A stretch of 64,000 bases of DNA from Variovorax sp. CAN15 (lineage in GTDB: Bacteria > Pseudomonadota > Gammaproteobacteria > Burkholderiales > Burkholderiaceae_C), in contig NZ_JASMRZ010000014.1 of assembly GCF_030462475.1 (NCBI RefSeq), positions 40,671 to 104,670 of the forward strand, in the 5' to 3' direction. Under the pieces are notes generated by a model. The model saw only the letters and a program-made list of their open reading frames with translations, was not told the origin of the DNA and searched no databases. This document shows, in pieces, positions 1 through 64,000 of this stretch (its first letter is position 1; the number at the start of each line of letters is the position of its first letter). A program made the translations under genes and the position numbers.

Positions 1-194
1 GGTGGAGGCCAGGCGCGTATCGGTGACCGACTCGGCGGTCATGCGGATCTCGGCCGGTTCCGGCAGGTCGACGCGGCGGAACACGATGCCCGTGTCGGCT
101 GGCGCCGGCCGCAGCGTCAGCTCCACGCGCTGGCCGCTGTGGAGCCCCACGCCCACGGCGCGGCTGATGGACTTGAGCGTTCGTTGTTGCAGCA
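1..194 (-). CDS. lpxC: UDP-3-O-acyl-N-acetylglucosamine deacetylase, N-terminal part (truncated by window edge), GTG start
   Basis: Minus-strand translation (M/V)[44 protein letters not shown] is the LpxC N-terminus; position next to ftsZ. Confidence 0.9.
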
Positions 195-415
195 CGGCCG
201 GGATTTTAGGCGCGCGACGGCCGTGGCGGCCTATGCCCCTCGCTATGGCACCGATAGACATGGGTTCTGTGCAAATCCTTCGAATTGGCCCGGAATGGAC
301 GCAAAGGGCACGAGCCGAGCGCAGCGCCTAGAGCCAGCGGACGTCCCTTTCAGGTCGTCCCCGTGCCCCTTGCGCCCTCTCGTGCCCTCTGCGTCCGGCC
401 GGTCCCTTCGCGAAA

Positions 416-503
416 CACCGCGGAACCGGCTCTGCCGGGCCGCAGGTGTTGCCCCCCGGTAGGGGGTTGGCGAAGCGACACGAAGTGCGCGCAGCCTGGG
501 GTG
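416..503 (+). repeat. Copy 1 of a ~90-bp dispersed intergenic hairpin repeat
   Basis: caccgcggaaccggctctgccgggccgcaggtgttgccccccggtagggggttggcgaagcgacacgaagtgcgcgcagcctgggg; near-identical to 6402-6491 (inverted) and 29124-29213. Confidence 0.85.
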
Positions 504-513
504 CGAGCCAGGT

Positions 514-1728
514 TCAATCAGCCTGGCGACGCAGGAACGCCGGGATCTCGAAGTCGTCCATGCCGCCCGAGGACAGCGCGTCGACCTTCGCAGCGGCCAT
601 CGTGCGGTTGGTGCGCCACACGCTGGGAACGGCCATGCCGTCGTAGTTGGGCTGGCTGCCGCCCGCGCCGCCGGCGTGACCCACGCCACCGAGCGTCGGC
701 ACGGTGAACGGGATGTTGTCGGTGCCGGTGCGGATGACTTCCAGTGTCGGCTGCTGGCGGCGAGCGTCGGGACGCGAGAGGCCGGTGGCCACCACGGTCA
801 CGCGCATTTCGTCGCCCAGGCTGTCGTCGTAAGCGGCACCGTAGATCACATGCGCGTCCGGCGATGCATAGGCGCGGATGGTGTTCATCGCCAGCTTCGA
901 CTCGTTCAGCTTCAACGAGCCCTTCGACGCCGTCACCAGCACCAGCACGCCCTTGGCGCCGGAAAGGTCGATGCCTTCGAGCAGCGGGCAGGCCACGGCC
1001 TGTTCGGCGGCGATGCGCGCGCGGTCGGGGCCGGCGGCCGCGGCCGTGCCCATCATGGCCTTGCCGGGCTCGCCCATCACGGTGCGCACGTCTTCGAAGT
1101 CGACGTTCACGCCGCCGTACTCGTTGATGATTTCCGAGATGCCGCCCACGGCGTTCTTCAGCACGTCGTTGGCCTGCGCGAAGGCTTCGTCCTGCGTGAC
1201 GTCCTCGCCCAGCACGTCGAGCAGCTTCTCGTTGAGCACCACGATCAGCGAGTCGACGTTCGCCTCGAGCTCGGCCAGGCCGGCGTCGGCGTTGGTCATG
1301 CGACGGCCGCCCTCCCAGTCGAAGGGCTTGGTCACCACGCCCACGGTGAGGATGCCCATTTCCTTCGCCACGCGGGCGATCACGGGCGCGGCGCCGGTGC
1401 CGGTGCCGCCGCCCATGCCGGCGGTGATGAACAGCATGTGCGCGCCGTCGATTGCGGCGCGGATGTCGTCCACCGCGAGCTCGGCCGCTTCACGGCCCTT
1501 GTCGGGCTTGCTGCCCGCACCCAGGCCGCTGGTGCCCAGCTGGATGATCTTGTGCGCGTTGCTGCGCTGCAGGGCCTGTGCGTCGGTGTTCGCGCAGACG
1601 AACTGAACGCCCTGCACGCCACGCTCCATCATGTGGGCGACCGCATTGCCGCCGCCACCGCCGACACCGATCACCTTGATCTGCGTGCCCTGGTTGAACT
1701 CTTCGACTTCGATCATTTCGATGGTCAT
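514..1728 (-). CDS. ftsZ: Cell division protein FtsZ
   Basis: Tubulin signature GGGTGTGAAP; C-terminal peptide DDFEIPAFLRRQAD; dcw synteny. Confidence 0.98.
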   Translation of the reverse strand: MTIEMIEVEEFNQGTQIKVIGVGGGGGNAVAHMMERGVQGVQFVCANTDAQALQRSNAHKIIQLGTSGLGAGSKPDKGREAAELAVDDIRAAIDGAHMLFITAGMGGGTGTGAAPVIARVAKEMGILTVGVVTKPFDWEGGRRMTNADAGLAELEANVDSLIVVLNEKLLDVLGEDVTQDEAFAQANDVLKNAVGGISEIINEYGGVNVDFEDVRTVMGEPGKAMMGTAAAAGPDRARIAAEQAVACPLLEGIDLSGAKGVLVLVTASKGSLKLNESKLAMNTIRAYASPDAHVIYGAAYDDSLGDEMRVTVVATGLSRPDARRQQPTLEVIRTGTDNIPFTVPTLGGVGHAGGAGGSQPNYDGMAVPSVWRTNRTMAAAKVDALSSGGMDDFEIPAFLRRQAD

Positions 1729-1898
1729 TTTTAACTCCTTGAATCTTGCAGTTGCCGTTATGTGTCTGTGAATATTTCTTGTACGGTGACAGGCTCAACG
1801 ATGAGACCGTCGCGATGGAGGACCTGTTCGTCGCCATCGCTCGTTGAAATGCATGGGAGGGCTGCCGCGCGCGAGCCAGAGTGGAGACTTGATCATGG

Positions 1899-3128
1899 CT
1901 AGAAATTCCCCACGATGAAGTCCTTGAAACGTCCGAATGCAGTCTTTACCGACCCATTCTTCTGCGCGACCTTGAAGCCGCGCATGCGCGCGAAGCGCGC
2001 CTCCTCGAGCAGGCCCATCACCGTCGCGGCGCGAGGCTGCGCGACCATGTCCGACAGCGCGCTCGAATACTTCGGGATGCCGCGTCGCACGGGCTTGAGG
2101 AAGATGTCCTCGCCGAGTTCGACCATGCCGGGCATCACGGCGCTGCCGCCCGTGAGCACCACGCCCGACGACAGCACTTCTTCGTAGCCCGACTCGCGCA
2201 CCACCTGCTGCACCAGCGAGAAGATCTCCTCGATGCGCGGCTCGATCACGCCGGCCAGCGCCTGCTTGCTCAGCATGCGCGGGCCACGGTCGCCCAGGCC
2301 CGGCACTTCCACCTGCGTATCGGGGTCGGCCAGCAGCTGCTTGGCAAAGCCGTTCTCGACCTTGATGTCTTCCGCGTCCTTGGTCGGCGTGCGCAGCGCC
2401 ATCGCGATGTCGCTGGTGATGAGGTCGCCCGCGATCGGAATCACCGCCGTATGGCGGATCGCGCCATTGGTGAAGATCGCCACGTCGGTCGTGCCCGCGC
2501 CGATGTCGACCAGCACCACGCCCAGCTCACGCTCGTCTTCGGTCAGCACCGCCTGGCTCGAGGCCAGCGGGTTCAGCATCAGCTGGTCGACTTCCAGGCC
2601 GCAGCGGCGCACGCACTTGATGATGTTCTCGGCCGCGCTCTGTGCGCCGGTCACGATGTGCACCTTGGCTTCGAGCCGCATGCCGCTCATGCCGATCGGC
2701 TCCTTCACATCCTGGCCGTCGATCACGAACTCCTGCGGCTCCACCAGCAGCAGGCGCTGGTCGCTGGAGATGTTGATGGCGCGCGCCGTCTCCACCACGC
2801 GGGCCACGTCGGCGGGCGTCACTTCCTTGTCCTTCACCGCCACCATGCCGCTCGAATTGATGCCGCGGATGTGGCTGCCGGTGATGCCGGTGTAGACGCG
2901 GCTGATCTTGCAGTCGGCCATCAGCTCGGCCTCTTTCAGCGCCTGCTGGATGCTCTGCACGGTGGCGTCGATGTTCACCACCACGCCGCGCTTCAGGCCG
3001 TTGCTCGGCGCGATGCCGAGGCCGGCCAGCTTCAGCTCGCCGCCGGGCAGCACCTCGGCCACGACCACCATCACCTTGGCGGTGCCGATGTCGAGTCCTA
3101 CGACCAGGTCTTTGTATTCTTTGGGCAT
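1899..3128 (-). CDS. ftsA: Cell division protein FtsA
   Basis: Actin-like ATPase motifs VVGLDIGTAKV, DIGAGTTDVA, VVLTGGSAVMPG. Confidence 0.97.
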   Translation of the reverse strand: MPKEYKDLVVGLDIGTAKVMVVVAEVLPGGELKLAGLGIAPSNGLKRGVVVNIDATVQSIQQALKEAELMADCKISRVYTGITGSHIRGINSSGMVAVKDKEVTPADVARVVETARAINISSDQRLLLVEPQEFVIDGQDVKEPIGMSGMRLEAKVHIVTGAQSAAENIIKCVRRCGLEVDQLMLNPLASSQAVLTEDERELGVVLVDIGAGTTDVAIFTNGAIRHTAVIPIAGDLITSDIAMALRTPTKDAEDIKVENGFAKQLLADPDTQVEVPGLGDRGPRMLSKQALAGVIEPRIEEIFSLVQQVVRESGYEEVLSSGVVLTGGSAVMPGMVELGEDIFLKPVRRGIPKYSSALSDMVAQPRAATVMGLLEEARFARMRGFKVAQKNGSVKTAFGRFKDFIVGNF

Positions 3129-3158
3129 TGGGATATGTCCTCGATTCCTCGGTATTCG

Positions 3159-3947
3159 CTACTTGATTTTTCTTGGGGCCTCGGGCGAGACCGTGGTGAC
3201 GCCGCGCAGCCGCAGGGCATACGCGTCGTTGTGGCGCAGGTCCGCGCCTTCGACGTCGGCCATGGTGCGGCGGTACTGGCCCGCGACCTGGGTCACGGTC
3301 TTCAGGAAGCGCTGCAGGCGGGCCGTCACCTCTTCGCTCTGGCCGCGGCCGAGCTCGATCTCCGCGCCGCTGTCCAGCACCACCTTCCAGCTGCCCCGGC
3401 TCGACAGTGAAAGCTCGTCGATGCTCAGGTCGTAGGGCTGGAACTGCGGCTGCAGCACGCGGTACATGCCCAGCACCTGGCCGGCCTGCTCGATCGGGCC
3501 GTCCAGGCGCGGCAGGCTGTCGTCCACCTCGGCCACGTTGGCCTCGAACACGTCGCCGAAGCCGTTGATCAGCTTCGAGCCGGCCTCGTCGCCCCAGGTG
3601 GCCACGGGCACCTGCTCGGTCAGCGTCACGCGCAGCTTGTCAGGGAACTCGCGGCGCACCACCGCGCTGCGCACCCACGGCACCGACTCGAAGGCCGCGC
3701 GCGCGCGGGCCAGGTCGATGGTGAAGAAGTTGCCCGACAGCTGCGGCGCCACGTTGGCGCGCAGCGTGACCGCGTTGTTGTGCGTGACCTCGCCGTCCAC
3801 CTTGATGCCGGCGATGGGGAAGAAGGGCTGGCGCAGCACCCACCACGCGCCCGCCGCAAGCAGCATGAGCGCCACCGCCGCGAACGCAAGGTTGGCGACG
3901 ATGTTCATGAGCTTGACGTCGAAGGGCGCGGGGATGCTGTCGGCCAT
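3159..3947 (-). CDS. ftsQ: Cell division protein FtsQ
   Basis: Single TM then POTRA-like region; VRREFPDKLRVTLTEQVPVATWG; between ftsA and ddlB. Confidence 0.93.
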   Translation of the reverse strand: MADSIPAPFDVKLMNIVANLAFAAVALMLLAAGAWWVLRQPFFPIAGIKVDGEVTHNNAVTLRANVAPQLSGNFFTIDLARARAAFESVPWVRSAVVRREFPDKLRVTLTEQVPVATWGDEAGSKLINGFGDVFEANVAEVDDSLPRLDGPIEQAGQVLGMYRVLQPQFQPYDLSIDELSLSSRGSWKVVLDSGAEIELGRGQSEEVTARLQRFLKTVTQVAGQYRRTMADVEGADLRHNDAYALRLRGVTTVSPEAPRKIK

Positions 3948-3949
3948 GG

Positions 3950-4921
3950 CTATAGCGAGCCTCCCGTTGCGTCCAGCGTGGCGGAAGCCAGCACCCGCAG
4001 GCACAGCTCCTCGTACGGGATGCCCGCGGCGCGCGCGGACATCGGCACCAGCGAATGACTGGTCATGCCGGGCGAGGTGTTCATCTCCAGCAGGAAGGGC
4101 TTGCGGTCGCTCGCGCGGATCATCACGTCGGCGCGGCCCCAGCCGCGGCAGCCGAGCGTGCGGTAGGCGGCCAGCGTGATGCGCTGGATCTCGCGTTCCT
4201 CGGCCTCGGGCAGGCCGCTCGGGCACTGGTACTTCACGTCGTCGGTGAAGTACTTGTTCTGGTAGTCGTAGGCGCCCTCGGGCGCGGCGATGCGCACCAC
4301 CGGCAGCGCGCGCGCGTCAAGCCCGTGGCCGAGCACGGCGCAGGTCACTTCCTCGCCTTGGATGAACTCTTCGCAGAGGACGTCGGCGTCGTACTTGGCG
4401 GAGAGCGTGACCGCGTCCTGCATCTGCGAGTAGCCCTCGACCTTCGTCACGCCGATGGACGAGCCCTCGCGCGGCGGCTTCACGATCAGCGGCAGGCCGA
4501 GCACGTCGGGCACGGCCATGACCTGCTCGCGGCTTTGCTGGTCGAAGGCCAGGCGCACGTACTTGGGCGTGGGCAGGCCGTCGGCCTGCCAGATGCGCTT
4601 GGTCATGACCTTGTCCATCGCCACGCTCGAGGCCATCACGCCCGAGCCAGTGTAGGGAATGCCGAGCAGTTCGAGCGCGCCCTGCACGGTGCCGTCCTCG
4701 CCGTGGCGGCCGTGCAGCGCGACGAAGCAGCGCGCGAAGCCTTCGCTCTTGAGTTCAGACAGGTCTCGCTGCGACGGATCGAAGGCATGCGCATCCACGC
4801 CGCGCGAGCGCAGCGCGTCGAGCACGCCGGTGCCCGACATCAGGGAGATTTCGCGTTCGGCGGAACTGCCGCCGAACAGCACGGCAACCTTGCCGAAGAG
4901 TTTGGGGTCCTGAAGGCTCAT
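3950..4921 (-). CDS. ddlB: D-alanine--D-alanine ligase
   Basis: [62 protein letters not shown]. Confidence 0.97.
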
Positions 4922-6393
4922 GAGGCCCTCCCTTTGCGCGAGCCGCGCTCGGATGTTGAAGGGGCGGCAACGCCGGTTGCGGCACCGGCCGCGCCGAGCT
5001 CGACCACCTTGGCAGGCACCGCGCCGATGGAGCCCGCGCCCATCGAGAGCACCACGTCGCCCGCTCGGGCGTTGTCGAGAATGGCGCGCGGCATGGCGGC
5101 GATGTCGTCGACGAACACCGGCTCGACCTTGCCCGCCACGCGCAGGGCGCGCGCCAGCGTGCGGCCGTCGGCCGCCACGATGGGCGCCTCGCCGGCGGCG
5201 TAGACCTCGCCGAGCAGCACCGCGTCGGCTGTGCCGATGACCTTCACGAAGTCCTCGAAACAGTCGCGCGTGCGGGTGTAGCGGTGCGGCTGGAAGGCCA
5301 GCACCAGCCGGCGGCCGGGGAAGGCGCCGCGCGCGGCCGCGATGGTGGCGGCCATTTCCACCGGATGATGGCCGTAGTCGTCGATCACGGTGAAGGTGCC
5401 CGTGGCCCCCTCGCCCTGCACCGCCACCTCGCCATAGCTCTGGAAGCGGCGGCCAACACCCTTGAAGCCGGACAGGCCGCGCTGCACCGCCTCGTCGGAA
5501 ATGCCGAGTTCCACAGCCACGGCGATCACCGACAGCGCATTGAGCACGTTGTGCTGGCCCGGCAGGTTCAGCACAACGGGCAGGTCGGGCAGCGTCACGC
5601 CGTTGCGGCGCTGCGCGGTGAAGTGCATCTGGCCGCCGACGGCGCGCACGTCGATGGCGCGCACCTGGGCGTCCTCGCCGAAACCGTAGCTGGTGACCGG
5701 ACAGGTCACGTCGGCCACGATCTCGCGCACCGCCGGATCGTCGGTGCAAAGAATGGCCACGCCATAGAACGGCATGCGGTGCAGGAAGTCGACGAAAGCC
5801 TTCTTGAGCTTCGCAAAGTCGTGCCCGTAGGTTTCCATGTGGTCGGCATCGATGTTCGTGACCACCGCCATCACCGGCAGCAGGTTCAGGAACGAGGCGT
5901 CCGACTCGTCGGCTTCCACCACGATGTAGTCGCCGCTGCCGAGCTGCGCGTTGGCGCCGGCGCTGTTGAGGCGACCGCCGATCACGAAGGTCGGGTCGAG
6001 CCCGGCGGCCGCGAGCACGCTCGCCACCAGGCTGGTGGTGGTGGTCTTGCCGTGCGTGCCGGCAATCGCGATGCCCTGCTTCAGGCGCATCAGCTCGGCC
6101 AGCATCAGTGCGCGCGGCACGACCGGAATTCGCTTCTCGCGCGCGGCCAGCACCTCGGGGTTGTCCGACTGCACCGCGGTGGAAGTGACGACCGCGTCCG
6201 CGCCGTCGATGTGCGCGGCCGCATGGCCCACGAAGGTGCCGATGCCCAGGCCCGCGAGCCGGCGCAGCGTGGCGCTGTCGGCCAGGTCGGAGCCGGAAAT
6301 CTTGTAGCCCAGGTTGAGCAGCACCTCGGCGATGCCGCTCATGCCGGAGCCGCCGATGCCCACAAAGTGGATATGACGAATAGCGTGCTTCAT
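4918..6393 (-). CDS. murC: UDP-N-acetylmuramate--L-alanine ligase
   Basis: [45 protein letters not shown]. Confidence 0.97.
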
Positions 6394-6401
6394 GCCGGCA
6401 C

Positions 6402-6491
6402 ACCCCCAGTCTTCGCGCACTTCGTGTCGCTTCGCCAACCCCCTTGCAGGGGGCAATGCCTGCGGCCTGGCAAAGCCAGTTCCGCGGCATT
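6402..6491 (-). repeat. Copy 2 of dispersed intergenic hairpin repeat (inverted)
   Basis: Reverse complement gccgcggaactggctttgccaggccgcaggcattgccccctgcaagggggttggcgaagcgacacgaagtgcgcgaagactggggg. Confidence 0.85.
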
Positions 6492-6523
6492 CCCCGAAAG
6501 TCCATGGAACATCGACGGGAGCT

Positions 6524-7588
6524 TCATTTGGTTAACTCCTCGCAGGCGCGGACGACCGCCTCGACGGCTTCGGTCTTCCGCATGGTCTTGGCCTTCGCGG
6601 CCTTCTCTATCAGCGCGTCGCGCCCGGTTTTCTGTAGCAAGTCAGCCAGCAATTCAGGAGTGAGGTCGGCCTGCTGCACCAGCCATCCGCCGCCCGCGTC
6701 CACGAGGAAGCGCGCGTTGGTGGTCTGGTGGTCGTCGACCGCCGAGGGAAAAGGCACGAACAGCGCTGCTGCGCCGACGGCCGCGATTTCTGTGACGGTG
6801 CTGGCACCGGCGCGCGCGACGATCATGTCGGCGTCCGCATAGGCCTGCGCCGTGTCTTCGATGAAGGGCGTGAGCTCGCCTTCGACGCCTGCTGCCTCAT
6901 AGTTGGCGCGCAGTTCGTCGATCTGCCTGGCGCCGCTCTGGTGCAGCACCTGCGGGCGCGCGGCCGGCTCGATGCGGGCCAGCGCCTGCGGCACCACGGT
7001 GTTGAGGCCGCGCGCGCCGAGGCTGCCGCCCACTACCAGGAGCTTCAGCGGCCCGGTGCGGCCCGCGAAGCGCTCTGCCGGTTCGGGCTTGGATGTGAAC
7101 GCTGCGCGCAGCGGGTTGCCCACCCATTGCGCCTTCTTCAGCACATTGGGGAAGGCGGTGAACACGCGGTCGGCCACGCCCGCCAGCACCTTGTTGGCAA
7201 GGCCGGCCACCGAGTTCTGCTCGTGCAGCACCAGCGGCTTGCCCATCAGCACGCCCATCATTCCGCCCGGGAAGGTGATGTAGCCGCCCAGGCCCACCAG
7301 CACGTCGGGCTTCACGCGGCGCACCACGCCCAGGCTCTGCCAGAAGGCGCGCAGCAGCTTCAGCGGCAGCAGGAACAGCGTCAACGGGCCCTTGCCGCGC
7401 ACGCCGCCGAACTGCACCGGCTCGAAGGCGAAGCCGCGCGGCGGCACCAGCTTCTCTTCCATGCTGCCGGGGGCGCCGAGCCAGTGCACCTTCCAGCCGC
7501 GCTCGCGCAGGGCCTCGGCCACCGCGAGTCCGGGGAAGATGTGGCCGCCGGTGCCGCCGGCCATGACGAGTGCGGTGCGGCCGGTCAT
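6524..7588 (-). CDS. murG: UDP-GlcNAc:undecaprenyl-PP-MurNAc-pentapeptide GlcNAc transferase
   Basis: [41 protein letters not shown]. Confidence 0.97.
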
Positions 7589-7664
7589 ACGCGGCCTCCT
7601 CTCATCAGCGGCGCATGCGCGCCGCAGCGCTTCGCGCAGACACGGTTTTGATGAAACCATGTCC

Positions 7665-8963
7665 TCATACGCGGCCTCCGCGCATGAGGACACGGTTTTC
7701 ATAGTCGATGCGCAGCACGATCGCCAGCGCCACCATGTTCATCAGGATGGCCGAGCCGCCGAAGCTCATCAGCGGAAGCGTCAGCCCCTTGGTCGGCAAC
7801 GCGCCGAGGTTCACGCCCATGTTGATGAAGGTCTGGAAGCCCAGCCACACGCCCACGCCCTGGGCCACGAGGCCCGAGAACACGCGGTCGAGCGCGATGG
7901 CCTGGCGGCCGATGTGCATGATGCGGCGCGTGAGCCAGAGGAACAGGCCGATGATCAGCAGCACGCCGACGAGGCCGAATTCCTCGCCGATCACGGCCAG
8001 CAGGAAGTCGGTGTGCGCCTCGGGCAGCCAGTGCAGCTTCTCGACGCTGCCGCCGAGGCCCACGCCGAAGATCTCGCCGCGCCCGATGGCGATCAGCGAG
8101 TGCGACAGCTGGTAGCCCTTGCCCAGCGCGTGCTCCTCGCTCCACGGATCGAGGTACGCGAAGATGCGCTCGCGGCGCCACGGGCTGCTCGCGACGATGG
8201 TGCCGAAGGCGACCACCACCAGCGCGGCGATCAGGAAGAACATGCGCGCATTCACGCCGCCCAGGAACAGGATGCCCATGGCGATCACGGCGATCACCAT
8301 GAAGGCGCCCATGTCGGGCTCGGCCATCACCAGCATGCCGACCACCACCACCGCCACGCCCATGGGCAGCACGGCGCGGAAGAAGCGTTCCTTGATCTCC
8401 ATCTTGCGCACCATGTAGCTGGCGGCGTAGAGCACCATCGCGAGTTTGGCCAGCTCCGAGGGCTGGAAGCGCATGATGCCCATCGGCAGCCAGCGACGCG
8501 CGCCGTTCACGTTGATGCCGATGTGCGGAATGAGCACCGCCACCAGCAGCAGCAGCGAGGCCACGAAGAGCCAGGGCGCGGCGCGCTCCCAGGTCTTCAT
8601 CGGGATCTGGAAGGCCAGCAGCGCGGTGATGAACGCGAACACCACCGAGGCCGCATGCCGCGTGAGAAAGTACGAGGCGCTGTAGCCCGCGCGCGCGAAA
8701 CGCGGGTTGTCAGGCAACGCGATGGAGGCCGAATACACCATGATCAGGCCCCAGGTCAGCAGCGCAACCGTGACCCAGACCAGCGCCTGGTCGAAGCCCA
8801 GCACGCGCATCGGCGTGGCTTTCGTCTGCGCGATGCCGGCGCCGCCCAGCCGCACGGGCAGGTGCACGGGCAGCGAGTCGATCCCGCTGCGCGCGCGCCT
8901 GAACCAGCCGCCGAAACGGCTGGTGGATGGGTTGGGCGTGGCGCCTGATGCGGCAGAGTTCAA
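7665..8963 (-). CDS. ftsW: Lipid II polymerase / cell division protein FtsW, probable TTG start overlapping the murD stop
   Basis: SEDS motifs ([10 protein letters not shown]-like, [41 protein letters not shown]); ORF-track start lies out of context upstream. Confidence 0.93.
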
Positions 8964-11125
8964 ACCTGCTCCTGCGTCGTCGAGTCGCCCAGGCCGCGCG
9001 GGCTGTCCTCGTAGGCCTGCACGGCCTCGCGGAACACCTCGGCGCGGTGCGCGTAGTCCTTGAACATGTCGAAGCTCGCACAGGCCGGTGACAGCAGCAC
9101 GGCATCGCCAGGGTTGGCGCGCGCGGACGCGAGCTTCACGGCTTCGTCCATCGAGGCGGCATGCAGCAGCGAGACGCCGGTCGATGCCAGCGCGGCCTCG
9201 ATGAGCGGCGCGTCGCGGCCGATGAGCACCACGGCGCGCGCGTACTGGCGAACGGGCGCGGCGAGCGGCTCGAAGTCCTGCCCCTTGCCTTCGCCGCCGA
9301 GGATGACGACCACGCGGCGTTCCTCGCCCAGGCCGGTCAGCGCGGCGGCGGTGGCGCCCACGTTGGTGCCCTTGCTGTCGTCGAAGTACTCGACCTCGTC
9401 GATGATCGCGACCGGCTCCACGCGGTGCGGCTCGCCCTGGTACTCGCGCAGGCCGTAGAGCATGGCGTTCAGCGGGCAGCCGGCGGCGCTGGCCAGCGCC
9501 AGGGCGGCAAGCGCGTTCATGGCGTTGTGGCGGCCGCGGATGCGCAGCGCGTCGGCGGGCATCAGCCGCTGAAGGAAGATTTCTTCCTCGACCACGGCAC
9601 CGCGCTTGCGCTTCTGCGTTTCGTCGGCCTCCAGCGCACGCACCAGCCAGGCCATGCCGTTGACGCGCTCGATGCCGTAGTCGCCCGGGCGCAGCGGCAT
9701 CGCGGAACCGAAAGTGACGTGCGTGCGGATCTGCGGACGCTGCAGCTTGACCTTGACGGGCGCGGGCAGCATGGCCATCACGCCGGCATCGTCGCGGTTG
9801 AGGATCATGAGCCCTTGCGCGCCGAAGATGCGCGCCTTGGCCGCACCGTACGACGCCATGTCGCCGTGCCAGTCCAGGTGGTCCTGCGTGAGGTTGAGCA
9901 CCGTCGCGGCCGTGGGCTCGAAGCCCTGCACGCCGTCGAGCTGGAAGCTGGACAGCTCCAGCACCCACACGTCGGGCAGCGTCTCGGCATCCATGTGCGC
10001 CGAGAGCGTGTCGAGCAGCGTCGGGCCGATGTTGCCGGCCACGGCCACGGTCTTGCCCGCGCGCTCGACCAGCTGGCCGGTGAGCGAGGTGACCGTCGTC
10101 TTGCCGTTGGTGCCGGTGATGGCGAGCACCGCGGGCGTGTAGCCCTTGGGGGCCTCGGGCTCGACCGGAGGCGCCAGTTCGAGCTGCGGCGAAGGCTCTT
10201 CCTCGACGGCGGCCGAGGCCGGGTTGGTGGCGGAGAGCTCGGCGATGCGCGCGACGAACTCCGCAGCTTCCTTGGCTGCGGTCGGGACGTAGGGCTTGCC
10301 GGTGGTGGGCAGGCGCGAAATGGTCGCGGGCGCCGTGGCAGGCGCCGTTGCCGGAGCTTCGGGCGCTTCGGCAGCGAGGGCTTCCGGCGCTTCTTCGGCG
10401 CCGGTTGTTTCGGCGGTTTCCGGCGCCGATTCAGGCGCGGGCGCTGCTTCGGAGGCTGGTTCCGCAACGGCTTCGGCCGGCACGGCCACTTCGCCTTCCT
10501 GCGGTGGCGGCACGGCAACGCTGATCGACGGATCGCGCGGCATCGCTTCGGCCATCGCGGGGGTGGCCGGCTCGGGCTGGGCTTCAGCGGCCTCCGCTGT
10601 TTCTACTGGCGCAGGCGCTTCTGCAGGCTCGACCGGAGCTGCGGCCTCGGCAGGCGCGGGCTCTTCCAGCGCCAGCTCCGCCTGTGCTTCGGGCACGGCG
10701 GGAGCTTCGGCAACCGGCTCGGCTTCCACAGCAACGACAGCCTCCGGCTCCGGTTCGGCTTCGACCACCGGCACTTCCACCGTCCGCAGATCCAGCAGTG
10801 CACGCGCGAAAAGATCCAGCTCGCCGCCGACCGGCAGGCCCACGGCGCGCGCCGCATCCGCCACCGGCGCGATGGTCGCGGGCGACAGGCCCGGCGAGCG
10901 GTACACGGCGCGGATCGGCGTGCCCTCGACCAGCGCGGCCGAGAACGGCCCGCCGACGAAGTTCACGCCGGGCAGCTCCTCGCGCAGCTTCGGAAGCAGC
11001 GCCGGCGCCTCGCGCGTGTCGGCCACGGTCACGACCGCGCCGTGCCGCGCGCACCAGCGCGCCATCGCCAGCCCGGACGCGCCGAGGCCGAGGATGAGGA
11101 CGGGGAGGTCTTTCAGGTGCCGCAT
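8960..11125 (-). CDS. murD: UDP-N-acetylmuramoylalanine--D-glutamate ligase with large internal low-complexity insertion
   Basis: N-terminal [16 protein letters not shown], central [19 protein letters not shown]-terminal [15 protein letters not shown]; 721 aa with Ala/Pro/Glu-rich segment around aa 118-326. Confidence 0.95.
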
Positions 11126-11144
11126 GCTTTTCTTCTTTTCTCTT

Positions 11145-12323
11145 TCACCGCAGCTTCAGCGTCGAAAGGCCCACGAGGCACAGCAGCATCGTGATGATCC
11201 AGAAGCGCACCACGACCTGCGTCTCGCGCCAGCCGCTCTTCTCGAAGTGGTGATGCAGCGGCGCCATCTTGAGCACGCGCCGGCCTTCGCCGAAGCGCTT
11301 CTTGGTGTACTTGAAGTACGTGACCTGCGCCATCACCGAGATCGCCTCGACCACGAAGATGCCGCCCATGATGAAGAACACGATCTCCTGGCGCACGATG
11401 ACCGCGATGGTGCCCAGCGCGCCGCCCAGCGCCAGCGCGCCCACGTCGCCCATGAAGACCTGCGCCGGGTGCGTGTTGAACCAGAGGAACGCGAGCCCCG
11501 CGCCGGCCATGGCCGAGCAGAACACCAGCAGCTCGCCGGAGCCGGGGATGTTGGGGAACAGCAGGTACTTGGAGTACACCGCGCTGCCCGTGACGTAGGC
11601 GAACACGCCCAGCGCCGAGCCCACCATCACCACCGGCATGATCGCCAGGCCGTCGAGGCCGTCGGTCAGGTTCACCGCGTTGCTCGCGCCCACGATCACC
11701 AGGTAGGTGAGGATGACGAAGCCGATGCCCCCCAGCGGATAGCTCACTTCCTTGAAGAAGGGCACCAGCAGGTTGATCTTGGGCGGGAAGTCGAGGTCGA
11801 AGCCCGACTGCACCCACGCGAAGAACAGCTGGATCACGCGCCAGTTGGAGCTCTCGGAGATGCTGAAGAGCAGATAGAAGGCCGCGATCAGGCCGACCAC
11901 CGACTGCCAGAAGTACTTCTCGCGCGAGCGCATGCCTTCCGGGTCCTTGCGCACCACCTTGCGCCAGTCGTCCACCCAGCCGATGGCGCCGAAGCCCATG
12001 GTGACCCACAGCACGATCCACACGAACCTGTTGGAGATGTCGAACCACAGCAGCGTGGCGAAGGCAATGGAGAACAGCACCAGCACGCCGCCCATGGTGG
12101 GCGTGCCGCTCTTGGTGAGGTGCGTTTCCATGCCGTAGCCGCGCACCGGCTGGCCGATCTTGAGCGCCGCGAGGCGGCGGATCACGAAGGGGCCGGCCAC
12201 CAGGCCGACCACGAGCGCCGTCAGCGCGGCCATCAGCGCGCGGAAGGTGAGGTACTGGAAGATGCGCAGGAACCCGAACTCGGGCGACAGCGTCTGCAGC
12301 CATTGGGCGAGGGTCAGCAGCAT
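11145..12323 (-). CDS. mraY: Phospho-N-acetylmuramoyl-pentapeptide-transferase
   Basis: [38 protein letters not shown]. Confidence 0.97.
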
Positions 12324-12345
12324 GTGGTTTCGCGCGGCTCATGCG

Positions 12346-13782
12346 TCATGACCGGCCTCCTTTTGTTGTTGTGTGTCGTTGTAGCTGTGCCTCGACGACC
12401 TGTACCACGCGTTCCATCTTCATGAAGCGCGATCCCTTGACGAGCACGCTGCCGACTTGCGGCAGGCGCGCGAGCACGGCCGCGGCGAGCGCGTCGAACT
12501 CTTCGAAATGGCGTCCGTCGGCACCGCCGAAGGCGGCGACGGTGTGCGCCGTCGCGGCGCCCAGCGTGTAGACGGACTCGATGCCGCGCCGGCGGGCATG
12601 CTCGCCGACTTCGGCGTGGAACTCCGGCGAGCGGTCGCCCACCTCGCCCATGTCGCCCAGCACCAGCAGGCGCGGGCCCGGCAGTGCGGCGAGCACGTCG
12701 ATGGCGGCGATCACCGAATCGGGGTTGGCGTTGTAGCTGTCGTCGACCAGTGTGACGGCATGGCCGCCGGACAGCTCGATCTCGCTGGCGCGCGAGCGGC
12801 CCTTGACCGGCTCGAAGGCCGACAGGCCGGCGCCGATGGTCTCCGGCGGCACGCCGGCTGCCAGCGCGCAGGCCGTGGCGGCGAGCGCGTTGACGACGTT
12901 GTGCCGGCCCGCGATGTGCAGGCGCGCGTCGAAGGTGCCCACCGGCGTGCGGATGCTCGCGGCCCAGGCGCCCTGCTTCCATTCGGCGTGCTGCAGCGAC
13001 ACATCCGCGTCCTCGTGCTCGCCGAAGGTCAGGCAGCGGCGCGAGCCGCCGTCGTGCGCCATGTCGGTCCACAGCGGGGTGAACTCGTCGCCGCAGGGGA
13101 AGACGGCCGTGCCGTCTTCCGGCAGCACCGCGAACACGGCGGCGTTCTCGACGGCCACCGCCTCGACGGTGGCCATGAACTCCTGGTGCTCGCGCTGCGC
13201 GTTGTTGACCAGCGCGATGGTCGGGCGCGAGATGGCGGCCAGCCGCGCGATCTCGCCCGGGTGGTTCATGCCCAGCTCGAGCACCGCGCGCTGGTGCTGC
13301 GCGCGCAGGCGCAGCAGCGTGAGCGGCACGCCGATCTCGTTGTTGAAGTTGCCGGCCGTGGCGAGAGAGCGCTCGGCGCGGAAGGCGAAGAGCACGGCCG
13401 CGATCATCTGCGTGACCGTGGTCTTGCCGTTGCTGCCGGTCACGGCGATCAGCGGCAGGTCGAACTGCGCGCGCCAGCCCGCGCCGAGCGCGCCCAGCGC
13501 AGCCAGCGAGTCGGGCACCTCGAGGCCTGCGAGGCCCGCGGCTTCCAGGCCGTGGTGCGCGATGGCGGCCACGGCGCCCTGCGCCTTGGCCTCGACCAGG
13601 AAATCGTTGGCATCGAAGCGCTCGCCCTTGAGCGCGACGAACAGGTCGCCGGGCGCGAGCGTGCGCGTGTCGGTGTGAACGCGGGCGATGACGATGGAGC
13701 CGTCGCCCACCAGGCGCGAACCCGGAATCCATTGCTGGATCCGGGACAAGGTGATGTCGAGGGGCGTCGTGATGCCGGTCAT
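12346..13782 (-). CDS. murF: UDP-N-acetylmuramoyl-tripeptide--D-Ala-D-Ala ligase
   Basis: AVTGSNGKTTVTQMIAAVL; DDSYNANPDSVIAAIDVL. Confidence 0.96.
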   Translation of the reverse strand: MTGITTPLDITLSRIQQWIPGSRLVGDGSIVIARVHTDTRTLAPGDLFVALKGERFDANDFLVEAKAQGAVAAIAHHGLEAAGLAGLEVPDSLAALGALGAGWRAQFDLPLIAVTGSNGKTTVTQMIAAVLFAFRAERSLATAGNFNNEIGVPLTLLRLRAQHQRAVLELGMNHPGEIARLAAISRPTIALVNNAQREHQEFMATVEAVAVENAAVFAVLPEDGTAVFPCGDEFTPLWTDMAHDGGSRRCLTFGEHEDADVSLQHAEWKQGAWAASIRTPVGTFDARLHIAGRHNVVNALAATACALAAGVPPETIGAGLSAFEPVKGRSRASEIELSGGHAVTLVDDSYNANPDSVIAAIDVLAALPGPRLLVLGDMGEVGDRSPEFHAEVGEHARRRGIESVYTLGAATAHTVAAFGGADGRHFEEFDALAAAVLARLPQVGSVLVKGSRFMKMERVVQVVEAQLQRHTTTKGGRS

Positions 13783-15338
13783 GCCGCGGCTCCCCTCTTT
13801 GCCAGCGCCTGCAGCGCATGGGCCTTGTCCGAGAACTCGATGCGCTGGCCGGCTATTTCCTGCCAGGCCTCGTGGCCCTTGCCGGCGATCAGCACGACAT
13901 CTTGCGGGGCGGCCTGCGCGATCGCGTCGGCAATGGCGGCCGCGCGGTCGGGCTGCACCTGCGCCGCGTCGGGGCGCGAGAAGCCTCGCAGCACCTGGCT
14001 GATGATCGCGTCGGGCTTTTCGCTGCGCGGGTTGTCGCTGGTGACGATCACGCGGTCGGCCTGGCGCTCTGCGACGGCGGCCATCATCGGGCGCTTGATC
14101 GGGTCGCGGTCGCCGCCGCAGCCGAACAGGCACCACAGCGCGCCGCCGCGCTGCTTTGCCAGCGGGCGCAGGCCGATCAGCGCCTTGTCGAGCGCATCGG
14201 GCGTGTGGGCGTAGTCGACCACGGCCAGCGGGGCGCCTTCGCCGGTGCCCGCGCGGTCCATGCGGCCGGGCACGCTGGTGAGGTTGGCGCAGGCGGCCAC
14301 GGCTTGCGCCAGCGTGAGGCCCAGCGCGCGCAGCGTGCCGAGCACGCCCAGCAGGTTCGAGACGTTGTACTGGCCGATGAGCCCGGTCGGCAGCCGCTCC
14401 ACGGCCGGCGAGCCCTGCTCGGCCACCGAGAATTGCAGGCCCTGCGCGTCGTAGCCGATGTCGCGCGCCATGAGGCGGGCCGGCTTGCCGGCGGCCGAGA
14501 CGGTCCAGACGTCGAGCGCGCCGATGCCGGCGTCGATCAGGTTCGCGCACAGGCTGGCGCCGTGCGTGTCGTCGATGTTGATCACCGCGGCGCGCAGGCC
14601 TGGCCAGCGGAACAACTCGGCCTTGGCCTGCCAGTAGGCGTCCATGCTGCCGTGGTAGTCGAGGTGGTCCTGCGTGAAGTTGGTGAACACGGCCACGGCG
14701 ATCTGCGCGCCGTCGAGCCGGCGCTCGGCAATGCCGATGGACGAGGCCTCGATGGCGCAGGCGCCGAAGCCGCGCGTGACCAGTGAGCGCAGTTCGCGCT
14801 GCATCATCACCGGGTCGGGCGTGGTGAGGCCGGTATAGGCCAGATCGGGCGGCACGCCGATGCCGAGCGTGCCCATCACCGCGCAGGGCGACGGCGCGTC
14901 GCGCTGCATGGTGCCGTCGGGCGTCATCACGCGCACGCCGCCCGCCGCGCGCAGCGTGGAGAGCGACTCGGCCAGCCACCAGGCGGTGGAGGTCTTGCCG
15001 TTGGTGCCGGTCACGGCCAGCACGTCGAGCAGGGCCGAGGGGTTGTCGTAGAAGGCCGAGGCGATCGGGCCGGTGGCGGCCTTCAGGCCGGGGTAGCTCA
15101 CGATGCGGTCGTCGCCTTCAAAGCCGAAGGCCTCGACGCCCTCGTGCTCCACCAGGCAAACCGCCGCGCCCTGTGCCAGCGCGGCCGCCACGTGCTTTCG
15201 CCCGTCGGTGGCAGCGCCCGGCCAGGCGATGAAGACGTCGCCCGCGCCCACGGCGCGGCTGTCGGCGTGCAGCGCGGCCTGCGGCGCGCGCTCCTTCAGC
15301 CAGGCGGCGACCAGTTGGGGGGAAGTGAAGGTCAGCAT
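13779..15338 (-). CDS. murE: UDP-N-acetylmuramoyl-L-alanyl-D-glutamate--2,6-diaminopimelate ligase
   Basis: AVTGTNGKTSTAWWLAESL; DYAHTPDALDKAL; TSDNPRSEKPDAI. Confidence 0.96.
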   Translation of the reverse strand: MLTFTSPQLVAAWLKERAPQAALHADSRAVGAGDVFIAWPGAATDGRKHVAAALAQGAAVCLVEHEGVEAFGFEGDDRIVSYPGLKAATGPIASAFYDNPSALLDVLAVTGTNGKTSTAWWLAESLSTLRAAGGVRVMTPDGTMQRDAPSPCAVMGTLGIGVPPDLAYTGLTTPDPVMMQRELRSLVTRGFGACAIEASSIGIAERRLDGAQIAVAVFTNFTQDHLDYHGSMDAYWQAKAELFRWPGLRAAVINIDDTHGASLCANLIDAGIGALDVWTVSAAGKPARLMARDIGYDAQGLQFSVAEQGSPAVERLPTGLIGQYNVSNLLGVLGTLRALGLTLAQAVAACANLTSVPGRMDRAGTGEGAPLAVVDYAHTPDALDKALIGLRPLAKQRGGALWCLFGCGGDRDPIKRPMMAAVAERQADRVIVTSDNPRSEKPDAIISQVLRGFSRPDAAQVQPDRAAAIADAIAQAAPQDVVLIAGKGHEAWQEIAGQRIEFSDKAHALQALAKRGAAA

Positions 15339-15340
15339 GT

Positions 15341-17095
15341 TCAGAAGCTCTCGTCGACGCCCTGCGTCATCACAAGCGGTTTGACCGCCAGATCGGGCGG
15401 TACGTTCATCATGCGCAGCGTCTGCTGCACGACCTCGCTGAACACGGGAGCGGCCGCCAGGCCGCCGAAATACTGCCCGTCGCTGGGCTCGTCGATCATC
15501 ACCGCGACGATGATGCGCGGCTTCTCGATAGGTGCCATGCCGGTGAACCAGGCGCGGTACTTGTTGCTGGCGTAGCCCTTGCCGACCTGCTTGTGGGCCG
15601 TGCCCGACTTGCCGCCGACCGAATAGCCCACCGTCTGCGCGCGCGTGCCGGTGCCGCCGGGGCCGGCGGCCATCTGCAGCATCCTGCGCACCGCCAGCGC
15701 GTTGGAGGGCGAGAACACGCGCACGCCGACCGGCGGCTCGGAGTTCTTCAGGATGGTCACCGGAATCAGCGAGCCGTCGTGCGCGAACGCGGTGTACGAA
15801 TGCGCCATCTGGAACAGCGAAGCCGACAGGCCGTAGCCGTAGGCCATGGTGGCCTGCTCGACCGGCTTCCAGGTCTTCCAGGGGCGCAGCCGGCCCGTGA
15901 CGGCGCCGGGGAACTGGATCTGCGGCTTCTGGCCGTAGCCGAGCGCGGTGTAGGTGTCCCACATCTCGTGCGGGGTCATCTTCTGGGCGATCTTGAGCGC
16001 GCCGACGTTGCTCGACTTCTGGATCACGCCCTCGACCGTCAGCGTGCCGTAGTTGTGCGTGTCGCTGATGGTGAAGCCGCCGATCTGGTAGCGGCCGGGG
16101 CCGGTCTCGATCAGCGTCGATGGCTTCACGCGGCCGGCTTCCAGCGCCATGGCCACGGTGATCGGCTTCATGGTCGAGCCGGGCTCGAAGGTGTCGGTGA
16201 GCGCTCGGTTGCGCAGTTGCTCGCCGCTGAGATTCTGGCGCTTGTCAGGCACGTAGCTCGGGTAGTTGGCCAGCGCCAGCACCTCGCCGGTGACGGAATC
16301 GAGCACCACCACGCTGCCGGCCTTGGCCTTGCGCGCGGTCACTGCGTCGCGCAGCTTCTGGTAGGCGAAGAACTGCACCTTGCTGTCGACGCTGAGCTGG
16401 ATGTCCTTGCCGTCCAGCGGCGGCACGGTCTCGCCCACGCCCTCGACCACGCGGCCCAGGCGGTCCTTGATGACGCGGCGCGAACCGGCCTTGCCGGCCA
16501 GGTCCTTGTTGAAGGCCAGCTCGATGCCTTCCTGGCCGTTGTCTTCCACGTTGGTGAAGCCCACCACGTGCGCGGCTGCCTCGCCCTCGGGGTACTGGCG
16601 CTTGTATTCCTTGCGCTGGTAGATGCCCTTGAGGTTCATGGCCGCGATCTGCTTGGCGATGGGCTCGTCGACCTGGCGCTTGATCCAGACGAAGGTCTTG
16701 TCCTCGTCTTCCAGCTTCTTGTCGAAGTCCTTCTGCGGCATCTCCAGCAGCTTGGCCACCTGCTTGAGCTTGGCGCGCACTTCGGGGTCGTCGCGCTCGA
16801 TGTCTTCCGGAATGGCCCAGATGCTGGGCGCCACCACGCTGGACGCCAGGATGAGCCCGTTGCGGTCGAGGATGCGGCCTCGGTTGGCCGGCAGTTCCAG
16901 CGTGCGCGCGAAGCGCACCTCGCCCTGCCGCTGGAAGAAGCTGTTGCCGATGACCTGCACGTAGGCCGCGCGGCCGGCCAGCACCAGGAAGCCGAAGGCG
17001 ATGCCCGCGACGATGAGCTTGCTGCGCCACACCGGCGTCTTGCTCGCGAGCAAGGGGCTGGTGGTGTAGCGCACGCTGCGGTTGCCTCGGCTCAT
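15341..17095 (-). CDS. ftsI: Peptidoglycan transpeptidase FtsI/PBP3
   Basis: RGRILDRNGLILA; FEPGSTMKPITVAMALE; SSNVGALKIA; GKSGTAHKQ. Confidence 0.97.
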   Translation of the reverse strand: MSRGNRSVRYTTSPLLASKTPVWRSKLIVAGIAFGFLVLAGRAAYVQVIGNSFFQRQGEVRFARTLELPANRGRILDRNGLILASSVVAPSIWAIPEDIERDDPEVRAKLKQVAKLLEMPQKDFDKKLEDEDKTFVWIKRQVDEPIAKQIAAMNLKGIYQRKEYKRQYPEGEAAAHVVGFTNVEDNGQEGIELAFNKDLAGKAGSRRVIKDRLGRVVEGVGETVPPLDGKDIQLSVDSKVQFFAYQKLRDAVTARKAKAGSVVVLDSVTGEVLALANYPSYVPDKRQNLSGEQLRNRALTDTFEPGSTMKPITVAMALEAGRVKPSTLIETGPGRYQIGGFTISDTHNYGTLTVEGVIQKSSNVGALKIAQKMTPHEMWDTYTALGYGQKPQIQFPGAVTGRLRPWKTWKPVEQATMAYGYGLSASLFQMAHSYTAFAHDGSLIPVTILKNSEPPVGVRVFSPSNALAVRRMLQMAAGPGGTGTRAQTVGYSVGGKSGTAHKQVGKGYASNKYRAWFTGMAPIEKPRIIVAVMIDEPSDGQYFGGLAAAPVFSEVVQQTLRMMNVPPDLAVKPLVMTQGVDESF

Positions 17096-17463
17096 CGCGC
17101 GGCCCTCGCTGCCGTGGCCGGCTTGGCCGCCGGCTTTGCTGCCGGCTTGGTCGTGACGGCAGGCATGGGCGCCACTGGTGCAACGGCGGGGATCACCGAG
17201 CCATCGGGACGCACGTACTGCGTGATCGCCGGCGAGGTGGTGCGCATCTGCAGCTGCTCCTTGGCGAGCTTCTCCACGCGCAGCGGCGTGGCTTGCGCGC
17301 GCTTCTCGACCTGCAGGCGGTCGCGCTCGGTCTCGAGGCGGCGGGCGTCCTGCTGCGCGCGGTCGAGCTCGGTGTAGAGCTGGCGCGACAGGTACTGGGT
17401 GTGCACAAGGTACAAAGCCGTCGCGATGACGGCCAGCAGGAGGAGCAGATTTACGCGGGCCAT
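17092..17463 (-). CDS. ftsL: Cell division protein FtsL
   Basis: Short single-TM coiled-coil protein MARVNLLLLLAVIATALYLVHTQYLSRQLYTELD between ftsI and rsmH. Confidence 0.9.
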   Translation of the reverse strand: MARVNLLLLLAVIATALYLVHTQYLSRQLYTELDRAQQDARRLETERDRLQVEKRAQATPLRVEKLAKEQLQMRTTSPAITQYVRPDGSVIPAVAPVAPMPAVTTKPAAKPAAKPATAARAAR

Positions 17464-17464
17464 G

Positions 17465-18388
17465 TCAGTCGGCCCCGGTACGTTCTGCCACGCGAAGAAT
17501 GGCACTTCGCGATCGCGGATTGCCGCTCACCTCGGCTTCCGAGGGCTTGATGCGCTCCAGCGCGCGCAGCTTCATGGCCTTCGGCGCGGCGAAGGGCGCG
17601 CGGCGGTCGTAGACCTCCTTCGAGTGCTTGGCAATGAACTGCTTGACGATGCGGTCTTCCAGCGAATGGAAGCTGATCACCGCGAGCCGCCCGCCGGGCT
17701 GCAGCACGGAAAGGCTGGCTTCTAGCGCCTGTTGCAGCTCTTCAAGCTCGGCGTTGATGAAAATCCGAAAAGCCTGAAATGTGCGCGTTGCAGGGTTCTG
17801 GCCCGGCTCGCGGGTTTTGACCGTGCCAGCCACGAGCTCGGCCAGTTCGGTGGTGGTTGAAATTGGGCCCCGTTCTTGTCGGCGAGCAACAATCGCCTTT
17901 GCAATCTGAACAGCAAACCGTTCTTCGCCATAGTCACGGATCACCTCTGCAATCTGCTGGAGTTCGGCCGTTGCCAGCCACTCGGCCACGCTCTCGCCGC
18001 GCGTGGTGTCCATGCGCATGTCGAGCGGGCCGTCGAAACGAAAACTGAAACCGCGCACCGGGTTGTCGATCTGCGGCGAACTCACGCCCAGGTCCATGAG
18101 CAGGCCGGCGACGCTCGCGTCGGGCAGTTCGCCGATCGAGCGGAATCCCTGATGGCGGATGGAAAAACGCGCATCCGGGATGCGCGCTGCTTCGGCCACT
18201 GCTTCCGCATCCTTGTCGAATGCGATGAGCCTGCCTTCCGGCGCCAGCCGCGCGAGGATCGCCCGCGCGTGCCCTCCCCGTCCGAAGGTGGCGTCCACGT
18301 AGGTGCCGGTAGCCGCAGTGCTGCCGGATAGAAGAGCTTCCACCGCCTCGCCGAGCAAGACGGTCGTGTGGGTCCAGGGCGTGTTCAC
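17465..18388 (-). CDS. rsmH: 16S rRNA (cytosine1402-N4)-methyltransferase, GTG start
   Basis: [40 protein letters not shown]. Confidence 0.96.
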
Positions 18389-18396
18389 GGTGCCCC

Positions 18397-18825
18397 TCAG
18401 AACGCGAAGTCCTGGAATACGTCCGGCATCTCGCCCTGGGTGGCCTCGGCCTCCTTGGCCTCGTAGGTGGCCTTGTCCCAGAGCTCGAAGTGGTTGCCCA
18501 TGCCCAGCAGCAGCGTCTCGCGCGTGATGCCGGTGGCCGCGCGCAATTCGGGCGACACGAGGATGCGGCCGGTGCCATCCATCTCGACGTCCATGGCGTT
18601 GCCCAGGAAGACGCGCTTCCACCACTGCGCCGACATCGGCAGCGCGGCGATGCGCTCGCGGAATTTTTCCCATTCGGGACGGGGGAACACCATCAGGCAT
18701 CCGTGCGGATGCTTGGTGATCGTGAGCTGGCCGCCTGCCGTCGCGCTCAGGACGTCACGATGCCGGGTCGGCACGGAGAGCCGCCCCTTGGCATCCAGAC
18801 TGAGCGATGAAGCGCCTTGAAACAC
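18397..18825 (-). CDS. mraZ: Transcriptional regulator MraZ, GTG start
   Basis: (M)[23 protein letters not shown]; first gene of the dcw cluster. Confidence 0.95.
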
Positions 18826-18869
18826 GACCACGAAACCCCTGTGTTGGGAGTGCTGCGGCACCCGAAAGG

Positions 18870-18914
18870 GGCACTACCCGCACTTTTTCCCACTTAACTG
18901 CACTTTTTTGCACT
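18870..18914 (-). promoter_or_regulatory. Candidate MraZ-binding repeat array upstream of mraZ
   Basis: Minus strand: AGTGCA-AAAA-AGTGCA-GTTA-AGTGGG-AAAA-AGTGCG-GGT-AGTGCC, five AGTGNN units spaced 10,10,10,9 bp. Confidence 0.8.
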
Positions 18915-18970
18915 GTAGCAGGAAACACTTCGGAAGCAACTGGCCGTTTGGGCTATTTTTTGTAATGGAA

Positions 18971-19021
18971 TCAACGACTTAGCGCCGATTCCAAATCCTT
19001 GGAATCGGCGAATTTCGTTGA
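18971..19021. repeat. Nested inverted repeat between hslU and the mraZ promoter
   Basis: TCAACGA-cttag-CGCCGATTCC-aaatcctt-GGAATCGGCG-aatt-TCGTTGA. Confidence 0.75.
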
Positions 19022-19096
19022 AAATGAAGTACTTAGCTCACGCAGTGAAAGTGATGCGTGAAGGATTCCCGCGTTACAGCGGAAGGAGAAGCGGCT

Positions 19097-20419
19097 TCAG
19101 AGGATGAAGCGCGAAAGGTCTTCGTCGTGACTTAGTGCCGCGAGGCGCTGGTCGACATAGGCGGCATCGATGCGGATCGATTGCCCTTCGAGGCGGGTCG
19201 CGTCGAAGCTTACCTCATCCAGCAGCCGTTCCATCACGGTAGACAAACGGCGCGCGCCGATGTTCTCGGTACGCTCATTCACCTCGAAGGCGATGGCTGC
19301 CAGCCGGTTCACGCCCTCGGGGGTGAATTCGAGCGTCACGCCTTCCGTCGCCAGCAGCGCCTGGTACTGCTTCACCAGCGACGCGCGCGTCTGTGTGAGG
19401 ATGCTCTCGAAGTCCGCCACCGAGAGCGACTGCAGCTCCACGCGGATCGGAAAGCGCCCCTGCAGCTCGGGAATGAGGTCGCTGGGCTTGCTCAGGTGGA
19501 AGGCGCCGCTCGCAATGAACAGCATGTGGTCGGTGCGAACCACTCCGTACTTGGTGCTGACGGCGGTGCCCTCCACGAGCGGCAGCAGGTCACGCTGCAC
19601 GCCCTGGCGCGACACGTCGGAGCCCTGGGACTCGCTGCGGGTGGCAACCTTGTCGATCTCGTCGATGAAGACGATGCCGTTCTGCTCGGCATTGGCGATG
19701 GCCTGTGTGCGGATCTCGTCCTCGTTGACCAGCTTGGCGGCTTCCTCGTCGGTCAAGAGGCGCAACGCTTCGGCGATCTTGAGCTTGCGCATCTTGCGCT
19801 TGCCGCCGCCGAGCTGGCCGAACATGCCGCGCAGCTGCTCGGTCATTTCCTCCATGCCGGCCGGGCCCATGATCTCGAGAGGCGCGCGGGTCTCGGCGAG
19901 GTCGAGTTCGATTTCCTTGTCGTCGAGCTGGTGCTCGCGCAGCTTCTTGCGGAAGGCCTGGCGGGTGGCGTTGCCGGAGTCGGCGGCAGCACCGTCGGCA
20001 CCGCGCGCGGGAGGCAGCAGCACGTCGAGGATGCGCTCCTCGGCCGCGTCCTCGGCTCGCGCGCGCACCTTCACGCTCTCCGCCTCGCGGGTCTGCTTGA
20101 CGGCTATCTCGGCGAGGTCGCGGATGATCGAATCGACGTCCTTGCCCACGTAGCCCACTTCGGTGAACTTGGTGGCCTCGACCTTGATGAAGGGGGCGTC
20201 GGCCAGGCGCGCGAGGCGGCGGGCGATCTCGGTCTTGCCCACGCCCGTGGGACCGATCATGAGGATGTTCTTCGGCGTGATCTCGTGGCGCAGCTTGTCG
20301 TCGACCTGCTGGCGGCGCCAGCGGTTGCGCAGAGCGATGGCCACGGCGCGCTTGGCCGCCGGCTGGCCGACGATGTGGTTGTCGAGCTCGGAGACGATCT
20401 CCTGGGGGGTCATGGACAT
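19097..20419 (-). CDS. hslU: HslU ATPase subunit of HslUV protease
   Basis: [54 protein letters not shown]. Confidence 0.97.
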
Positions 20420-20421
20420 GG

Positions 20422-20976
20422 TCAGAGCGCTTCCACCGTGTGGTTCATGTTCGTGTAAATGCAGATTTCTCCGGCGATCGCCAGCGATTTGCGCACGATC
20501 TGCTCGGCCGAAAGCTCGGTGTTCTCGATCAGCGCCTTGGCCGCCGACTGGGCATAAGCACCGCCCGAGCCGATGGCGATCACGCCGTCTTCGGGTTCCA
20601 GCACGTCGCCGTTGCCTGTGATGATGAGGGAGGTGGTGGCGTCGGCCACGGCGAGCATCGCTTCGAGCTTGCGCAGCACGCGGTCGGTGCGCCAGTCCTT
20701 GGTGAGCTCGACCGCGGCGCGGGTCAGGTGCCCCTGGTGCTTCTCGAGCTTGGCTTCGAAGCGCTCGAAGAGCGTGAAGGCGTCGGCCGTGGCGCCGGCA
20801 AAGCCTGCGAGCACCTTGCCGTGATAGAGGCGGCGCACCTTGCGCGCCGTGCCCTTGATGACGATGTTGCCGAGAGTGACCTGCCCGTCCCCGCCGATGG
20901 CGACCTGATCGCCCTGGGGGGTCTTGCGGCGCACGCTCACGATGGTGGTGCCGTGAAACTGTTCCATCGCAGCCAT
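20422..20976 (-). CDS. hslV: HslV peptidase subunit of HslUV protease
   Basis: [30 protein letters not shown]. Confidence 0.97.
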
Positions 20977-21023
20977 CTGGGGATGCGCGCCGGCAATGCA
21001 ACCGCCGCAAGGCGGTGCGAATT

Positions 21024-22697
21024 TCAGTTTTTCCTAACAGCCACCGTGGCGTGATCGGCAATGCCTACCAGGTTGAACAGGGCCGCGATGAGCCGGTGCG
21101 CATCAACGAACTGCACGCGCTCGCCATTGGCATCGCGCGCGCGCACCCAGCTCAGCAGCGTGCCCGCGGCAGCGAGGTCCATGCGCAACAGCGCCGCGCA
21201 CGAGATGACAGGCGCCGTGGTGTGGCGCAGGTGGTTGTCCAGCCGCTGCCAGTTCGACAGCGACTCGCCCCGCAGGTCGCCCGCCAGCGCGGCAAAACCG
21301 CTGTCGGTGGAAGGAAAGCTCTCGGAATCGCCACCGACGGACAGCAGAGACCACACCGAGCTGGGACGGCTCGCGGGCGGCGCGGCCAGCGTGGTGCACT
21401 CGCCCTTCGGGTCTGCCCAGGCGGGCGGCGACACCTCATAGGTGATGCAGTAGTTGAGCGCCACCAGCTCGAAGTCGTCGGGCAGGTGCATCATGCGCAG
21501 CGCCGCCAGGTGCAGCTGCCACCAGATGTCGTCGGTGCCCCGCTCGTTGTTGGGCGCTGCCTCGGACAGCACGGCCAGCAGTTGCGCCGAGCCCATGAAG
21601 CGCAGTTGCACCGGCGAATCGGCCCAGTGCGTGAAGAGCACGCGCAGCGGCGCGGCAGCCTCGGGCTCGATGGCATGCAGGCCGCGCCAGTCGAGCGTCC
21701 ACACCGAGCCTGCCTTCGACAGCGCGCGGGTGAGGTCCATGAGGCCGTCGCGCGCCAGGCGTGCGGGGCAGACCCAGTCGGCGGAAGCACCACCTTCGGC
21801 GATGCCGGCAGCCTCCTCGCTGGCGGTGACGGCCTTGACGCTGCGCGCAAGCTCCTCCAGCGAGACCCAGTCAGGGCCCATGCGCCGCATGCGCTGCGCA
21901 TAGCGCATGCGGGCGGCGGCGAACTTGGCGGCATCGCCAGTGGCACGGTACAGGTCGAAAAGCGCCCGCCAGCGGCTGTCGTCGCGCTCGGAGGCCGCGT
22001 CGGACGCGCTTTCGACGGGCGACACGCTGTCGGGTGGGGAAGCCAGCGCCTGCAGCAGGATGGCCTCGGCGCCGATGTCGTCGCCGTGGGCGAAGCGGAT
22101 CACGGCTTCCTCGAGCGCGCCGTCGTGCGCAAGGCGCGACGAGAGCAGCGGCACGGCTGCCACGGCCGGAGCGGCAGCAGCCTCGTCGCCGCCCTGGGCC
22201 ACCTCGACCGCCAGGGAGGGCGGCGCAGGCTCTGAAAGCAGCTCGTCGGTGTCCACCGGGGGCAGGGTCTCCGCGCCGGCATCGGGCGGCGGGTTGACCA
22301 GCGTTTCGCCGTTCGGGCCGCGCCCCTTCCACCACTGCTGCGACATCTGCTGCTCGATCTCGTCGATCTTCTTGAGCGTGAGCGCGCGGCCCTCCGATTT
22401 CCCGGAGGAGCTGTTGACGTTGAAAGAAGACGGCGTGACCGTCGCCTCGAAGGCATGCGCCGCGGCCTCGCGCTGGCGCAGCTTGCGCAGCATGTCGAAC
22501 TCTCGCCGACGCACGAAATCGTTGCGCTGGCGCCGCTCGATCATCTCCTTGAGCATCTCCCGGCTGTAGGTCTGCGCGGGGAGCGAGGAGTCCGAACCGG
22601 AGGAGGAAGGCGCGTCCAGCTCCGACCAATCCTTCAGGGGATTGCGGACAAACTTGGCCACCTTCGAGAAAAGGCGCCCCGATTCTTCCTTTGGCAT
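21024..22697 (-). CDS. STAS-domain-like protein of unknown function (557 aa)
   Basis: C-terminal [46 protein letters not shown] resembles a STAS module; N-terminal helical/disordered region. Confidence 0.6.
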
Positions 22698-22746
22698 TCG
22701 GCGAAGGCTATCGAAGAGACTGGCTTTTATCTACCTTGGTCCCGTT

Positions 22747-23748
22747 TCAATCCCCGAACATCTTCTGCTTGAGTTCGCGGCGCTGCTGCGCCTCGAGCGA
22801 CAGCGTGGCCGTCGGGCGGGCCAGCAGGCGGCCGACGCCGATGGGCTCGCCGGTCTCGTCGCAGTAGCCGTAGTCGCCGGCGTCGATGCGCTGGATCGAC
22901 TGCTCGATCTTCTTGAGCAGCTTGCGCTCGCGGTCGCGGGTGCGCAGCTCGAGGGCGTGTTCTTCCTCGATGGTGGCGCGGTCGGCCGGGTCGGGCACGA
23001 CCACCGTGTCTTCACGCAGGTGCTCGGTGGTCTCGCCGGCGTTCTCGAGGATGCCGCGCTTGAGTTCTTCGAGCTTCAGGCGGAAGAACGCCATCTGCTT
23101 TTCGTTCATGTACTCGTCGTCCGGCATGGCGATGACTTCGGCATCGCTCAGTTCGGCGGGCGACTTGGTCTTCCAGTTGTTGGCCAGTTTCGGGTCTTTC
23201 TTGATGGCGAGGGGCGGCGGAGGCACCAGCGCGTTGGAATGGCTCTGCGAGAAGGTGGACTTGGCGGCCGTCGATGCCACCGACTGCGGCATCGAGGGGA
23301 CGGTCAGTTGCGACAGCCGGGACACGCGGCCACCACGCGCGGCGGGAGCGGGCGTGGCGGTTTGAGCGGGCATCGAGGGTGTCGCCGGGGCGGAAGTGGA
23401 GGCGGCAGCCGTTTTTTTCATGGGGATCGAGGGGACAGAGGAAACAGCCGCAGGACGGCCGACGGGTTTGGATGACGATGAGCCCACGCCCGCGGTCTTC
23501 GTCGCGGCGGTTGCAGGCTTGGCGGACTTCTTGGTCGCAGCGGTCGCGGCCTTGACCGGTGGTGCTGCGGGCTTTTTGGACGGCACGCCTTTCTCGTTGG
23601 TCACGGAGCCGGAAACCTTCCTGGCCACGGGTACAGCCTGCTTCGCAGCCGGCGCCTTTTTCGCGGCGGGCTTGGTTGCTGGCGTGGCCTTGGCGGCGGG
23701 TTTCTTCACGGTGACTGGCTCCTTGGACGAACTGGAACGCGCTTTCAC
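22747..23748 (-). CDS. dksA: RNA polymerase-binding factor DksA with long Ala/Lys/Pro-rich N-terminal extension and Cys-poor C-terminus
   Basis: EEHALELRTRDRERKLLKKIEQSIQRIDAGDYGYCDETGEPIGVGRLLARPTATLSLEAQQRREL. Confidence 0.9.
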   Translation of the reverse strand: MKARSSSSKEPVTVKKPAAKATPATKPAAKKAPAAKQAVPVARKVSGSVTNEKGVPSKKPAAPPVKAATAATKKSAKPATAATKTAGVGSSSSKPVGRPAAVSSVPSIPMKKTAAASTSAPATPSMPAQTATPAPAARGGRVSRLSQLTVPSMPQSVASTAAKSTFSQSHSNALVPPPPLAIKKDPKLANNWKTKSPAELSDAEVIAMPDDEYMNEKQMAFFRLKLEELKRGILENAGETTEHLREDTVVVPDPADRATIEEEHALELRTRDRERKLLKKIEQSIQRIDAGDYGYCDETGEPIGVGRLLARPTATLSLEAQQRRELKQKMFGD

Positions 23749-24000
23749 TGGGTGTCTCCTCCCATCGGAGCCCTTTGCAGCCTCCAGGCCGCACAGGCTC
23801 CCGTTGTCGGGGTGCCCGCCAAGTGGCGAACCCCGGGGTTATACCCCCGAAAGCCTGCCAGAAACGTACGGCGCCCCGTGCCGGAAGTCACATCTTGTCC
23901 TCGGGAGCAGGACGTGGCTTGCGAAACAGGCGCGCGATTGTATAGAGAACTCGAAGGCGCGGGACATGTTCCGGCGTGCTGTCCGACTCCGTTAGCATCG

Positions 24001-24029
24001 CGCGGCGCCGCCGGAGGGGGCGGCGCGCG
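24001..24029 (+). other. Strong GC hairpin in the leader of the YdgA-like gene
   Basis: GCGCCGCC-ggaggg-GGCGGCGC with bulged extension, followed by cccggctttt. Confidence 0.5.
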
Positions 24030-24113
24030 GCCCCGGCTTTTGCCCATATGGCGCCGGGGGCCTATCCGATCATTCCGATCAATCGCAAGACAGACACAAG
24101 AAAGCAACAAGCC

Positions 24114-25610
24114 TTGAACAAGAAAGCAGTTTTGGGAGTCCTGGCCGCGGCCATCGCCGTCGCCTACGGCGGCAGCACCTGGTGGGCCGGGTCGCAGATC
24201 AAGTCGCGCTACGACGCCGCGCTGGACGAATTGCCGAAGCAGACCGCGCTGGTGCGCGTGACCGAGCGCAAGTACGAGCGCGGCTTCCTGGGCGCCGTCA
24301 GCACCGTCACGCTGGAGATCGGCTGCGCGGCCGATGCCGCGGCAAGCGCGCAGCAGCCCGCCGCCGACCGGACGGGAGATGAAGAAGAACAGGCCGAGGA
24401 AGACGACGGCTCCGCCATCAAGCCCCCGAAGCAGCTTCGCCTGACCATCCGCGACACCATCCACCACGGCCCGCTGGCCGGCGGCACCCTGGCGGCCGCC
24501 ACCATCGACAGCGAACTGGTGCTCGACGACAAGGCGCAGGCCGAGGCCAAGAAGCTGTTCGGCGAGGCCAAGCCCCTGTCGGCGCGCACCAAGGTTGGCT
24601 TCGACGGCGCCTTCACCACCGATCTGACGGTCGCGCCCGCCAGGCTGGCCGAGGAAGGCAAGGGCCGCCTCGACTGGCAGGGCATGAAGGTCCGCATGGA
24701 AGTCAACGCCGCACGCACCCAGGCCCGCTACGACCTGAGCATGCCCGGCCTCGACTTCAGCGACACGAAGAGCGGCGCGACCATGAAGATGGGCAAGCTC
24801 ACCGCCAAGGCCGACATGGACAGCAGCGCCGGCTTGTTCCTGGCCACCGGCAAGACCGAGGGCAAGCTCGACAGCCTCGAATTCGCCGTGCGCAAGAAGC
24901 CCGCCGAGGACGGCGCCGCGCCGCCCAAGGCGCTGCCCACCGTCGTGCTGCAGGGCATCGACCTGGTGGGCGAGGCGAGCATCAAGGACGGCCTCTACGC
25001 CTCCACCGGCACCCTCAAGGGCACCGGCAAGATCGGCGAGACCAGGATCGACAGGTTCGAGCTGACCAGCGGCGCGCGCCGCATTCACGGCGCCGGCTAC
25101 AGGAAGCTGGCCGACGCCTGGATGCAGTCCAGCGCCGCCAGCGGCTGCGGCAAGGGCGGCAGCAAGGCCTCCCAGGCCGCCATGCAGGCGCTGGCCGAAC
25201 AGCTCGCGCCCGATCTCAAGGCCATGGCCAAGTACGCCCCCGAGGCCGGCATCGACAAGCTGGTGGTCGAAATCGACGGCAAGCGCGCCGAACTCGGCTA
25301 CTCGGTCGGCATGGCCGGCGTGACCGACGAAGACCTGCAGTTGCCGGGCACGGCGCTGATGATGAAGCGCGGCGTGCTCAAGGCCCACGCGCGGCTACCC
25401 ATGAAGTGGCTCGAGAAGCTGGCCGAGACCGGCGCCGAGAGCGGCCAGACGCCCCCGCCCGAAATGGTGGCCGGCCTGGTCGAACAGGGCGAGGAAAGCG
25501 GCTTCGTGAAGCGCGACGGCGACGACGTCACCGCCCAGGCCGAGTTCAGCGACGGCAGCCTGAAGGTCAACGGCAAGCCGCTGGGTGGCATGGGCAGCGC
25601 GGGCAAGTAA
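24114..25610 (+). CDS. YdgA-like (DUF945) family protein, probable TTG start
   Basis: LNKKAVLGVLAAAIAVAYGGSTWWAGSQIKSRYDAALDELPKQT...ERKYERGFLGAVSTVTLEI. Confidence 0.75.
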   Translation: MNKKAVLGVLAAAIAVAYGGSTWWAGSQIKSRYDAALDELPKQTALVRVTERKYERGFLGAVSTVTLEIGCAADAAASAQQPAADRTGDEEEQAEEDDGSAIKPPKQLRLTIRDTIHHGPLAGGTLAAATIDSELVLDDKAQAEAKKLFGEAKPLSARTKVGFDGAFTTDLTVAPARLAEEGKGRLDWQGMKVRMEVNAARTQARYDLSMPGLDFSDTKSGATMKMGKLTAKADMDSSAGLFLATGKTEGKLDSLEFAVRKKPAEDGAAPPKALPTVVLQGIDLVGEASIKDGLYASTGTLKGTGKIGETRIDRFELTSGARRIHGAGYRKLADAWMQSSAASGCGKGGSKASQAAMQALAEQLAPDLKAMAKYAPEAGIDKLVVEIDGKRAELGYSVGMAGVTDEDLQLPGTALMMKRGVLKAHARLPMKWLEKLAETGAESGQTPPPEMVAGLVEQGEESGFVKRDGDDVTAQAEFSDGSLKVNGKPLGGMGSAGK

Positions 25611-25624
25611 GCCGCGGTGTTTCT

Positions 25625-25734
25625 CCCTCCCCCGCTGGGGGAGGGCCGGGGTGGGGGCACGACGGCCGCCGAAGAAATCGCAGCGTCAGATCGAAGGCCT
25701 GCCCCCATCCCAACCTTCCCCCAGCGGGGGAAGG
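25625..25734. repeat. Paired hairpin (REP/BIME-like) element between convergent genes; possible bidirectional terminator
   Basis: ccctccccc-gct-gggggaggg at 25625-25645 and ccttccccc-agc-gggggaagg at 25714-25734, the two units inverted relative to each other. Confidence 0.75.
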
Positions 25735-25748
25735 AGCAAGTCAGGGCC

Positions 25749-26804
25749 TCAGACCAGGCACTGCTCCAGGCCCTGCTCCAGAATTTCGCGCGGCAGCTCG
25801 ATGCCGATGAACACCATGCGGCTCTGGCGCGCCTCGTCCTTGCCCCATTCCGGGCCCAGGTCGCTGCCCATCAGCTGGTGCACGCCCTGGAAGATCACCT
25901 TGCGCTCGGTGCCCTTCATGTTCAGCACGCCCTTGTAGCGCAGCATGCGCGGGCCGTAGATGTTGACGATCGCGCCCAGGAAGTCTTCCAGCTTGGCCGG
26001 GTCGAAGGCGCGGTCGGCCTTGTAGACGAAGCTCTTGACGTCGTCGTCCGTGTGGTGATGGTGGCCATGGCCGCCCTCGTGCTTGTGCGAGGGATGGTCG
26101 CAGTGCTCGCCATGCGCGTGGTCATGGTCGTGATGATCGTGGTCGTCTTCCTTGAGGAAGTCGGGGTCGATGTCGAGCTTGGCGTTCAGGTTGAAGCCGC
26201 GCAGGTCGAAGATGTCCTTCAGCGGCACGTCGCCGAAATGCGCCTTCTGCTGCGGCGCGCGCGGGTTCATGTGCTTCAGGCGGTGAATGAGCGCCTCGGT
26301 TTCCTCGGCCGACACCAGTTCGCTCTTGCTGATGAAGATCTGGTCGGCGAAGCCCACCTGGCGGCGCGCTTCCTGGCGGTCGTTGAGCTGCTGCGGCGCG
26401 TGCTTGGCGTCCACCAGCGTGAGGATCGAATCGAGCAGGTAGCTCTCGGCGATCTCGTCGTCCATGAAGAAGGTCTGGGCCACGGGGCCGGGGTCGGCCA
26501 GGCCGGTGGTCTCGATCACCACGCGGTCGAAATCGAGCAGGCCCTGGCGCTTCTTGGAGGCCAGCAGCTGCAGCGCCTCGCGCAGGTCTTCGCGGATGGT
26601 GCAGCAGACGCAGCCGTTGCTCATCTGCACGATCTGCTCCTTCGACTCGGTCACGAGGATGTCGCTGTCGATGTTCTCCTCGCCGAACTCGTTCTCGATG
26701 ACCGCGATCTTCTGGCCGTGGGCCTCGGTCAGGATGCGTTTGAGCAGCGTGGTCTTGCCCGAGCCGAGAAAGCCGGTGAGGATGGTCGCGGGAATGAGGG
26801 CCAT
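25749..26804 (-). CDS. COG0523 (CobW/YjiA-type) GTP-binding metallochaperone with His-rich loop
   Basis: TILTGFLGSGKTTLLKR, GCVCCTIREDL, DDHDHHDHDHAHGEHCDHPSHKHEGGHGHHHH. Confidence 0.93.
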   Translation of the reverse strand: MALIPATILTGFLGSGKTTLLKRILTEAHGQKIAVIENEFGEENIDSDILVTESKEQIVQMSNGCVCCTIREDLREALQLLASKKRQGLLDFDRVVIETTGLADPGPVAQTFFMDDEIAESYLLDSILTLVDAKHAPQQLNDRQEARRQVGFADQIFISKSELVSAEETEALIHRLKHMNPRAPQQKAHFGDVPLKDIFDLRGFNLNAKLDIDPDFLKEDDHDHHDHDHAHGEHCDHPSHKHEGGHGHHHHTDDDVKSFVYKADRAFDPAKLEDFLGAIVNIYGPRMLRYKGVLNMKGTERKVIFQGVHQLMGSDLGPEWGKDEARQSRMVFIGIELPREILEQGLEQCLV

Positions 26805-26913
26805 GGGGAAAGTGCTCCGGAAGCGGAAAACGGGAAATGGGGGCCGTGGACGGCGCGGCCCGGCAGTTTAGCCAATGCCACTGAGTTGCGTTGGCGGCAG
26901 GGTCAAGCCCGCT

Positions 26914-28128
26914 TCAGGCGGGCTTCCTGACCACCACCAGCCCTTTCAGGTACTCGCCTTCCGGGAACTCGATGGTCATCGGATGGTCCGGCGCCGCGCC
27001 AAGCCGCTCGGCGATGTAGCCGTCCACGCCCGCGTCGAGCCCCGCCGAGGCCACGATCTTGTGGAACAGGTCTGCGCTGATGCCGCCCGAGCACGAGAAG
27101 GTCAGCAGCACCCCGCCCGGCTCCAGGATCTTCAGCGCAAGGCGGTTGACGTCCTTGTAGGCCCGCGCGGCGCGCTCGGCATGCGCCACCGTGGGCGCGA
27201 ACTTGGGCGGGTCGAGCACGATGGCGTCGAAGGTGCGGCCCTGGTCGATGAACTCGCGCAGCACGGTGTTGACGTTGGCGTCGAGGAACTCGGTCTCGAT
27301 GCCCTGCCCCTCGAAGCCATTGAGCGCCAGGTGCCCGCGCGCCCGCTCCAGCGCCGGCAGCGAGGAATCGACCGACACCAGCTGCGCGCCCTCGAGCGCG
27401 CCCGCGGCCTTGAGCCCCGCCAGCGCCGCCACCGTGAATCCGCCCGTGTAGCAGAAGCAGTTCAGCACGCGCCTGAAGCGCCGGTGCTGCGCCAGTTCGG
27501 CAAAACGCTGGCGGCTGTCGCGCTGGTCGAGGTAGAAGCCGGTCTTGTGGCCGGTGGCGATGTCCAGCGACAGCTTCCAGCCGTGCTCGCGGATGACGAT
27601 CTCGGTCGGCCCTTCGCCGCGCAGCCAGCCCGTGACCGGCTTCAGCCCCTCGCGCTCGCGGCCGCTGGCGTCGGAGCGCTCGTAAAGCTTCGTGAGGCCC
27701 GTGGCCTTGAGCAGCGCATCGGCCAGCGCGCCCTTCCAGCGCTCCACGCCGGCCGAGAGGAACTGCGCCACCAGCGTGTCCCCATAGCGGTCGACGATCA
27801 GCCCCGGCAGGCCGTCGGCCTCGCCATGGATCAGCCGCACGCCGTCGCTCTGCAGATCGAACAGGCCCCGCGCATTCACGGCACGGGCGCACAGCGAGGC
27901 AAGGAAAGCTGCATCGATGCGCTGCGTCTCGACGAAGCTCCAGGCCCGCGCGCGGATCTTGGAAGTCGGGCTGAACGCAGCCCACGCGAGGAAGGCGCCG
28001 TCGTGCGACTCGACGCGCACCGTCTCGCCGGAATCGGCGCCGCCGCGCGCGATGGCGGATTCGAACACCCAGGGATGGCGGCGCTGCAGCGAGCGCTCCT
28101 TGCCGGGTTTGAGGCGAAGGGTTTTCAT
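26914..28128 (-). CDS. rlmI: Class I SAM-dependent 23S rRNA methyltransferase (RlmI-like)
   Basis: MKTLRLKPGKERSLQRRHPWVFESAI (PUA), NCFCYTGGFTVAAL, FDAIVLDPPKFAP. Confidence 0.88.
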   Translation of the reverse strand: MKTLRLKPGKERSLQRRHPWVFESAIARGGADSGETVRVESHDGAFLAWAAFSPTSKIRARAWSFVETQRIDAAFLASLCARAVNARGLFDLQSDGVRLIHGEADGLPGLIVDRYGDTLVAQFLSAGVERWKGALADALLKATGLTKLYERSDASGREREGLKPVTGWLRGEGPTEIVIREHGWKLSLDIATGHKTGFYLDQRDSRQRFAELAQHRRFRRVLNCFCYTGGFTVAALAGLKAAGALEGAQLVSVDSSLPALERARGHLALNGFEGQGIETEFLDANVNTVLREFIDQGRTFDAIVLDPPKFAPTVAHAERAARAYKDVNRLALKILEPGGVLLTFSCSGGISADLFHKIVASAGLDAGVDGYIAERLGAAPDHPMTIEFPEGEYLKGLVVVRKPA

Positions 28129-28141
28129 TGTTTCTTGTTGC

Positions 28142-29095
28142 TCACTTGTCTTTGTCTTCGCGGGCCTTGGCGCGCGGATGCGCCGCGTCGTACACCTTGG
28201 CCAGGTGCTGGAAATCCAGCCGCGTGTAGACCTGCGTGGTCGCGATGTTGGCGTGGCCCAGCAGCTCCTGCACCGCGCGCAGGTCGCTGCTGGACTGCAG
28301 CACGTGGCTCGCGAAGGAGTGGCGCAGCATGTGCGGATGCACCGGCGCCGCGAGGCCGGCCTTGAGGCTGCGCTCGCGCAGCAGCTTCCACACCGCCTGC
28401 GACGACATCCGCATGCCCTTGGCGCTGATGAAGAGCGCGGCCGCCGCCTGCGGGTCGCGCAGCCGGGCCGTCGTCAGCCCGGGGCAGTCGCCGCGCACCG
28501 CGAGCCAGTCGCGCAGCGCCTCGGCCGCCTTGCTGCCCATGGGCACGATGCGCCGCTTGCTGCCCTTGCCGAGCACGCTGGCCTCCATGGCGTCCAGGTC
28601 GACCCAGCCGCGCGCCGTGCCGCTGGCCTGCGCATCGAGGCCGGTCAGCTCGCTCACGCGCAGGCCGCAGCCGTAGAGCACTTCGACGATGGCGCCGTCG
28701 CGCGCCTCGGTCCACGGGTCGGCCTCGGGGTCGTACAGTTCGGCGAGCCGCACCGCGTCGTCCACGCCCAGCGCCTTGGGCAGCGGCCGGCTGGCCTTGG
28801 GCGCGTGCACGTCCTGCACCGGGTTGAAGCCGACCAGCCCTTCGTGCCCCAGCCAGCGGTAGAAGCTGCGCCAGCACGACAGCACCAGCGCGATGCCGCG
28901 CGGCTCGCGCCCGGCGCTGTGCAGCTGCGCCATCCAGCGGCGGATGTGGGCGGTCTGCACCCGGTCCAGCGGCAGCTTCGCCTCGGCGGCGTGCTCGCGC
29001 AGGGACTGCAGGTGGAAGGCATAGAGTTCGACCGTGCGCGCCGCGAGCTGGCGCTCGACGCGCACGTGCTCCAGGTATTTCTCGATCCAGTCCAT
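28142..29095 (-). CDS. xerC: Tyrosine recombinase XerC
   Basis: LYGCGLRVSELTGLD, HPHMLRHSFASHVLQSSSDLRAVQELLGHANIATTQVYTRLDF. Confidence 0.95.
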   Translation of the reverse strand: MDWIEKYLEHVRVERQLAARTVELYAFHLQSLREHAAEAKLPLDRVQTAHIRRWMAQLHSAGREPRGIALVLSCWRSFYRWLGHEGLVGFNPVQDVHAPKASRPLPKALGVDDAVRLAELYDPEADPWTEARDGAIVEVLYGCGLRVSELTGLDAQASGTARGWVDLDAMEASVLGKGSKRRIVPMGSKAAEALRDWLAVRGDCPGLTTARLRDPQAAAALFISAKGMRMSSQAVWKLLRERSLKAGLAAPVHPHMLRHSFASHVLQSSSDLRAVQELLGHANIATTQVYTRLDFQHLAKVYDAAHPRAKAREDKDK

Positions 29096-29123
29096 TTGCT
29101 CAGCGCAGGGTATGGCTCGGGAA

Positions 29124-29213
29124 TACCGCGGAACCGGCTTTGCCGGGCCGCGGGTATTGCCCCCGGCGAGGGGATTGGCGAAGCGACACGACGTGCGCGA
29201 AGCCTGGGGGCGC
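29124..29213 (+). repeat. Copy 3 of dispersed intergenic hairpin repeat
   Basis: taccgcggaaccggctttgccgggccgcgggtattgcccccggcgaggggattggcgaagcgacacgacgtgcgcgaagcctggggg. Confidence 0.85.
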
Positions 29214-29214
29214 A

Positions 29215-29850
29215 CTAGAACAGGTAGCCATGGCCGGCATTGTTGATGATGGCTGCCGGCTCGCGCAATGCGCCCTTGGAGAACGGTCCGAGCGCCTGCC
29301 AGCACGAGGTGGGCGCCGCCGCGTACTGCACCTCGAAGCTCCGGTCGAAGCCGCTCATCTTCACCAGCCGCTCGACGCGCCACAGGTGGAAAGGCTCCGA
29401 CACGATGACCACCCTGCGCACACCGGCCGCCAGCAGCAGCGGGCGCGACAGCGACAGGTTCAGCCGCGTGGATGTCGATGCGGGCTCCAGCAGCATCGGA
29501 CCCGAGAAGCCCGAGGCGATCGCGTGTTCCCCCATCGTGATGGCCTCGATGCGGCTGTCCTCCTGATCCACGCCGCCCGAAAAGGCCAGTTGCCTGACCA
29601 GCCCGGCCTTCGCCAGCGCCAGGGCCGTATCGACCCGCCCGGTCAGGCACGGGTGCGGCTTGCCGTCGAGGTATGCGCGGCTGCCGAGCACCAGCGCCGC
29701 ATCGGCCTGCTGCCGCGGCGGATTCGCGAGCAAATATTCGGAATGCCGCCAGATGAACGCCCCGATGGCCGCATACACCAGCGCCACAGCCACCAGCCCG
29801 AAGGCCAGCACGACCTGCCAGGGCCGCCTCAGCCAGCGCGGACGTTTCAA
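29215..29850 (-). CDS. YdcF/SanA-like (DUF218) membrane protein, probable TTG start
   Basis: ADAALVLGSRAYLDGKPHPCLTGRVDTALALAKAGLVRQLAFSGGVDQ...ITMGEHAIASG. Confidence 0.8.
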   Translation of the reverse strand: MKRPRWLRRPWQVVLAFGLVAVALVYAAIGAFIWRHSEYLLANPPRQQADAALVLGSRAYLDGKPHPCLTGRVDTALALAKAGLVRQLAFSGGVDQEDSRIEAITMGEHAIASGFSGPMLLEPASTSTRLNLSLSRPLLLAAGVRRVVIVSEPFHLWRVERLVKMSGFDRSFEVQYAAAPTSCWQALGPFSKGALREPAAIINNAGHGYLF

Positions 29851-30551
29851 GGACGCAGCCGCGAAAGCGCGCCCGAGGCCAGCTCGGCGATGCGCTCCAG
29901 GAAGTCTGTGCCCATCTCGGCATTGAAGCGCTGCGCGTCGGGCGAGGCCAGCACCAGCAGGCCGAAGGCCGGCGACTCCGGGCCGGGGCGCAGCGGAATC
30001 AGCGCGAGCGACATCGCGGCGTGCGGCTCGGGCAGCCAGCTGGCTGCTTCGAAGCCCGAATTGAGCCCGCAGTACGGCGAGGTCAGCGAGGTGGCCAGCG
30101 CCTTCACGTCGTCGCTCACCCACTGGGCGTAGGCCTCGTTGAGGTATTCGCTGCCGCAGTCCCACACCTTGATGGCCGTCTGCGGCACCAGGAAGAGCGA
30201 CTGCAGGTCGACCGCGATGCGGTACGGCAGGCTGCGCGGGTCGCGCGTGGTCAGCAGGCCCGTGGTCCAGCGCTGCAGGCGGTCGGCGATCACGACGTTC
30301 TCGGTGCCGTGGCGCATCATGTCCATCAGGCGATGCTCCAGCGCCTTGATCTTCTCGCGCAGCATCTCGGCCTGCCGCTCCTGCAGGCTCACGGCGCGGT
30401 TGCCGTGCGGGCTGGTGAGCTGCACCTGCGCCAGCAGCTGGGCATGGCGCTCGAAGAAGTCGGGCGTGTTCGCCAGGTAGTTGGCGATGTCGTCTTCGGT
30501 GATCGGGTTCATGGCGTTGGCGTCGTTGTTGTTGCTCGTGAAGTTGGTCAT
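29847..30551 (-). CDS. DUF484 family protein
   Basis: [56 protein letters not shown]; adjacent to dapF. Confidence 0.85.
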
Positions 30552-31423
30552 GGCAGCTCCGGCACCTCGATGTCTCCCTCGAAGACCGTGACGGCCGGCC
30601 CGGTCATCAGCACCGGCTGGCCCTCCCCCTGCCACTCGATCGTGAGAACGCCGCCGTGCGTCTGCACGTCCACGCGGCGCTCCAGCAGCCCGAGGCGGAC
30701 GCCCGCCACCACCGCCGCGCAGGCGCCGGTGCCGCAGGCCAGCGTTTCGCCGGCGCCGCGCTCGAACACCCGCAGCCTGATGCTGGAACGGTCGAGCACC
30801 TGCATGAACCCCGCATTCACCCGCTGCGGAAAGCGCGGGTGGTGCTCGATCTGCGGGCCCTGTTCGGCCACCGGAGCGGTGTCGACGTCGTCGACCACCT
30901 GCACCGCGTGCGGGTTGCCCATCGAGAGCACAGCTACCGAAACGATAGCGCTGCCGGCCTGGGTGCCCAGGGCCAGGTGCCACTTGTGCCACGCGCCCTC
31001 GGGCAGAGGGTCGAGCCCCGCGGGGTCGAAGGGCACGCGGGCGGGTTCGAAGATGGGAGCGCCCATGTCGACCGTGACGCGGCCGTCGGCGCCCATGCGG
31101 GGTTCGATGACGCCGGAGAGGGTCTGGACGCGCACCTGCCTCTTCTCGGTCAGGTGGTGTTCGCTGACGAAGCGCATGAAGCAGCGCGCGCCGTTGCCGC
31201 ACTGCTCCACCTCGCCGCCGTCGGAGTTGTGGATGACGTACTGGAAATCGATGCCTTCGCCCGGCGAGGGCCGCACGGAGAGGATCTGGTCGGCGCCGAC
31301 GCCGAAATGGCGGTCGGCCAGGAAGCGGTATTGAGCGGCGCTGAGGCCCAGCGTGCCGCGCGTTTCGTCCAGCACGACGAAATCGTTGCCGGCTCCCTGC
31401 ATCTTGGTAAAGCGGATTCGCAT
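30548..31423 (-). CDS. dapF: Diaminopimelate epimerase
   Basis: [47 protein letters not shown]. Confidence 0.97.
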
Positions 31424-31479
31424 CCGGGGATTATCGCCACGGGCATCGCCCCTGGCGACCGGAGGGCTCATGCCCTGCC

Positions 31480-31794
31480 TCAAAGACCGAGCAGCTTGCG
31501 GCCTTCGTCGGCCAGCAGGTCGTGCGTCTCGGGGTGCTTGCGCATGTAGGCGGCGAACACGGGGCACTGCGGAATGACGCGCAGGCCACGCTCGCGCGCG
31601 GACGCCAGGCCCGCGAGCACCAGTTGCCTGGCGACGCCCTGACCCTGCAGCGCCTCGGGCACCAGGGTGTGGACGAAAGTGATGACATCGCCCGCAAGGG
31701 AGTAGATCGCGACCGCACGTTCGCCCTGCGATGCGAATTCGAATCGGTGCTTCGATGGATTGTCTTGAACGACGGGGGGAAGAGGCGTGGTCAT
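31480..31794 (-). CDS. Small GNAT-type N-acetyltransferase (COG2388-like)
   Basis: [52 protein letters not shown]. Confidence 0.85.
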
Positions 31795-31875
31795 GAAGAT
31801 GGTCTCGAAATGGAGAAGGAGGCGTCCGCGCATGCGCGGCGGACGCCACGGACGCCACAGGCGTCCGACGACCGA

Positions 31876-32697
31876 TCAGGCCCGGATGAACGCCAGCAGA
31901 TCGGCGTTCACCTGGTCAGCGTGCGTGGTGCAGGTGGCATGCGGCGCACCCGCGTAGACCTTGAGCTGGCTGCCCTTGATCATCTCGGCCGCAAGCTTGC
32001 CGGTGGCCTCGAAGGGCACGACCTGGTCGTCGTCGCCGTGGATCACGAGCGTGGGCACGTCGATCTTCGCCATGTCGGGGCGGAAGTCGGTTTCCGAGAA
32101 CGCGGTCACGCAGTCGATGGTGGCCTTGATCGAGGCCTGCAGCGCGATCTGCAGCGTCTGCTTGAAGACGCCCTGCGACACCTTGGCGCCGGGGCGGTTG
32201 GTGCCGTAGAAGAGCGTGCTGAAGTCGTCGAGGAACTGCGGGCGGTCAGCGGCCAGTCCGGCACGGATGCCTGCGAACAGCGAGGCGTCGGGGCCCACGG
32301 GGTGGTCGGCCGTCTTCATGAACAGCGGCGTCACGGCGCTGATGAGCGCCAGCCTGGCCACGCGCGAGCTGCCCTTGCGCGCGATGTAGCGCGTCACGTC
32401 GCCGCCGCCCATCGAGAAGCCAGCGAGGATCACGTCCTTCAGGTCGAGCTTCTCGATCAGCTCCGCGATGTCGTCGGCGAAGGTGTCGTAGTCATAGCCC
32501 GTCCACGGCTGGCTCGAGCGGCCGAAGCCACGGCGGTCGAACGCGATCACGCGGTAGCCGCGTTCCGCGAAGAACAGCATCTGGGCGTCCCACATGTCGG
32601 CGCTGAGCGGCCAACCGTGGCTGAAGAGAATGGGCTGGCCCGAGCCCCAGTCCTTGTAGTAGAGCTCGGTGCCGTCGCGCAGTGTGAGAGTGGTCAT
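31876..32697 (-). CDS. Alpha/beta hydrolase (non-heme chloroperoxidase-like)
   Basis: [54 protein letters not shown]. Confidence 0.88.
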
Positions 32698-32755
32698 GAT
32701 TTCTCCAGTGAAGTGAATAAACGAACGAATGAAGGGAAGAAGGAAAAAACGGAAC

Positions 32756-34357
32756 TCAGATCGCAAGAAAGTGATGCACCTCGGGCTTGCCCGGCCCGAT
32801 GTGGAAGCGCAGCGCCTCGCTCTGCAGGTCCGCGTCGGCGTGCGATACGCGGTGATGCTGGCGCAGATGCTCAGCCCACGACTCGACGAGGAACCACTCC
32901 ATCACCCGCTGCGCGTCGGCCGTGTGCTCGTGCACGCCCCAGGCATAGGCGCCGTCGCGGCGGCGCTCCAGCGACAGGCGCTTCATCACGGCCAGGAACG
33001 CGGGGCGGTCTTCCTTGCGGATGCGGTACTCGACCTGGATCATCACCGGCCCGCGGTCGTGCGCCACCGGCTCGGCCAGCAAGGGCTCCGGCCAGTGGTT
33101 CGATGCCTGCAGATCGGCCTCGCCGGCCGGAAGCCGCACGCGGTGGAAGACCAGGCCAGCCACCACCAGCCCCACGGCACCGGCCACCAGCGTCATGGGC
33201 ACGCCAATCTGGTGCGCCACCAGGCCCCAGCCCAGGCTGCCGGCCGCCATCGCGCCGTTGAACACCGTCAGGTACACGGCCAGTCCGCGTCCACGCACCC
33301 AGTTCGGCAGGATCGACTGCGCCACGCCGTTGAGCGTGGTCAGCGCCACGATCCAGCCCAGGCCCAGCACCAGCAGCAGCGCCACCGCCAGCCACTTCGG
33401 CGGGGCGAAGACCAGGCTGCCCATCACGGCAGCCGTGAGCAGCGAGGCCAGCAGCATCATTCCGTCGGCGTCGAGCCGGGCGCGCAGCCTCGGCATCACC
33501 AGCGCGCCGCCGATGGCGCCCGCGCCCACCGCGCCGAGCAGCACGCCGTAGAAGCCGGCCGAGCCGCCGAGCATCTGCCGCGCCACCAGCGGCAGCAGCG
33601 CCCATACCGAGCTTGCGAACAGGAAGAACACCGCCGCGCGCAGCAGCACCACGTGCAGCTCCTTGCTGGCGCGGGTGTAGCGCAGGCCGGCACGGAAGGC
33701 GCCGAGGAAGTTCTCCGTGAGCGCCGTGTCTTCCGCCGGCGGGCGCTTCCACCACAGCAGCGCCGCGATCACGAACACGTAGCTCAGCACGTCGACGCCA
33801 TAGGTGGCCGCCGCGCCGAAGCTCGCAAGAATCAGCCCGCCCGCCGCCGGCCCGATGGAACGCGCGATGTTGATGCCCAGCGAATTCAGCGCCACCGCGC
33901 CCTTCAGGTCGGATCTAGGCACCAGCTCGGGCACGATCGACTGCCAGGTCGGCCCCATCAGCGCCGCGCCGATGCCGCCCACGAAGGTCAGCGCGATCAG
34001 GTACTCCACCGTGAGCGAGCCGGTGTGCGAGAGCACCAGCAGCGCGCCGCTGACCGCCGCGAGCACCAGCTGCACGAAGATCAGGAAGCGCCGCCGGTCG
34101 AGAATGTCCGACAGCACGCCCGCCGGAATCGCCAGCAGGAAGATCGGCAGCGTGGCCGCCGTCTGGATCAGCGCCACCGCCGTCGGGCTGGCCGACAGGT
34201 CGGTCACCAGCCAGGAGCTGGCCACGTCGCGCATGAAGCTGCCGATGTTGCCAAGCACGGTGGCGGCCCAGAGCACCGCGAAGACCGGCTGGCGCAGCGG
34301 CGCGAAGGCGCCGGGTTGCGCCGCGGGCGCGGTCGTGCCTTGCGAGGTTTCAGACAT
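32756..34357 (-). CDS. MFS transporter (MFS_3/EntS-like) with C-terminal monooxygenase-like (ABM) extension
   Basis: 12-TM-like MFS N-terminus; C-terminal [66 protein letters not shown]. Confidence 0.85.
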
Positions 34358-34754
34358 GTGCACGCTCCTTCAGGTCGTGCCAGGCGACGAGCAGGAAACC
34401 GCCGACCAGGCCCAGATGCTCGAAGAAGGAGTTTGCCGCCATGAAACGCTCCTGCCCCACTGGCATCTGCCAGAAGCGCAGCGCCACGAAAGTCGCCATC
34501 AGCGTGAATCCGCCGAGCGCCAGCGCGCCGAGCCAGCGCAGGCGGCCGGTGAGGATGAGCGCCGAGGCGCCCAGCTCCAGCACGATGACAGCCACGGCCA
34601 GCGGGCCGGCGGGCGAAAGGCCGAAGTGGTTCATCTCGGCAAGGGCCGCGTCGAAGTCCATCGCCTTGTTCAGGCCGCCTTGCAGGTAGGCGGCGCACAG
34701 CAGCAGCAAGGCGATCCAGCGCAGCAGGGGTGCGGTTGACCAGCGCATCGTCAT
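34350..34754 (-). CDS. DoxX family membrane protein
   Basis: Four-TM small protein, AAYLQGGLNKAMDFDAALAEMNHFGLSP...RFMAANSFFEHLGLVGGFLLVAW. Confidence 0.8.
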   Translation of the reverse strand: MTMRWSTAPLLRWIALLLLCAAYLQGGLNKAMDFDAALAEMNHFGLSPAGPLAVAVIVLELGASALILTGRLRWLGALALGGFTLMATFVALRFWQMPVGQERFMAANSFFEHLGLVGGFLLVAWHDLKERAHV

Positions 34755-34759
34755 CCTCC

Positions 34760-36763
34760 TCAGACCGCCCAGCAGGCGCAGCCGAGAGCGCCCCAGAAGC
34801 TCTTCAGGTCGCCAACGGGCAGCTTGCTGCTCCAGGCCGTGGCGTGGCTGTGGCCGTGCACGTTGCAGTTGTTGGCGCAGCCGCAGGACATGGCTGCATT
34901 GCGCATGACCTTCTGCAGCGGCGCCCCCTCCTTCTTGTCGGCCCAGCCGGCGTAGCCGCCGAAGGTGCGCGCGGGGGACCAGTCGGGCATGGCGGGCGGC
35001 GGCGCGCCCTCGTCATGCGCGGCGAAGGCGCCGACGCCCCAGACCACCTTGCCGCCCACCATGGTCAGCAGCGCGGTCGTGTCTGCGATGTCCGATTCGG
35101 GGCAGGCGAAGAAGTCGCGGTCGGGCACCACCAGGTCGGCGAGCTGGCCGGCCTGGATGCGGCCCTTCTTGCCCTCCTCGTTCGAGAACCAGGTGACGTT
35201 CTCGGTCCACATGCGCAGCGCCTGCTCGCGGTCGAGTAGGTTGCGCTGCGGCGTGATCTGCAGGCCACCCACCGTCTTGCCCGTGACCAGCCACGACAGC
35301 GACACCCACGGGTTGTACGAGGCCACCCGCGTCGCGTCGGTGCCGGCCGAGACCTTCAGGCCGCGCTCCAGCATGCGCTTGACCGGCGGCGTGGCCTCGG
35401 CCGCGGCGGCGCCGTAGCGCTCCACGAAATACTCGCCCTGGTAGGCCATGCGGTGCTGCACCGCCACGCCGCCGCCCAGCGCGGCGATGCGGTCCATCGA
35501 CTTTTCCGAGATGGTTTCGGCATGGTCGAAGAACCAGTTCAGGCCGGCCAGCGGCGTCTCTTTGTTGACCTTTTCGAACACGTCGAGCGAACGGCTGATG
35601 GTCTCGTCGTAGGTGGCGTGCATGCGCCAGGGCCAGCGGTTCTGCGCCAGGATGCGGACCACGCCTTCGAGGTCGCCTTCCATCTCGGGCGCCATCTCGG
35701 GGCGCGGCTGGCGGAAGTCTTCGAAGTCGGCGGCCGAGAACACCAGCATCTCGCCCGCGCCATTGTGGCGGAAGTAGTCGTCGCCCTGCTTGTACCTGGA
35801 GTTGGCGGTCCAGTTCAGGAAGTCTTCCTTCTCCTGCTTGGGCTTCTGCGTGAACAGGTTGTAGGCCAGGCGGATGGTGAGCTGGCCGTCGTCGGCGAGC
35901 TTGCGGACGACTTCGTAGTCGTCGGGGTAGTTCTGGTTGCCGCCGCCCGCGTCGATGGCGCCGGTCACGCCCAGGCGGTTGAGCTCGCGCATGAAGTGGC
36001 GCGTGGAATTGAGCTGGTAGTCGAAGGGCAGCTTCGGGCCCTTGGCCAGCGTGGCGTAGAGGATGGCCGCGTTCGGCTTGGCCAGCAGCAGGCCGGTGGG
36101 GTTGCCGGCGCTGTCGCGCACGATCTCGCCGCCGGGCGGCGCGGGCGTGTCCTTGGTGTAGCCCACGGCGCGCAGCGCGGCGCCGTTGAGCAGCGCGCGG
36201 TCGTACAGGTGCAGGATGAAGACCGGCGTGTCCGGCGCCACCGCGTTCAGTTCCTCGATGGTCGGCAGGCGCTTCTCGGCGAACTGGTGTTCGGTGAAGC
36301 CGCCCACCACGCGCACCCACTGCGGCGCGGGCGTGACCGCCACCTGGCGCTTCAGCATGCCCATGGCATCGGCCAGGCTGCGCACGCCGTCCCAGCGCAG
36401 TTCCATGTTGTAGTTCAGGCCGCCGCGGATGATGTGCAGGTGGTTGTCGATCAGCCCCGGCAGCACGCGCTTGCCCTGCAGGTCGATCACGCGGGTGGCG
36501 CCGCCGGCCAGCGGCAGCACCTCTTCGGCGCGGCCGACGCGGGTGAAGCGGCCGTCCTTGATGGCCACTGCATCGGCCATCGGGTTGGCGCGGTCCAGCG
36601 TGGTGAAGCGGCCGTTGTGCAGGATCAGGTCTGGGGTTTCGGTGTTGGTGGACATGGTGTCGGAGAAGGAAGCGACCGCAAGGCCGGGAGCTGCGAGGGT
36701 GGCGCCGAGCGCTCCGAGAGAGCCAAGGAGACGGCGGCGGTTGGAATCTGCGGATGGGTTCAT
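34760..36763 (-). CDS. YtcJ-like amidohydrolase with Tat-type signal and Cys/His-rich C-terminal tail
   Basis: RRRLLGSLGALGATLAAPGLAVA; LPGLIDNHLHIIRGG; tail CGCANNCNVHGHSHATAW...FWGALGCACWAV. Confidence 0.88.
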   Translation of the reverse strand: MNPSADSNRRRLLGSLGALGATLAAPGLAVASFSDTMSTNTETPDLILHNGRFTTLDRANPMADAVAIKDGRFTRVGRAEEVLPLAGGATRVIDLQGKRVLPGLIDNHLHIIRGGLNYNMELRWDGVRSLADAMGMLKRQVAVTPAPQWVRVVGGFTEHQFAEKRLPTIEELNAVAPDTPVFILHLYDRALLNGAALRAVGYTKDTPAPPGGEIVRDSAGNPTGLLLAKPNAAILYATLAKGPKLPFDYQLNSTRHFMRELNRLGVTGAIDAGGGNQNYPDDYEVVRKLADDGQLTIRLAYNLFTQKPKQEKEDFLNWTANSRYKQGDDYFRHNGAGEMLVFSAADFEDFRQPRPEMAPEMEGDLEGVVRILAQNRWPWRMHATYDETISRSLDVFEKVNKETPLAGLNWFFDHAETISEKSMDRIAALGGGVAVQHRMAYQGEYFVERYGAAAAEATPPVKRMLERGLKVSAGTDATRVASYNPWVSLSWLVTGKTVGGLQITPQRNLLDREQALRMWTENVTWFSNEEGKKGRIQAGQLADLVVPDRDFFACPESDIADTTALLTMVGGKVVWGVGAFAAHDEGAPPPAMPDWSPARTFGGYAGWADKKEGAPLQKVMRNAAMSCGCANNCNVHGHSHATAWSSKLPVGDLKSFWGALGCACWAV

Positions 36764-37053
36764 GCGTCGCGCCTGCCGGAGGACGGTGCCTCCGACTTGT
36801 TCACCGCCGTCGGCTGCGCACACTTCGGGAGTTCGCCGAACACATGCGGCTTGACCTGGTGGTGCAGCCACGAGGTGGCCACCGCATCGGGCCTGATCAC
36901 GCTCTTGATGAGCGGCGGGATCTGCTCGCCGAGCAGGATCCCGAGAAGCCCCACCAGGGCGATGACCGGCGGCGCCGGCGAGCGCACCTGGAAGAGTGCG
37001 TAGATCACGCCGACCAGCAGGCCGAGCGCGAGGGAAACAACGTAGGTCTTCAT
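36760..37053 (-). CDS. XapX-domain (DUF1427-like) membrane protein
   Basis: MKTYVVSLALGLLVGVIYALFQVRSPAPPVIALVGLLGILLGEQ. Confidence 0.8.
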   Translation of the reverse strand: MKTYVVSLALGLLVGVIYALFQVRSPAPPVIALVGLLGILLGEQIPPLIKSVIRPDAVATSWLHHQVKPHVFGELPKCAQPTAVNKSEAPSSGRRDA

Positions 37054-37133
37054 GGTCAGCTTGTCCTTGACGAAGTTATCGAAAGCGCGACGCGAGGCGC
37101 GAAGAAACCGTAGCGAGCGCTCCGAGGTCGCGC

Positions 37134-37173
37134 CGAGGACCGCAGCCGTACCCAGGTACGGCGAGGACCGCAG
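37134..37173. repeat. Palindrome flanked by 12-bp direct repeats
   Basis: cgaggaccgcag (37134-37145) - ccgtacccaggtacgg (37146-37161) - cgaggaccgcag (37162-37173). Confidence 0.8.
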
Positions 37174-37214
37174 GTGCGAGATCGGGGCGCGCAGTAGGTT
37201 TATTCGTGCCTCGA

Positions 37215-37868
37215 TCAGCCTTCGTGGGCGCCGAACATGGTCTTGGCGTAGGTCACGCCCAGGCCGTAGGCGCCGCCCACCTTCTTCGCGATGCCGGTGG
37301 TGAGCTCGTAGGTCTCGCCGCGGGCCCAGTCGCGCTGCAGCTCCAGCAGGTATTGCAGCGAGGTCATCGGCTGCGCGCCGGCCTGCACCATGCGCTCCAT
37401 CGCGCGGTTGTGCGCCTCGGTCGACACGTCGCCGCAGGCGTCGGCGATCACGTACACATCGAAGCCCTGGTCGAGCGCCGAGAGCGCCGGGCCGACGATG
37501 CACACGCTGGTCCACAGGCCCGCCAGCACGATGCGCGGCTTGCCGATCTGGTTCACGCGCTCGATCACGGCGGCGTCTTCCCAGGTGTTCATCGAGGTGC
37601 GGTCCAGCATCTTCTGGCCCGGGAAGGCGTCGGTGATCTCGCTGAACATCGGGCCCGAAAAACTCTTCTCGGCCACCGTCGTGAGGATGGTCGACACGCC
37701 GAAGCCGGCCGCCGCCTGCGCCACCAGCGCGGCGTTGTTGCGCAGGTTCACGGCGTCGATCGAATGCGTGGCGAAGGCCATCTGCGACTGGAAGTCGATC
37801 ATCACCAGCGTGTGATCGGTGGGGGTCAGCAGCTTGGAACCGGCGGTGGGGGTGGCTTTGATGGACAT
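37215..37868 (-). CDS. Isochorismatase-family (YcaC-like) hydrolase
   Basis: TLVMIDFQSQMAFAT; KPRIVLAGLWTSVCIVGPALSAL. Confidence 0.88.
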   Translation of the reverse strand: MSIKATPTAGSKLLTPTDHTLVMIDFQSQMAFATHSIDAVNLRNNAALVAQAAAGFGVSTILTTVAEKSFSGPMFSEITDAFPGQKMLDRTSMNTWEDAAVIERVNQIGKPRIVLAGLWTSVCIVGPALSALDQGFDVYVIADACGDVSTEAHNRAMERMVQAGAQPMTSLQYLLELQRDWARGETYELTTGIAKKVGGAYGLGVTYAKTMFGAHEG

Positions 37869-37894
37869 GTGAAAAACTCCTGCGGGTTGGTTGA

Positions 37895-38018
37895 ATGTTC
37901 GATCTGATTCACAATCGCTTCCGGAGAGAAATCTCCTTGGCATGGAACGAATCATCGAGGCCCCAATGGTCGTCATCGACGAAACTTTTCATCGCCAATG
38001 ATCGAATTTTTCGAACAT
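37895..38018. promoter_or_regulatory. Divergent promoter region with candidate LysR-type operator
   Basis: ATG-A-TCGAA-TTT-TTCGA-A-CAT at 37998-38018 and half-site ATGTTCGA at 37895-37902 between divergent genes. Confidence 0.5.
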
Positions 38019-38058
38019 TACCCCTCCACCCCTTCTCCACCCTCTTGCAGGCCACCGC

Positions 38059-38976
38059 ATGCTCAAACTCAGCCTGGAAGCCATCGAGATCGTCGACGCC
38101 ATCGCGCGCCACGGCTCCTTCGCCGCAGCCGCCTCGCATCTCAACAAGGTGCCCTCCACCATCTCCTACGCCGTGGGCAAGCTGGAAGAGCAGCTCGGCA
38201 TGCTGCTCTTCGAGCGCAACGGCCCGCGCGTGAGCCTCACCGCCGCCGGAGAGGAAATGCTCAAGGAAGGCCGCTGGCTGCTCGGCGCCGCGAGCGACCT
38301 CGAATCGCGCATGCGCCAGATCGCCACCGGCTACGAGTCGGAAATCCGCTTGGTGCACGACTCGCTCATTCCCACCCAAGCCCTCATTGGCGACATCTGC
38401 GCCTTCGAAGACCTGCGCTGCGGCACGCGGCTGCGCATCGGCTGCGAGGCGCTCACCGGCAGCTGGGAGGCGCTGCGCGAGGGCCGCGCCGACATCGTCA
38501 TCGCCGCGGGCGACGGCCCGGCCGGCGGCGGCTACCAGGCCGTGACCGTGGGCAGCCTCGACTTCGCCTTCTGCGTGGCGCCCACGCACCCGCTCACGCG
38601 GCTGGGCCGGCCGCTGCAGCGCGGCGACCTGCTGGAGTGCAACGCCATCGTGGTCGGCGACAGCGCACGCACGCTCTCGGAGCGCACCGTCGGCCTGCTG
38701 GCCGGACAGCCGCGCATCACCGTGCCCTCGATGCCCGCGAAGATCGCCTGCCAGGTGGCCGGCCTGGGCCACGGCTTCCTGCCGCGCGCCTGCATCGTGA
38801 ACGAGCTCAAGCGAGGCACGCTGGTCGAGCTGCCGACAGAAGAGCCACGCCCGCCCGAGGCCTTCTGGCTGGCGTGGAAGACCGGCGCGCAGGGGCAAGC
38901 GCTGCGCTGGTGGCGCGAGCGGATGAATCGCAAGCTGATTCCGGCGCTGCTGCCGCGGTCGTCAGTCGGGTTGTGA
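38059..38976 (+). CDS. LysR-family transcriptional regulator
   Basis: LEAIEIVDAIARHGSFAAAASHLNKVPSTISYAVGKLEEQLGMLLFERNG. Confidence 0.95.
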   Translation: MLKLSLEAIEIVDAIARHGSFAAAASHLNKVPSTISYAVGKLEEQLGMLLFERNGPRVSLTAAGEEMLKEGRWLLGAASDLESRMRQIATGYESEIRLVHDSLIPTQALIGDICAFEDLRCGTRLRIGCEALTGSWEALREGRADIVIAAGDGPAGGGYQAVTVGSLDFAFCVAPTHPLTRLGRPLQRGDLLECNAIVVGDSARTLSERTVGLLAGQPRITVPSMPAKIACQVAGLGHGFLPRACIVNELKRGTLVELPTEEPRPPEAFWLAWKTGAQGQALRWWRERMNRKLIPALLPRSSVGL

Positions 38977-38999
38977 GCGGGAACGAACGCCGGTGCCGC

Positions 39000-39740
39000 A
39001 TGTACGACCCAATTCAAGATGGCATAGAGAAGACCGCGCGCGCGGTCCGTTACACGGAAGCTAAGCCTCCGGCGCATTTTTCCGGCCTGGTGCATTGCTA
39101 CTGGGAGCTCAAGACGGAAAGCCCCCTTGCGGACGACTTCTGCCTCCACGCCATGCCCGACGCCTGTGTGAACATCCTGTTCAACCAGATCGACACCGAC
39201 ATTGCCGGAGTCACCGCACTGCGCACGAGACACGAGGTACTCAACCTCGGGAGATCGTTTCACTATGTCGGCATACAGCTGCTGCCAGGGGTGTGGCGAG
39301 GCAATCCGCAGGAAATTGCCGATCAGTTTGTCGGCACTTCCTACCTCGGGGAACTGCCTCTGGTTGCCACGAGCAGGGAGATTGCTCCCTGCGACTTTTC
39401 CGCCAAGCAGCAAGTCATGTCAGCGCTGGTGCAGTGGTTCATCGACGCAGGAATGGCCGTAAGCAACCCTGTCACAGAAAGGATCCTGGCGAAGCTCGAC
39501 AGCATTCGCACGGTGGCCGACATGGCGACAGTTGCATGCCTCTCGCCGCGCCAGCTGCAGCGCACATTGAAGACAACAACGGGCTTTTCACCACACGACC
39601 TGCTCAAGGTATTGCGCATCCAGCAATCGTTCAAGCGGCACTATCTGGACCTGTACGCCGACCAGTCCCACTACATCCATTCATTCCGCCGGATCACCGG
39701 CTACACCCCCGCCAAGTACGCGGGGAAGTTCGATGTCTGA
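39000..39740 (+). CDS. AraC-family transcriptional regulator
   Basis: C-terminal HTH VADMATVACLSPRQLQRTLKTTTGFSPHDLLKVLRIQQSF...FRRITGYTPAKY. Confidence 0.9.
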   Translation: MYDPIQDGIEKTARAVRYTEAKPPAHFSGLVHCYWELKTESPLADDFCLHAMPDACVNILFNQIDTDIAGVTALRTRHEVLNLGRSFHYVGIQLLPGVWRGNPQEIADQFVGTSYLGELPLVATSREIAPCDFSAKQQVMSALVQWFIDAGMAVSNPVTERILAKLDSIRTVADMATVACLSPRQLQRTLKTTTGFSPHDLLKVLRIQQSFKRHYLDLYADQSHYIHSFRRITGYTPAKYAGKFDV

Positions 39741-39807
39741 CTTACACAATACATGCAGCTGACAGCCTCCTAAATTGAGCGCTTCTTCATCAACAAAGGA
39801 GTGCCTC

Positions 39808-40188
39808 ATGGCAAAGTCGAATGCAATCGGGTGGTTTGATATCTACGTCCATGACATGGATCGGGCCGTCACCTTTTACGAGGGCGTGCTGCGCCAGAAA
39901 CTCGAGCCCATCGGCGACCCGACCGGCGAAACCCGGATGATGAGTTTCCCTACGGACATGGGTATCTATGGCGCGGGCGGCGCCTTGGTGAAATCCAGCC
40001 ATGCCCGCCCAGGCGTGGGCGGCACTTTGGTGTACTTCAGCGTGGACGATTGCGCGACAGAAGAGTCACGCGTCGTCGCAGCGGGCGGCAAGGTGGCGCG
40101 GCCCAAGTTCTCCATTGGGGAGTTCGGCTGGGTCAGCCTGTTCGAAGACACCGAGGGCAATCTGGTTGGCCTCAGCTCCATGAAATAG
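39808..40188 (+). CDS. VOC/glyoxalase-like family protein
   Basis: AIGWFDIYVHDMDRAVTFYEGVLRQKLEPI...FGWVSLFEDTEGNLVGLSSMK. Confidence 0.9.
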   Translation: MAKSNAIGWFDIYVHDMDRAVTFYEGVLRQKLEPIGDPTGETRMMSFPTDMGIYGAGGALVKSSHARPGVGGTLVYFSVDDCATEESRVVAAGGKVARPKFSIGEFGWVSLFEDTEGNLVGLSSMK

Positions 40189-40261
40189 CCGAGCAAGCAC
40201 TCGGCCGGAGCGCGGCCTGCAACAAGCTCTGTTGCGGTGCCGAGCCCTTGTCCGTCCCCTC

Positions 40262-40891
40262 TCAGCCCGCCGTGCGCAGCTTGTCCAGCGCCCGGTCGAG
40301 GAACGCGAGCCGGTCCTGTCCCCAGAAGCGTTCGCCGTTCAGGATGAAAGTCGGCGCGCCGAACACGCCCGCTTCCACCGCTTCGGCACTGTTGGCGCGG
40401 TACACCGCCAGCACTTCCGCCGACTGCTCCATCGCCTGCAGCGAGGCGCCGTCGTAGCCGTTCTCGTCGGCCACGGCGATGCGCACCTCGGCCTTCGACG
40501 TGTCGCGCTCCTCGGCCCACAGCGCGCGCAGCAGCGCGTGCGACAGCGGCTGGGCATCGAGGCCCTTGAGTTGCGCGGCGATCACCATCCAGCCCGGGTA
40601 CTTGTTCCAGTTCGGGTCGGTCGGCGCGCCCTTCGGGTAGTGCGCGGGCTCCAGGTTCATCGGCATGCCGAGGTAGTCGCTCCAGCGCGCGAGCTCGAGC
40701 GCGTGGTACGTGCGGCGCGGCTCGGGTCGCGTCTTCAGTGGAATGCCGCCGGTCTGCGGCACCACGGCCTGGAAGTCGTAGGGCTTGAGCACGAGCCGCA
40801 CGTGGTGGCGGCGCACGATGTCTTGAAGTTGCGGGCCGCCGAGGTAGGCCCAGGGGGAGGAGAGGCTGTAGTAGCAGTCGAGTGCGATCAT
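40262..40891 (-). CDS. DsbA-fold 2-hydroxychromene-2-carboxylate isomerase-like protein
   Basis: LDCYYSLSSPWAYLGGPQLQDI; GVFGAPTFILNGERFWGQDRLAFL. Confidence 0.88.
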   Translation of the reverse strand: MIALDCYYSLSSPWAYLGGPQLQDIVRRHHVRLVLKPYDFQAVVPQTGGIPLKTRPEPRRTYHALELARWSDYLGMPMNLEPAHYPKGAPTDPNWNKYPGWMVIAAQLKGLDAQPLSHALLRALWAEERDTSKAEVRIAVADENGYDGASLQAMEQSAEVLAVYRANSAEAVEAGVFGAPTFILNGERFWGQDRLAFLDRALDKLRTAG

Positions 40892-40995
40892 GGTTTCGAT
40901 TATCTTCAGCGCATGCCCGCCAGTGCAGCGTTCCTCGCGCCCCTCACCCTTCTCCCCTCGGGGTCTGCGCAGGCTCGCGCCGTGACTGCGGCGCG

Positions 40996-42183
40996 ATGAA
41001 GTTCCCGGCCTTTCTCTTCTCGCTCTTCCTCTCCAGGCTCGCCGACCAGATCCTGCTTTTCCTCGTGCCACTGGTCGTGTTCCAGGTGACGCAGGACGTG
41101 GCGTGGTCGGGCTATGCCTTCGCGGCGGAGACGCTGCCGCGGTTTCTCTCGTTTCCCATCTGCGGCGCGCTGTGCGACCGGGTGTCGCCGCTGAAGCTGC
41201 TGCGCGGCAGCCAGATTCTTCGCGCGCTGGTCTGCGTGCTCGGCGTGCTGGCCAACGAAGCCATGGGCGGCATCGGCTGGCTGGTGGGCCTCTCGGCGGT
41301 GTGCGGCGTACTCACCACGCAGGGCGTGATGGCGCGCGAGGTGATCCTGCCGCAGATCGCCAACGGCAACCGCTTCGACAAGGTGCTGGCCTACGCCCAG
41401 ACCGCCGAGCAGACCGGCACCGTGCTCGGCCCGCTGGTGGCCGCGGCGCTGTTCGCGCTGTGGCCGTGGCAGGCGGTGGTCGGCGCGGCGGCCGGCTTCT
41501 TCCTGCTGGCCGATGTCGCGACCTCGTACTGGCGCCGCGGCAACCGCATGGAGCTGCACGAACCGCAGGGCGAGCCGGGCCACATCCTGCGGCCCATCGC
41601 GACCGCGCTCGGCCACGTGCTGAGACTGCCGGGCCTGCTTCGGCTGACCATGCTCACCTCGGGCGTGAACCTGATGCTCGGCACCACCCTCGCCTCATCC
41701 GCCGCGATGGTCACCGGGCTGCACCAGCGCTCGGCCACCTACTACGCGACGCTGCAGACCCTCGGGGCCGTCGCCACCATCGCGATCCTGCTGGCGATCA
41801 TCCGCGGGTCGATCCCGCTCAGGCGCATGGGCGTCACCGCGTACGCGCTGATCTTCTGCGGCGGCCTGCTCACCGCCGCCAGCGCCAGCCATTGGGGCTA
41901 CGCGGCTGGCTTCCTGCTGGTGGTCGGGTTCGACAAGATGTTCAGCATCTACATCCGCATCCACAGGCAGCGGATCATTCCGGCGCACGACTACGGCAAG
42001 ACCACCGGGGTGATCGTGCTGCTGAACAACCTGACGCAGCCGCTGGCGGGGCTGGCCGTGGGGGCATTTTCGGATTCGGTGCACGCGCGCGGGGTGATAT
42101 TTGCGCTGTGCATGGTGGTGGGAAGCATTGGCCTTGCTGCTGCCGTGGCAAACAGGCGAAAGCCTGCTGCTACCGGATCTTGA
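40996..42183 (+). CDS. MFS transporter
   Basis: FLFSLFLSRLADQILLFLVPLVVFQVTQDVAWSGYAFAAETLPRFLSFPICGALCDR; 12-TM pattern. Confidence 0.85.
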   Translation: MKFPAFLFSLFLSRLADQILLFLVPLVVFQVTQDVAWSGYAFAAETLPRFLSFPICGALCDRVSPLKLLRGSQILRALVCVLGVLANEAMGGIGWLVGLSAVCGVLTTQGVMAREVILPQIANGNRFDKVLAYAQTAEQTGTVLGPLVAAALFALWPWQAVVGAAAGFFLLADVATSYWRRGNRMELHEPQGEPGHILRPIATALGHVLRLPGLLRLTMLTSGVNLMLGTTLASSAAMVTGLHQRSATYYATLQTLGAVATIAILLAIIRGSIPLRRMGVTAYALIFCGGLLTAASASHWGYAAGFLLVVGFDKMFSIYIRIHRQRIIPAHDYGKTTGVIVLLNNLTQPLAGLAVGAFSDSVHARGVIFALCMVVGSIGLAAAVANRRKPAATGS

Positions 42184-43050
42184 CGGCGCGGACGACGTCC
42201 TGCAGTTGCCGTGGCGAGGGAAGCTTGCCTTTCATCTCCGTCGGCAACTTGCCCTGCAATTGGTATTCGGCCACCCCGATCGGGTTCGACTTGCTCTTGA
42301 GCGCGAACTCCACCTCCAGGCAATCCTTCTCTGCGCACAGGATGATCCCGATGGAAGGGGCGTCGTCCGGCGCACGCTACCTCTCATTGCTCGCCTGATG
42401 CCCAGGAATTCGAGGTTGTAGCTGCTCTTCAATGCTTCTTCGGCCTGCTCCGCCAAGTGGCCCGGCAGCGCAAGCGAGAAGTTGTGGCTCTTCCGGTCGG
42501 CGAGCGAGCGTTCGTACGCCTGAGCCTTGATCTGGTTGAGCAGCACGTTGCGACTCCAGCCCAACGCGGCGATCGCCCGCAAGTAGAAGAGTCGCTGCGC
42601 CGCAACTCCCAGCTTGCTCAGCAACAGCAAGTGATGGCCCCATGGAATTTCTGCGACAAGCCGTCGCACAAGCTCTTCAGCCCAATCGGGAAACAGCGCC
42701 ACCGCAGACCGTCTCGGCGGGCGCTTGCCGCTTTCTGCGACAAGCTGTCGCAGAATTTCCGGGCTCGTGTATTCCTCGTACAACCGCCGCATGTCCCAGA
42801 CGTTCCGCGCGGAAAAGCCTTGGGTGCCTGGGAACGATGCACGCAAGTCCCGGGCAATCTGCTCAACCACCGACTGCCCCCAGCCCCGAGTGCGTTGCTG
42901 CTCGACGATGGCCTTGCCGATATCCCAGTAAAGCGCGATCAGCTCGCGGTTCACCGCACGTGCGGCCGACAGGCGCGCGGCGGCTACGCGCGATTTCAAC
43001 TCACTGATGAATGTGGCGTAGTCGTTCGAGATCTCGTTGCGGCGATTCAT
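42170..43050 (-). pseudogene. Decayed YhcG/DUF1016-type gene (N-terminal domain intact, nuclease core deleted, frameshift)
   Basis: MNRRNEISNDYATFISELKSRVAAARLSAARAVNRELIALYWDIGKAIVE...SSYNLEFLGI then frame change; other frame gives DDAPSIGIILCAEKDCLEVEFALKSKSNPIGVAEYQLQGKLPTEMKGKLPSPRQL. Confidence 0.85.
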
Positions 43051-43263
43051 CGTTGGCACTTTAGGCGAGGCCTTCGCGCGCCCCGCCAACCCAACCGCAA
43101 AACTGCAGCTTGCGTGAGAAATTCCTGGCCGATCGATACTGGTCCACAAAGTCGACACATGCCTGCGTCGCCAACGGATCACTCCGGCGAACGACTGCCA
43201 CAAGGCAATGGGGCGGAGACACCATAGGCATCACCGCCGCGGCCAGCAGTCAGAAGGCGGCCG

Positions 43264-44004
43264 CTACAACACCTTGACCGCACGCCCGATGAACTGGATC
43301 GGCCCGGTCGGCCTGTCGATGGGCGAGCCGTTCTCGGGCTCCAGCGTGAGTTCGAACAGCTGGTTCGGCTCCAGCGGCGGCAGCTTGTCGATGGGAATGC
43401 GCAGCGTCTGGCCCTGCTTGACCAGCCCCAGCGACACCGGGCCGCGCCATTGATCGGCCTTGGTCCAGAACTGCAGCGTCTTCTGCGGCGGCACCTCGAT
43501 CGTGCCCAGCGGCACCAGGCTCAGCTGGCGCGACGACGTGGTCTGGATCACCCAGCCGGGCGACTTGTCCTGCGGGGCGACCAGCACCACCATGTACTGC
43601 GGCGTGGGCAGCGGCCGGGTGACAAGCACCGCCACCATCAGCGCAGCGGCCGCAAAGCCGCCCGCAGCCAGGCCGCGCCAGAGCTGCAGATTGTTCCACC
43701 AGCTCGCGAAGCCCGATGCACGCGCCGGCTGCCCGGCCTTCGGTGCGGCGGCGGCAGCGCTGCCCAGCGTGCGCTCGATGCGCGACCACAGCGCGGGTGA
43801 AGGATCGACCGGCGCCGCGAGCGAAGCCAGCGGCAGCAGCCGTGCCTCCCATGCCTGCACCGCCTCTCGCAGCGCGGGCTCGCCGCGCATGCGGGCTTCG
43901 ACCGCCGCGCGTGCATTGGCCGACAGCGTGCCCAGCACGTACTCGCCGGCCAGCGCGTCGATGTCATCGAAGTTGCCGAGGCTGGAGGAAGCGGTGCCGC
44001 TCAT
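43264..44004 (-). CDS. Anti-sigma factor (RskA/ChrR-like)
   Basis: IDALAGEYVLGTLSANARAAVEARMRGEPALREAVQAWEARLLPLA; single TM; downstream of ECF sigma. Confidence 0.85.
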   Translation of the reverse strand: MSGTASSSLGNFDDIDALAGEYVLGTLSANARAAVEARMRGEPALREAVQAWEARLLPLASLAAPVDPSPALWSRIERTLGSAAAAAPKAGQPARASGFASWWNNLQLWRGLAAGGFAAAALMVAVLVTRPLPTPQYMVVLVAPQDKSPGWVIQTTSSRQLSLVPLGTIEVPPQKTLQFWTKADQWRGPVSLGLVKQGQTLRIPIDKLPPLEPNQLFELTLEPENGSPIDRPTGPIQFIGRAVKVL

Positions 44005-44573
44005 GCCATGCACTCCCGCAGCGCGCGCATGCCGCGCTGGATCCAGGCCTTGACCGTGCCCAGCGGCGTCTGCAGCCGCTCGGCGATTTCGCCGTGCGAG
44101 CAGCCTTCCACATACGCATAGAGGATGCAGTCGCGCCGCGCCGGCTCCAGCCCGCCCAGGCAGCCTTCGAGCCTGCCCAGGTCCGCGCGCAGCTCGAACG
44201 GATCGGCGGAGGTGGCGTAGGCCGCGAGCGCGGCCTGGTCGTCGATGGCCTCTGCCGCGTCTTCGCTCACGTCCACCTGGCGTGCGCCGCTGCGCACCAT
44301 GTTCAGCGCGGCATTGCGCACCACGCTGTAGATCCAGCCCCGGCCTTCGCCGCGCGCCGGGTTGAAGGTTTCCGCACGCTGCCAGATGCTGATGAAGGCG
44401 TCGTGCAGCACGTCTTCGGCCTGCTGGCGCTGGCGCACGATGCGCAGCGCCACGCCCAGCAGGTAGCGGCTCTCGCGCTGGTAGAGCTGCTGCAGGGCCT
44501 GACGGTCACCGCGTGCGCAGGCCATGAGGGCAGCGTCGTAGTCGAAGGGCGAAATGGGTGGCGGGTTCTGCAC
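44001..44573 (-). CDS. ECF RNA polymerase sigma factor (SigK-like), GTG start
   Basis: AEDVLHDAFISIWQRAETFNPARGEGRGWIYSVVRNAALNMVR; EGCSHGEIAERLQTPLGTVKAWIQRGM. Confidence 0.92.
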   Translation of the reverse strand: MQNPPPISPFDYDAALMACARGDRQALQQLYQRESRYLLGVALRIVRQRQQAEDVLHDAFISIWQRAETFNPARGEGRGWIYSVVRNAALNMVRSGARQVDVSEDAAEAIDDQAALAAYATSADPFELRADLGRLEGCLGGLEPARRDCILYAYVEGCSHGEIAERLQTPLGTVKAWIQRGMRALRECMA

Positions 44574-44623
44574 GGCCCGATGGTAGTGGAGCCGGCGGGC
44601 CCGCCGCCGAATCGCCCCCCCGA

Positions 44624-45199
44624 TCAGGACGCCTTCCAGAAGATGTAGTCGGCCTGGTACTGCACCACCTGCTTCTGGCCCTTGGTGGCCGGCGTGCAAG
44701 GCACGGCCGCCGGCGCCACGCCGCCTTGCAGCGCCACGCGCTGGATGTAGGTCACGCCCGTCATCGCGCCGCTGCCCGTGGCCGGGTTGGCCTTCACCAG
44801 CTGGAACGGCAGGCTGGTCGGGCCAGAGGGCGCGACCGCCAGCTGCGTGGCCGTGAGCTTGGAGCCGTCGTTCGACTCCCAGGTGGCCGGCGGGCCGTAG
44901 TACTTGCCGACCTGCTTGCCGCTGCGGTCCCACAGCTTGGCGTCGGGGCCGACGAACACCCACTCGGTCTGGCCTGGGGCGTTGGCCTTGTCGCGGCATT
45001 CGTAGGTGATGTCGCCCTTGCCCACGGTTTCCATCGCGACCTTGTTGCCGGCCGGCACCTGGATGGTGGGGGGCAGGCTGGACTGGTTGAAGGCGGGGGT
45101 CATCGCGCCCGAAGACATCGAGCCACAGGCCGTCAGGAACGCTGCGGCGGAAACGGCGCCGAGAACGGCGAGCGAACGGGTGGAACGAGAGGTGTGCAT
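44624..45199 (-). CDS. DUF3455-type lipoprotein
   Basis: Lipobox-like AAFLTACGS; TIQVPAGNKVAMETVGKGDITYECR. Confidence 0.75.
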   Translation of the reverse strand: MHTSRSTRSLAVLGAVSAAAFLTACGSMSSGAMTPAFNQSSLPPTIQVPAGNKVAMETVGKGDITYECRDKANAPGQTEWVFVGPDAKLWDRSGKQVGKYYGPPATWESNDGSKLTATQLAVAPSGPTSLPFQLVKANPATGSGAMTGVTYIQRVALQGGVAPAAVPCTPATKGQKQVVQYQADYIFWKAS

Positions 45200-45324
45200 G
45201 GAATTTCTCCTGGGTTGTAGAAGGTCAGCAGCTCCTCGCTGCTGAGGGGTCTACACGCCAGGGAGAGGTTTGGATGCAGGGGGGCGAAGTTTTCTTAGGC
45301 GCTCGTCTTTTATCGAATCCGAGT

Positions 45325-45516
45325 CGGATCGTGAAATACGAGCAGTCGATTGACGATAGACAACAGTGTTTTCAGCGACGCCCACGTACAACGCGCCGTC
45401 ATCTATCCGAAGCGTATCGAATGAAACAAGGAAATTTCGTGAGCGGCGATCCGCCGAGCAACGGAGGCCGGGCGTTGCCCTGTCAGACATCAATCGCACT
45501 GATCAAGGGAGCGTAA
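45325..45516 (+). pseudogene. Conserved leader plus truncated PAAR N-terminus (ORF 45421-45516)
   Basis: TTGACGATAGACAACAGTGTT at 45350-45370, 50 nt later ATG of MKQGNFVSGDPPSNGGRALPCQTSIALIKGA*; homologous to 58222-58400. Confidence 0.65.
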
Positions 45517-45518
45517 AG

Positions 45519-46073
45519 ATGGGAGAGATACTTTCAATCATCAGGCTGGGCGACAGGACTACGCACGGCGGGACAGTGGCCGAAGCATTCCCGATCGGAA
45601 GAGCAGACGTCTATGAAATCCCCGCGGCAGGGCTCGGCCACTTGACCATTTGCCCTCTCCATCCGGGACCACATCGCATAGCAGAAGGTGTTTCTTCGTA
45701 CACGGTTGACGGCATTCCTGTTGCCGTCGAGGGCATGCTTACCACTTGTGGAGCGGCATTGATTCCTTCGCAGCACACCGCGAGAGTTGAACGAGTCAGC
45801 ACAGCGGTCATCGCAGACTCGGATGAATTCCATCAAGATCATGCGGGCTACTGGCACTCGGGTCCCGCCCCCAAGATTCCTCACGACGAGCAATTCGTCT
45901 TGCTGGACATGAAGTCAGCAAGGCCTCTGGCCAACATGACCTACCAAATCAAGACCGAGTCGGGTGAGATCATTTCCGGCGTGACCGATTCAGAGGGAAA
46001 AACTCAACGCGTCACGACCACATTGCCAGAGCAACTTGTGTTCAGCATCGTTCATCAAGGCGTCAAGCAATGA
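45519..46073 (+). CDS. PAAR-like protein with C-terminal extension (T6SS spike-tip candidate)
   Basis: MGEILSIIRLGDRTTHGGTVAEAFP...GIPVAVEGMLTTCGAALIPSQH; C-terminal SARPLANMTYQIKTESGEIISGVTDSEGKTQRV. Confidence 0.75.
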   Translation: MGEILSIIRLGDRTTHGGTVAEAFPIGRADVYEIPAAGLGHLTICPLHPGPHRIAEGVSSYTVDGIPVAVEGMLTTCGAALIPSQHTARVERVSTAVIADSDEFHQDHAGYWHSGPAPKIPHDEQFVLLDMKSARPLANMTYQIKTESGEIISGVTDSEGKTQRVTTTLPEQLVFSIVHQGVKQ

Positions 46074-47005
46074 CTGAACAAGTTGCCGCAGTCGGCACGG
46101 GCGCCACAAACCAGACACCCGGCTCCACAGTTGTTGTATCGGTCGCCGATCTCACACTCGCATGGGAGATCCAGAGCAACACAATCAACAACGACAAGTT
46201 GCCGATCATCCCGACGGCGTCGCGGGTTCAGAGCGGCCAGATCCTTTACCGTTTGAAGATCAAGGCCACGGTAACCAGCATCGGCAGGAACGCGCCCGAG
46301 GCCGGGCACGCATTGACCGTCTCGAGCGACAGAGGGGGTGACACCATCAGGACCTCCTCTGCTGCGACAGATGCTGCAGGCACCGTGATCGTGACCTTGG
46401 AGAGCCGAGAAAAAGGAAAACTCAAACTGTCGATCTCGGAGAGGGACGTCACCTTTGTTCCGCTAGAGATCACTTTGTCGGATGCCTGGTATGAAAGTCC
46501 CTTCCTGCTGACGGGCTACAACGTCTGCAACGAGTCCGATTTCAACGGAGCAATGGTCACGGCGAACGGACTTTCAAATCAGCATCGCGATGACTTTCTC
46601 TTCGGCGCCAGAGGCGTCGTGATGCAGGGCACAGGAATGGCTCTCAATGGTCAGTACGTTCGGCCAACTCGTGTCGGTTCGACATGGGCAACAAATTCCC
46701 GGGGCCATCCAACCCGAATGGCAAACCCTGGAGGCGTCACGTTTGCCTACACGGCCGGAGTCCATGGCGCTTTTGGAGCAGTCACGGCGGGGCGGTCAAT
46801 TGCGGTGGACCCCAGAGTTATCCCACCCCACGGGAAGGTAGAGATCGACTCTATCGGCACGCGATATGCGGACGATCGCGGAAGCAGAATTCGGGACTAT
46901 CACATCGACAACTTCCTAGGTGCTGGAAACAGCGTGGTGCAAGCATGGCAAGCGAGCGGTTTCAACAGCACCCAACGCAAGGTCAAATTCATAGGAGGCC
47001 TCTAA
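46070..47005 (+). CDS. Candidate T6SS effector: Ig-like N-region plus C-terminal 3D (MltA-type) domain
   Basis: GAVTAGRSIAVDPRVIPPHGKVEIDSIGTRYADDRGSRIRDYHIDNFLGAGNSVVQAW; ATGA overlap with PAAR gene. Confidence 0.7.
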   Translation: MTEQVAAVGTGATNQTPGSTVVVSVADLTLAWEIQSNTINNDKLPIIPTASRVQSGQILYRLKIKATVTSIGRNAPEAGHALTVSSDRGGDTIRTSSAATDAAGTVIVTLESREKGKLKLSISERDVTFVPLEITLSDAWYESPFLLTGYNVCNESDFNGAMVTANGLSNQHRDDFLFGARGVVMQGTGMALNGQYVRPTRVGSTWATNSRGHPTRMANPGGVTFAYTAGVHGAFGAVTAGRSIAVDPRVIPPHGKVEIDSIGTRYADDRGSRIRDYHIDNFLGAGNSVVQAWQASGFNSTQRKVKFIGGL

Positions 47006-47008
47006 CCC

Positions 47009-47419
47009 ATGAAACCACGATACGGCTCAATGCTCATCGCGCTCGGCGCACTTCTCTCGGCCGCACCGGCAGCTTGGGCCGACGGCACTGTCAGTTTCGA
47101 GCAGGACGTGCTGCCCATGATCAAGGTCAGGCCGGAGTTCGAAAAATTCCTGCTCGGGACACTCAAGGTCACCGATGCCGGATCAGGTACGCGCATCTCC
47201 GAACAGGCAATGCCTCACCTCGGTGGCGCTCGCATGGGGCCCTACGAGTTCAGAGCGACTTGGCGCAGTTCCAACGGCGACGTTCCGGTCACGCTCATCA
47301 TCGACACCAACACCAAATTTTTCGACAGGGCTGGTCGGGAGATCAGGAACGGCAGCCTGAAGAAGGCAGTCAGCGTGAAAGAAACGTTCGACTCCATCGA
47401 GATCGAGCAACCTCGTTGA
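47009..47419 (+). CDS. Exported small protein, candidate periplasmic immunity protein
   Basis: Signal peptide MKPRYGSMLIALGALLSAAPAAWA; begins 3 nt after the effector stop. Confidence 0.6.
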   Translation: MKPRYGSMLIALGALLSAAPAAWADGTVSFEQDVLPMIKVRPEFEKFLLGTLKVTDAGSGTRISEQAMPHLGGARMGPYEFRATWRSSNGDVPVTLIIDTNTKFFDRAGREIRNGSLKKAVSVKETFDSIEIEQPR

Positions 47420-47432
47420 GCACCGCAGCCGC

Positions 47433-47903
47433 ATGAAATACCTCAACGCCATCATCCCTCTTGCCTGCGCCCTGGTGCCCACGTGGACCCTCGCTTGCTC
47501 ATTCGGCGGCCTCGAACACGACGTTCAGTTCGCCCCCGCAAGCACAAATCTCGAATCGCAGCAGGTCGTCTCGCTGACGAACTGGTTTGTCGAGCAGCAG
47601 AACCCGAAAAGGGCGACCGGAGGCATCTACCGTGCCGACATCCATGCAAGCGCCATCAAGGACGATGCCGCTTCGTTGAAGAAAGCGAACCTCCGGCTTG
47701 CCGAGATCGCCGATCTGTTGAAAACCTTGAGCACCACGGCCTCCGTCGAAGTGCAAGGGCACATCGATGAGTTCGAAAGCCAGGCGATAAGGCACCCGGA
47801 GCGTCTGGATGTTCTGAACGCAACCGTTCAACCCGCGTGCGCCAAAACAGTCTCGTGCTGCAAATGGTCAGAAGGATCTGCAGCGCCGCCCAAGCAGCAG
47901 TAA
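47433..47903 (+). CDS. Exported OmpA-like small protein (paralogue A)
   Basis: Signal peptide ending TLACS; VQFAPASTNLESQQVVSLTNWFVEQ...ANLRLAEIADLLKTL. Confidence 0.55.
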   Translation: MKYLNAIIPLACALVPTWTLACSFGGLEHDVQFAPASTNLESQQVVSLTNWFVEQQNPKRATGGIYRADIHASAIKDDAASLKKANLRLAEIADLLKTLSTTASVEVQGHIDEFESQAIRHPERLDVLNATVQPACAKTVSCCKWSEGSAAPPKQQ

Positions 47904-47907
47904 GCCG

Positions 47908-48375
47908 ATGCACCGACGAATTCTCTGGGCTTTGGCCGCCATCCTCGCTGCGGGGCAAGCAACAGCATGCAGCTACATCGTGGCAACTCAGATCAGCTTT
48001 GAGAGCGGCTCTGCGGATCTGGACCGATCGCAGATCATCAAGCTCTCGGAGTGGCTGAACCGTTCCTACGCAGTCTTTCCCACGTACACGGGCGCAGGAG
48101 TAGAAACCGGGGCTTTCGGAGCCGTTCCCAGCGAGGCCAAGGCGTTGGCTGAACTGCGTGCGGCCAACACAGTGAGAGCGCTGCGCGTGTTGCTGCGCGC
48201 CGACCTTCCTGTGGAGACGCACTCCCAGGCATACCGCTCTCCAAAGAGCCCATTCGGTGAGAGCAACGATTTCGCTTCAATTCACCTCTATCCCGACGTT
48301 GAGGGACTGACGCTACTGAACTGCCGTCCGGCCCCAGCCCCGACGCCGAGCGTTGACGCAAAGGCCTCACCGTGA
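47908..48375 (+). CDS. Exported OmpA-like small protein (paralogue B)
   Basis: Signal peptide ending TACS; ISFESGSADLDRSQIIKLSEWLNRS...AELRAANTVRALRVLL. Confidence 0.6.
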   Translation: MHRRILWALAAILAAGQATACSYIVATQISFESGSADLDRSQIIKLSEWLNRSYAVFPTYTGAGVETGAFGAVPSEAKALAELRAANTVRALRVLLRADLPVETHSQAYRSPKSPFGESNDFASIHLYPDVEGLTLLNCRPAPAPTPSVDAKASP

Positions 48376-48686
48376 ACAACCATCGGCGCAACGTGCTTGG
48401 ATGCCTGAGCGTGCTGGCATGGTTCCTGACGATGCCGGCTGTATTCGTAGCCGTTGGGGCCTTGGACCAGCGCAAGTTCCAGTCGATCTCTGACAACATC
48501 GCGCCGATCATCGCCACGATTCTCTTTGCGTGGGCGATCTGGATTTACTGGCGCTTCGTTCCGGGCGCTCCCCGGATCTGGCAGCGAATCGGCTATCTGG
48601 CTGCTTTCCTGATGGGGATATGTCTGCTGGGGGTGAGCGCAATGTGGGTGACCTTCTGGGTCATGATGGCGATCCACGGTGCTTAG
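48372..48686 (+). CDS. Small multi-TM membrane protein, unknown
   Basis: Three hydrophobic segments; overlaps previous stop by 4 nt. Confidence 0.6.
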   Translation: MNNHRRNVLGCLSVLAWFLTMPAVFVAVGALDQRKFQSISDNIAPIIATILFAWAIWIYWRFVPGAPRIWQRIGYLAAFLMGICLLGVSAMWVTFWVMMAIHGA

Positions 48687-48790
48687 CGGACGTACGCCTG
48701 TACCAGACCGCCGAGGTATTCGGGACGGGGAGCAATTTCGGAAACCATCTGGAACATCAACATGCAAGATCGATTAGCCGCAAAGACGAT

Positions 48791-49156
48791 ATGCACGAAC
48801 TGATTGAGCGGTGGCACAAATTTGCCGGGCAGTCCAAAGAGGAAATTGCCGCCCAGTTCAATGACGAGACCCGCGCGCTCTTCGCAGAGTTTTTTACGAA
48901 GAGCTTCCATGACACCGGCCCCCAAGGTGCCCGATGGGCCTCGGCTGATGAATTTGCACAGTACGTTCTTGAACTCAGAGCCAACGAGAGGGCTTGGTCA
49001 CGATACCTGGGTGACACCATCCTTCGAGCGCACGATCTCATGGAGGAAGGCCGGCTGGACGAGGCCAAGCAGGAATTGCGCACCTTCCAGGATATTTGTC
49101 CGTGGATCTTCTTTGCAGGCGTCGCCGAAACACAGTTGCAGAGCTTGCCCGACTAA
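48791..49156 (+). CDS. Hypothetical cytoplasmic protein
   Basis: ORF in the same run of co-directional genes; MHELIERWHKFAGQSKEEIAAQF. Confidence 0.5.
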   Translation: MHELIERWHKFAGQSKEEIAAQFNDETRALFAEFFTKSFHDTGPQGARWASADEFAQYVLELRANERAWSRYLGDTILRAHDLMEEGRLDEAKQELRTFQDICPWIFFAGVAETQLQSLPD

Positions 49157-49159
49157 CCT

Positions 49160-49609
49160 ATGCCCCTTCTCTTGCGCTACTCCCGCCTTCCGCTTTTCTG
49201 CCTGATGGCGCTCAGTTCTCTGGTGCACGCTGAAGATAAAAATTGCGATCTGGCAGCCCCGCCAAAAAGCGCCGCCATCAACAGCGTCCACGGGTACTTC
49301 ATATTCATGTTCCCCCGGAGCATCGCCTCGAACTACACCGGCTGCCGAACCATCTGGGGTGAGCGAGGAGAGGTGTTCATGACGGTGAAGTACGAGAACG
49401 GCCTCCCCTACACCCTGACGCAGTTCAATCCTGAAGATCGCAAGCCCGTACTTGAGTGCCGGTACAACAACAAGACGTTGAAGACGGCGCGGAAAGGTTG
49501 CCCGTCCTATGCGCGGATGGTTGAAGACGCCGCAAGAGAATGGCCACCGGTGGAAGAGAGCCAGCTGCTGCCTCTGCCAAGACCGGAGCAAGATCCGCGC
49601 AGAGATTGA
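49160..49609 (+). CDS. Hypothetical exported protein
   Basis: Signal peptide LPLFCLMALSSLVHAEDKNC; starts 3 nt after previous stop. Confidence 0.55.
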   Translation: MPLLLRYSRLPLFCLMALSSLVHAEDKNCDLAAPPKSAAINSVHGYFIFMFPRSIASNYTGCRTIWGERGEVFMTVKYENGLPYTLTQFNPEDRKPVLECRYNNKTLKTARKGCPSYARMVEDAAREWPPVEESQLLPLPRPEQDPRRD

Positions 49610-49692
49610 GCCGGAGGCGTTGGCCTCAAGAGCACCTCACCCCACGGGACAAGGCATCGCCAACTGCGTCTCCGGCGCAACCGCCGCCCCCA

Positions 49693-49983
49693 TCAAAGCT
49701 CATTGCAATAACAACTGACAGGCGCCCCAGCCAGCTCAGCCGCCATCGCATCCCAAGCACCTGACGCCACCACGCCCGCGATATGAGCCTCATGCTTGCT
49801 ACGTGACTCCCACGACTCGACCAGCGTGAACACGCAGTCGTTGTCGGCGCGCCCGAACAACTGCACGCCACGGCATCCATCCGCCGATGGCAGCGACTGC
49901 TTGACCTGCTGCATGAGTTCGGCGAACGCGGATGCGCGCTCGGGCTTGGCTTCGAAAGTGATGATGACGTTGATCGGGTTCAT
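49693..49983 (-). CDS. Antibiotic biosynthesis monooxygenase (ABM) domain protein
   Basis: MNPINVIITFEAKPERASAFAELMQQVKQSLPSADGCRGVQLFGRADNDCVFTLVESWESRSKHEAH. Confidence 0.88.
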   Translation of the reverse strand: MNPINVIITFEAKPERASAFAELMQQVKQSLPSADGCRGVQLFGRADNDCVFTLVESWESRSKHEAHIAGVVASGAWDAMAAELAGAPVSCYCNEL

Positions 49984-50138
49984 GGAAATTTCTTTGTCGT
50001 TGGCTTGAAGAAAAAGGCAGACGGCAGGTTAGCCAGCCCCCTCCCCCGCGCCAAGGCGCGAAGCTGCGAAGAAATTGACCATGGCTGCGAAAGACGCAGC
50101 CGCCCCCACGTCGGTGAGTCAATCAGTCGGTCAGTCAA

Positions 50139-51077
50139 TCAGCCCGACTGAACGCGCCGCACGTACTCGGCAGGCGTTGCCTCGAACCGCCTGCGAAACG
50201 CGCGATTGAAATGCGCCGCGCTCTCGAACCCCACCTTCGCAGCCGCATCGCCGGGCCGCAGCCCCGCGCCCAGCATCAGCATGCGCGCCTCTTCCAGGCG
50301 CAGGTCGCGAATGCAGCGCATCGGCGTGACCCCGGCCACCTCGCGAAAACTGTGCGCGAAGTGCGAAGGGCTCATGTGCACGTGGCTGGCAATTTCGGCC
50401 ACCGACAGTGGCCGGCCCAGATGGCGGCGCATGAAGGCGATGGCCGTCTGTATGCGTGCACCGGCCTTGGTAACGGCGCCCGCGCTGCGGATGGCGGCCG
50501 CGGCCTCGGAGCGCAGCAGCCGCAGCACGATTTCTTCAACCGCCAGCGGCGCGAGCGTGCGGCGGTCCACCGGGTCGTCGGCCGCCAGCAGCAGTCGGGC
50601 GAAGGCCTCGACCACCTCCGGCCCCACCGCAGCCGTGAAGTTCTCGGTCACGCGGGCGGGCTCGGCCAGCGTGCCGCTTTCCGCCAGCGCGACAAAAGAC
50701 TTCACCAGCATGTCGGGCGGCAGGTCGAGATGAATCGCGAGGTACGGATGCTCGGCGCTCGCCGCGACGACCGTGCCGAGGCACGCGACCTCGGCCCCGA
50801 GCACCAGGCACTGCGTGGCGCCGTAGTCGAGCGAACGACCGTCACCACCGAGGTACGCGGTCTTGCGGCCCTGCAAGACCACCACCACGCCCGGCGTGAG
50901 GCACTGGGTTTTCTCGTAACGCACAGGGCGCGAGAACCGGTAGCAGCGCAGCCCCGGATACAGCGCGTCGGTGCGGCCATCCGCAGGGGTTCGCGCCGCG
51001 ACCATGTCGCGCAGATGGGCCCAGGCGGCGGTGGGAATGGCCTCGGGCTTGTTGTCGGCGACGGGCGCGGCTGGCAT
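50139..51077 (-). CDS. AraC-family transcriptional regulator (AraC_N type)
   Basis: C-terminal HTH RPLSVAEIASHVHMSPSHFAHSFREVAGVTPMRCIRDLRLEEARMLM...GFESAAHFNRAFRRRFEATPAEY. Confidence 0.93.
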   Translation of the reverse strand: MPAAPVADNKPEAIPTAAWAHLRDMVAARTPADGRTDALYPGLRCYRFSRPVRYEKTQCLTPGVVVVLQGRKTAYLGGDGRSLDYGATQCLVLGAEVACLGTVVAASAEHPYLAIHLDLPPDMLVKSFVALAESGTLAEPARVTENFTAAVGPEVVEAFARLLLAADDPVDRRTLAPLAVEEIVLRLLRSEAAAAIRSAGAVTKAGARIQTAIAFMRRHLGRPLSVAEIASHVHMSPSHFAHSFREVAGVTPMRCIRDLRLEEARMLMLGAGLRPGDAAAKVGFESAAHFNRAFRRRFEATPAEYVRRVQSG

Positions 51078-51179
51078 CGGCTTTGTTGTGGGGAGAAGAA
51101 GAGAAAGAAGAAAGCAAGCGCGATGCGCAGCGTTGCCAGTCGACCGGCGCGTGCCCGTTGCCGGGGCACGCGGCTGGCG

Positions 51180-51494
51180 CTATTGGGTGCTGCCGACGTT
51201 CTGTCGCAGCGCCTCGCGCACTGCGCTGGTGGCGCCGTTGACGGTATCAATGCGCGCCGTCAGCGCGTCGTTGAGCACACCGAGCAAGGCGCTCAGCTCG
51301 GTGCGGCTGGGGGTGAGCTCCTCGCTGTCGTTCAGGGCGCTGGTGTCGACGAGTTTCCTGAGCGCGGCGTAGGCGCGCATCACGTCGTTGAGGTTGTCGG
51401 CGTCGTCGCAGGCTTGTAGGGCGAGGTCGTCGAGGTTGGGGGATGCGGGGTCCGGGGCACAGGATTGTGCGGACACGCGAGCGGATGCAGCCAT
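51180..51494 (-). CDS. Hypothetical small protein
   Basis: ORF with GGGAGG ribosome site before ATG; MAASARVSAQSCAPDPASPNLDDLALQ. Confidence 0.5.
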   Translation of the reverse strand: MAASARVSAQSCAPDPASPNLDDLALQACDDADNLNDVMRAYAALRKLVDTSALNDSEELTPSRTELSALLGVLNDALTARIDTVNGATSAVREALRQNVGSTQ

Positions 51495-51649
51495 GAGAGG
51501 CCTCCCAAGGGATTTTGGTTTGCTACAACCGCCGCCCCCGCTTCCAAACGATGGCGGCAGCTCGAACAGGTTGGAAGACCGGAAAACCCCTTGAAGAGAA
51601 ACCGGCAGGGCTCGCGCCCTCCCGTTCGAGCCGCCTAAAAAAGCAGCGC

Positions 51650-51760
51650 GAACGAAAAAGCCGCAGACCATGTGCGGTCCTGCGGCTCTCGTCGCAGGGG
51701 TTTTGGCGGGCTTCCAAACCCGATCGCGCTTTTTTTTGCGCGACGGGGCAGTATATCGAT
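51650..51760 (-). ncRNA. Candidate structured small RNA or leader with intrinsic terminator (minus strand)
   Basis: Minus strand: CCCGTCGCGC-A8-GCGCGATCGGG hairpin, GGGTTTGG...CCAAAACCC hairpin, then AGCCGCA-G-GACC-GCACAT-GGTC-TGCGGCT-TTTT terminator. Confidence 0.35.
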
Positions 51761-51880
51761 GTACGGCAAACTAATCGACACTCCAATGCCAAGCCCGATC
51801 CGGGCACGTCCCGAGCCCATATATTGCCGAGCAATACGACGCAGATAATCTCTGCAAGCGCAGAAAACATAAGGACCATT

Positions 51881-53197
51881 ATGAGAATTGACTCGATACG
51901 GCTGGTGAACTATCGATGCCACCAAGACCTTCCAGTGGACTTTTCTCCTGGATTCAACGTTCTCGTGGGGGCCAACGGGAGCGGGAAGACTACGATCCTG
52001 AAAGGTCTTCGTGACTGCTTGGGAGGACTCACGATGTACTTCAATCTAAGGCGTGGTCAATCAAATCCACTCTTGGACCCCGGAGACGCAAGAGTGAGCA
52101 TTGCAGAGGTTAAAAAACGTCGGCGCTTTGAGCCCTGCTATCCCATTGAGTTGATTGCGACGGGACAGGCTTTCGGCACTCCAATCGAATGGTCATGGAA
52201 GAAGGCTGGCTCCATTGAACCTCCTCTGATTTCGGGAAATCCCCCCGGACCACTCTGGGTATCACAGCGCCAGCTCCCGAACTCGAGCGATGAGACGCTT
52301 AGCAAAACATTGCCGATTGCAGTGTTTTATGGTGCGAATCGCAGATGGCTACAAGAAGCACCGAGTGAGTTAGAAGCTGCAACGGAGCGTCACGCAAGAG
52401 CAGACGGATACGAGAGATGGTGGGAAGCCTCCCTAGATTCGTCGGCTTTGGCAGGATGGATGATCTCCAAGAGCCTAGAGCGCCTTCAAACAGCAGCCGA
52501 GTTGAGGCACTCGTTTAATGAAGTCTTCGATGACGAACTAGGCCTAGTCAACTCAGCATTGGCAGGTGCTGTCGAAGGCCTAAAAGGCATTCGATATGAC
52601 ATGAAACAACGAGGGCTTCTTGTTGAGTGGGACGAAGGTCTATCCAAAGAACGCGCCCCTACGCTGTATGAGAACCTGAGTGATGGTCAGCGCTCCGTGA
52701 TCTCTCTTGTTGCAGACATCGCTCGCCGAATGTGCCTTCTAAACCCACACCTTGGTCAAAGTGTGCTGAGAGATTCACCAGGCGTAGTGTTGATCGACGA
52801 GCTCGATATGCACTTGCATCCCAAGTGGCAACGGATGATCACCAATGGGCTGAAGGCCGCTTTCCCCGCTGTCCAGTTCATCGTCGCGAGTCATTCGCCG
52901 CAGGTACTTGGAGAGCTCATGCCAAATGAGATTATCTTGCTCAGCCCCAACGGCATCACGCACCCCAAGGTCAGCTATGGAGTTGATTCGAGCCGCGTTC
53001 TTGAGGAAATCATGGGGGCTTCTGCTCGCCCCCCAATCATTGAAGAAAAGCTATCCGAATTATTTGCTGCCTTGGAAAGGAATCAGCTGGAGCTAGCACG
53101 GGAGAAACTCAAAGCACTACAAAAAGAAGCTCCAGGTCTCGCGGAGCTTGCTGGTGCAACTGCGTTGCTAAAGAGGAAGGAGATCATTGGGAAATGA
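51881..53197 (+). CDS. ptuA: Septu-like PtuA ATPase (AAA, RecF/SMC-like)
   Basis: IRLVNYRCHQDLPVDFSPGFNVLVGANGSGKTTILKGL; YENLSDGQRSVISLVADIA; GVVLIDELDMHLHPKWQ; IVASHSPQVL; paired with HNH gene. Confidence 0.8.
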   Translation: MRIDSIRLVNYRCHQDLPVDFSPGFNVLVGANGSGKTTILKGLRDCLGGLTMYFNLRRGQSNPLLDPGDARVSIAEVKKRRRFEPCYPIELIATGQAFGTPIEWSWKKAGSIEPPLISGNPPGPLWVSQRQLPNSSDETLSKTLPIAVFYGANRRWLQEAPSELEAATERHARADGYERWWEASLDSSALAGWMISKSLERLQTAAELRHSFNEVFDDELGLVNSALAGAVEGLKGIRYDMKQRGLLVEWDEGLSKERAPTLYENLSDGQRSVISLVADIARRMCLLNPHLGQSVLRDSPGVVLIDELDMHLHPKWQRMITNGLKAAFPAVQFIVASHSPQVLGELMPNEIILLSPNGITHPKVSYGVDSSRVLEEIMGASARPPIIEEKLSELFAALERNQLELAREKLKALQKEAPGLAELAGATALLKRKEIIGK

Positions 53198-53841
53198 GAT
53201 ACGTGAACAAGAAATCCGCTCCTGAACTTTTTCAGCAATGGATGGAGCTTGAGAACGAAGACTGGCAACCGAGCTACGGTGACCTGCAGAATCCTCAAAA
53301 GCACGCCCTGCACGAATCGCTTCTATCCGAGCAAGGTTGGACTTGCTGCTACTGTGGGCAATCAATCGACTTCGACAGCAGTCACATTGAACACTTTCGC
53401 CCACAGGAAAGCCACGAGAATTTGGCTCTGCACTACGGGAATCTCTTCGTTTCCTGTGGAAGAAAATTCGAAGTGACAACGCCATCGCACTGCGGGCATG
53501 CCAAGAGCAATCAGTTCGACGAGCACCTGCACATATCGCCGCTGGACCAGACATGTGAAACTAGATTCCTCTATACGCTAGACGGGCAAATCTGCGCAAA
53601 CGATCCTGCTGACGCAGGCGCGGACTACATGACTAGCTTGCTCAAACTAGACATCCCATTCCTGCGCAATCGACGTGAGGAAGTAATCAAAAGAGTTTTC
53701 GATGAAGACTTTATGAGCACCGCGACAAACGAGTCCTTGCTGGAGTTGAGCCGAGCCTTTCGCGCGCTAGACAAAGAAGGTAGAGCAGACGATCTAGGGC
53801 ATGTTGTTGCGCGCTTCGCAGAGCAACAGGCGACAGGATGA
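53194..53841 (+). CDS. ptuB: Septu-like PtuB HNH nuclease (TIGR02646-like)
   Basis: GWTCCYCGQSIDFDSSHIEHFRPQESHENLALHYGNLFVSCGRK...HCGHAKSN; 4-nt overlap with ptuA. Confidence 0.8.
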   Translation: MRYVNKKSAPELFQQWMELENEDWQPSYGDLQNPQKHALHESLLSEQGWTCCYCGQSIDFDSSHIEHFRPQESHENLALHYGNLFVSCGRKFEVTTPSHCGHAKSNQFDEHLHISPLDQTCETRFLYTLDGQICANDPADAGADYMTSLLKLDIPFLRNRREEVIKRVFDEDFMSTATNESLLELSRAFRALDKEGRADDLGHVVARFAEQQATG

Positions 53842-53875
53842 AAGCTAGTTTGCAACACCAGCCTTTTTCTATTTA

Positions 53876-53890
53876 TTGACTTGTAGTCAA
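53876..53890. promoter_or_regulatory. Inverted repeat TTGACT-TGT-AGTCAA upstream of MFS gene
   Basis: Perfect 6-bp arms, 3-bp spacer, 79 bp upstream of the ATG at 53969. Confidence 0.5.
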
Positions 53891-53968
53891 ATATTTTCTC
53901 TCTCAGCCGCTATTTATCCGCAAAGGTAACCGCAAGACACTCCCTCTCATCCCAGAAGGAGTGCCCTC

Positions 53969-55171
53969 ATGCCCATCGCCCTACTAGCGCTAACCCTCAG
54001 CGCCTTCGCCATCGGAACGACCGAGTTCGTCATCGTTGGCCTCATCCCCACAGTCGCAGCCGACCTCCACATCGGCCTCCCCTCCGCCGGCCTGCTGGTC
54101 AGCCTATACGCACTGGGCGTCGCCATCGGCGCGCCGGTGCTCACCGCGCTCACGGGCAAGCTGCCGCGCAAGGCGCTGCTGCTCGGGCTGATGGCGCTGT
54201 TCACGGTCGGCAATCTGCTGGCGTGGAAGGCGCCGAGCTATGAATCGCTGATTGCCGCCCGCGTCCTCACGGGGCTGGCGCACGGGGTGTTCTTCTCCAT
54301 CGGCTCGACGATTGCCACCGGCCTGGTGCCGAAGGAAAAGGCGGCGAGCGCCATCGCGATCATGTTCACGGGCCTCACGGTGGCGCTGGTCACGGGCGTG
54401 CCGCTGGGCACGTTCATCGGGCAGCACTTCGGCTGGCGCGAGACTTTCCTGGCGGTGTCGGCGCTGGGCGTTATCGCCTTCATCGGCAGCTGGATCTTTG
54501 TGCCCAGCAACATCCGCCACACGCCGCCGGCCTCGCTGGCGCAGCAGGCCAAGGTGCTGGCCGAGCCGCGCCTGTTGCTGGTGTATGCGAAGACGGCCAT
54601 CGGCTATGGCGGCTCGTTCATTCCGTTCACGTTCCTGGCGCCGATCCTCACCGACGTGTCTGGCTTCAGCGCGGGCGCTGTGGGCTGGGTGATGCTGGTG
54701 TACGGCATCTCGGTGGCGGTGGGCAACATCTGGGGCGGCAAGCTGGCCGACCGCATGGGCCCGATTCCGGCGCTGAAGGTCATCTTCGCGCTGCTGGCCG
54801 CGGTGCTGCTGGTGTTCAACTTCGCGGCGCCGCACAAGTGGCTGGCCCTGCTGGCGGTGCTGATGTGGGGCGCGGTGGCTTTCGGCAACGTGCCGGGGCT
54901 GCAGGTGTATGTCGTGAAGCAGGCCGAACGCTTCACGCCGCAGGCAGTGGACGTGGCCTCGGGCCTGAACATCGCGGCTTTCAACCTGGGCATTGCCGGC
55001 GCGGCCTGGGCCGGTGGGCTGATCGTGACGCACCTTGGGCTGATGCACACGCCGTGGATTGGCGCGCTGGTGGTGCTTGTCTCTCTGGCTCTCACGCAAT
55101 GGAGCGGATCGCTTGATCGGCGTGCAGGCATTCCGGTTCGCGCTTCGGGGCCGGTGCCGGTCGGTCACTGA
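53969..55171 (+). CDS. MFS transporter (AraJ/YdhP-like)
   Basis: [57 protein letters not shown]. Confidence 0.92.
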
Positions 55172-55212
55172 ACCTCCCCTCTTTTTCTCAACACACAAGG
55201 ACAACACACATC

Positions 55213-56031
55213 ATGAACACGAGCAACAACACCATTCCCGCCTTCGGCCTCGGCACCTTCCGCCTGAAGGGCCAGGTGGTCATCGACTCGGTGAAGAACG
55301 GCCTCGACGTGGGCTACCGCACCATCGACACGGCGCAGATCTACGGCAACGAAGCCGAGGCGGGCCAGGCCATTGCCGAAAGCGGCGTGGCCCGCAGCAG
55401 CCTCTTCATCACCACCAAGATCTGGACCGACAACTACGCCAAGGACAAGCTGGTGCCCAGCCTGAAGGACAGCCTCGCGAAGCTGCGCACAGACCATGTC
55501 GACCTGACGCTGATCCATTGGCCCTCGCCCGGCAATGCGGTGCCGGTGGCCGAATTCATGGGCGCGCTGGCAGATGCCAAGGCGCAGGGGCTCACGAAGC
55601 ACATTGGCGTGTCGAACTTCAATATCGCGCTCATGAAGGAAGCCATCGCGGCCGTGGGCGCGGAGCAGATCGCAACCAACCAGATCGAGCTGCACCCGTA
55701 TCTGCAGAACCGCAAGGTGGCCGAGTTCGCCAAGAGCGTTGGCATCCACATCACGTCGTACATGACGCTGGCCTACGGCAAGGTGCTGGGCGACCCGGTT
55801 GTCGAAGCGATTGCCAAGGCCCACGGCGCAACCACCGCGCAGGTGGTGCTGGCGTGGGCGATGCAGCTGGGCTACGCGGTGATTCCGTCGTCCACCAAGC
55901 GCGCGAACCTCGAAGGCAACCTGAAGGCGCTGCAGCTGAAGCTGTCGGACGCCGAGATGGCGCAGATCGCGGCGCTCGAGCGCAATGAGCGCCTGACAGA
56001 CCCGGCCGGTCTGGCGCCGGCCTGGGACTGA
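55213..56031 (+). CDS. dkgB: Aldo/keto reductase (2,5-didehydrogluconate reductase DkgB-like)
   Basis: [60 protein letters not shown]. Confidence 0.88.
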
Positions 56032-56050
56032 GCCCCCTGAGCAATGCTCT

Positions 56051-56605
56051 TCAGCCCGCGTTGCCCACGGGCCTGAAGCCCCAGGCCTGCGCGCGGAACC
56101 CGGTGAAGCTGATGGGGCCGGCCACGGCGCCAGCCTCCGACTTGTTGTCCGTGAGCCCGATGACGAGCGGAGCATTCGAATTGCTCGCCCCCAACTTGCA
56201 CTGGATGTACCAGTAGCCGGGTTCCTCGGTGGACAGAAGGCTCCAGAGTTGCCTGTCGGCATCGTCCAGGCCGGGAGGCATCATCACGAGGGGTGTGGGC
56301 ACGCTCGTGGAGTCCGGCTTCAGCGTCAGGACGAACCCGGTGCCCATCTGCGTCTGCAGATACCACCAGCCCGGCGCCTGGGGCGAGGGAACGAACAGCC
56401 ATTGCTGGTTGCCGGCCTGCGGCAGCTTGAGCGTGTAGCCGATGACCCCTGCGCCCTTGGCCGGGCTGTTGCCGTTCACGTCCAGCACGTAGTGGCCGTC
56501 GGGCAGGTACTGGATGTTGTACGGACCGAGATCCAGCTTCTCGATGGGAATCGCGGGTGAGGATGCGGGTGCTGGCGCTGCAGCACCTGTTGCGGTGATC
56601 GACAT
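56051..56605 (-). CDS. Ricin B-type lectin-like protein
   Basis: Repeated QQWLFVPSPQAPGWWYLQTQMGTGFVLTLKPD / RQLWSLLSTEEPGYWYIQCKLGASNSNAPLVIGL. Confidence 0.55.
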   Translation of the reverse strand: MSITATGAAAPAPASSPAIPIEKLDLGPYNIQYLPDGHYVLDVNGNSPAKGAGVIGYTLKLPQAGNQQWLFVPSPQAPGWWYLQTQMGTGFVLTLKPDSTSVPTPLVMMPPGLDDADRQLWSLLSTEEPGYWYIQCKLGASNSNAPLVIGLTDNKSEAGAVAGPISFTGFRAQAWGFRPVGNAG

Positions 56606-56660
56606 CGTCGTTTCTCCTTTCCTGGAATGCGTTTTCCTGCTTGCAGGTGGTGCTCAGTGC

Positions 56661-57650
56661 TCAGCCGAGCGCGTGTTCGACCCAGTACTTCCGCACCAGG
56701 GCCTCGGCATACGCGGTGTCCGCGTTGGCGCCTTTGTCCTGCAGCAGCTGCAGGGCCTGCGGGTAGACCGTGTTCTCCGGCACGAAGAAGGGCAGCGTCG
56801 GGTTGATATTGGTGTAGCGGTCGCCCAGCAGCATCTTGGCGAGCATCGGCATGAGCTCGGTCGAAGTGCCGTTCAGGCTCATGTCGAGCACAGGCGAAGA
56901 CTTCGTCTGGTTCATGAGGAACGGCGGCGAATTGTTGAAGGGGTTCGCCACGCCGTTCATCCATTGGTCGGCGCCCCACTCGTGGGTGTCGCTGGCGACC
57001 CAGTCGGGCATGTAGCCGGTGCCGATGGTGATGGCCGCGATGTCTTCGAGCGCATGGCCCGCCTTCACCGCCAGCGCAATCGCCGCGACCGTGGGGTCGT
57101 GGTTGAAGAAGCAGCCGTCGACGTTGCCTTCGAACGAACCCAGCTGCCCCGGCATCGCACCGCTGGAAGTGGCCGCCTTGGCGATCTCCACGTCGCCATG
57201 GTCGGGGATCATGTTGGTGTACATGACCGGCTGCCAGGGTATGGCCGTCTGCACCGAGTTCTTCACCTCGAGCCCGCCGACGTTGAAGGTGACGAAGAGC
57301 ACCTTCCTCGTGACGATGTCCTGGACCTTCGTGGTGCCATGCAGCGCGACCTGCGAGGCGTAGACCTCGTCGATGGGGTACGCGGGCCGCTTCGGATCGG
57401 TGTTCATCTTTTCGTAGAACCCGATCTCGCCCTTCTGGCTGGTGAAAAGGTTGATGAGGTCCTGCGGCGACTTGCCCGCCAACAGCTCGCTCGTGATGAT
57501 CGAGCCGGTGGAGCACCCCGCGATGAGGTCGCTGTTGGCGATGATCTGCGGGTACTTCTGGTAAATCTTGTTCAGTACCGATACCGACATCAGCCCCCGT
57601 ATGCCACCGCCTACGAACGAGAGGATGGTGAATTTCTGCGTTTCCGCCAT
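56661..57650 (-). CDS. Patatin-like phospholipase
   Basis: ILSFVGGGIRGLMSVSVLNKI; GCSTGS (GxSxG); NVDGCFFNHDP. Confidence 0.88.
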   Translation of the reverse strand: MAETQKFTILSFVGGGIRGLMSVSVLNKIYQKYPQIIANSDLIAGCSTGSIITSELLAGKSPQDLINLFTSQKGEIGFYEKMNTDPKRPAYPIDEVYASQVALHGTTKVQDIVTRKVLFVTFNVGGLEVKNSVQTAIPWQPVMYTNMIPDHGDVEIAKAATSSGAMPGQLGSFEGNVDGCFFNHDPTVAAIALAVKAGHALEDIAAITIGTGYMPDWVASDTHEWGADQWMNGVANPFNNSPPFLMNQTKSSPVLDMSLNGTSTELMPMLAKMLLGDRYTNINPTLPFFVPENTVYPQALQLLQDKGANADTAYAEALVRKYWVEHALG

Positions 57651-57839
57651 AGCCAACTCCTTTCAAGAGAAATGACTTCCATGAAATGACTTCCCGGCCG
57701 GGGAAGCGGAGTCTGGGCGCGTCGGGCGTTTGCCGCTACGAGTGGAATCCCGTTCAATCCAACTCTGTAATTCCGCAAACCGCGCAAGCATTCGCAATGA
57801 AACCTTGCGCGGCAAAACTTGCTGCGAAGGTAGTCGTCT

Positions 57840-58094
57840 TCACGCCGCGGTCTCGCAAATCGAATCGAGCGCGTACCTTAGTTCGCGCTCTTCTTCCGGG
57901 GTCATCGCGAGCACGAGGTTGCGGAACTCGGCCTTGTAGCAAGGCAGCATCAACGCCGCGGTGAGCGAGTGAACGCCGCTGCCGCGCGCGATGTGGTCGT
58001 GGCATGCGATGACGCTGCGATAGGTTTCGAGTGCGCGTGCGACTCGGGTTGAGGTTCGGGTTGCAGTGCTCTCATCGCTTCTGTTGAAGATCAT
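57840..58094 (-). CDS. Hypothetical small protein
   Basis: MIFNRSDESTATRTSTRVARALETYRSVIACHDHIARG. Confidence 0.4.
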   Translation of the reverse strand: MIFNRSDESTATRTSTRVARALETYRSVIACHDHIARGSGVHSLTAALMLPCYKAEFRNLVLAMTPEEERELRYALDSICETAA

Positions 58095-58221
58095 CGGCGG
58101 CTCCTCTTGGCGCACGATCAGTGACGCCGTGAAGTCACTCTATTCAGCGACGGAAAAAACGGTGAGTAACAACATCGTCGCGAATCGGACGGCGCACTCC
58201 CTAGGCCGCACCGGGAATCAG

Positions 58222-58336
58222 CGCCGAGTCGTGATCCGTGCTTTTCGTGAGAAATTTCTGAGCGTTTGACGATAGACAACAGTGTTAGCGCGCTCGGCCT
58301 CATACAACGCCTCGTCACAAGACGGGAGCGTATTGA
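58222..58336 (+). promoter_or_regulatory. Second copy of PAAR-associated leader
   Basis: TTGACGATAGACAACAGTGTT at 58266-58286, 50 nt before ATG 58337, same spacing as 45350-45421. Confidence 0.65.
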
Positions 58337-58891
58337 ATGGAACGAAAAATTCTCGTGGTCGGAGATCCGCCCATGCCTGGCGGCCGGGTGCTGCCCTATG
58401 ACGGGCCCTTGCTCGATCTATTTCTGCGCATTCTGGCTCTCGCCCTTGCAATGCTCAGCCCGGTCGCCGCGCTCGCATGCAGCCCTATCAAGGTCTTCTA
58501 TGTGTACTTCGAGCGCGACTCGGCGACGGTATCTCCCGATCAGATACTGAAGCTTGACGCCTGGATGCAGGAGCTTCGAACGCGGTACGCCAACCACGAA
58601 GCGATCTATATCGGAGCATCAGTCAACCCGGAAGAACGAGACCACGATCCCAAAGGCCTGGGCCTGGACCGGGCACGCAACGTGGCTCTCGTTCTTCGAG
58701 AAGAACTGCGCTTCAATGCCAGGATCGCCCTTCCCAAGAGCGGCTACGTCGCCGACCCTGCGTCCCTTTCAAACGGACCCGCCGAAGACTCACGAGTTCT
58801 TGGAGTGCAGCTCGACTTCCTGCCGGCTTGCCCGCATGAATGCACCTGCCAGTTGGGCGATCCGCTCCATACGCAGCAGACTCCTCGCTGA
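58337..58891 (+). CDS. Chimeric ORF: PAAR-type N-terminus fused to signal peptide-like segment and OmpA-like domain (paralogue C)
   Basis: MERKILVVGDPPMPGGRVLPYDGPLLDL + FLRILALALAMLSPVAALACS + VYFERDSATVSPDQILKLDAWMQ...LDRARNVALVLRE. Confidence 0.65.
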   Translation: MERKILVVGDPPMPGGRVLPYDGPLLDLFLRILALALAMLSPVAALACSPIKVFYVYFERDSATVSPDQILKLDAWMQELRTRYANHEAIYIGASVNPEERDHDPKGLGLDRARNVALVLREELRFNARIALPKSGYVADPASLSNGPAEDSRVLGVQLDFLPACPHECTCQLGDPLHTQQTPR

Positions 58892-58916
58892 CCGCGCAGC
58901 GATCCGTCCAGGAGAC

Positions 58917-59411
58917 TCAGGAAGCCCTGCGCGTCGCAGCCCAGTCCGAAAGAATCCCCACCGCCTCACGATCCATCTTCTGCTCCGCAGACAAGCTGCG
59001 CTGCGCCAGCGTCGCACCGGCCTCGATGCGCAGCGCCTCCACATCGATCGGATGCCGCGCCGCCACGGTCACTCCTTCGAACGCCTCCCCCGACTGCGCC
59101 AGTGAGGCCGCGTAGTAAAGCTTCGCAATGCCCGCGATGTGCATCGCCGCCACGCACATCGCACATGGCTCGCACGAGGTGTAGAGCTCGCAGCCCGACA
59201 GGTTCACGGTGCCCAGCTTGCGGCAAGCATCGCGGATGGCCTCGACCTCGCCGTGCGAGGTAGGGTCATGGTGCGCGACGGAGTGGTTGAAGCCTTCGCC
59301 GACGATCACGCCGTCCTTCACGACGACGGCGCCGAAAGGCTCGGTGCCGGGCTCCTGCAGAGCCTGGGCAGAAAGGGCCAGCGCCCGTTGCATGAAGTGT
59401 TCCTGGTACAT
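58917..59411 (-). CDS. Nucleoside/guanine deaminase-like CMP/dCMP-type deaminase
   Basis: PFGAVVVKDGVIVGEGFNHSVAHHDPTSHGEVEAIRDACRK; ELYTSCEPCAMCVAAMH. Confidence 0.9.
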   Translation of the reverse strand: MYQEHFMQRALALSAQALQEPGTEPFGAVVVKDGVIVGEGFNHSVAHHDPTSHGEVEAIRDACRKLGTVNLSGCELYTSCEPCAMCVAAMHIAGIAKLYYAASLAQSGEAFEGVTVAARHPIDVEALRIEAGATLAQRSLSAEQKMDREAVGILSDWAATRRAS

Positions 59412-59416
59412 CGTGT

Positions 59417-60697
59417 TCAGACCTTTCTGGTGGCCGCGCCGTCCAGCGCGGTGAGAGATGGTGCACCGGAATGCGCGGCGCGCGCATCGAACAGGCCCGC
59501 GGTAGCGGCGGCATAGCGACGCGGATCGAAACACAGCATGAGCGGCAGCAGCGCCACCACCACCGCTGCGAGGTAGGCCCATGCGAGCGTGAAGCCGCCG
59601 GTGTGCTCGCGCACCCAGCCGGTGACGAAGGGCGCGACGGCCGCAATCATGAAGCCGACGCCCTGCATGAAGCCCGCAAGCGCGCCGGCCTGCGCCGGGT
59701 CGGGCAGGTGGTCGAGCGCGAGCACCATGCACAGCGAGAACGCGCCGCCGAGGCCGAAGCCCAGCACGACGGCGATGGCGACTGCCGGCACGGGTGCGTC
59801 GAAGGTCAGCGCGCAGAAGCCGGCGAGCTGCGCAACGAGCGTGAGCACCAGCCAGGGGCGCAGATCACGGCCGCGACTGCGGGCGATGGCTGGCATCGCG
59901 AGTGCTGAAACCACCTGCGCGGCCGTCATCAACGCGAGCACCGATCCGCCCTGCTGCGCGGTCCATCCTTGTTGTGCATAGAAGTGCGGCAGCCACGCGA
60001 CGAGGCTGGTGTAGCCGCCGTTGATGAGGCCGAAGCACGCGGCCAGCAGCCATGCACGGCGGCTGGCGAAGCAGCGCAGCCACGAGAGGCCCTGCCTTGG
60101 CGCGTCGGCAGTGAATTCCATGCGCCGCATGTTGAGCCAGTACAGCAGCGCGAAGACGGCGAGCAGCGACCAGATCGACAGGCCTGCATGCCAGTCGGGC
60201 TGCGCGCCGCCGAATGCGTGCGCCACCCACGGGCTGGCCATGGCGCCGAGGCCGCCGCCGCCCATGATGGCGGCGGAGTACAGCCCCGTCATCACGCCGA
60301 TGCGCGCCGGATACGCCTGCTTCACCACGCCGGGCATCAGCGCCTGCACCAGGCCCACGCCCGCGCCGGCGAGCGCGGCGCTCCACAGCAGAGCTGCCGC
60401 GCCATCAGCCACGTATCGGCTTGCGCAAGCCAGGGCGATGGCCGCCAGCCCGAGCGCGACGCCGCCGCGCGCGCCGATGCGCTGGCCGACCGCCGCGCCC
60501 AAGAGCGAAGTGGCACCCATCGCGAACATCGGCAGCACGGTGAGCAGCGCCACCGCATGGAAGCCGATGCCGGTCGCGAGGCGGATGGGTTCGAGCAGCG
60601 GGCTGCTCGAAGTGAGAAAGGCGCGCAGGTTCAGCGCCACCAGCACGATGACGATCGCGAAGGCGATGCCTCCGTCATGACTGCGCCCACCCCTCAC
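59417..60697 (-). CDS. CynX/NimT-type MFS transporter
   Basis: VLVALNLRAFLTSSSPLLEPIRLATGIGFHAVALLTVLPMFAMG. Confidence 0.88.
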   Translation of the reverse strand: MRGGRSHDGGIAFAIVIVLVALNLRAFLTSSSPLLEPIRLATGIGFHAVALLTVLPMFAMGATSLLGAAVGQRIGARGGVALGLAAIALACASRYVADGAAALLWSAALAGAGVGLVQALMPGVVKQAYPARIGVMTGLYSAAIMGGGGLGAMASPWVAHAFGGAQPDWHAGLSIWSLLAVFALLYWLNMRRMEFTADAPRQGLSWLRCFASRRAWLLAACFGLINGGYTSLVAWLPHFYAQQGWTAQQGGSVLALMTAAQVVSALAMPAIARSRGRDLRPWLVLTLVAQLAGFCALTFDAPVPAVAIAVVLGFGLGGAFSLCMVLALDHLPDPAQAGALAGFMQGVGFMIAAVAPFVTGWVREHTGGFTLAWAYLAAVVVALLPLMLCFDPRRYAAATAGLFDARAAHSGAPSLTALDGAATRKV

Positions 60698-61896
60698 AGA
60701 GACGCCACATCCGCCAGCAGCACGCCGTTGCGCGCCACGACGCGGCCGCCCGCCACCACCAGCTTGCGCACGGGGCGCGAGACCACGGCGTGCGCGACGG
60801 TCTGTGCGTCGACCAGCACCAGATCGGCGCGGCAGCCCGCCTCGAGCCCGTAGGCTTCGAAGCCGCAGCCGCGCGCGCCCGAGTGGGTGACGGTGTCGAG
60901 CGCCACGGCGATCTCGTCGTCGCGGCGCAGGTTGTAGCGCAGGCCGATGATCATGGCGCGCTCCAGCATGTCGGGGCTGCCGTAGGGCGACCAGGTGTCG
61001 CGGATGCCGTCGTTGCCGCCGAGCACGGTCACGCCGGCCTGCCTGCAGGCGATGAGCGGCGGCACGGTGCGCGAAGGCGGCGCGCTGGTGACGAGCACCA
61101 CGCCGAGCTTCGCCATTCGCGCGAGCAGCGTCTCGCGCTCGCGTTCGCTCACGTCGCCGAGGCAGAAGCCATGGCTGATGGCCACCTTGCCCTGCATGCC
61201 CAGCGCTTCTGTGCGCTGCAGGATCAGGTCGAGCGAGAAGGCGCCCATGGTGCCGGGCTCGTGCAGGTGGATGTCGACCGGGCGCTGGTGCCTGTGGGCA
61301 ATGCCGAACAGCACGTCGAGCGACTTGACCGGGTCGCCGTCGATGGCACAGGGGTCGAGGCCGCCGAGCACGTCGGCGCCCATCGCCAGTGACTGGTCGA
61401 GCAACTCGGCCGTGCCCGGACGGTCCAGCAGGCCCGATTGCGGGAACGCGACGATCTGGATCTGCTGCAGCTTGCGCAGCGCCTCGCGCGTGCGGATGGT
61501 GCCTTCGAGATGGCGCAGGCCGGCCTGGGTGTCGACGTCGACGTGCGTGCGCAGCCGCGTGGTGCCGAGCGCCAGGAAGGCCTTGGCCAGCACCAGCGAC
61601 TGCGCGGCCGCGTCATGCCCGCTGGCATGGCGAAAGGCGCGCTCGTTCTCGATCTTGTCGATGAGGTTCACGCCGACTTCGTTGCGATACCAGTCCATGC
61701 CCCACATGGTCTTGTCGAGATGCGTGTGGCCTTCGACGAGGCCGGGCAGCAGCAAGGCGCCGTGGCCTTCCTCGACGGCGGCGCCGGCCGGCGCGGCAAG
61801 CTCCGCGCCGAGCGCGGCGATGCGGTCGTCCTGCACCAGCACGTCGAGGGGGGAGGCGCCCATGGGGCGCACGTTGCGGATCAGGAGCGATGGCAT
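60694..61896 (-). CDS. Cytosine deaminase-like amidohydrolase
   Basis: LLLPGLVEGHTHLDKTMWG; DIHLHEPGTMG; VAISHGFCLGDV; GGNDGIRDTWSPYG. Confidence 0.88.
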   Translation of the reverse strand: MPSLLIRNVRPMGASPLDVLVQDDRIAALGAELAAPAGAAVEEGHGALLLPGLVEGHTHLDKTMWGMDWYRNEVGVNLIDKIENERAFRHASGHDAAAQSLVLAKAFLALGTTRLRTHVDVDTQAGLRHLEGTIRTREALRKLQQIQIVAFPQSGLLDRPGTAELLDQSLAMGADVLGGLDPCAIDGDPVKSLDVLFGIAHRHQRPVDIHLHEPGTMGAFSLDLILQRTEALGMQGKVAISHGFCLGDVSERERETLLARMAKLGVVLVTSAPPSRTVPPLIACRQAGVTVLGGNDGIRDTWSPYGSPDMLERAMIIGLRYNLRRDDEIAVALDTVTHSGARGCGFEAYGLEAGCRADLVLVDAQTVAHAVVSRPVRKLVVAGGRVVARNGVLLADVASL

Positions 61897-61927
61897 GTGG
61901 GGCGGTCCGTTTCTCTATCTATGGCTG

Positions 61928-63403
61928 TCAGGCAGGCTGAGCGGCGATGGCGCGGCGGGTCGTGTTCGGGGTGAGCAGCGCCACCACGACGAACACCAGC
62001 GCATTCGTCGCCAGCGCCACGAGCCCGGTGTTGAGCGACTTGAACACGACCGGCGCGGCCGGGAACAGCGTACCCAGGTTGGAGCCGGTGGTCATCATGA
62101 AGCCCAACACCGCACTACCCGCCAGGATGCCGGCGAAGGCGGCGTGCCTGTTGCCGAAGGGCTTCTTCATGAGGCTGAAAAGCAGCGAGGGCAGCAGCTG
62201 CGTGAGCAGGCTCGAAGCGAAGATGGCCACCGACACGATGGTGGTGCCGCCGCGCAGCACGAAGTAAACCGCCACCAGCGCGAACACCGGCAGCACGCCG
62301 CGCGCCACACGCGACACCTGCCTGTCGGTGGCGTTGGGCGCGAAGCCTTCCTTGTAGACGTTCTTGCCGATCACGGTGGATGCGGTGAGCAGAATCATCG
62401 AGCCCGGCACCAGCGCGGTGAGCACGCCGGTTCCGCCGATCACGCCGACGAACCACGGGTCGAAGGTGTGCTTCACCAGGCCGAAGAGGGCCAGGTCGAC
62501 GTCGGAGCCCTTGAGCCCCGGCACCTGCAGGATGGCCGCGAAGCCCACGAGGAACAGGAAGGCGATGACCACCTGGTACAGCGGCATCAGGATGGTGTTG
62601 CGGCGCACCGCGCTCGCGCTCTTGGCGGCGTACACCGAGGTGAGGTTGAACGGGTAGAGGTAATAGCCCAGCGCCGTCAGCAGGATGGTCGAGTTGTACC
62701 AGGTGAGGTTCAGGCCCTCTTTCGGGAACTCGAAGAAGCTGGGGTTCGCCGCCTGGATGGCGGTGAACATCGGCGTGACGCCGCCGTAGTAGTGCCACGG
62801 CAGGTAGATGCCGAGGAACACGGCGAGCGCGAGGATGAGGATGTCCTTCACGATGGCGATGCTGGCCGAGCCATGGATGCCCGAGAACAGGATGTAGCTG
62901 ACCATGACCAGCGTGCCGATCCAGATCGCCACCTGCGGCGCGATGGAGCCGTACGAGGCCTCCGACACGATGATGCCGAGCCCGCGCAGCTGGATGGTGA
63001 GCAGCGCGACCATGCCCATGAGCGCCACGATGGACACCAGCACGCCCAGCGCACGGCTGTCGTACTTGTGAGCGAAGAAGTCGGAGAACGACACCAGCTT
63101 GTTCGCCGTGGCGTAGCGCCAGATGGCCGGCAGCATCCAGAAGGCCATCAGGTAGGCCAGGCCGCCGTAGGCCAGGATGTAGAAGGCCGGCGTGCCCTTG
63201 CTGTAAGACCAGCCGCTCGCGCCCAGGAAAGTGAAGGTGGAGAACGACTCGCCCGCCATCAGCAGGAATACCATGATGGCGCCCAGCCCGCGCCCGCCGA
63301 GCGCCCATTGCTCCAGGCTCATGGTGCGGCCGCGCCGCGCGAGCACGGCGAGCGCCAGCGCGCCGGCGACGAACAGGGCGATGACGCCGAGTGCCGCGTT
63401 CAT
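61928..63403 (-). CDS. Sodium:solute symporter family transporter
   Basis: SLEQWALGGRGLGAIMVFLLMAGESFSTFTFLGASGWSY; multi-TM. Confidence 0.92.
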   Translation of the reverse strand: MNAALGVIALFVAGALALAVLARRGRTMSLEQWALGGRGLGAIMVFLLMAGESFSTFTFLGASGWSYSKGTPAFYILAYGGLAYLMAFWMLPAIWRYATANKLVSFSDFFAHKYDSRALGVLVSIVALMGMVALLTIQLRGLGIIVSEASYGSIAPQVAIWIGTLVMVSYILFSGIHGSASIAIVKDILILALAVFLGIYLPWHYYGGVTPMFTAIQAANPSFFEFPKEGLNLTWYNSTILLTALGYYLYPFNLTSVYAAKSASAVRRNTILMPLYQVVIAFLFLVGFAAILQVPGLKGSDVDLALFGLVKHTFDPWFVGVIGGTGVLTALVPGSMILLTASTVIGKNVYKEGFAPNATDRQVSRVARGVLPVFALVAVYFVLRGGTTIVSVAIFASSLLTQLLPSLLFSLMKKPFGNRHAAFAGILAGSAVLGFMMTTGSNLGTLFPAAPVVFKSLNTGLVALATNALVFVVVALLTPNTTRRAIAAQPA

Positions 63404-63615
63404 CGCGCGTCTCCAGCGGAAGAAGAAGGCGCGTCGATGTCGCCTTCGGCGCGGTCGATGACCACCATGATCAGCGAGGTCAGCACCAGCCAGCTGACGT
63501 TCCACACCATCAGGAAGGGCATGCCGAGCACGAAGGTGGGGGCGACGGAGGACAGCCATCCCCCGCTGAAGAAGGCGGCGACCGGCAGTGCGGCAAGCCA
63601 TTTGGCGGATTTCAT
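63400..63615 (-). CDS. DUF3311-like small membrane protein, symporter partner
   Basis: Two TM segments; 4-nt overlap with symporter gene. Confidence 0.75.
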   Translation of the reverse strand: MKSAKWLAALPVAAFFSGGWLSSVAPTFVLGMPFLMVWNVSWLVLTSLIMVVIDRAEGDIDAPSSSAGDAR

Positions 63616-63658
63616 GGAGGCCTCGATTCTTGTCTCGGGTTGGGATTTTCTGTGATTT

Positions 63659-63690
63659 TGGTTAACCATACAAATTAATTTGGTTAACCA
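63659..63690. promoter_or_regulatory. Twin palindromic operators between symporter operon and GntR gene
   Basis: TGGTTAACCA at 63659-63668 and 63681-63690, 22 bp apart. Confidence 0.75.
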
Positions 63691-63780
63691 AACGGAGGCG
63701 GATGGTACGGAGCACACGGGGCCGAGTCAATCCGGGGGCTTTCCCTGAGGGGTGGCACGCAGGCAATAATCCGGCTGCCT

Positions 63781-64000
63781 ATGCCCTCCGCCGCCCGCAA
63801 ATCCCCAGCGACCGCCCCCTCCCCCGAACTCACGGAAGCCGACGACGCGAACGTGGACGAACGCGTCTACGGCGCCGTCTCCAAGGCCTTGCTCAGCGGC
63901 AAGCTGCGCCCCGGCACGCCGCTGCGCGAACGCGCGCTGGCCGAGGCGCTGGGCTGCACGCGCGGCGCGGTGCGCAAGGCGCTGGCGCGGCTGGGTTCGG
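63781..64000 (+). CDS. GntR-family transcriptional regulator, N-terminal part (truncated by window edge)
   Basis: DERVYGAVSKALLSGKLRPGTPLRERALAEALGCTRGAVRKALARLGS. Confidence 0.92.
   Translation, partial: MPSAARKSPATAPSPELTEADDANVDERVYGAVSKALLSGKLRPGTPLRERALAEALGCTRGAVRKALARLGS

Follow-up and report, generated by a model that had tools for sequence, protein, structure and literature searches.

In Vibrio cholerae, effectors of the type VI secretion system (T6SS) were sequentially displaced and arrays of immunity genes were left behind, and homologous recombination has been invoked (PMC5361080). Rhs toxin/immunity cassettes are exchanged via a conserved 5' part, with orphan immunity genes found downstream (PMC10539506). 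Among metallopeptidases, the M35 toxin VgrG2b of Pseudomonas aeruginosa, which has the immunity partner PA0261, is delivered by the T6SS and acts in the periplasm (PMC6899460, PMC10673891), and PAAR-associated M35-like peptidase toxins are listed as a toxin class in a survey (PMC8651086).

The Variovorax loci described here have in common with V. cholerae that a new module displaces an old effector and that the old immunity genes stay downstream as orphans. However, displacement in V. cholerae concerns the 3' region of T6SS clusters, whereas a conserved noncoding leader forms the left edge in Variovorax, where the toxin has often been cut out in situ without loss of the reading frame; the words "leader", "promoter" and "frame" do not occur in the text of the V. 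cholerae report (PMC5361080). The conserved part of the Rhs cassettes is a large coding region, in contrast to the ~110-nt noncoding leader and few codons of Variovorax (PMC10539506). Like VgrG2b/PA0261, the putative Variovorax pair combines an M35 metallopeptidase with a presumed dedicated immunity gene, but its M35 domain is fused to PAAR instead of VgrG. The leader, the immunity family and the excision pattern seen in Variovorax were not found in the available portion of the survey (PMC8651086). Effector displacement with orphan immunity is thus known, and the genus-specific leader with frame-preserving excision is new; a non-exhaustive search of the open-access literature found no report of the Variovorax case or of frame-preserving excision under a shared leader.

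The window, which is the whole 64-kb stretch of Variovorax sp. CAN15 DNA analysed here, carries this leader at locus A (45.3 kb) and locus B (58.3 kb). The best explanation, to which we assign a probability of about 0.8, is that the leader is the native head of PAAR-M35/immunity operons, with the toxin excised at locus B and another module recombined in at locus A. The leader would serve a Variovorax family of two-gene operons as native 5' region (probable promoter and untranslated region); in these operons, a PAAR-M35 metallopeptidase, the presumed type VI effector, precedes a secreted OmpA-like immunity protein, and translation of the immunity gene would be coupled to that of the upstream ORF. 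A deletion of ~930 bp at 58.3 kb would have excised the toxin and left the immunity gene fused in frame behind the leader, the start codon and 27 PAAR codons; the frame is kept, and the immunity protein could therefore still be made. At 45.3 kb, recombination would have placed a different module, consisting of a 31-codon PAAR-like ORF, a PAAR gene, a 3D effector and its own immunity gene, with the leader 21-mer on one side of it and a pair of orphan M35 immunity genes on the other. Homology, synteny, junctions, overlaps, frame statistics and the lack of the leader in the genomes sampled beyond the genus were observed directly; toxicity, immunity function, coupling and promoter activity are inferred.

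The leader and its distribution in Variovorax

A first-pass annotation of this DNA had pointed to a 21-mer, TTGACGATAGACAACAGTGTT, with identical copies at 45350-45370 (+) and 58266-58286 (+), each followed after exactly 50 nt by an ATG (45421 and 58337), and to an alignment running without gaps into the coding start. These observations were all reproduced, the two leaders aligning ungapped from the 21-mer through the ATG. The shared part measures ~110 nt, however, and not the ~175 bp that had been claimed. The leaders of locus A (45311-45420, +) and locus B (58227-58336, +) were placed by leader alignment, the latter together with 29 other leaders, and score 71.5 and 72.2 bits, respectively, with a leader model (R1) of 110 positions, which was trained on 30 leaders and used at a threshold of E≤1e-3. 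Allowing up to three mismatches, no further 21-mer was found in the window or in shuffled sequences, and the genome (6.9 Mb) holds exactly two copies; a mobile or abundant repeat was accordingly rejected. A third, eroded leader at 43099-43162 (+; 21.8 bits, E=6.8e-6 in the window), absent from the first-pass annotation, was detected with the model, whose matches in this genome are effector loci or remnants only, plus one weak match. The Shine-Dalgarno sequence, GGGAG in relatives, is changed to CGAAG in the locus A leader.

In a search of 100 relatives, the 21-mer with no more than two mismatches was confined to the genus, to which V. guangxiensis DSM 27352 (G049) and Variovorax sp. Root473 (G032) also belong. 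At L005, L007, L009 and L010, an ATG 50-51 nt past the 21-mer starts a protein whose first residues read MERKILVVGDPP or similar. Three-mismatch matches in L004, L006 and L011 do not fall at such loci and are near chance level; two of them precede one and the same other gene. Because 30 leaders trained the model, a pattern search is less prone to bias: the degenerate core pattern TTGACNNNNGNCNACAGTGT gave 21 matches in 102 genus genomes versus one for the reversed control, and by context the 21 are PAAR-M35 loci, what is left of such loci, or the PAAR-3D locus in the window. The model gave 42 matches at threshold, 34 of them heading PAAR genes or PAAR-derived remnants, and these two counts support the PAAR association proposed for the 21-mer. 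Contexts read by eye comprised 19 intact PAAR-M35 loci, one frameshifted copy, 12 PAAR-M35 remnants, two PAAR-3D modules, five LysM-family loci, two ORFs without assignment and the eroded copy of the window. In a 301-genome sample of the family, strong scores were confined to this genome and one other Variovorax, and no leader above 18.7 bits, taken as noise, was found outside the genus. About half of the PAAR-M35 copies have a different upstream region, from which the 21-mer is absent. Leader-like sequence was also observed ahead of similar short ORFs at L206 (1915-2002), L208 (4259-4350) and L212 (1611-1703), the short ORF of L212 having no Pfam match.

The leader also stands ahead of LysM-domain proteins in G137 (two), G029 and, weakly, G140, at four of the 20 LysM loci scanned. 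LysM proteins with a secreted partner were observed under the leader at L204, L205, L209, L214-L216 and L228. Such pairs probably constitute another toxin-immunity family. Very long LysM ORFs in G105 and G048 were rejected as stop-to-stop artefacts. Between the two leader loci of the window lies a two-gene Septu (PtuA/PtuB) anti-phage defence system (51875-53841, +; PADLOC E=3.7e-158 and 2.1e-76), with a C4 antisense RNA (RF01695, 55.4 bits) at 51550-51641 (-) just upstream of it.

The intact operon and the two loci of the window

The L009 and L005 proteins are fusions of an N-terminal PAAR domain (PF05488; 27.2 and 27.0 bits, cut-off 27) with an Aspzincin M35 domain (PF14521; 38 and 41 bits, cut-off 30), and the HExxH residues H283, E284 and H287 are invariant in the alignment (A3). 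The L007 copy is frameshifted. Matches to the PAAR-M35 protein occur in 32 of the 102 genus genomes, some as fragments only; an intact copy is present elsewhere in this genome (contig C44), and V. guangxiensis (L013) has an intact leader, PAAR-M35 gene and immunity gene in the syntenic position. Its domains make the PAAR-M35 protein a putative type VI effector; TssB is encoded by three genes in this genome and is present in 83 of the 102 genus genomes. Behind the toxin lies a gene whose product looks secreted; the family of this product gave weak OmpA matches, one exceeding the Pfam cut-off. The member in the window is predicted to adopt an OmpA-C fold (pLDDT 77.6), with OmpA-like domains as the best PDB matches (E ~2e-4), and its N-terminus is hydrophobic and signal-like, ending in AC. 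Together, the N-terminus and the modelled fold suggest a periplasmic OmpA-like protein, presumed from the position of its gene to confer immunity. In most intact operons, the toxin stop and the immunity start share 4 or 11 nt, and in two the immunity gene begins 8 nt downstream; because of this overlap or close succession, its translation is apparently coupled to that of the upstream ORF.

At locus B, a single ORF (58337-58891, +) is an in-frame fusion of a PAAR remnant with the OmpA-like secreted protein, the presumed M35 immunity, as judged by homology and the predicted OmpA-C fold. The remnant (58337-58417, +; 27 codons, MERKILVVGDPPMPGGRVLPYDGPLLD) belongs to an N-terminus that shares 80% identity with the first 35 aa of the intact PAAR-M35 protein of V. 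guangxiensis (E ~1e-12), and the OmpA-like part, from residue 29, is 94% identical to the product of the gene directly behind the intact L013 effector. Relative to L013, where the same neighbour genes flank the intact leader, toxin and immunity gene, 929 bp are absent; at the junction, 58417, PAAR codon 27 runs in frame into the beginning of the immunity signal segment. The first-pass annotation had described the N-termini at both loci as scars, which is correct at 58.3 kb, and had overlooked the toxin deletion, the in-frame fusion and their recurrence across the genus. No M35 domain was matched in the copies at 58.3 and 45.4 kb, and PAAR is incomplete in both, with 27 and ~21 codons. In G010, an independent deletion at the same locus joins the leader to the immunity gene, and PAAR codons are absent. 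With so long an N-terminal extension, the fusion protein might fail to be exported. Against V. guangxiensis, the immunity domain of locus B shows dN 0.020 and dS 0.205 (neighbouring gene, 0.014 and 0.169), that is, a dN/dS of 0.10 versus 0.08, a pairwise value also compatible with a recent deletion and later neutrality. The domain has thus been under purifying selection relative to V. guangxiensis, which does not date the deletion.

At locus A, the leader is followed by a 31-codon ORF (45421-45516, +) derived from or resembling a PAAR N-terminus, a PAAR gene (45519-46073, +; PF05488, E=1e-16) and a gene for a 3D-domain protein, a probable cell-wall-hydrolase effector (46070-47005, +; PF06725, E=1.2e-7, above cut-off). 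Behind these lie the presumed immunity gene to the 3D effector (47009-47419, +), which is part of a block homologous to Variovorax G123:C44 and is an orphan in V. guangxiensis, and two orphan M35-type immunity genes (47433-47903 and 47908-48375, both +), 62% and 61% identical, respectively, to a gene behind and the gene directly behind an intact PAAR-M35 gene (L015). The same array holds a small membrane protein (48372-48686, +), a similar protein being found directly under a leader in G016. The short ORF is indeed followed by a separate PAAR gene, as had been noted, at a spacing of 2 nt instead of 3; the PAAR likeness of the ORF is carried by a GDPP..GGR..LP motif and the position after the leader, and the sequence, too short, gave no Pfam match. 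The ORF is not a recent local scar. An ORF of equal length, aligning without gaps, precedes the same PAAR-3D gene under the leader in another species (G123:C44, L203), and the head therefore came with the module. The short ORF shows 16, 16 and 17 differences by codon position; coding constraint is absent, and a functional peptide was rejected on the lack of codon-position bias.

The segment 45509-47420 is homologous to G123:C44 as a single block (75%). In V. guangxiensis, the 3D effector is absent, and homologues of the genes at 47009, 47433 and 47908 are kept behind a PAAR-M35 operon. Identity to V. guangxiensis ends 4 nt past copy A of the 21-mer and resumes inside the gene at 47009, climbing from 0.83 to 0.96 near 47300; dS is 0.61 for this gene and 0.037 and 0.025 for the next two. 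The leader was therefore a recombination edge, in line with the recombination anchor that had been suggested. With homologous edges at the leader on the left and within 47009-47419 on the right, and with the genes at 47433 and 47908 matching those of the intact L015 pair, locus A reads as an exchanged cassette and an instance of effector displacement. In the V. guangxiensis array, an inverted immunity-like gene (L012, 6460-6894, -) was observed between two leaders.

Recurrent toxin loss and the reading frame

Deletions that removed the toxin and left the leader and the immunity gene were tabulated, and were taken as independent because their junction points differ. Nine of the 11 keep the frame, versus one third expected (binomial P=0.0014), and eight of 10 do so when the LysM case is omitted (P=0.0034). 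Six are in-frame fusions: locus B of the window, C13 (this genome and V. guangxiensis), G123:C244, G107:C5, G138/G110, which is present in two species, and G007:C86, which belongs to the LysM family. In three others, the native stop/start overlap is preserved (G110:296431, G029 and G055:C23), and two are out of frame (G117 and G010). The copies disabled by frameshift (G007:C24, G109 and G101), in which the downstream genes are retained, were excluded from the count, a frameshift being out of frame by definition, as were G016, G130 and the first G049 copy, where the native junction is not known or the locus has decayed. Since G117 and G010 are out of frame and the frameshifted copies keep their downstream genes, coupling is not strictly required.

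The C13 fusion, shared by this genome (L064, G000:C13) and V. guangxiensis (L062, G049:C13), lies under another leader class, with TACAAG and without the 21-mer. At L201 (3849-3951), the deletion junction falls at a shared 5-bp GATGA, which suggests microhomology-mediated excision in that case.

Alternative readings and biological meaning

What does the leader itself do? The 21-bp block is its most strongly conserved noncoding part, and some relatives' copies hold a perfect dyad, e.g. TGACACTG-N5-CAGTGTCA, which is degenerate at locus B. Neither leader has an Rfam match to a known structured RNA, and RNAalifold found no covariation over the whole leader alignment. The Shine-Dalgarno sequence was paired in 38 of 43 single-sequence folds of leader copies, and its hairpin has a mean z of -1.36 versus -0.16 for the upstream control (P=0.0004), without a significant difference from the 21-mer region (P=0.35). 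In these predictions, the Shine-Dalgarno sequence thus likely lies within a hairpin, and a regulatory role of the leader, the tag suggested in the first-pass annotation, is plausible from its sequence. The leader may mainly be a regulatory box, whose 21-bp element binds a transcription factor co-regulating orphan effector operons, and we would put the odds of this near even. The conservation and dyads fit such a box, as does the presence of the leader at LysM-protein operons and a PAAR-3D module, but around half of the PAAR-M35 loci have an upstream region lacking the element, the model matches in the genome reveal no wider regulon, and a sigma-70 promoter consensus was not found at locus B. 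This reading is compatible with the native-head explanation, and the two are not mutually exclusive.

The fusions and short ORFs could instead be functionless pseudogene debris, which we consider unlikely. The 45.4-kb ORF, devoid of coding constraint and of its Shine-Dalgarno sequence, would suit this account, as would the clear decay at several other loci (G130, the first G049 copy); the excess of frame-preserving deletions, the persistence of the G138/G110 fusion in two species and the low dN/dS of the locus B immunity domain argue against it. Far less probable still is a recent local duplication independent of cargo. Two identical 21-mers 13 kb apart would be expected from such an event, but the flanks are unlike, the two leaders have their orthologues at different V. 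guangxiensis loci (L012 and L013), and many species share the conserved element. The explanation by a native operon head, excision at locus B and recombination at locus A is hence preferred.

A broader proposal, which we hold tentatively and at somewhat less than even odds, is that a genus-specific standard leader heads unrelated toxin-immunity operons and that selection repeatedly yields "shield-only" operons via frame-preserving excision, since the immunity gene downstream relies on translation that begins at the toxin start codon. If true, Variovorax would possess immunity proteins whose N-terminus comes from a toxin. Orphan immunity genes are a common finding, yet the persistence of their expression after toxin loss is rarely visible. 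With 11 toxin-loss deletions and the intact operons available in one genus, the idea that operon coupling dictates disarmament with protection becomes testable, and the leader provides a search handle for unannotated Variovorax toxin-immunity operons.
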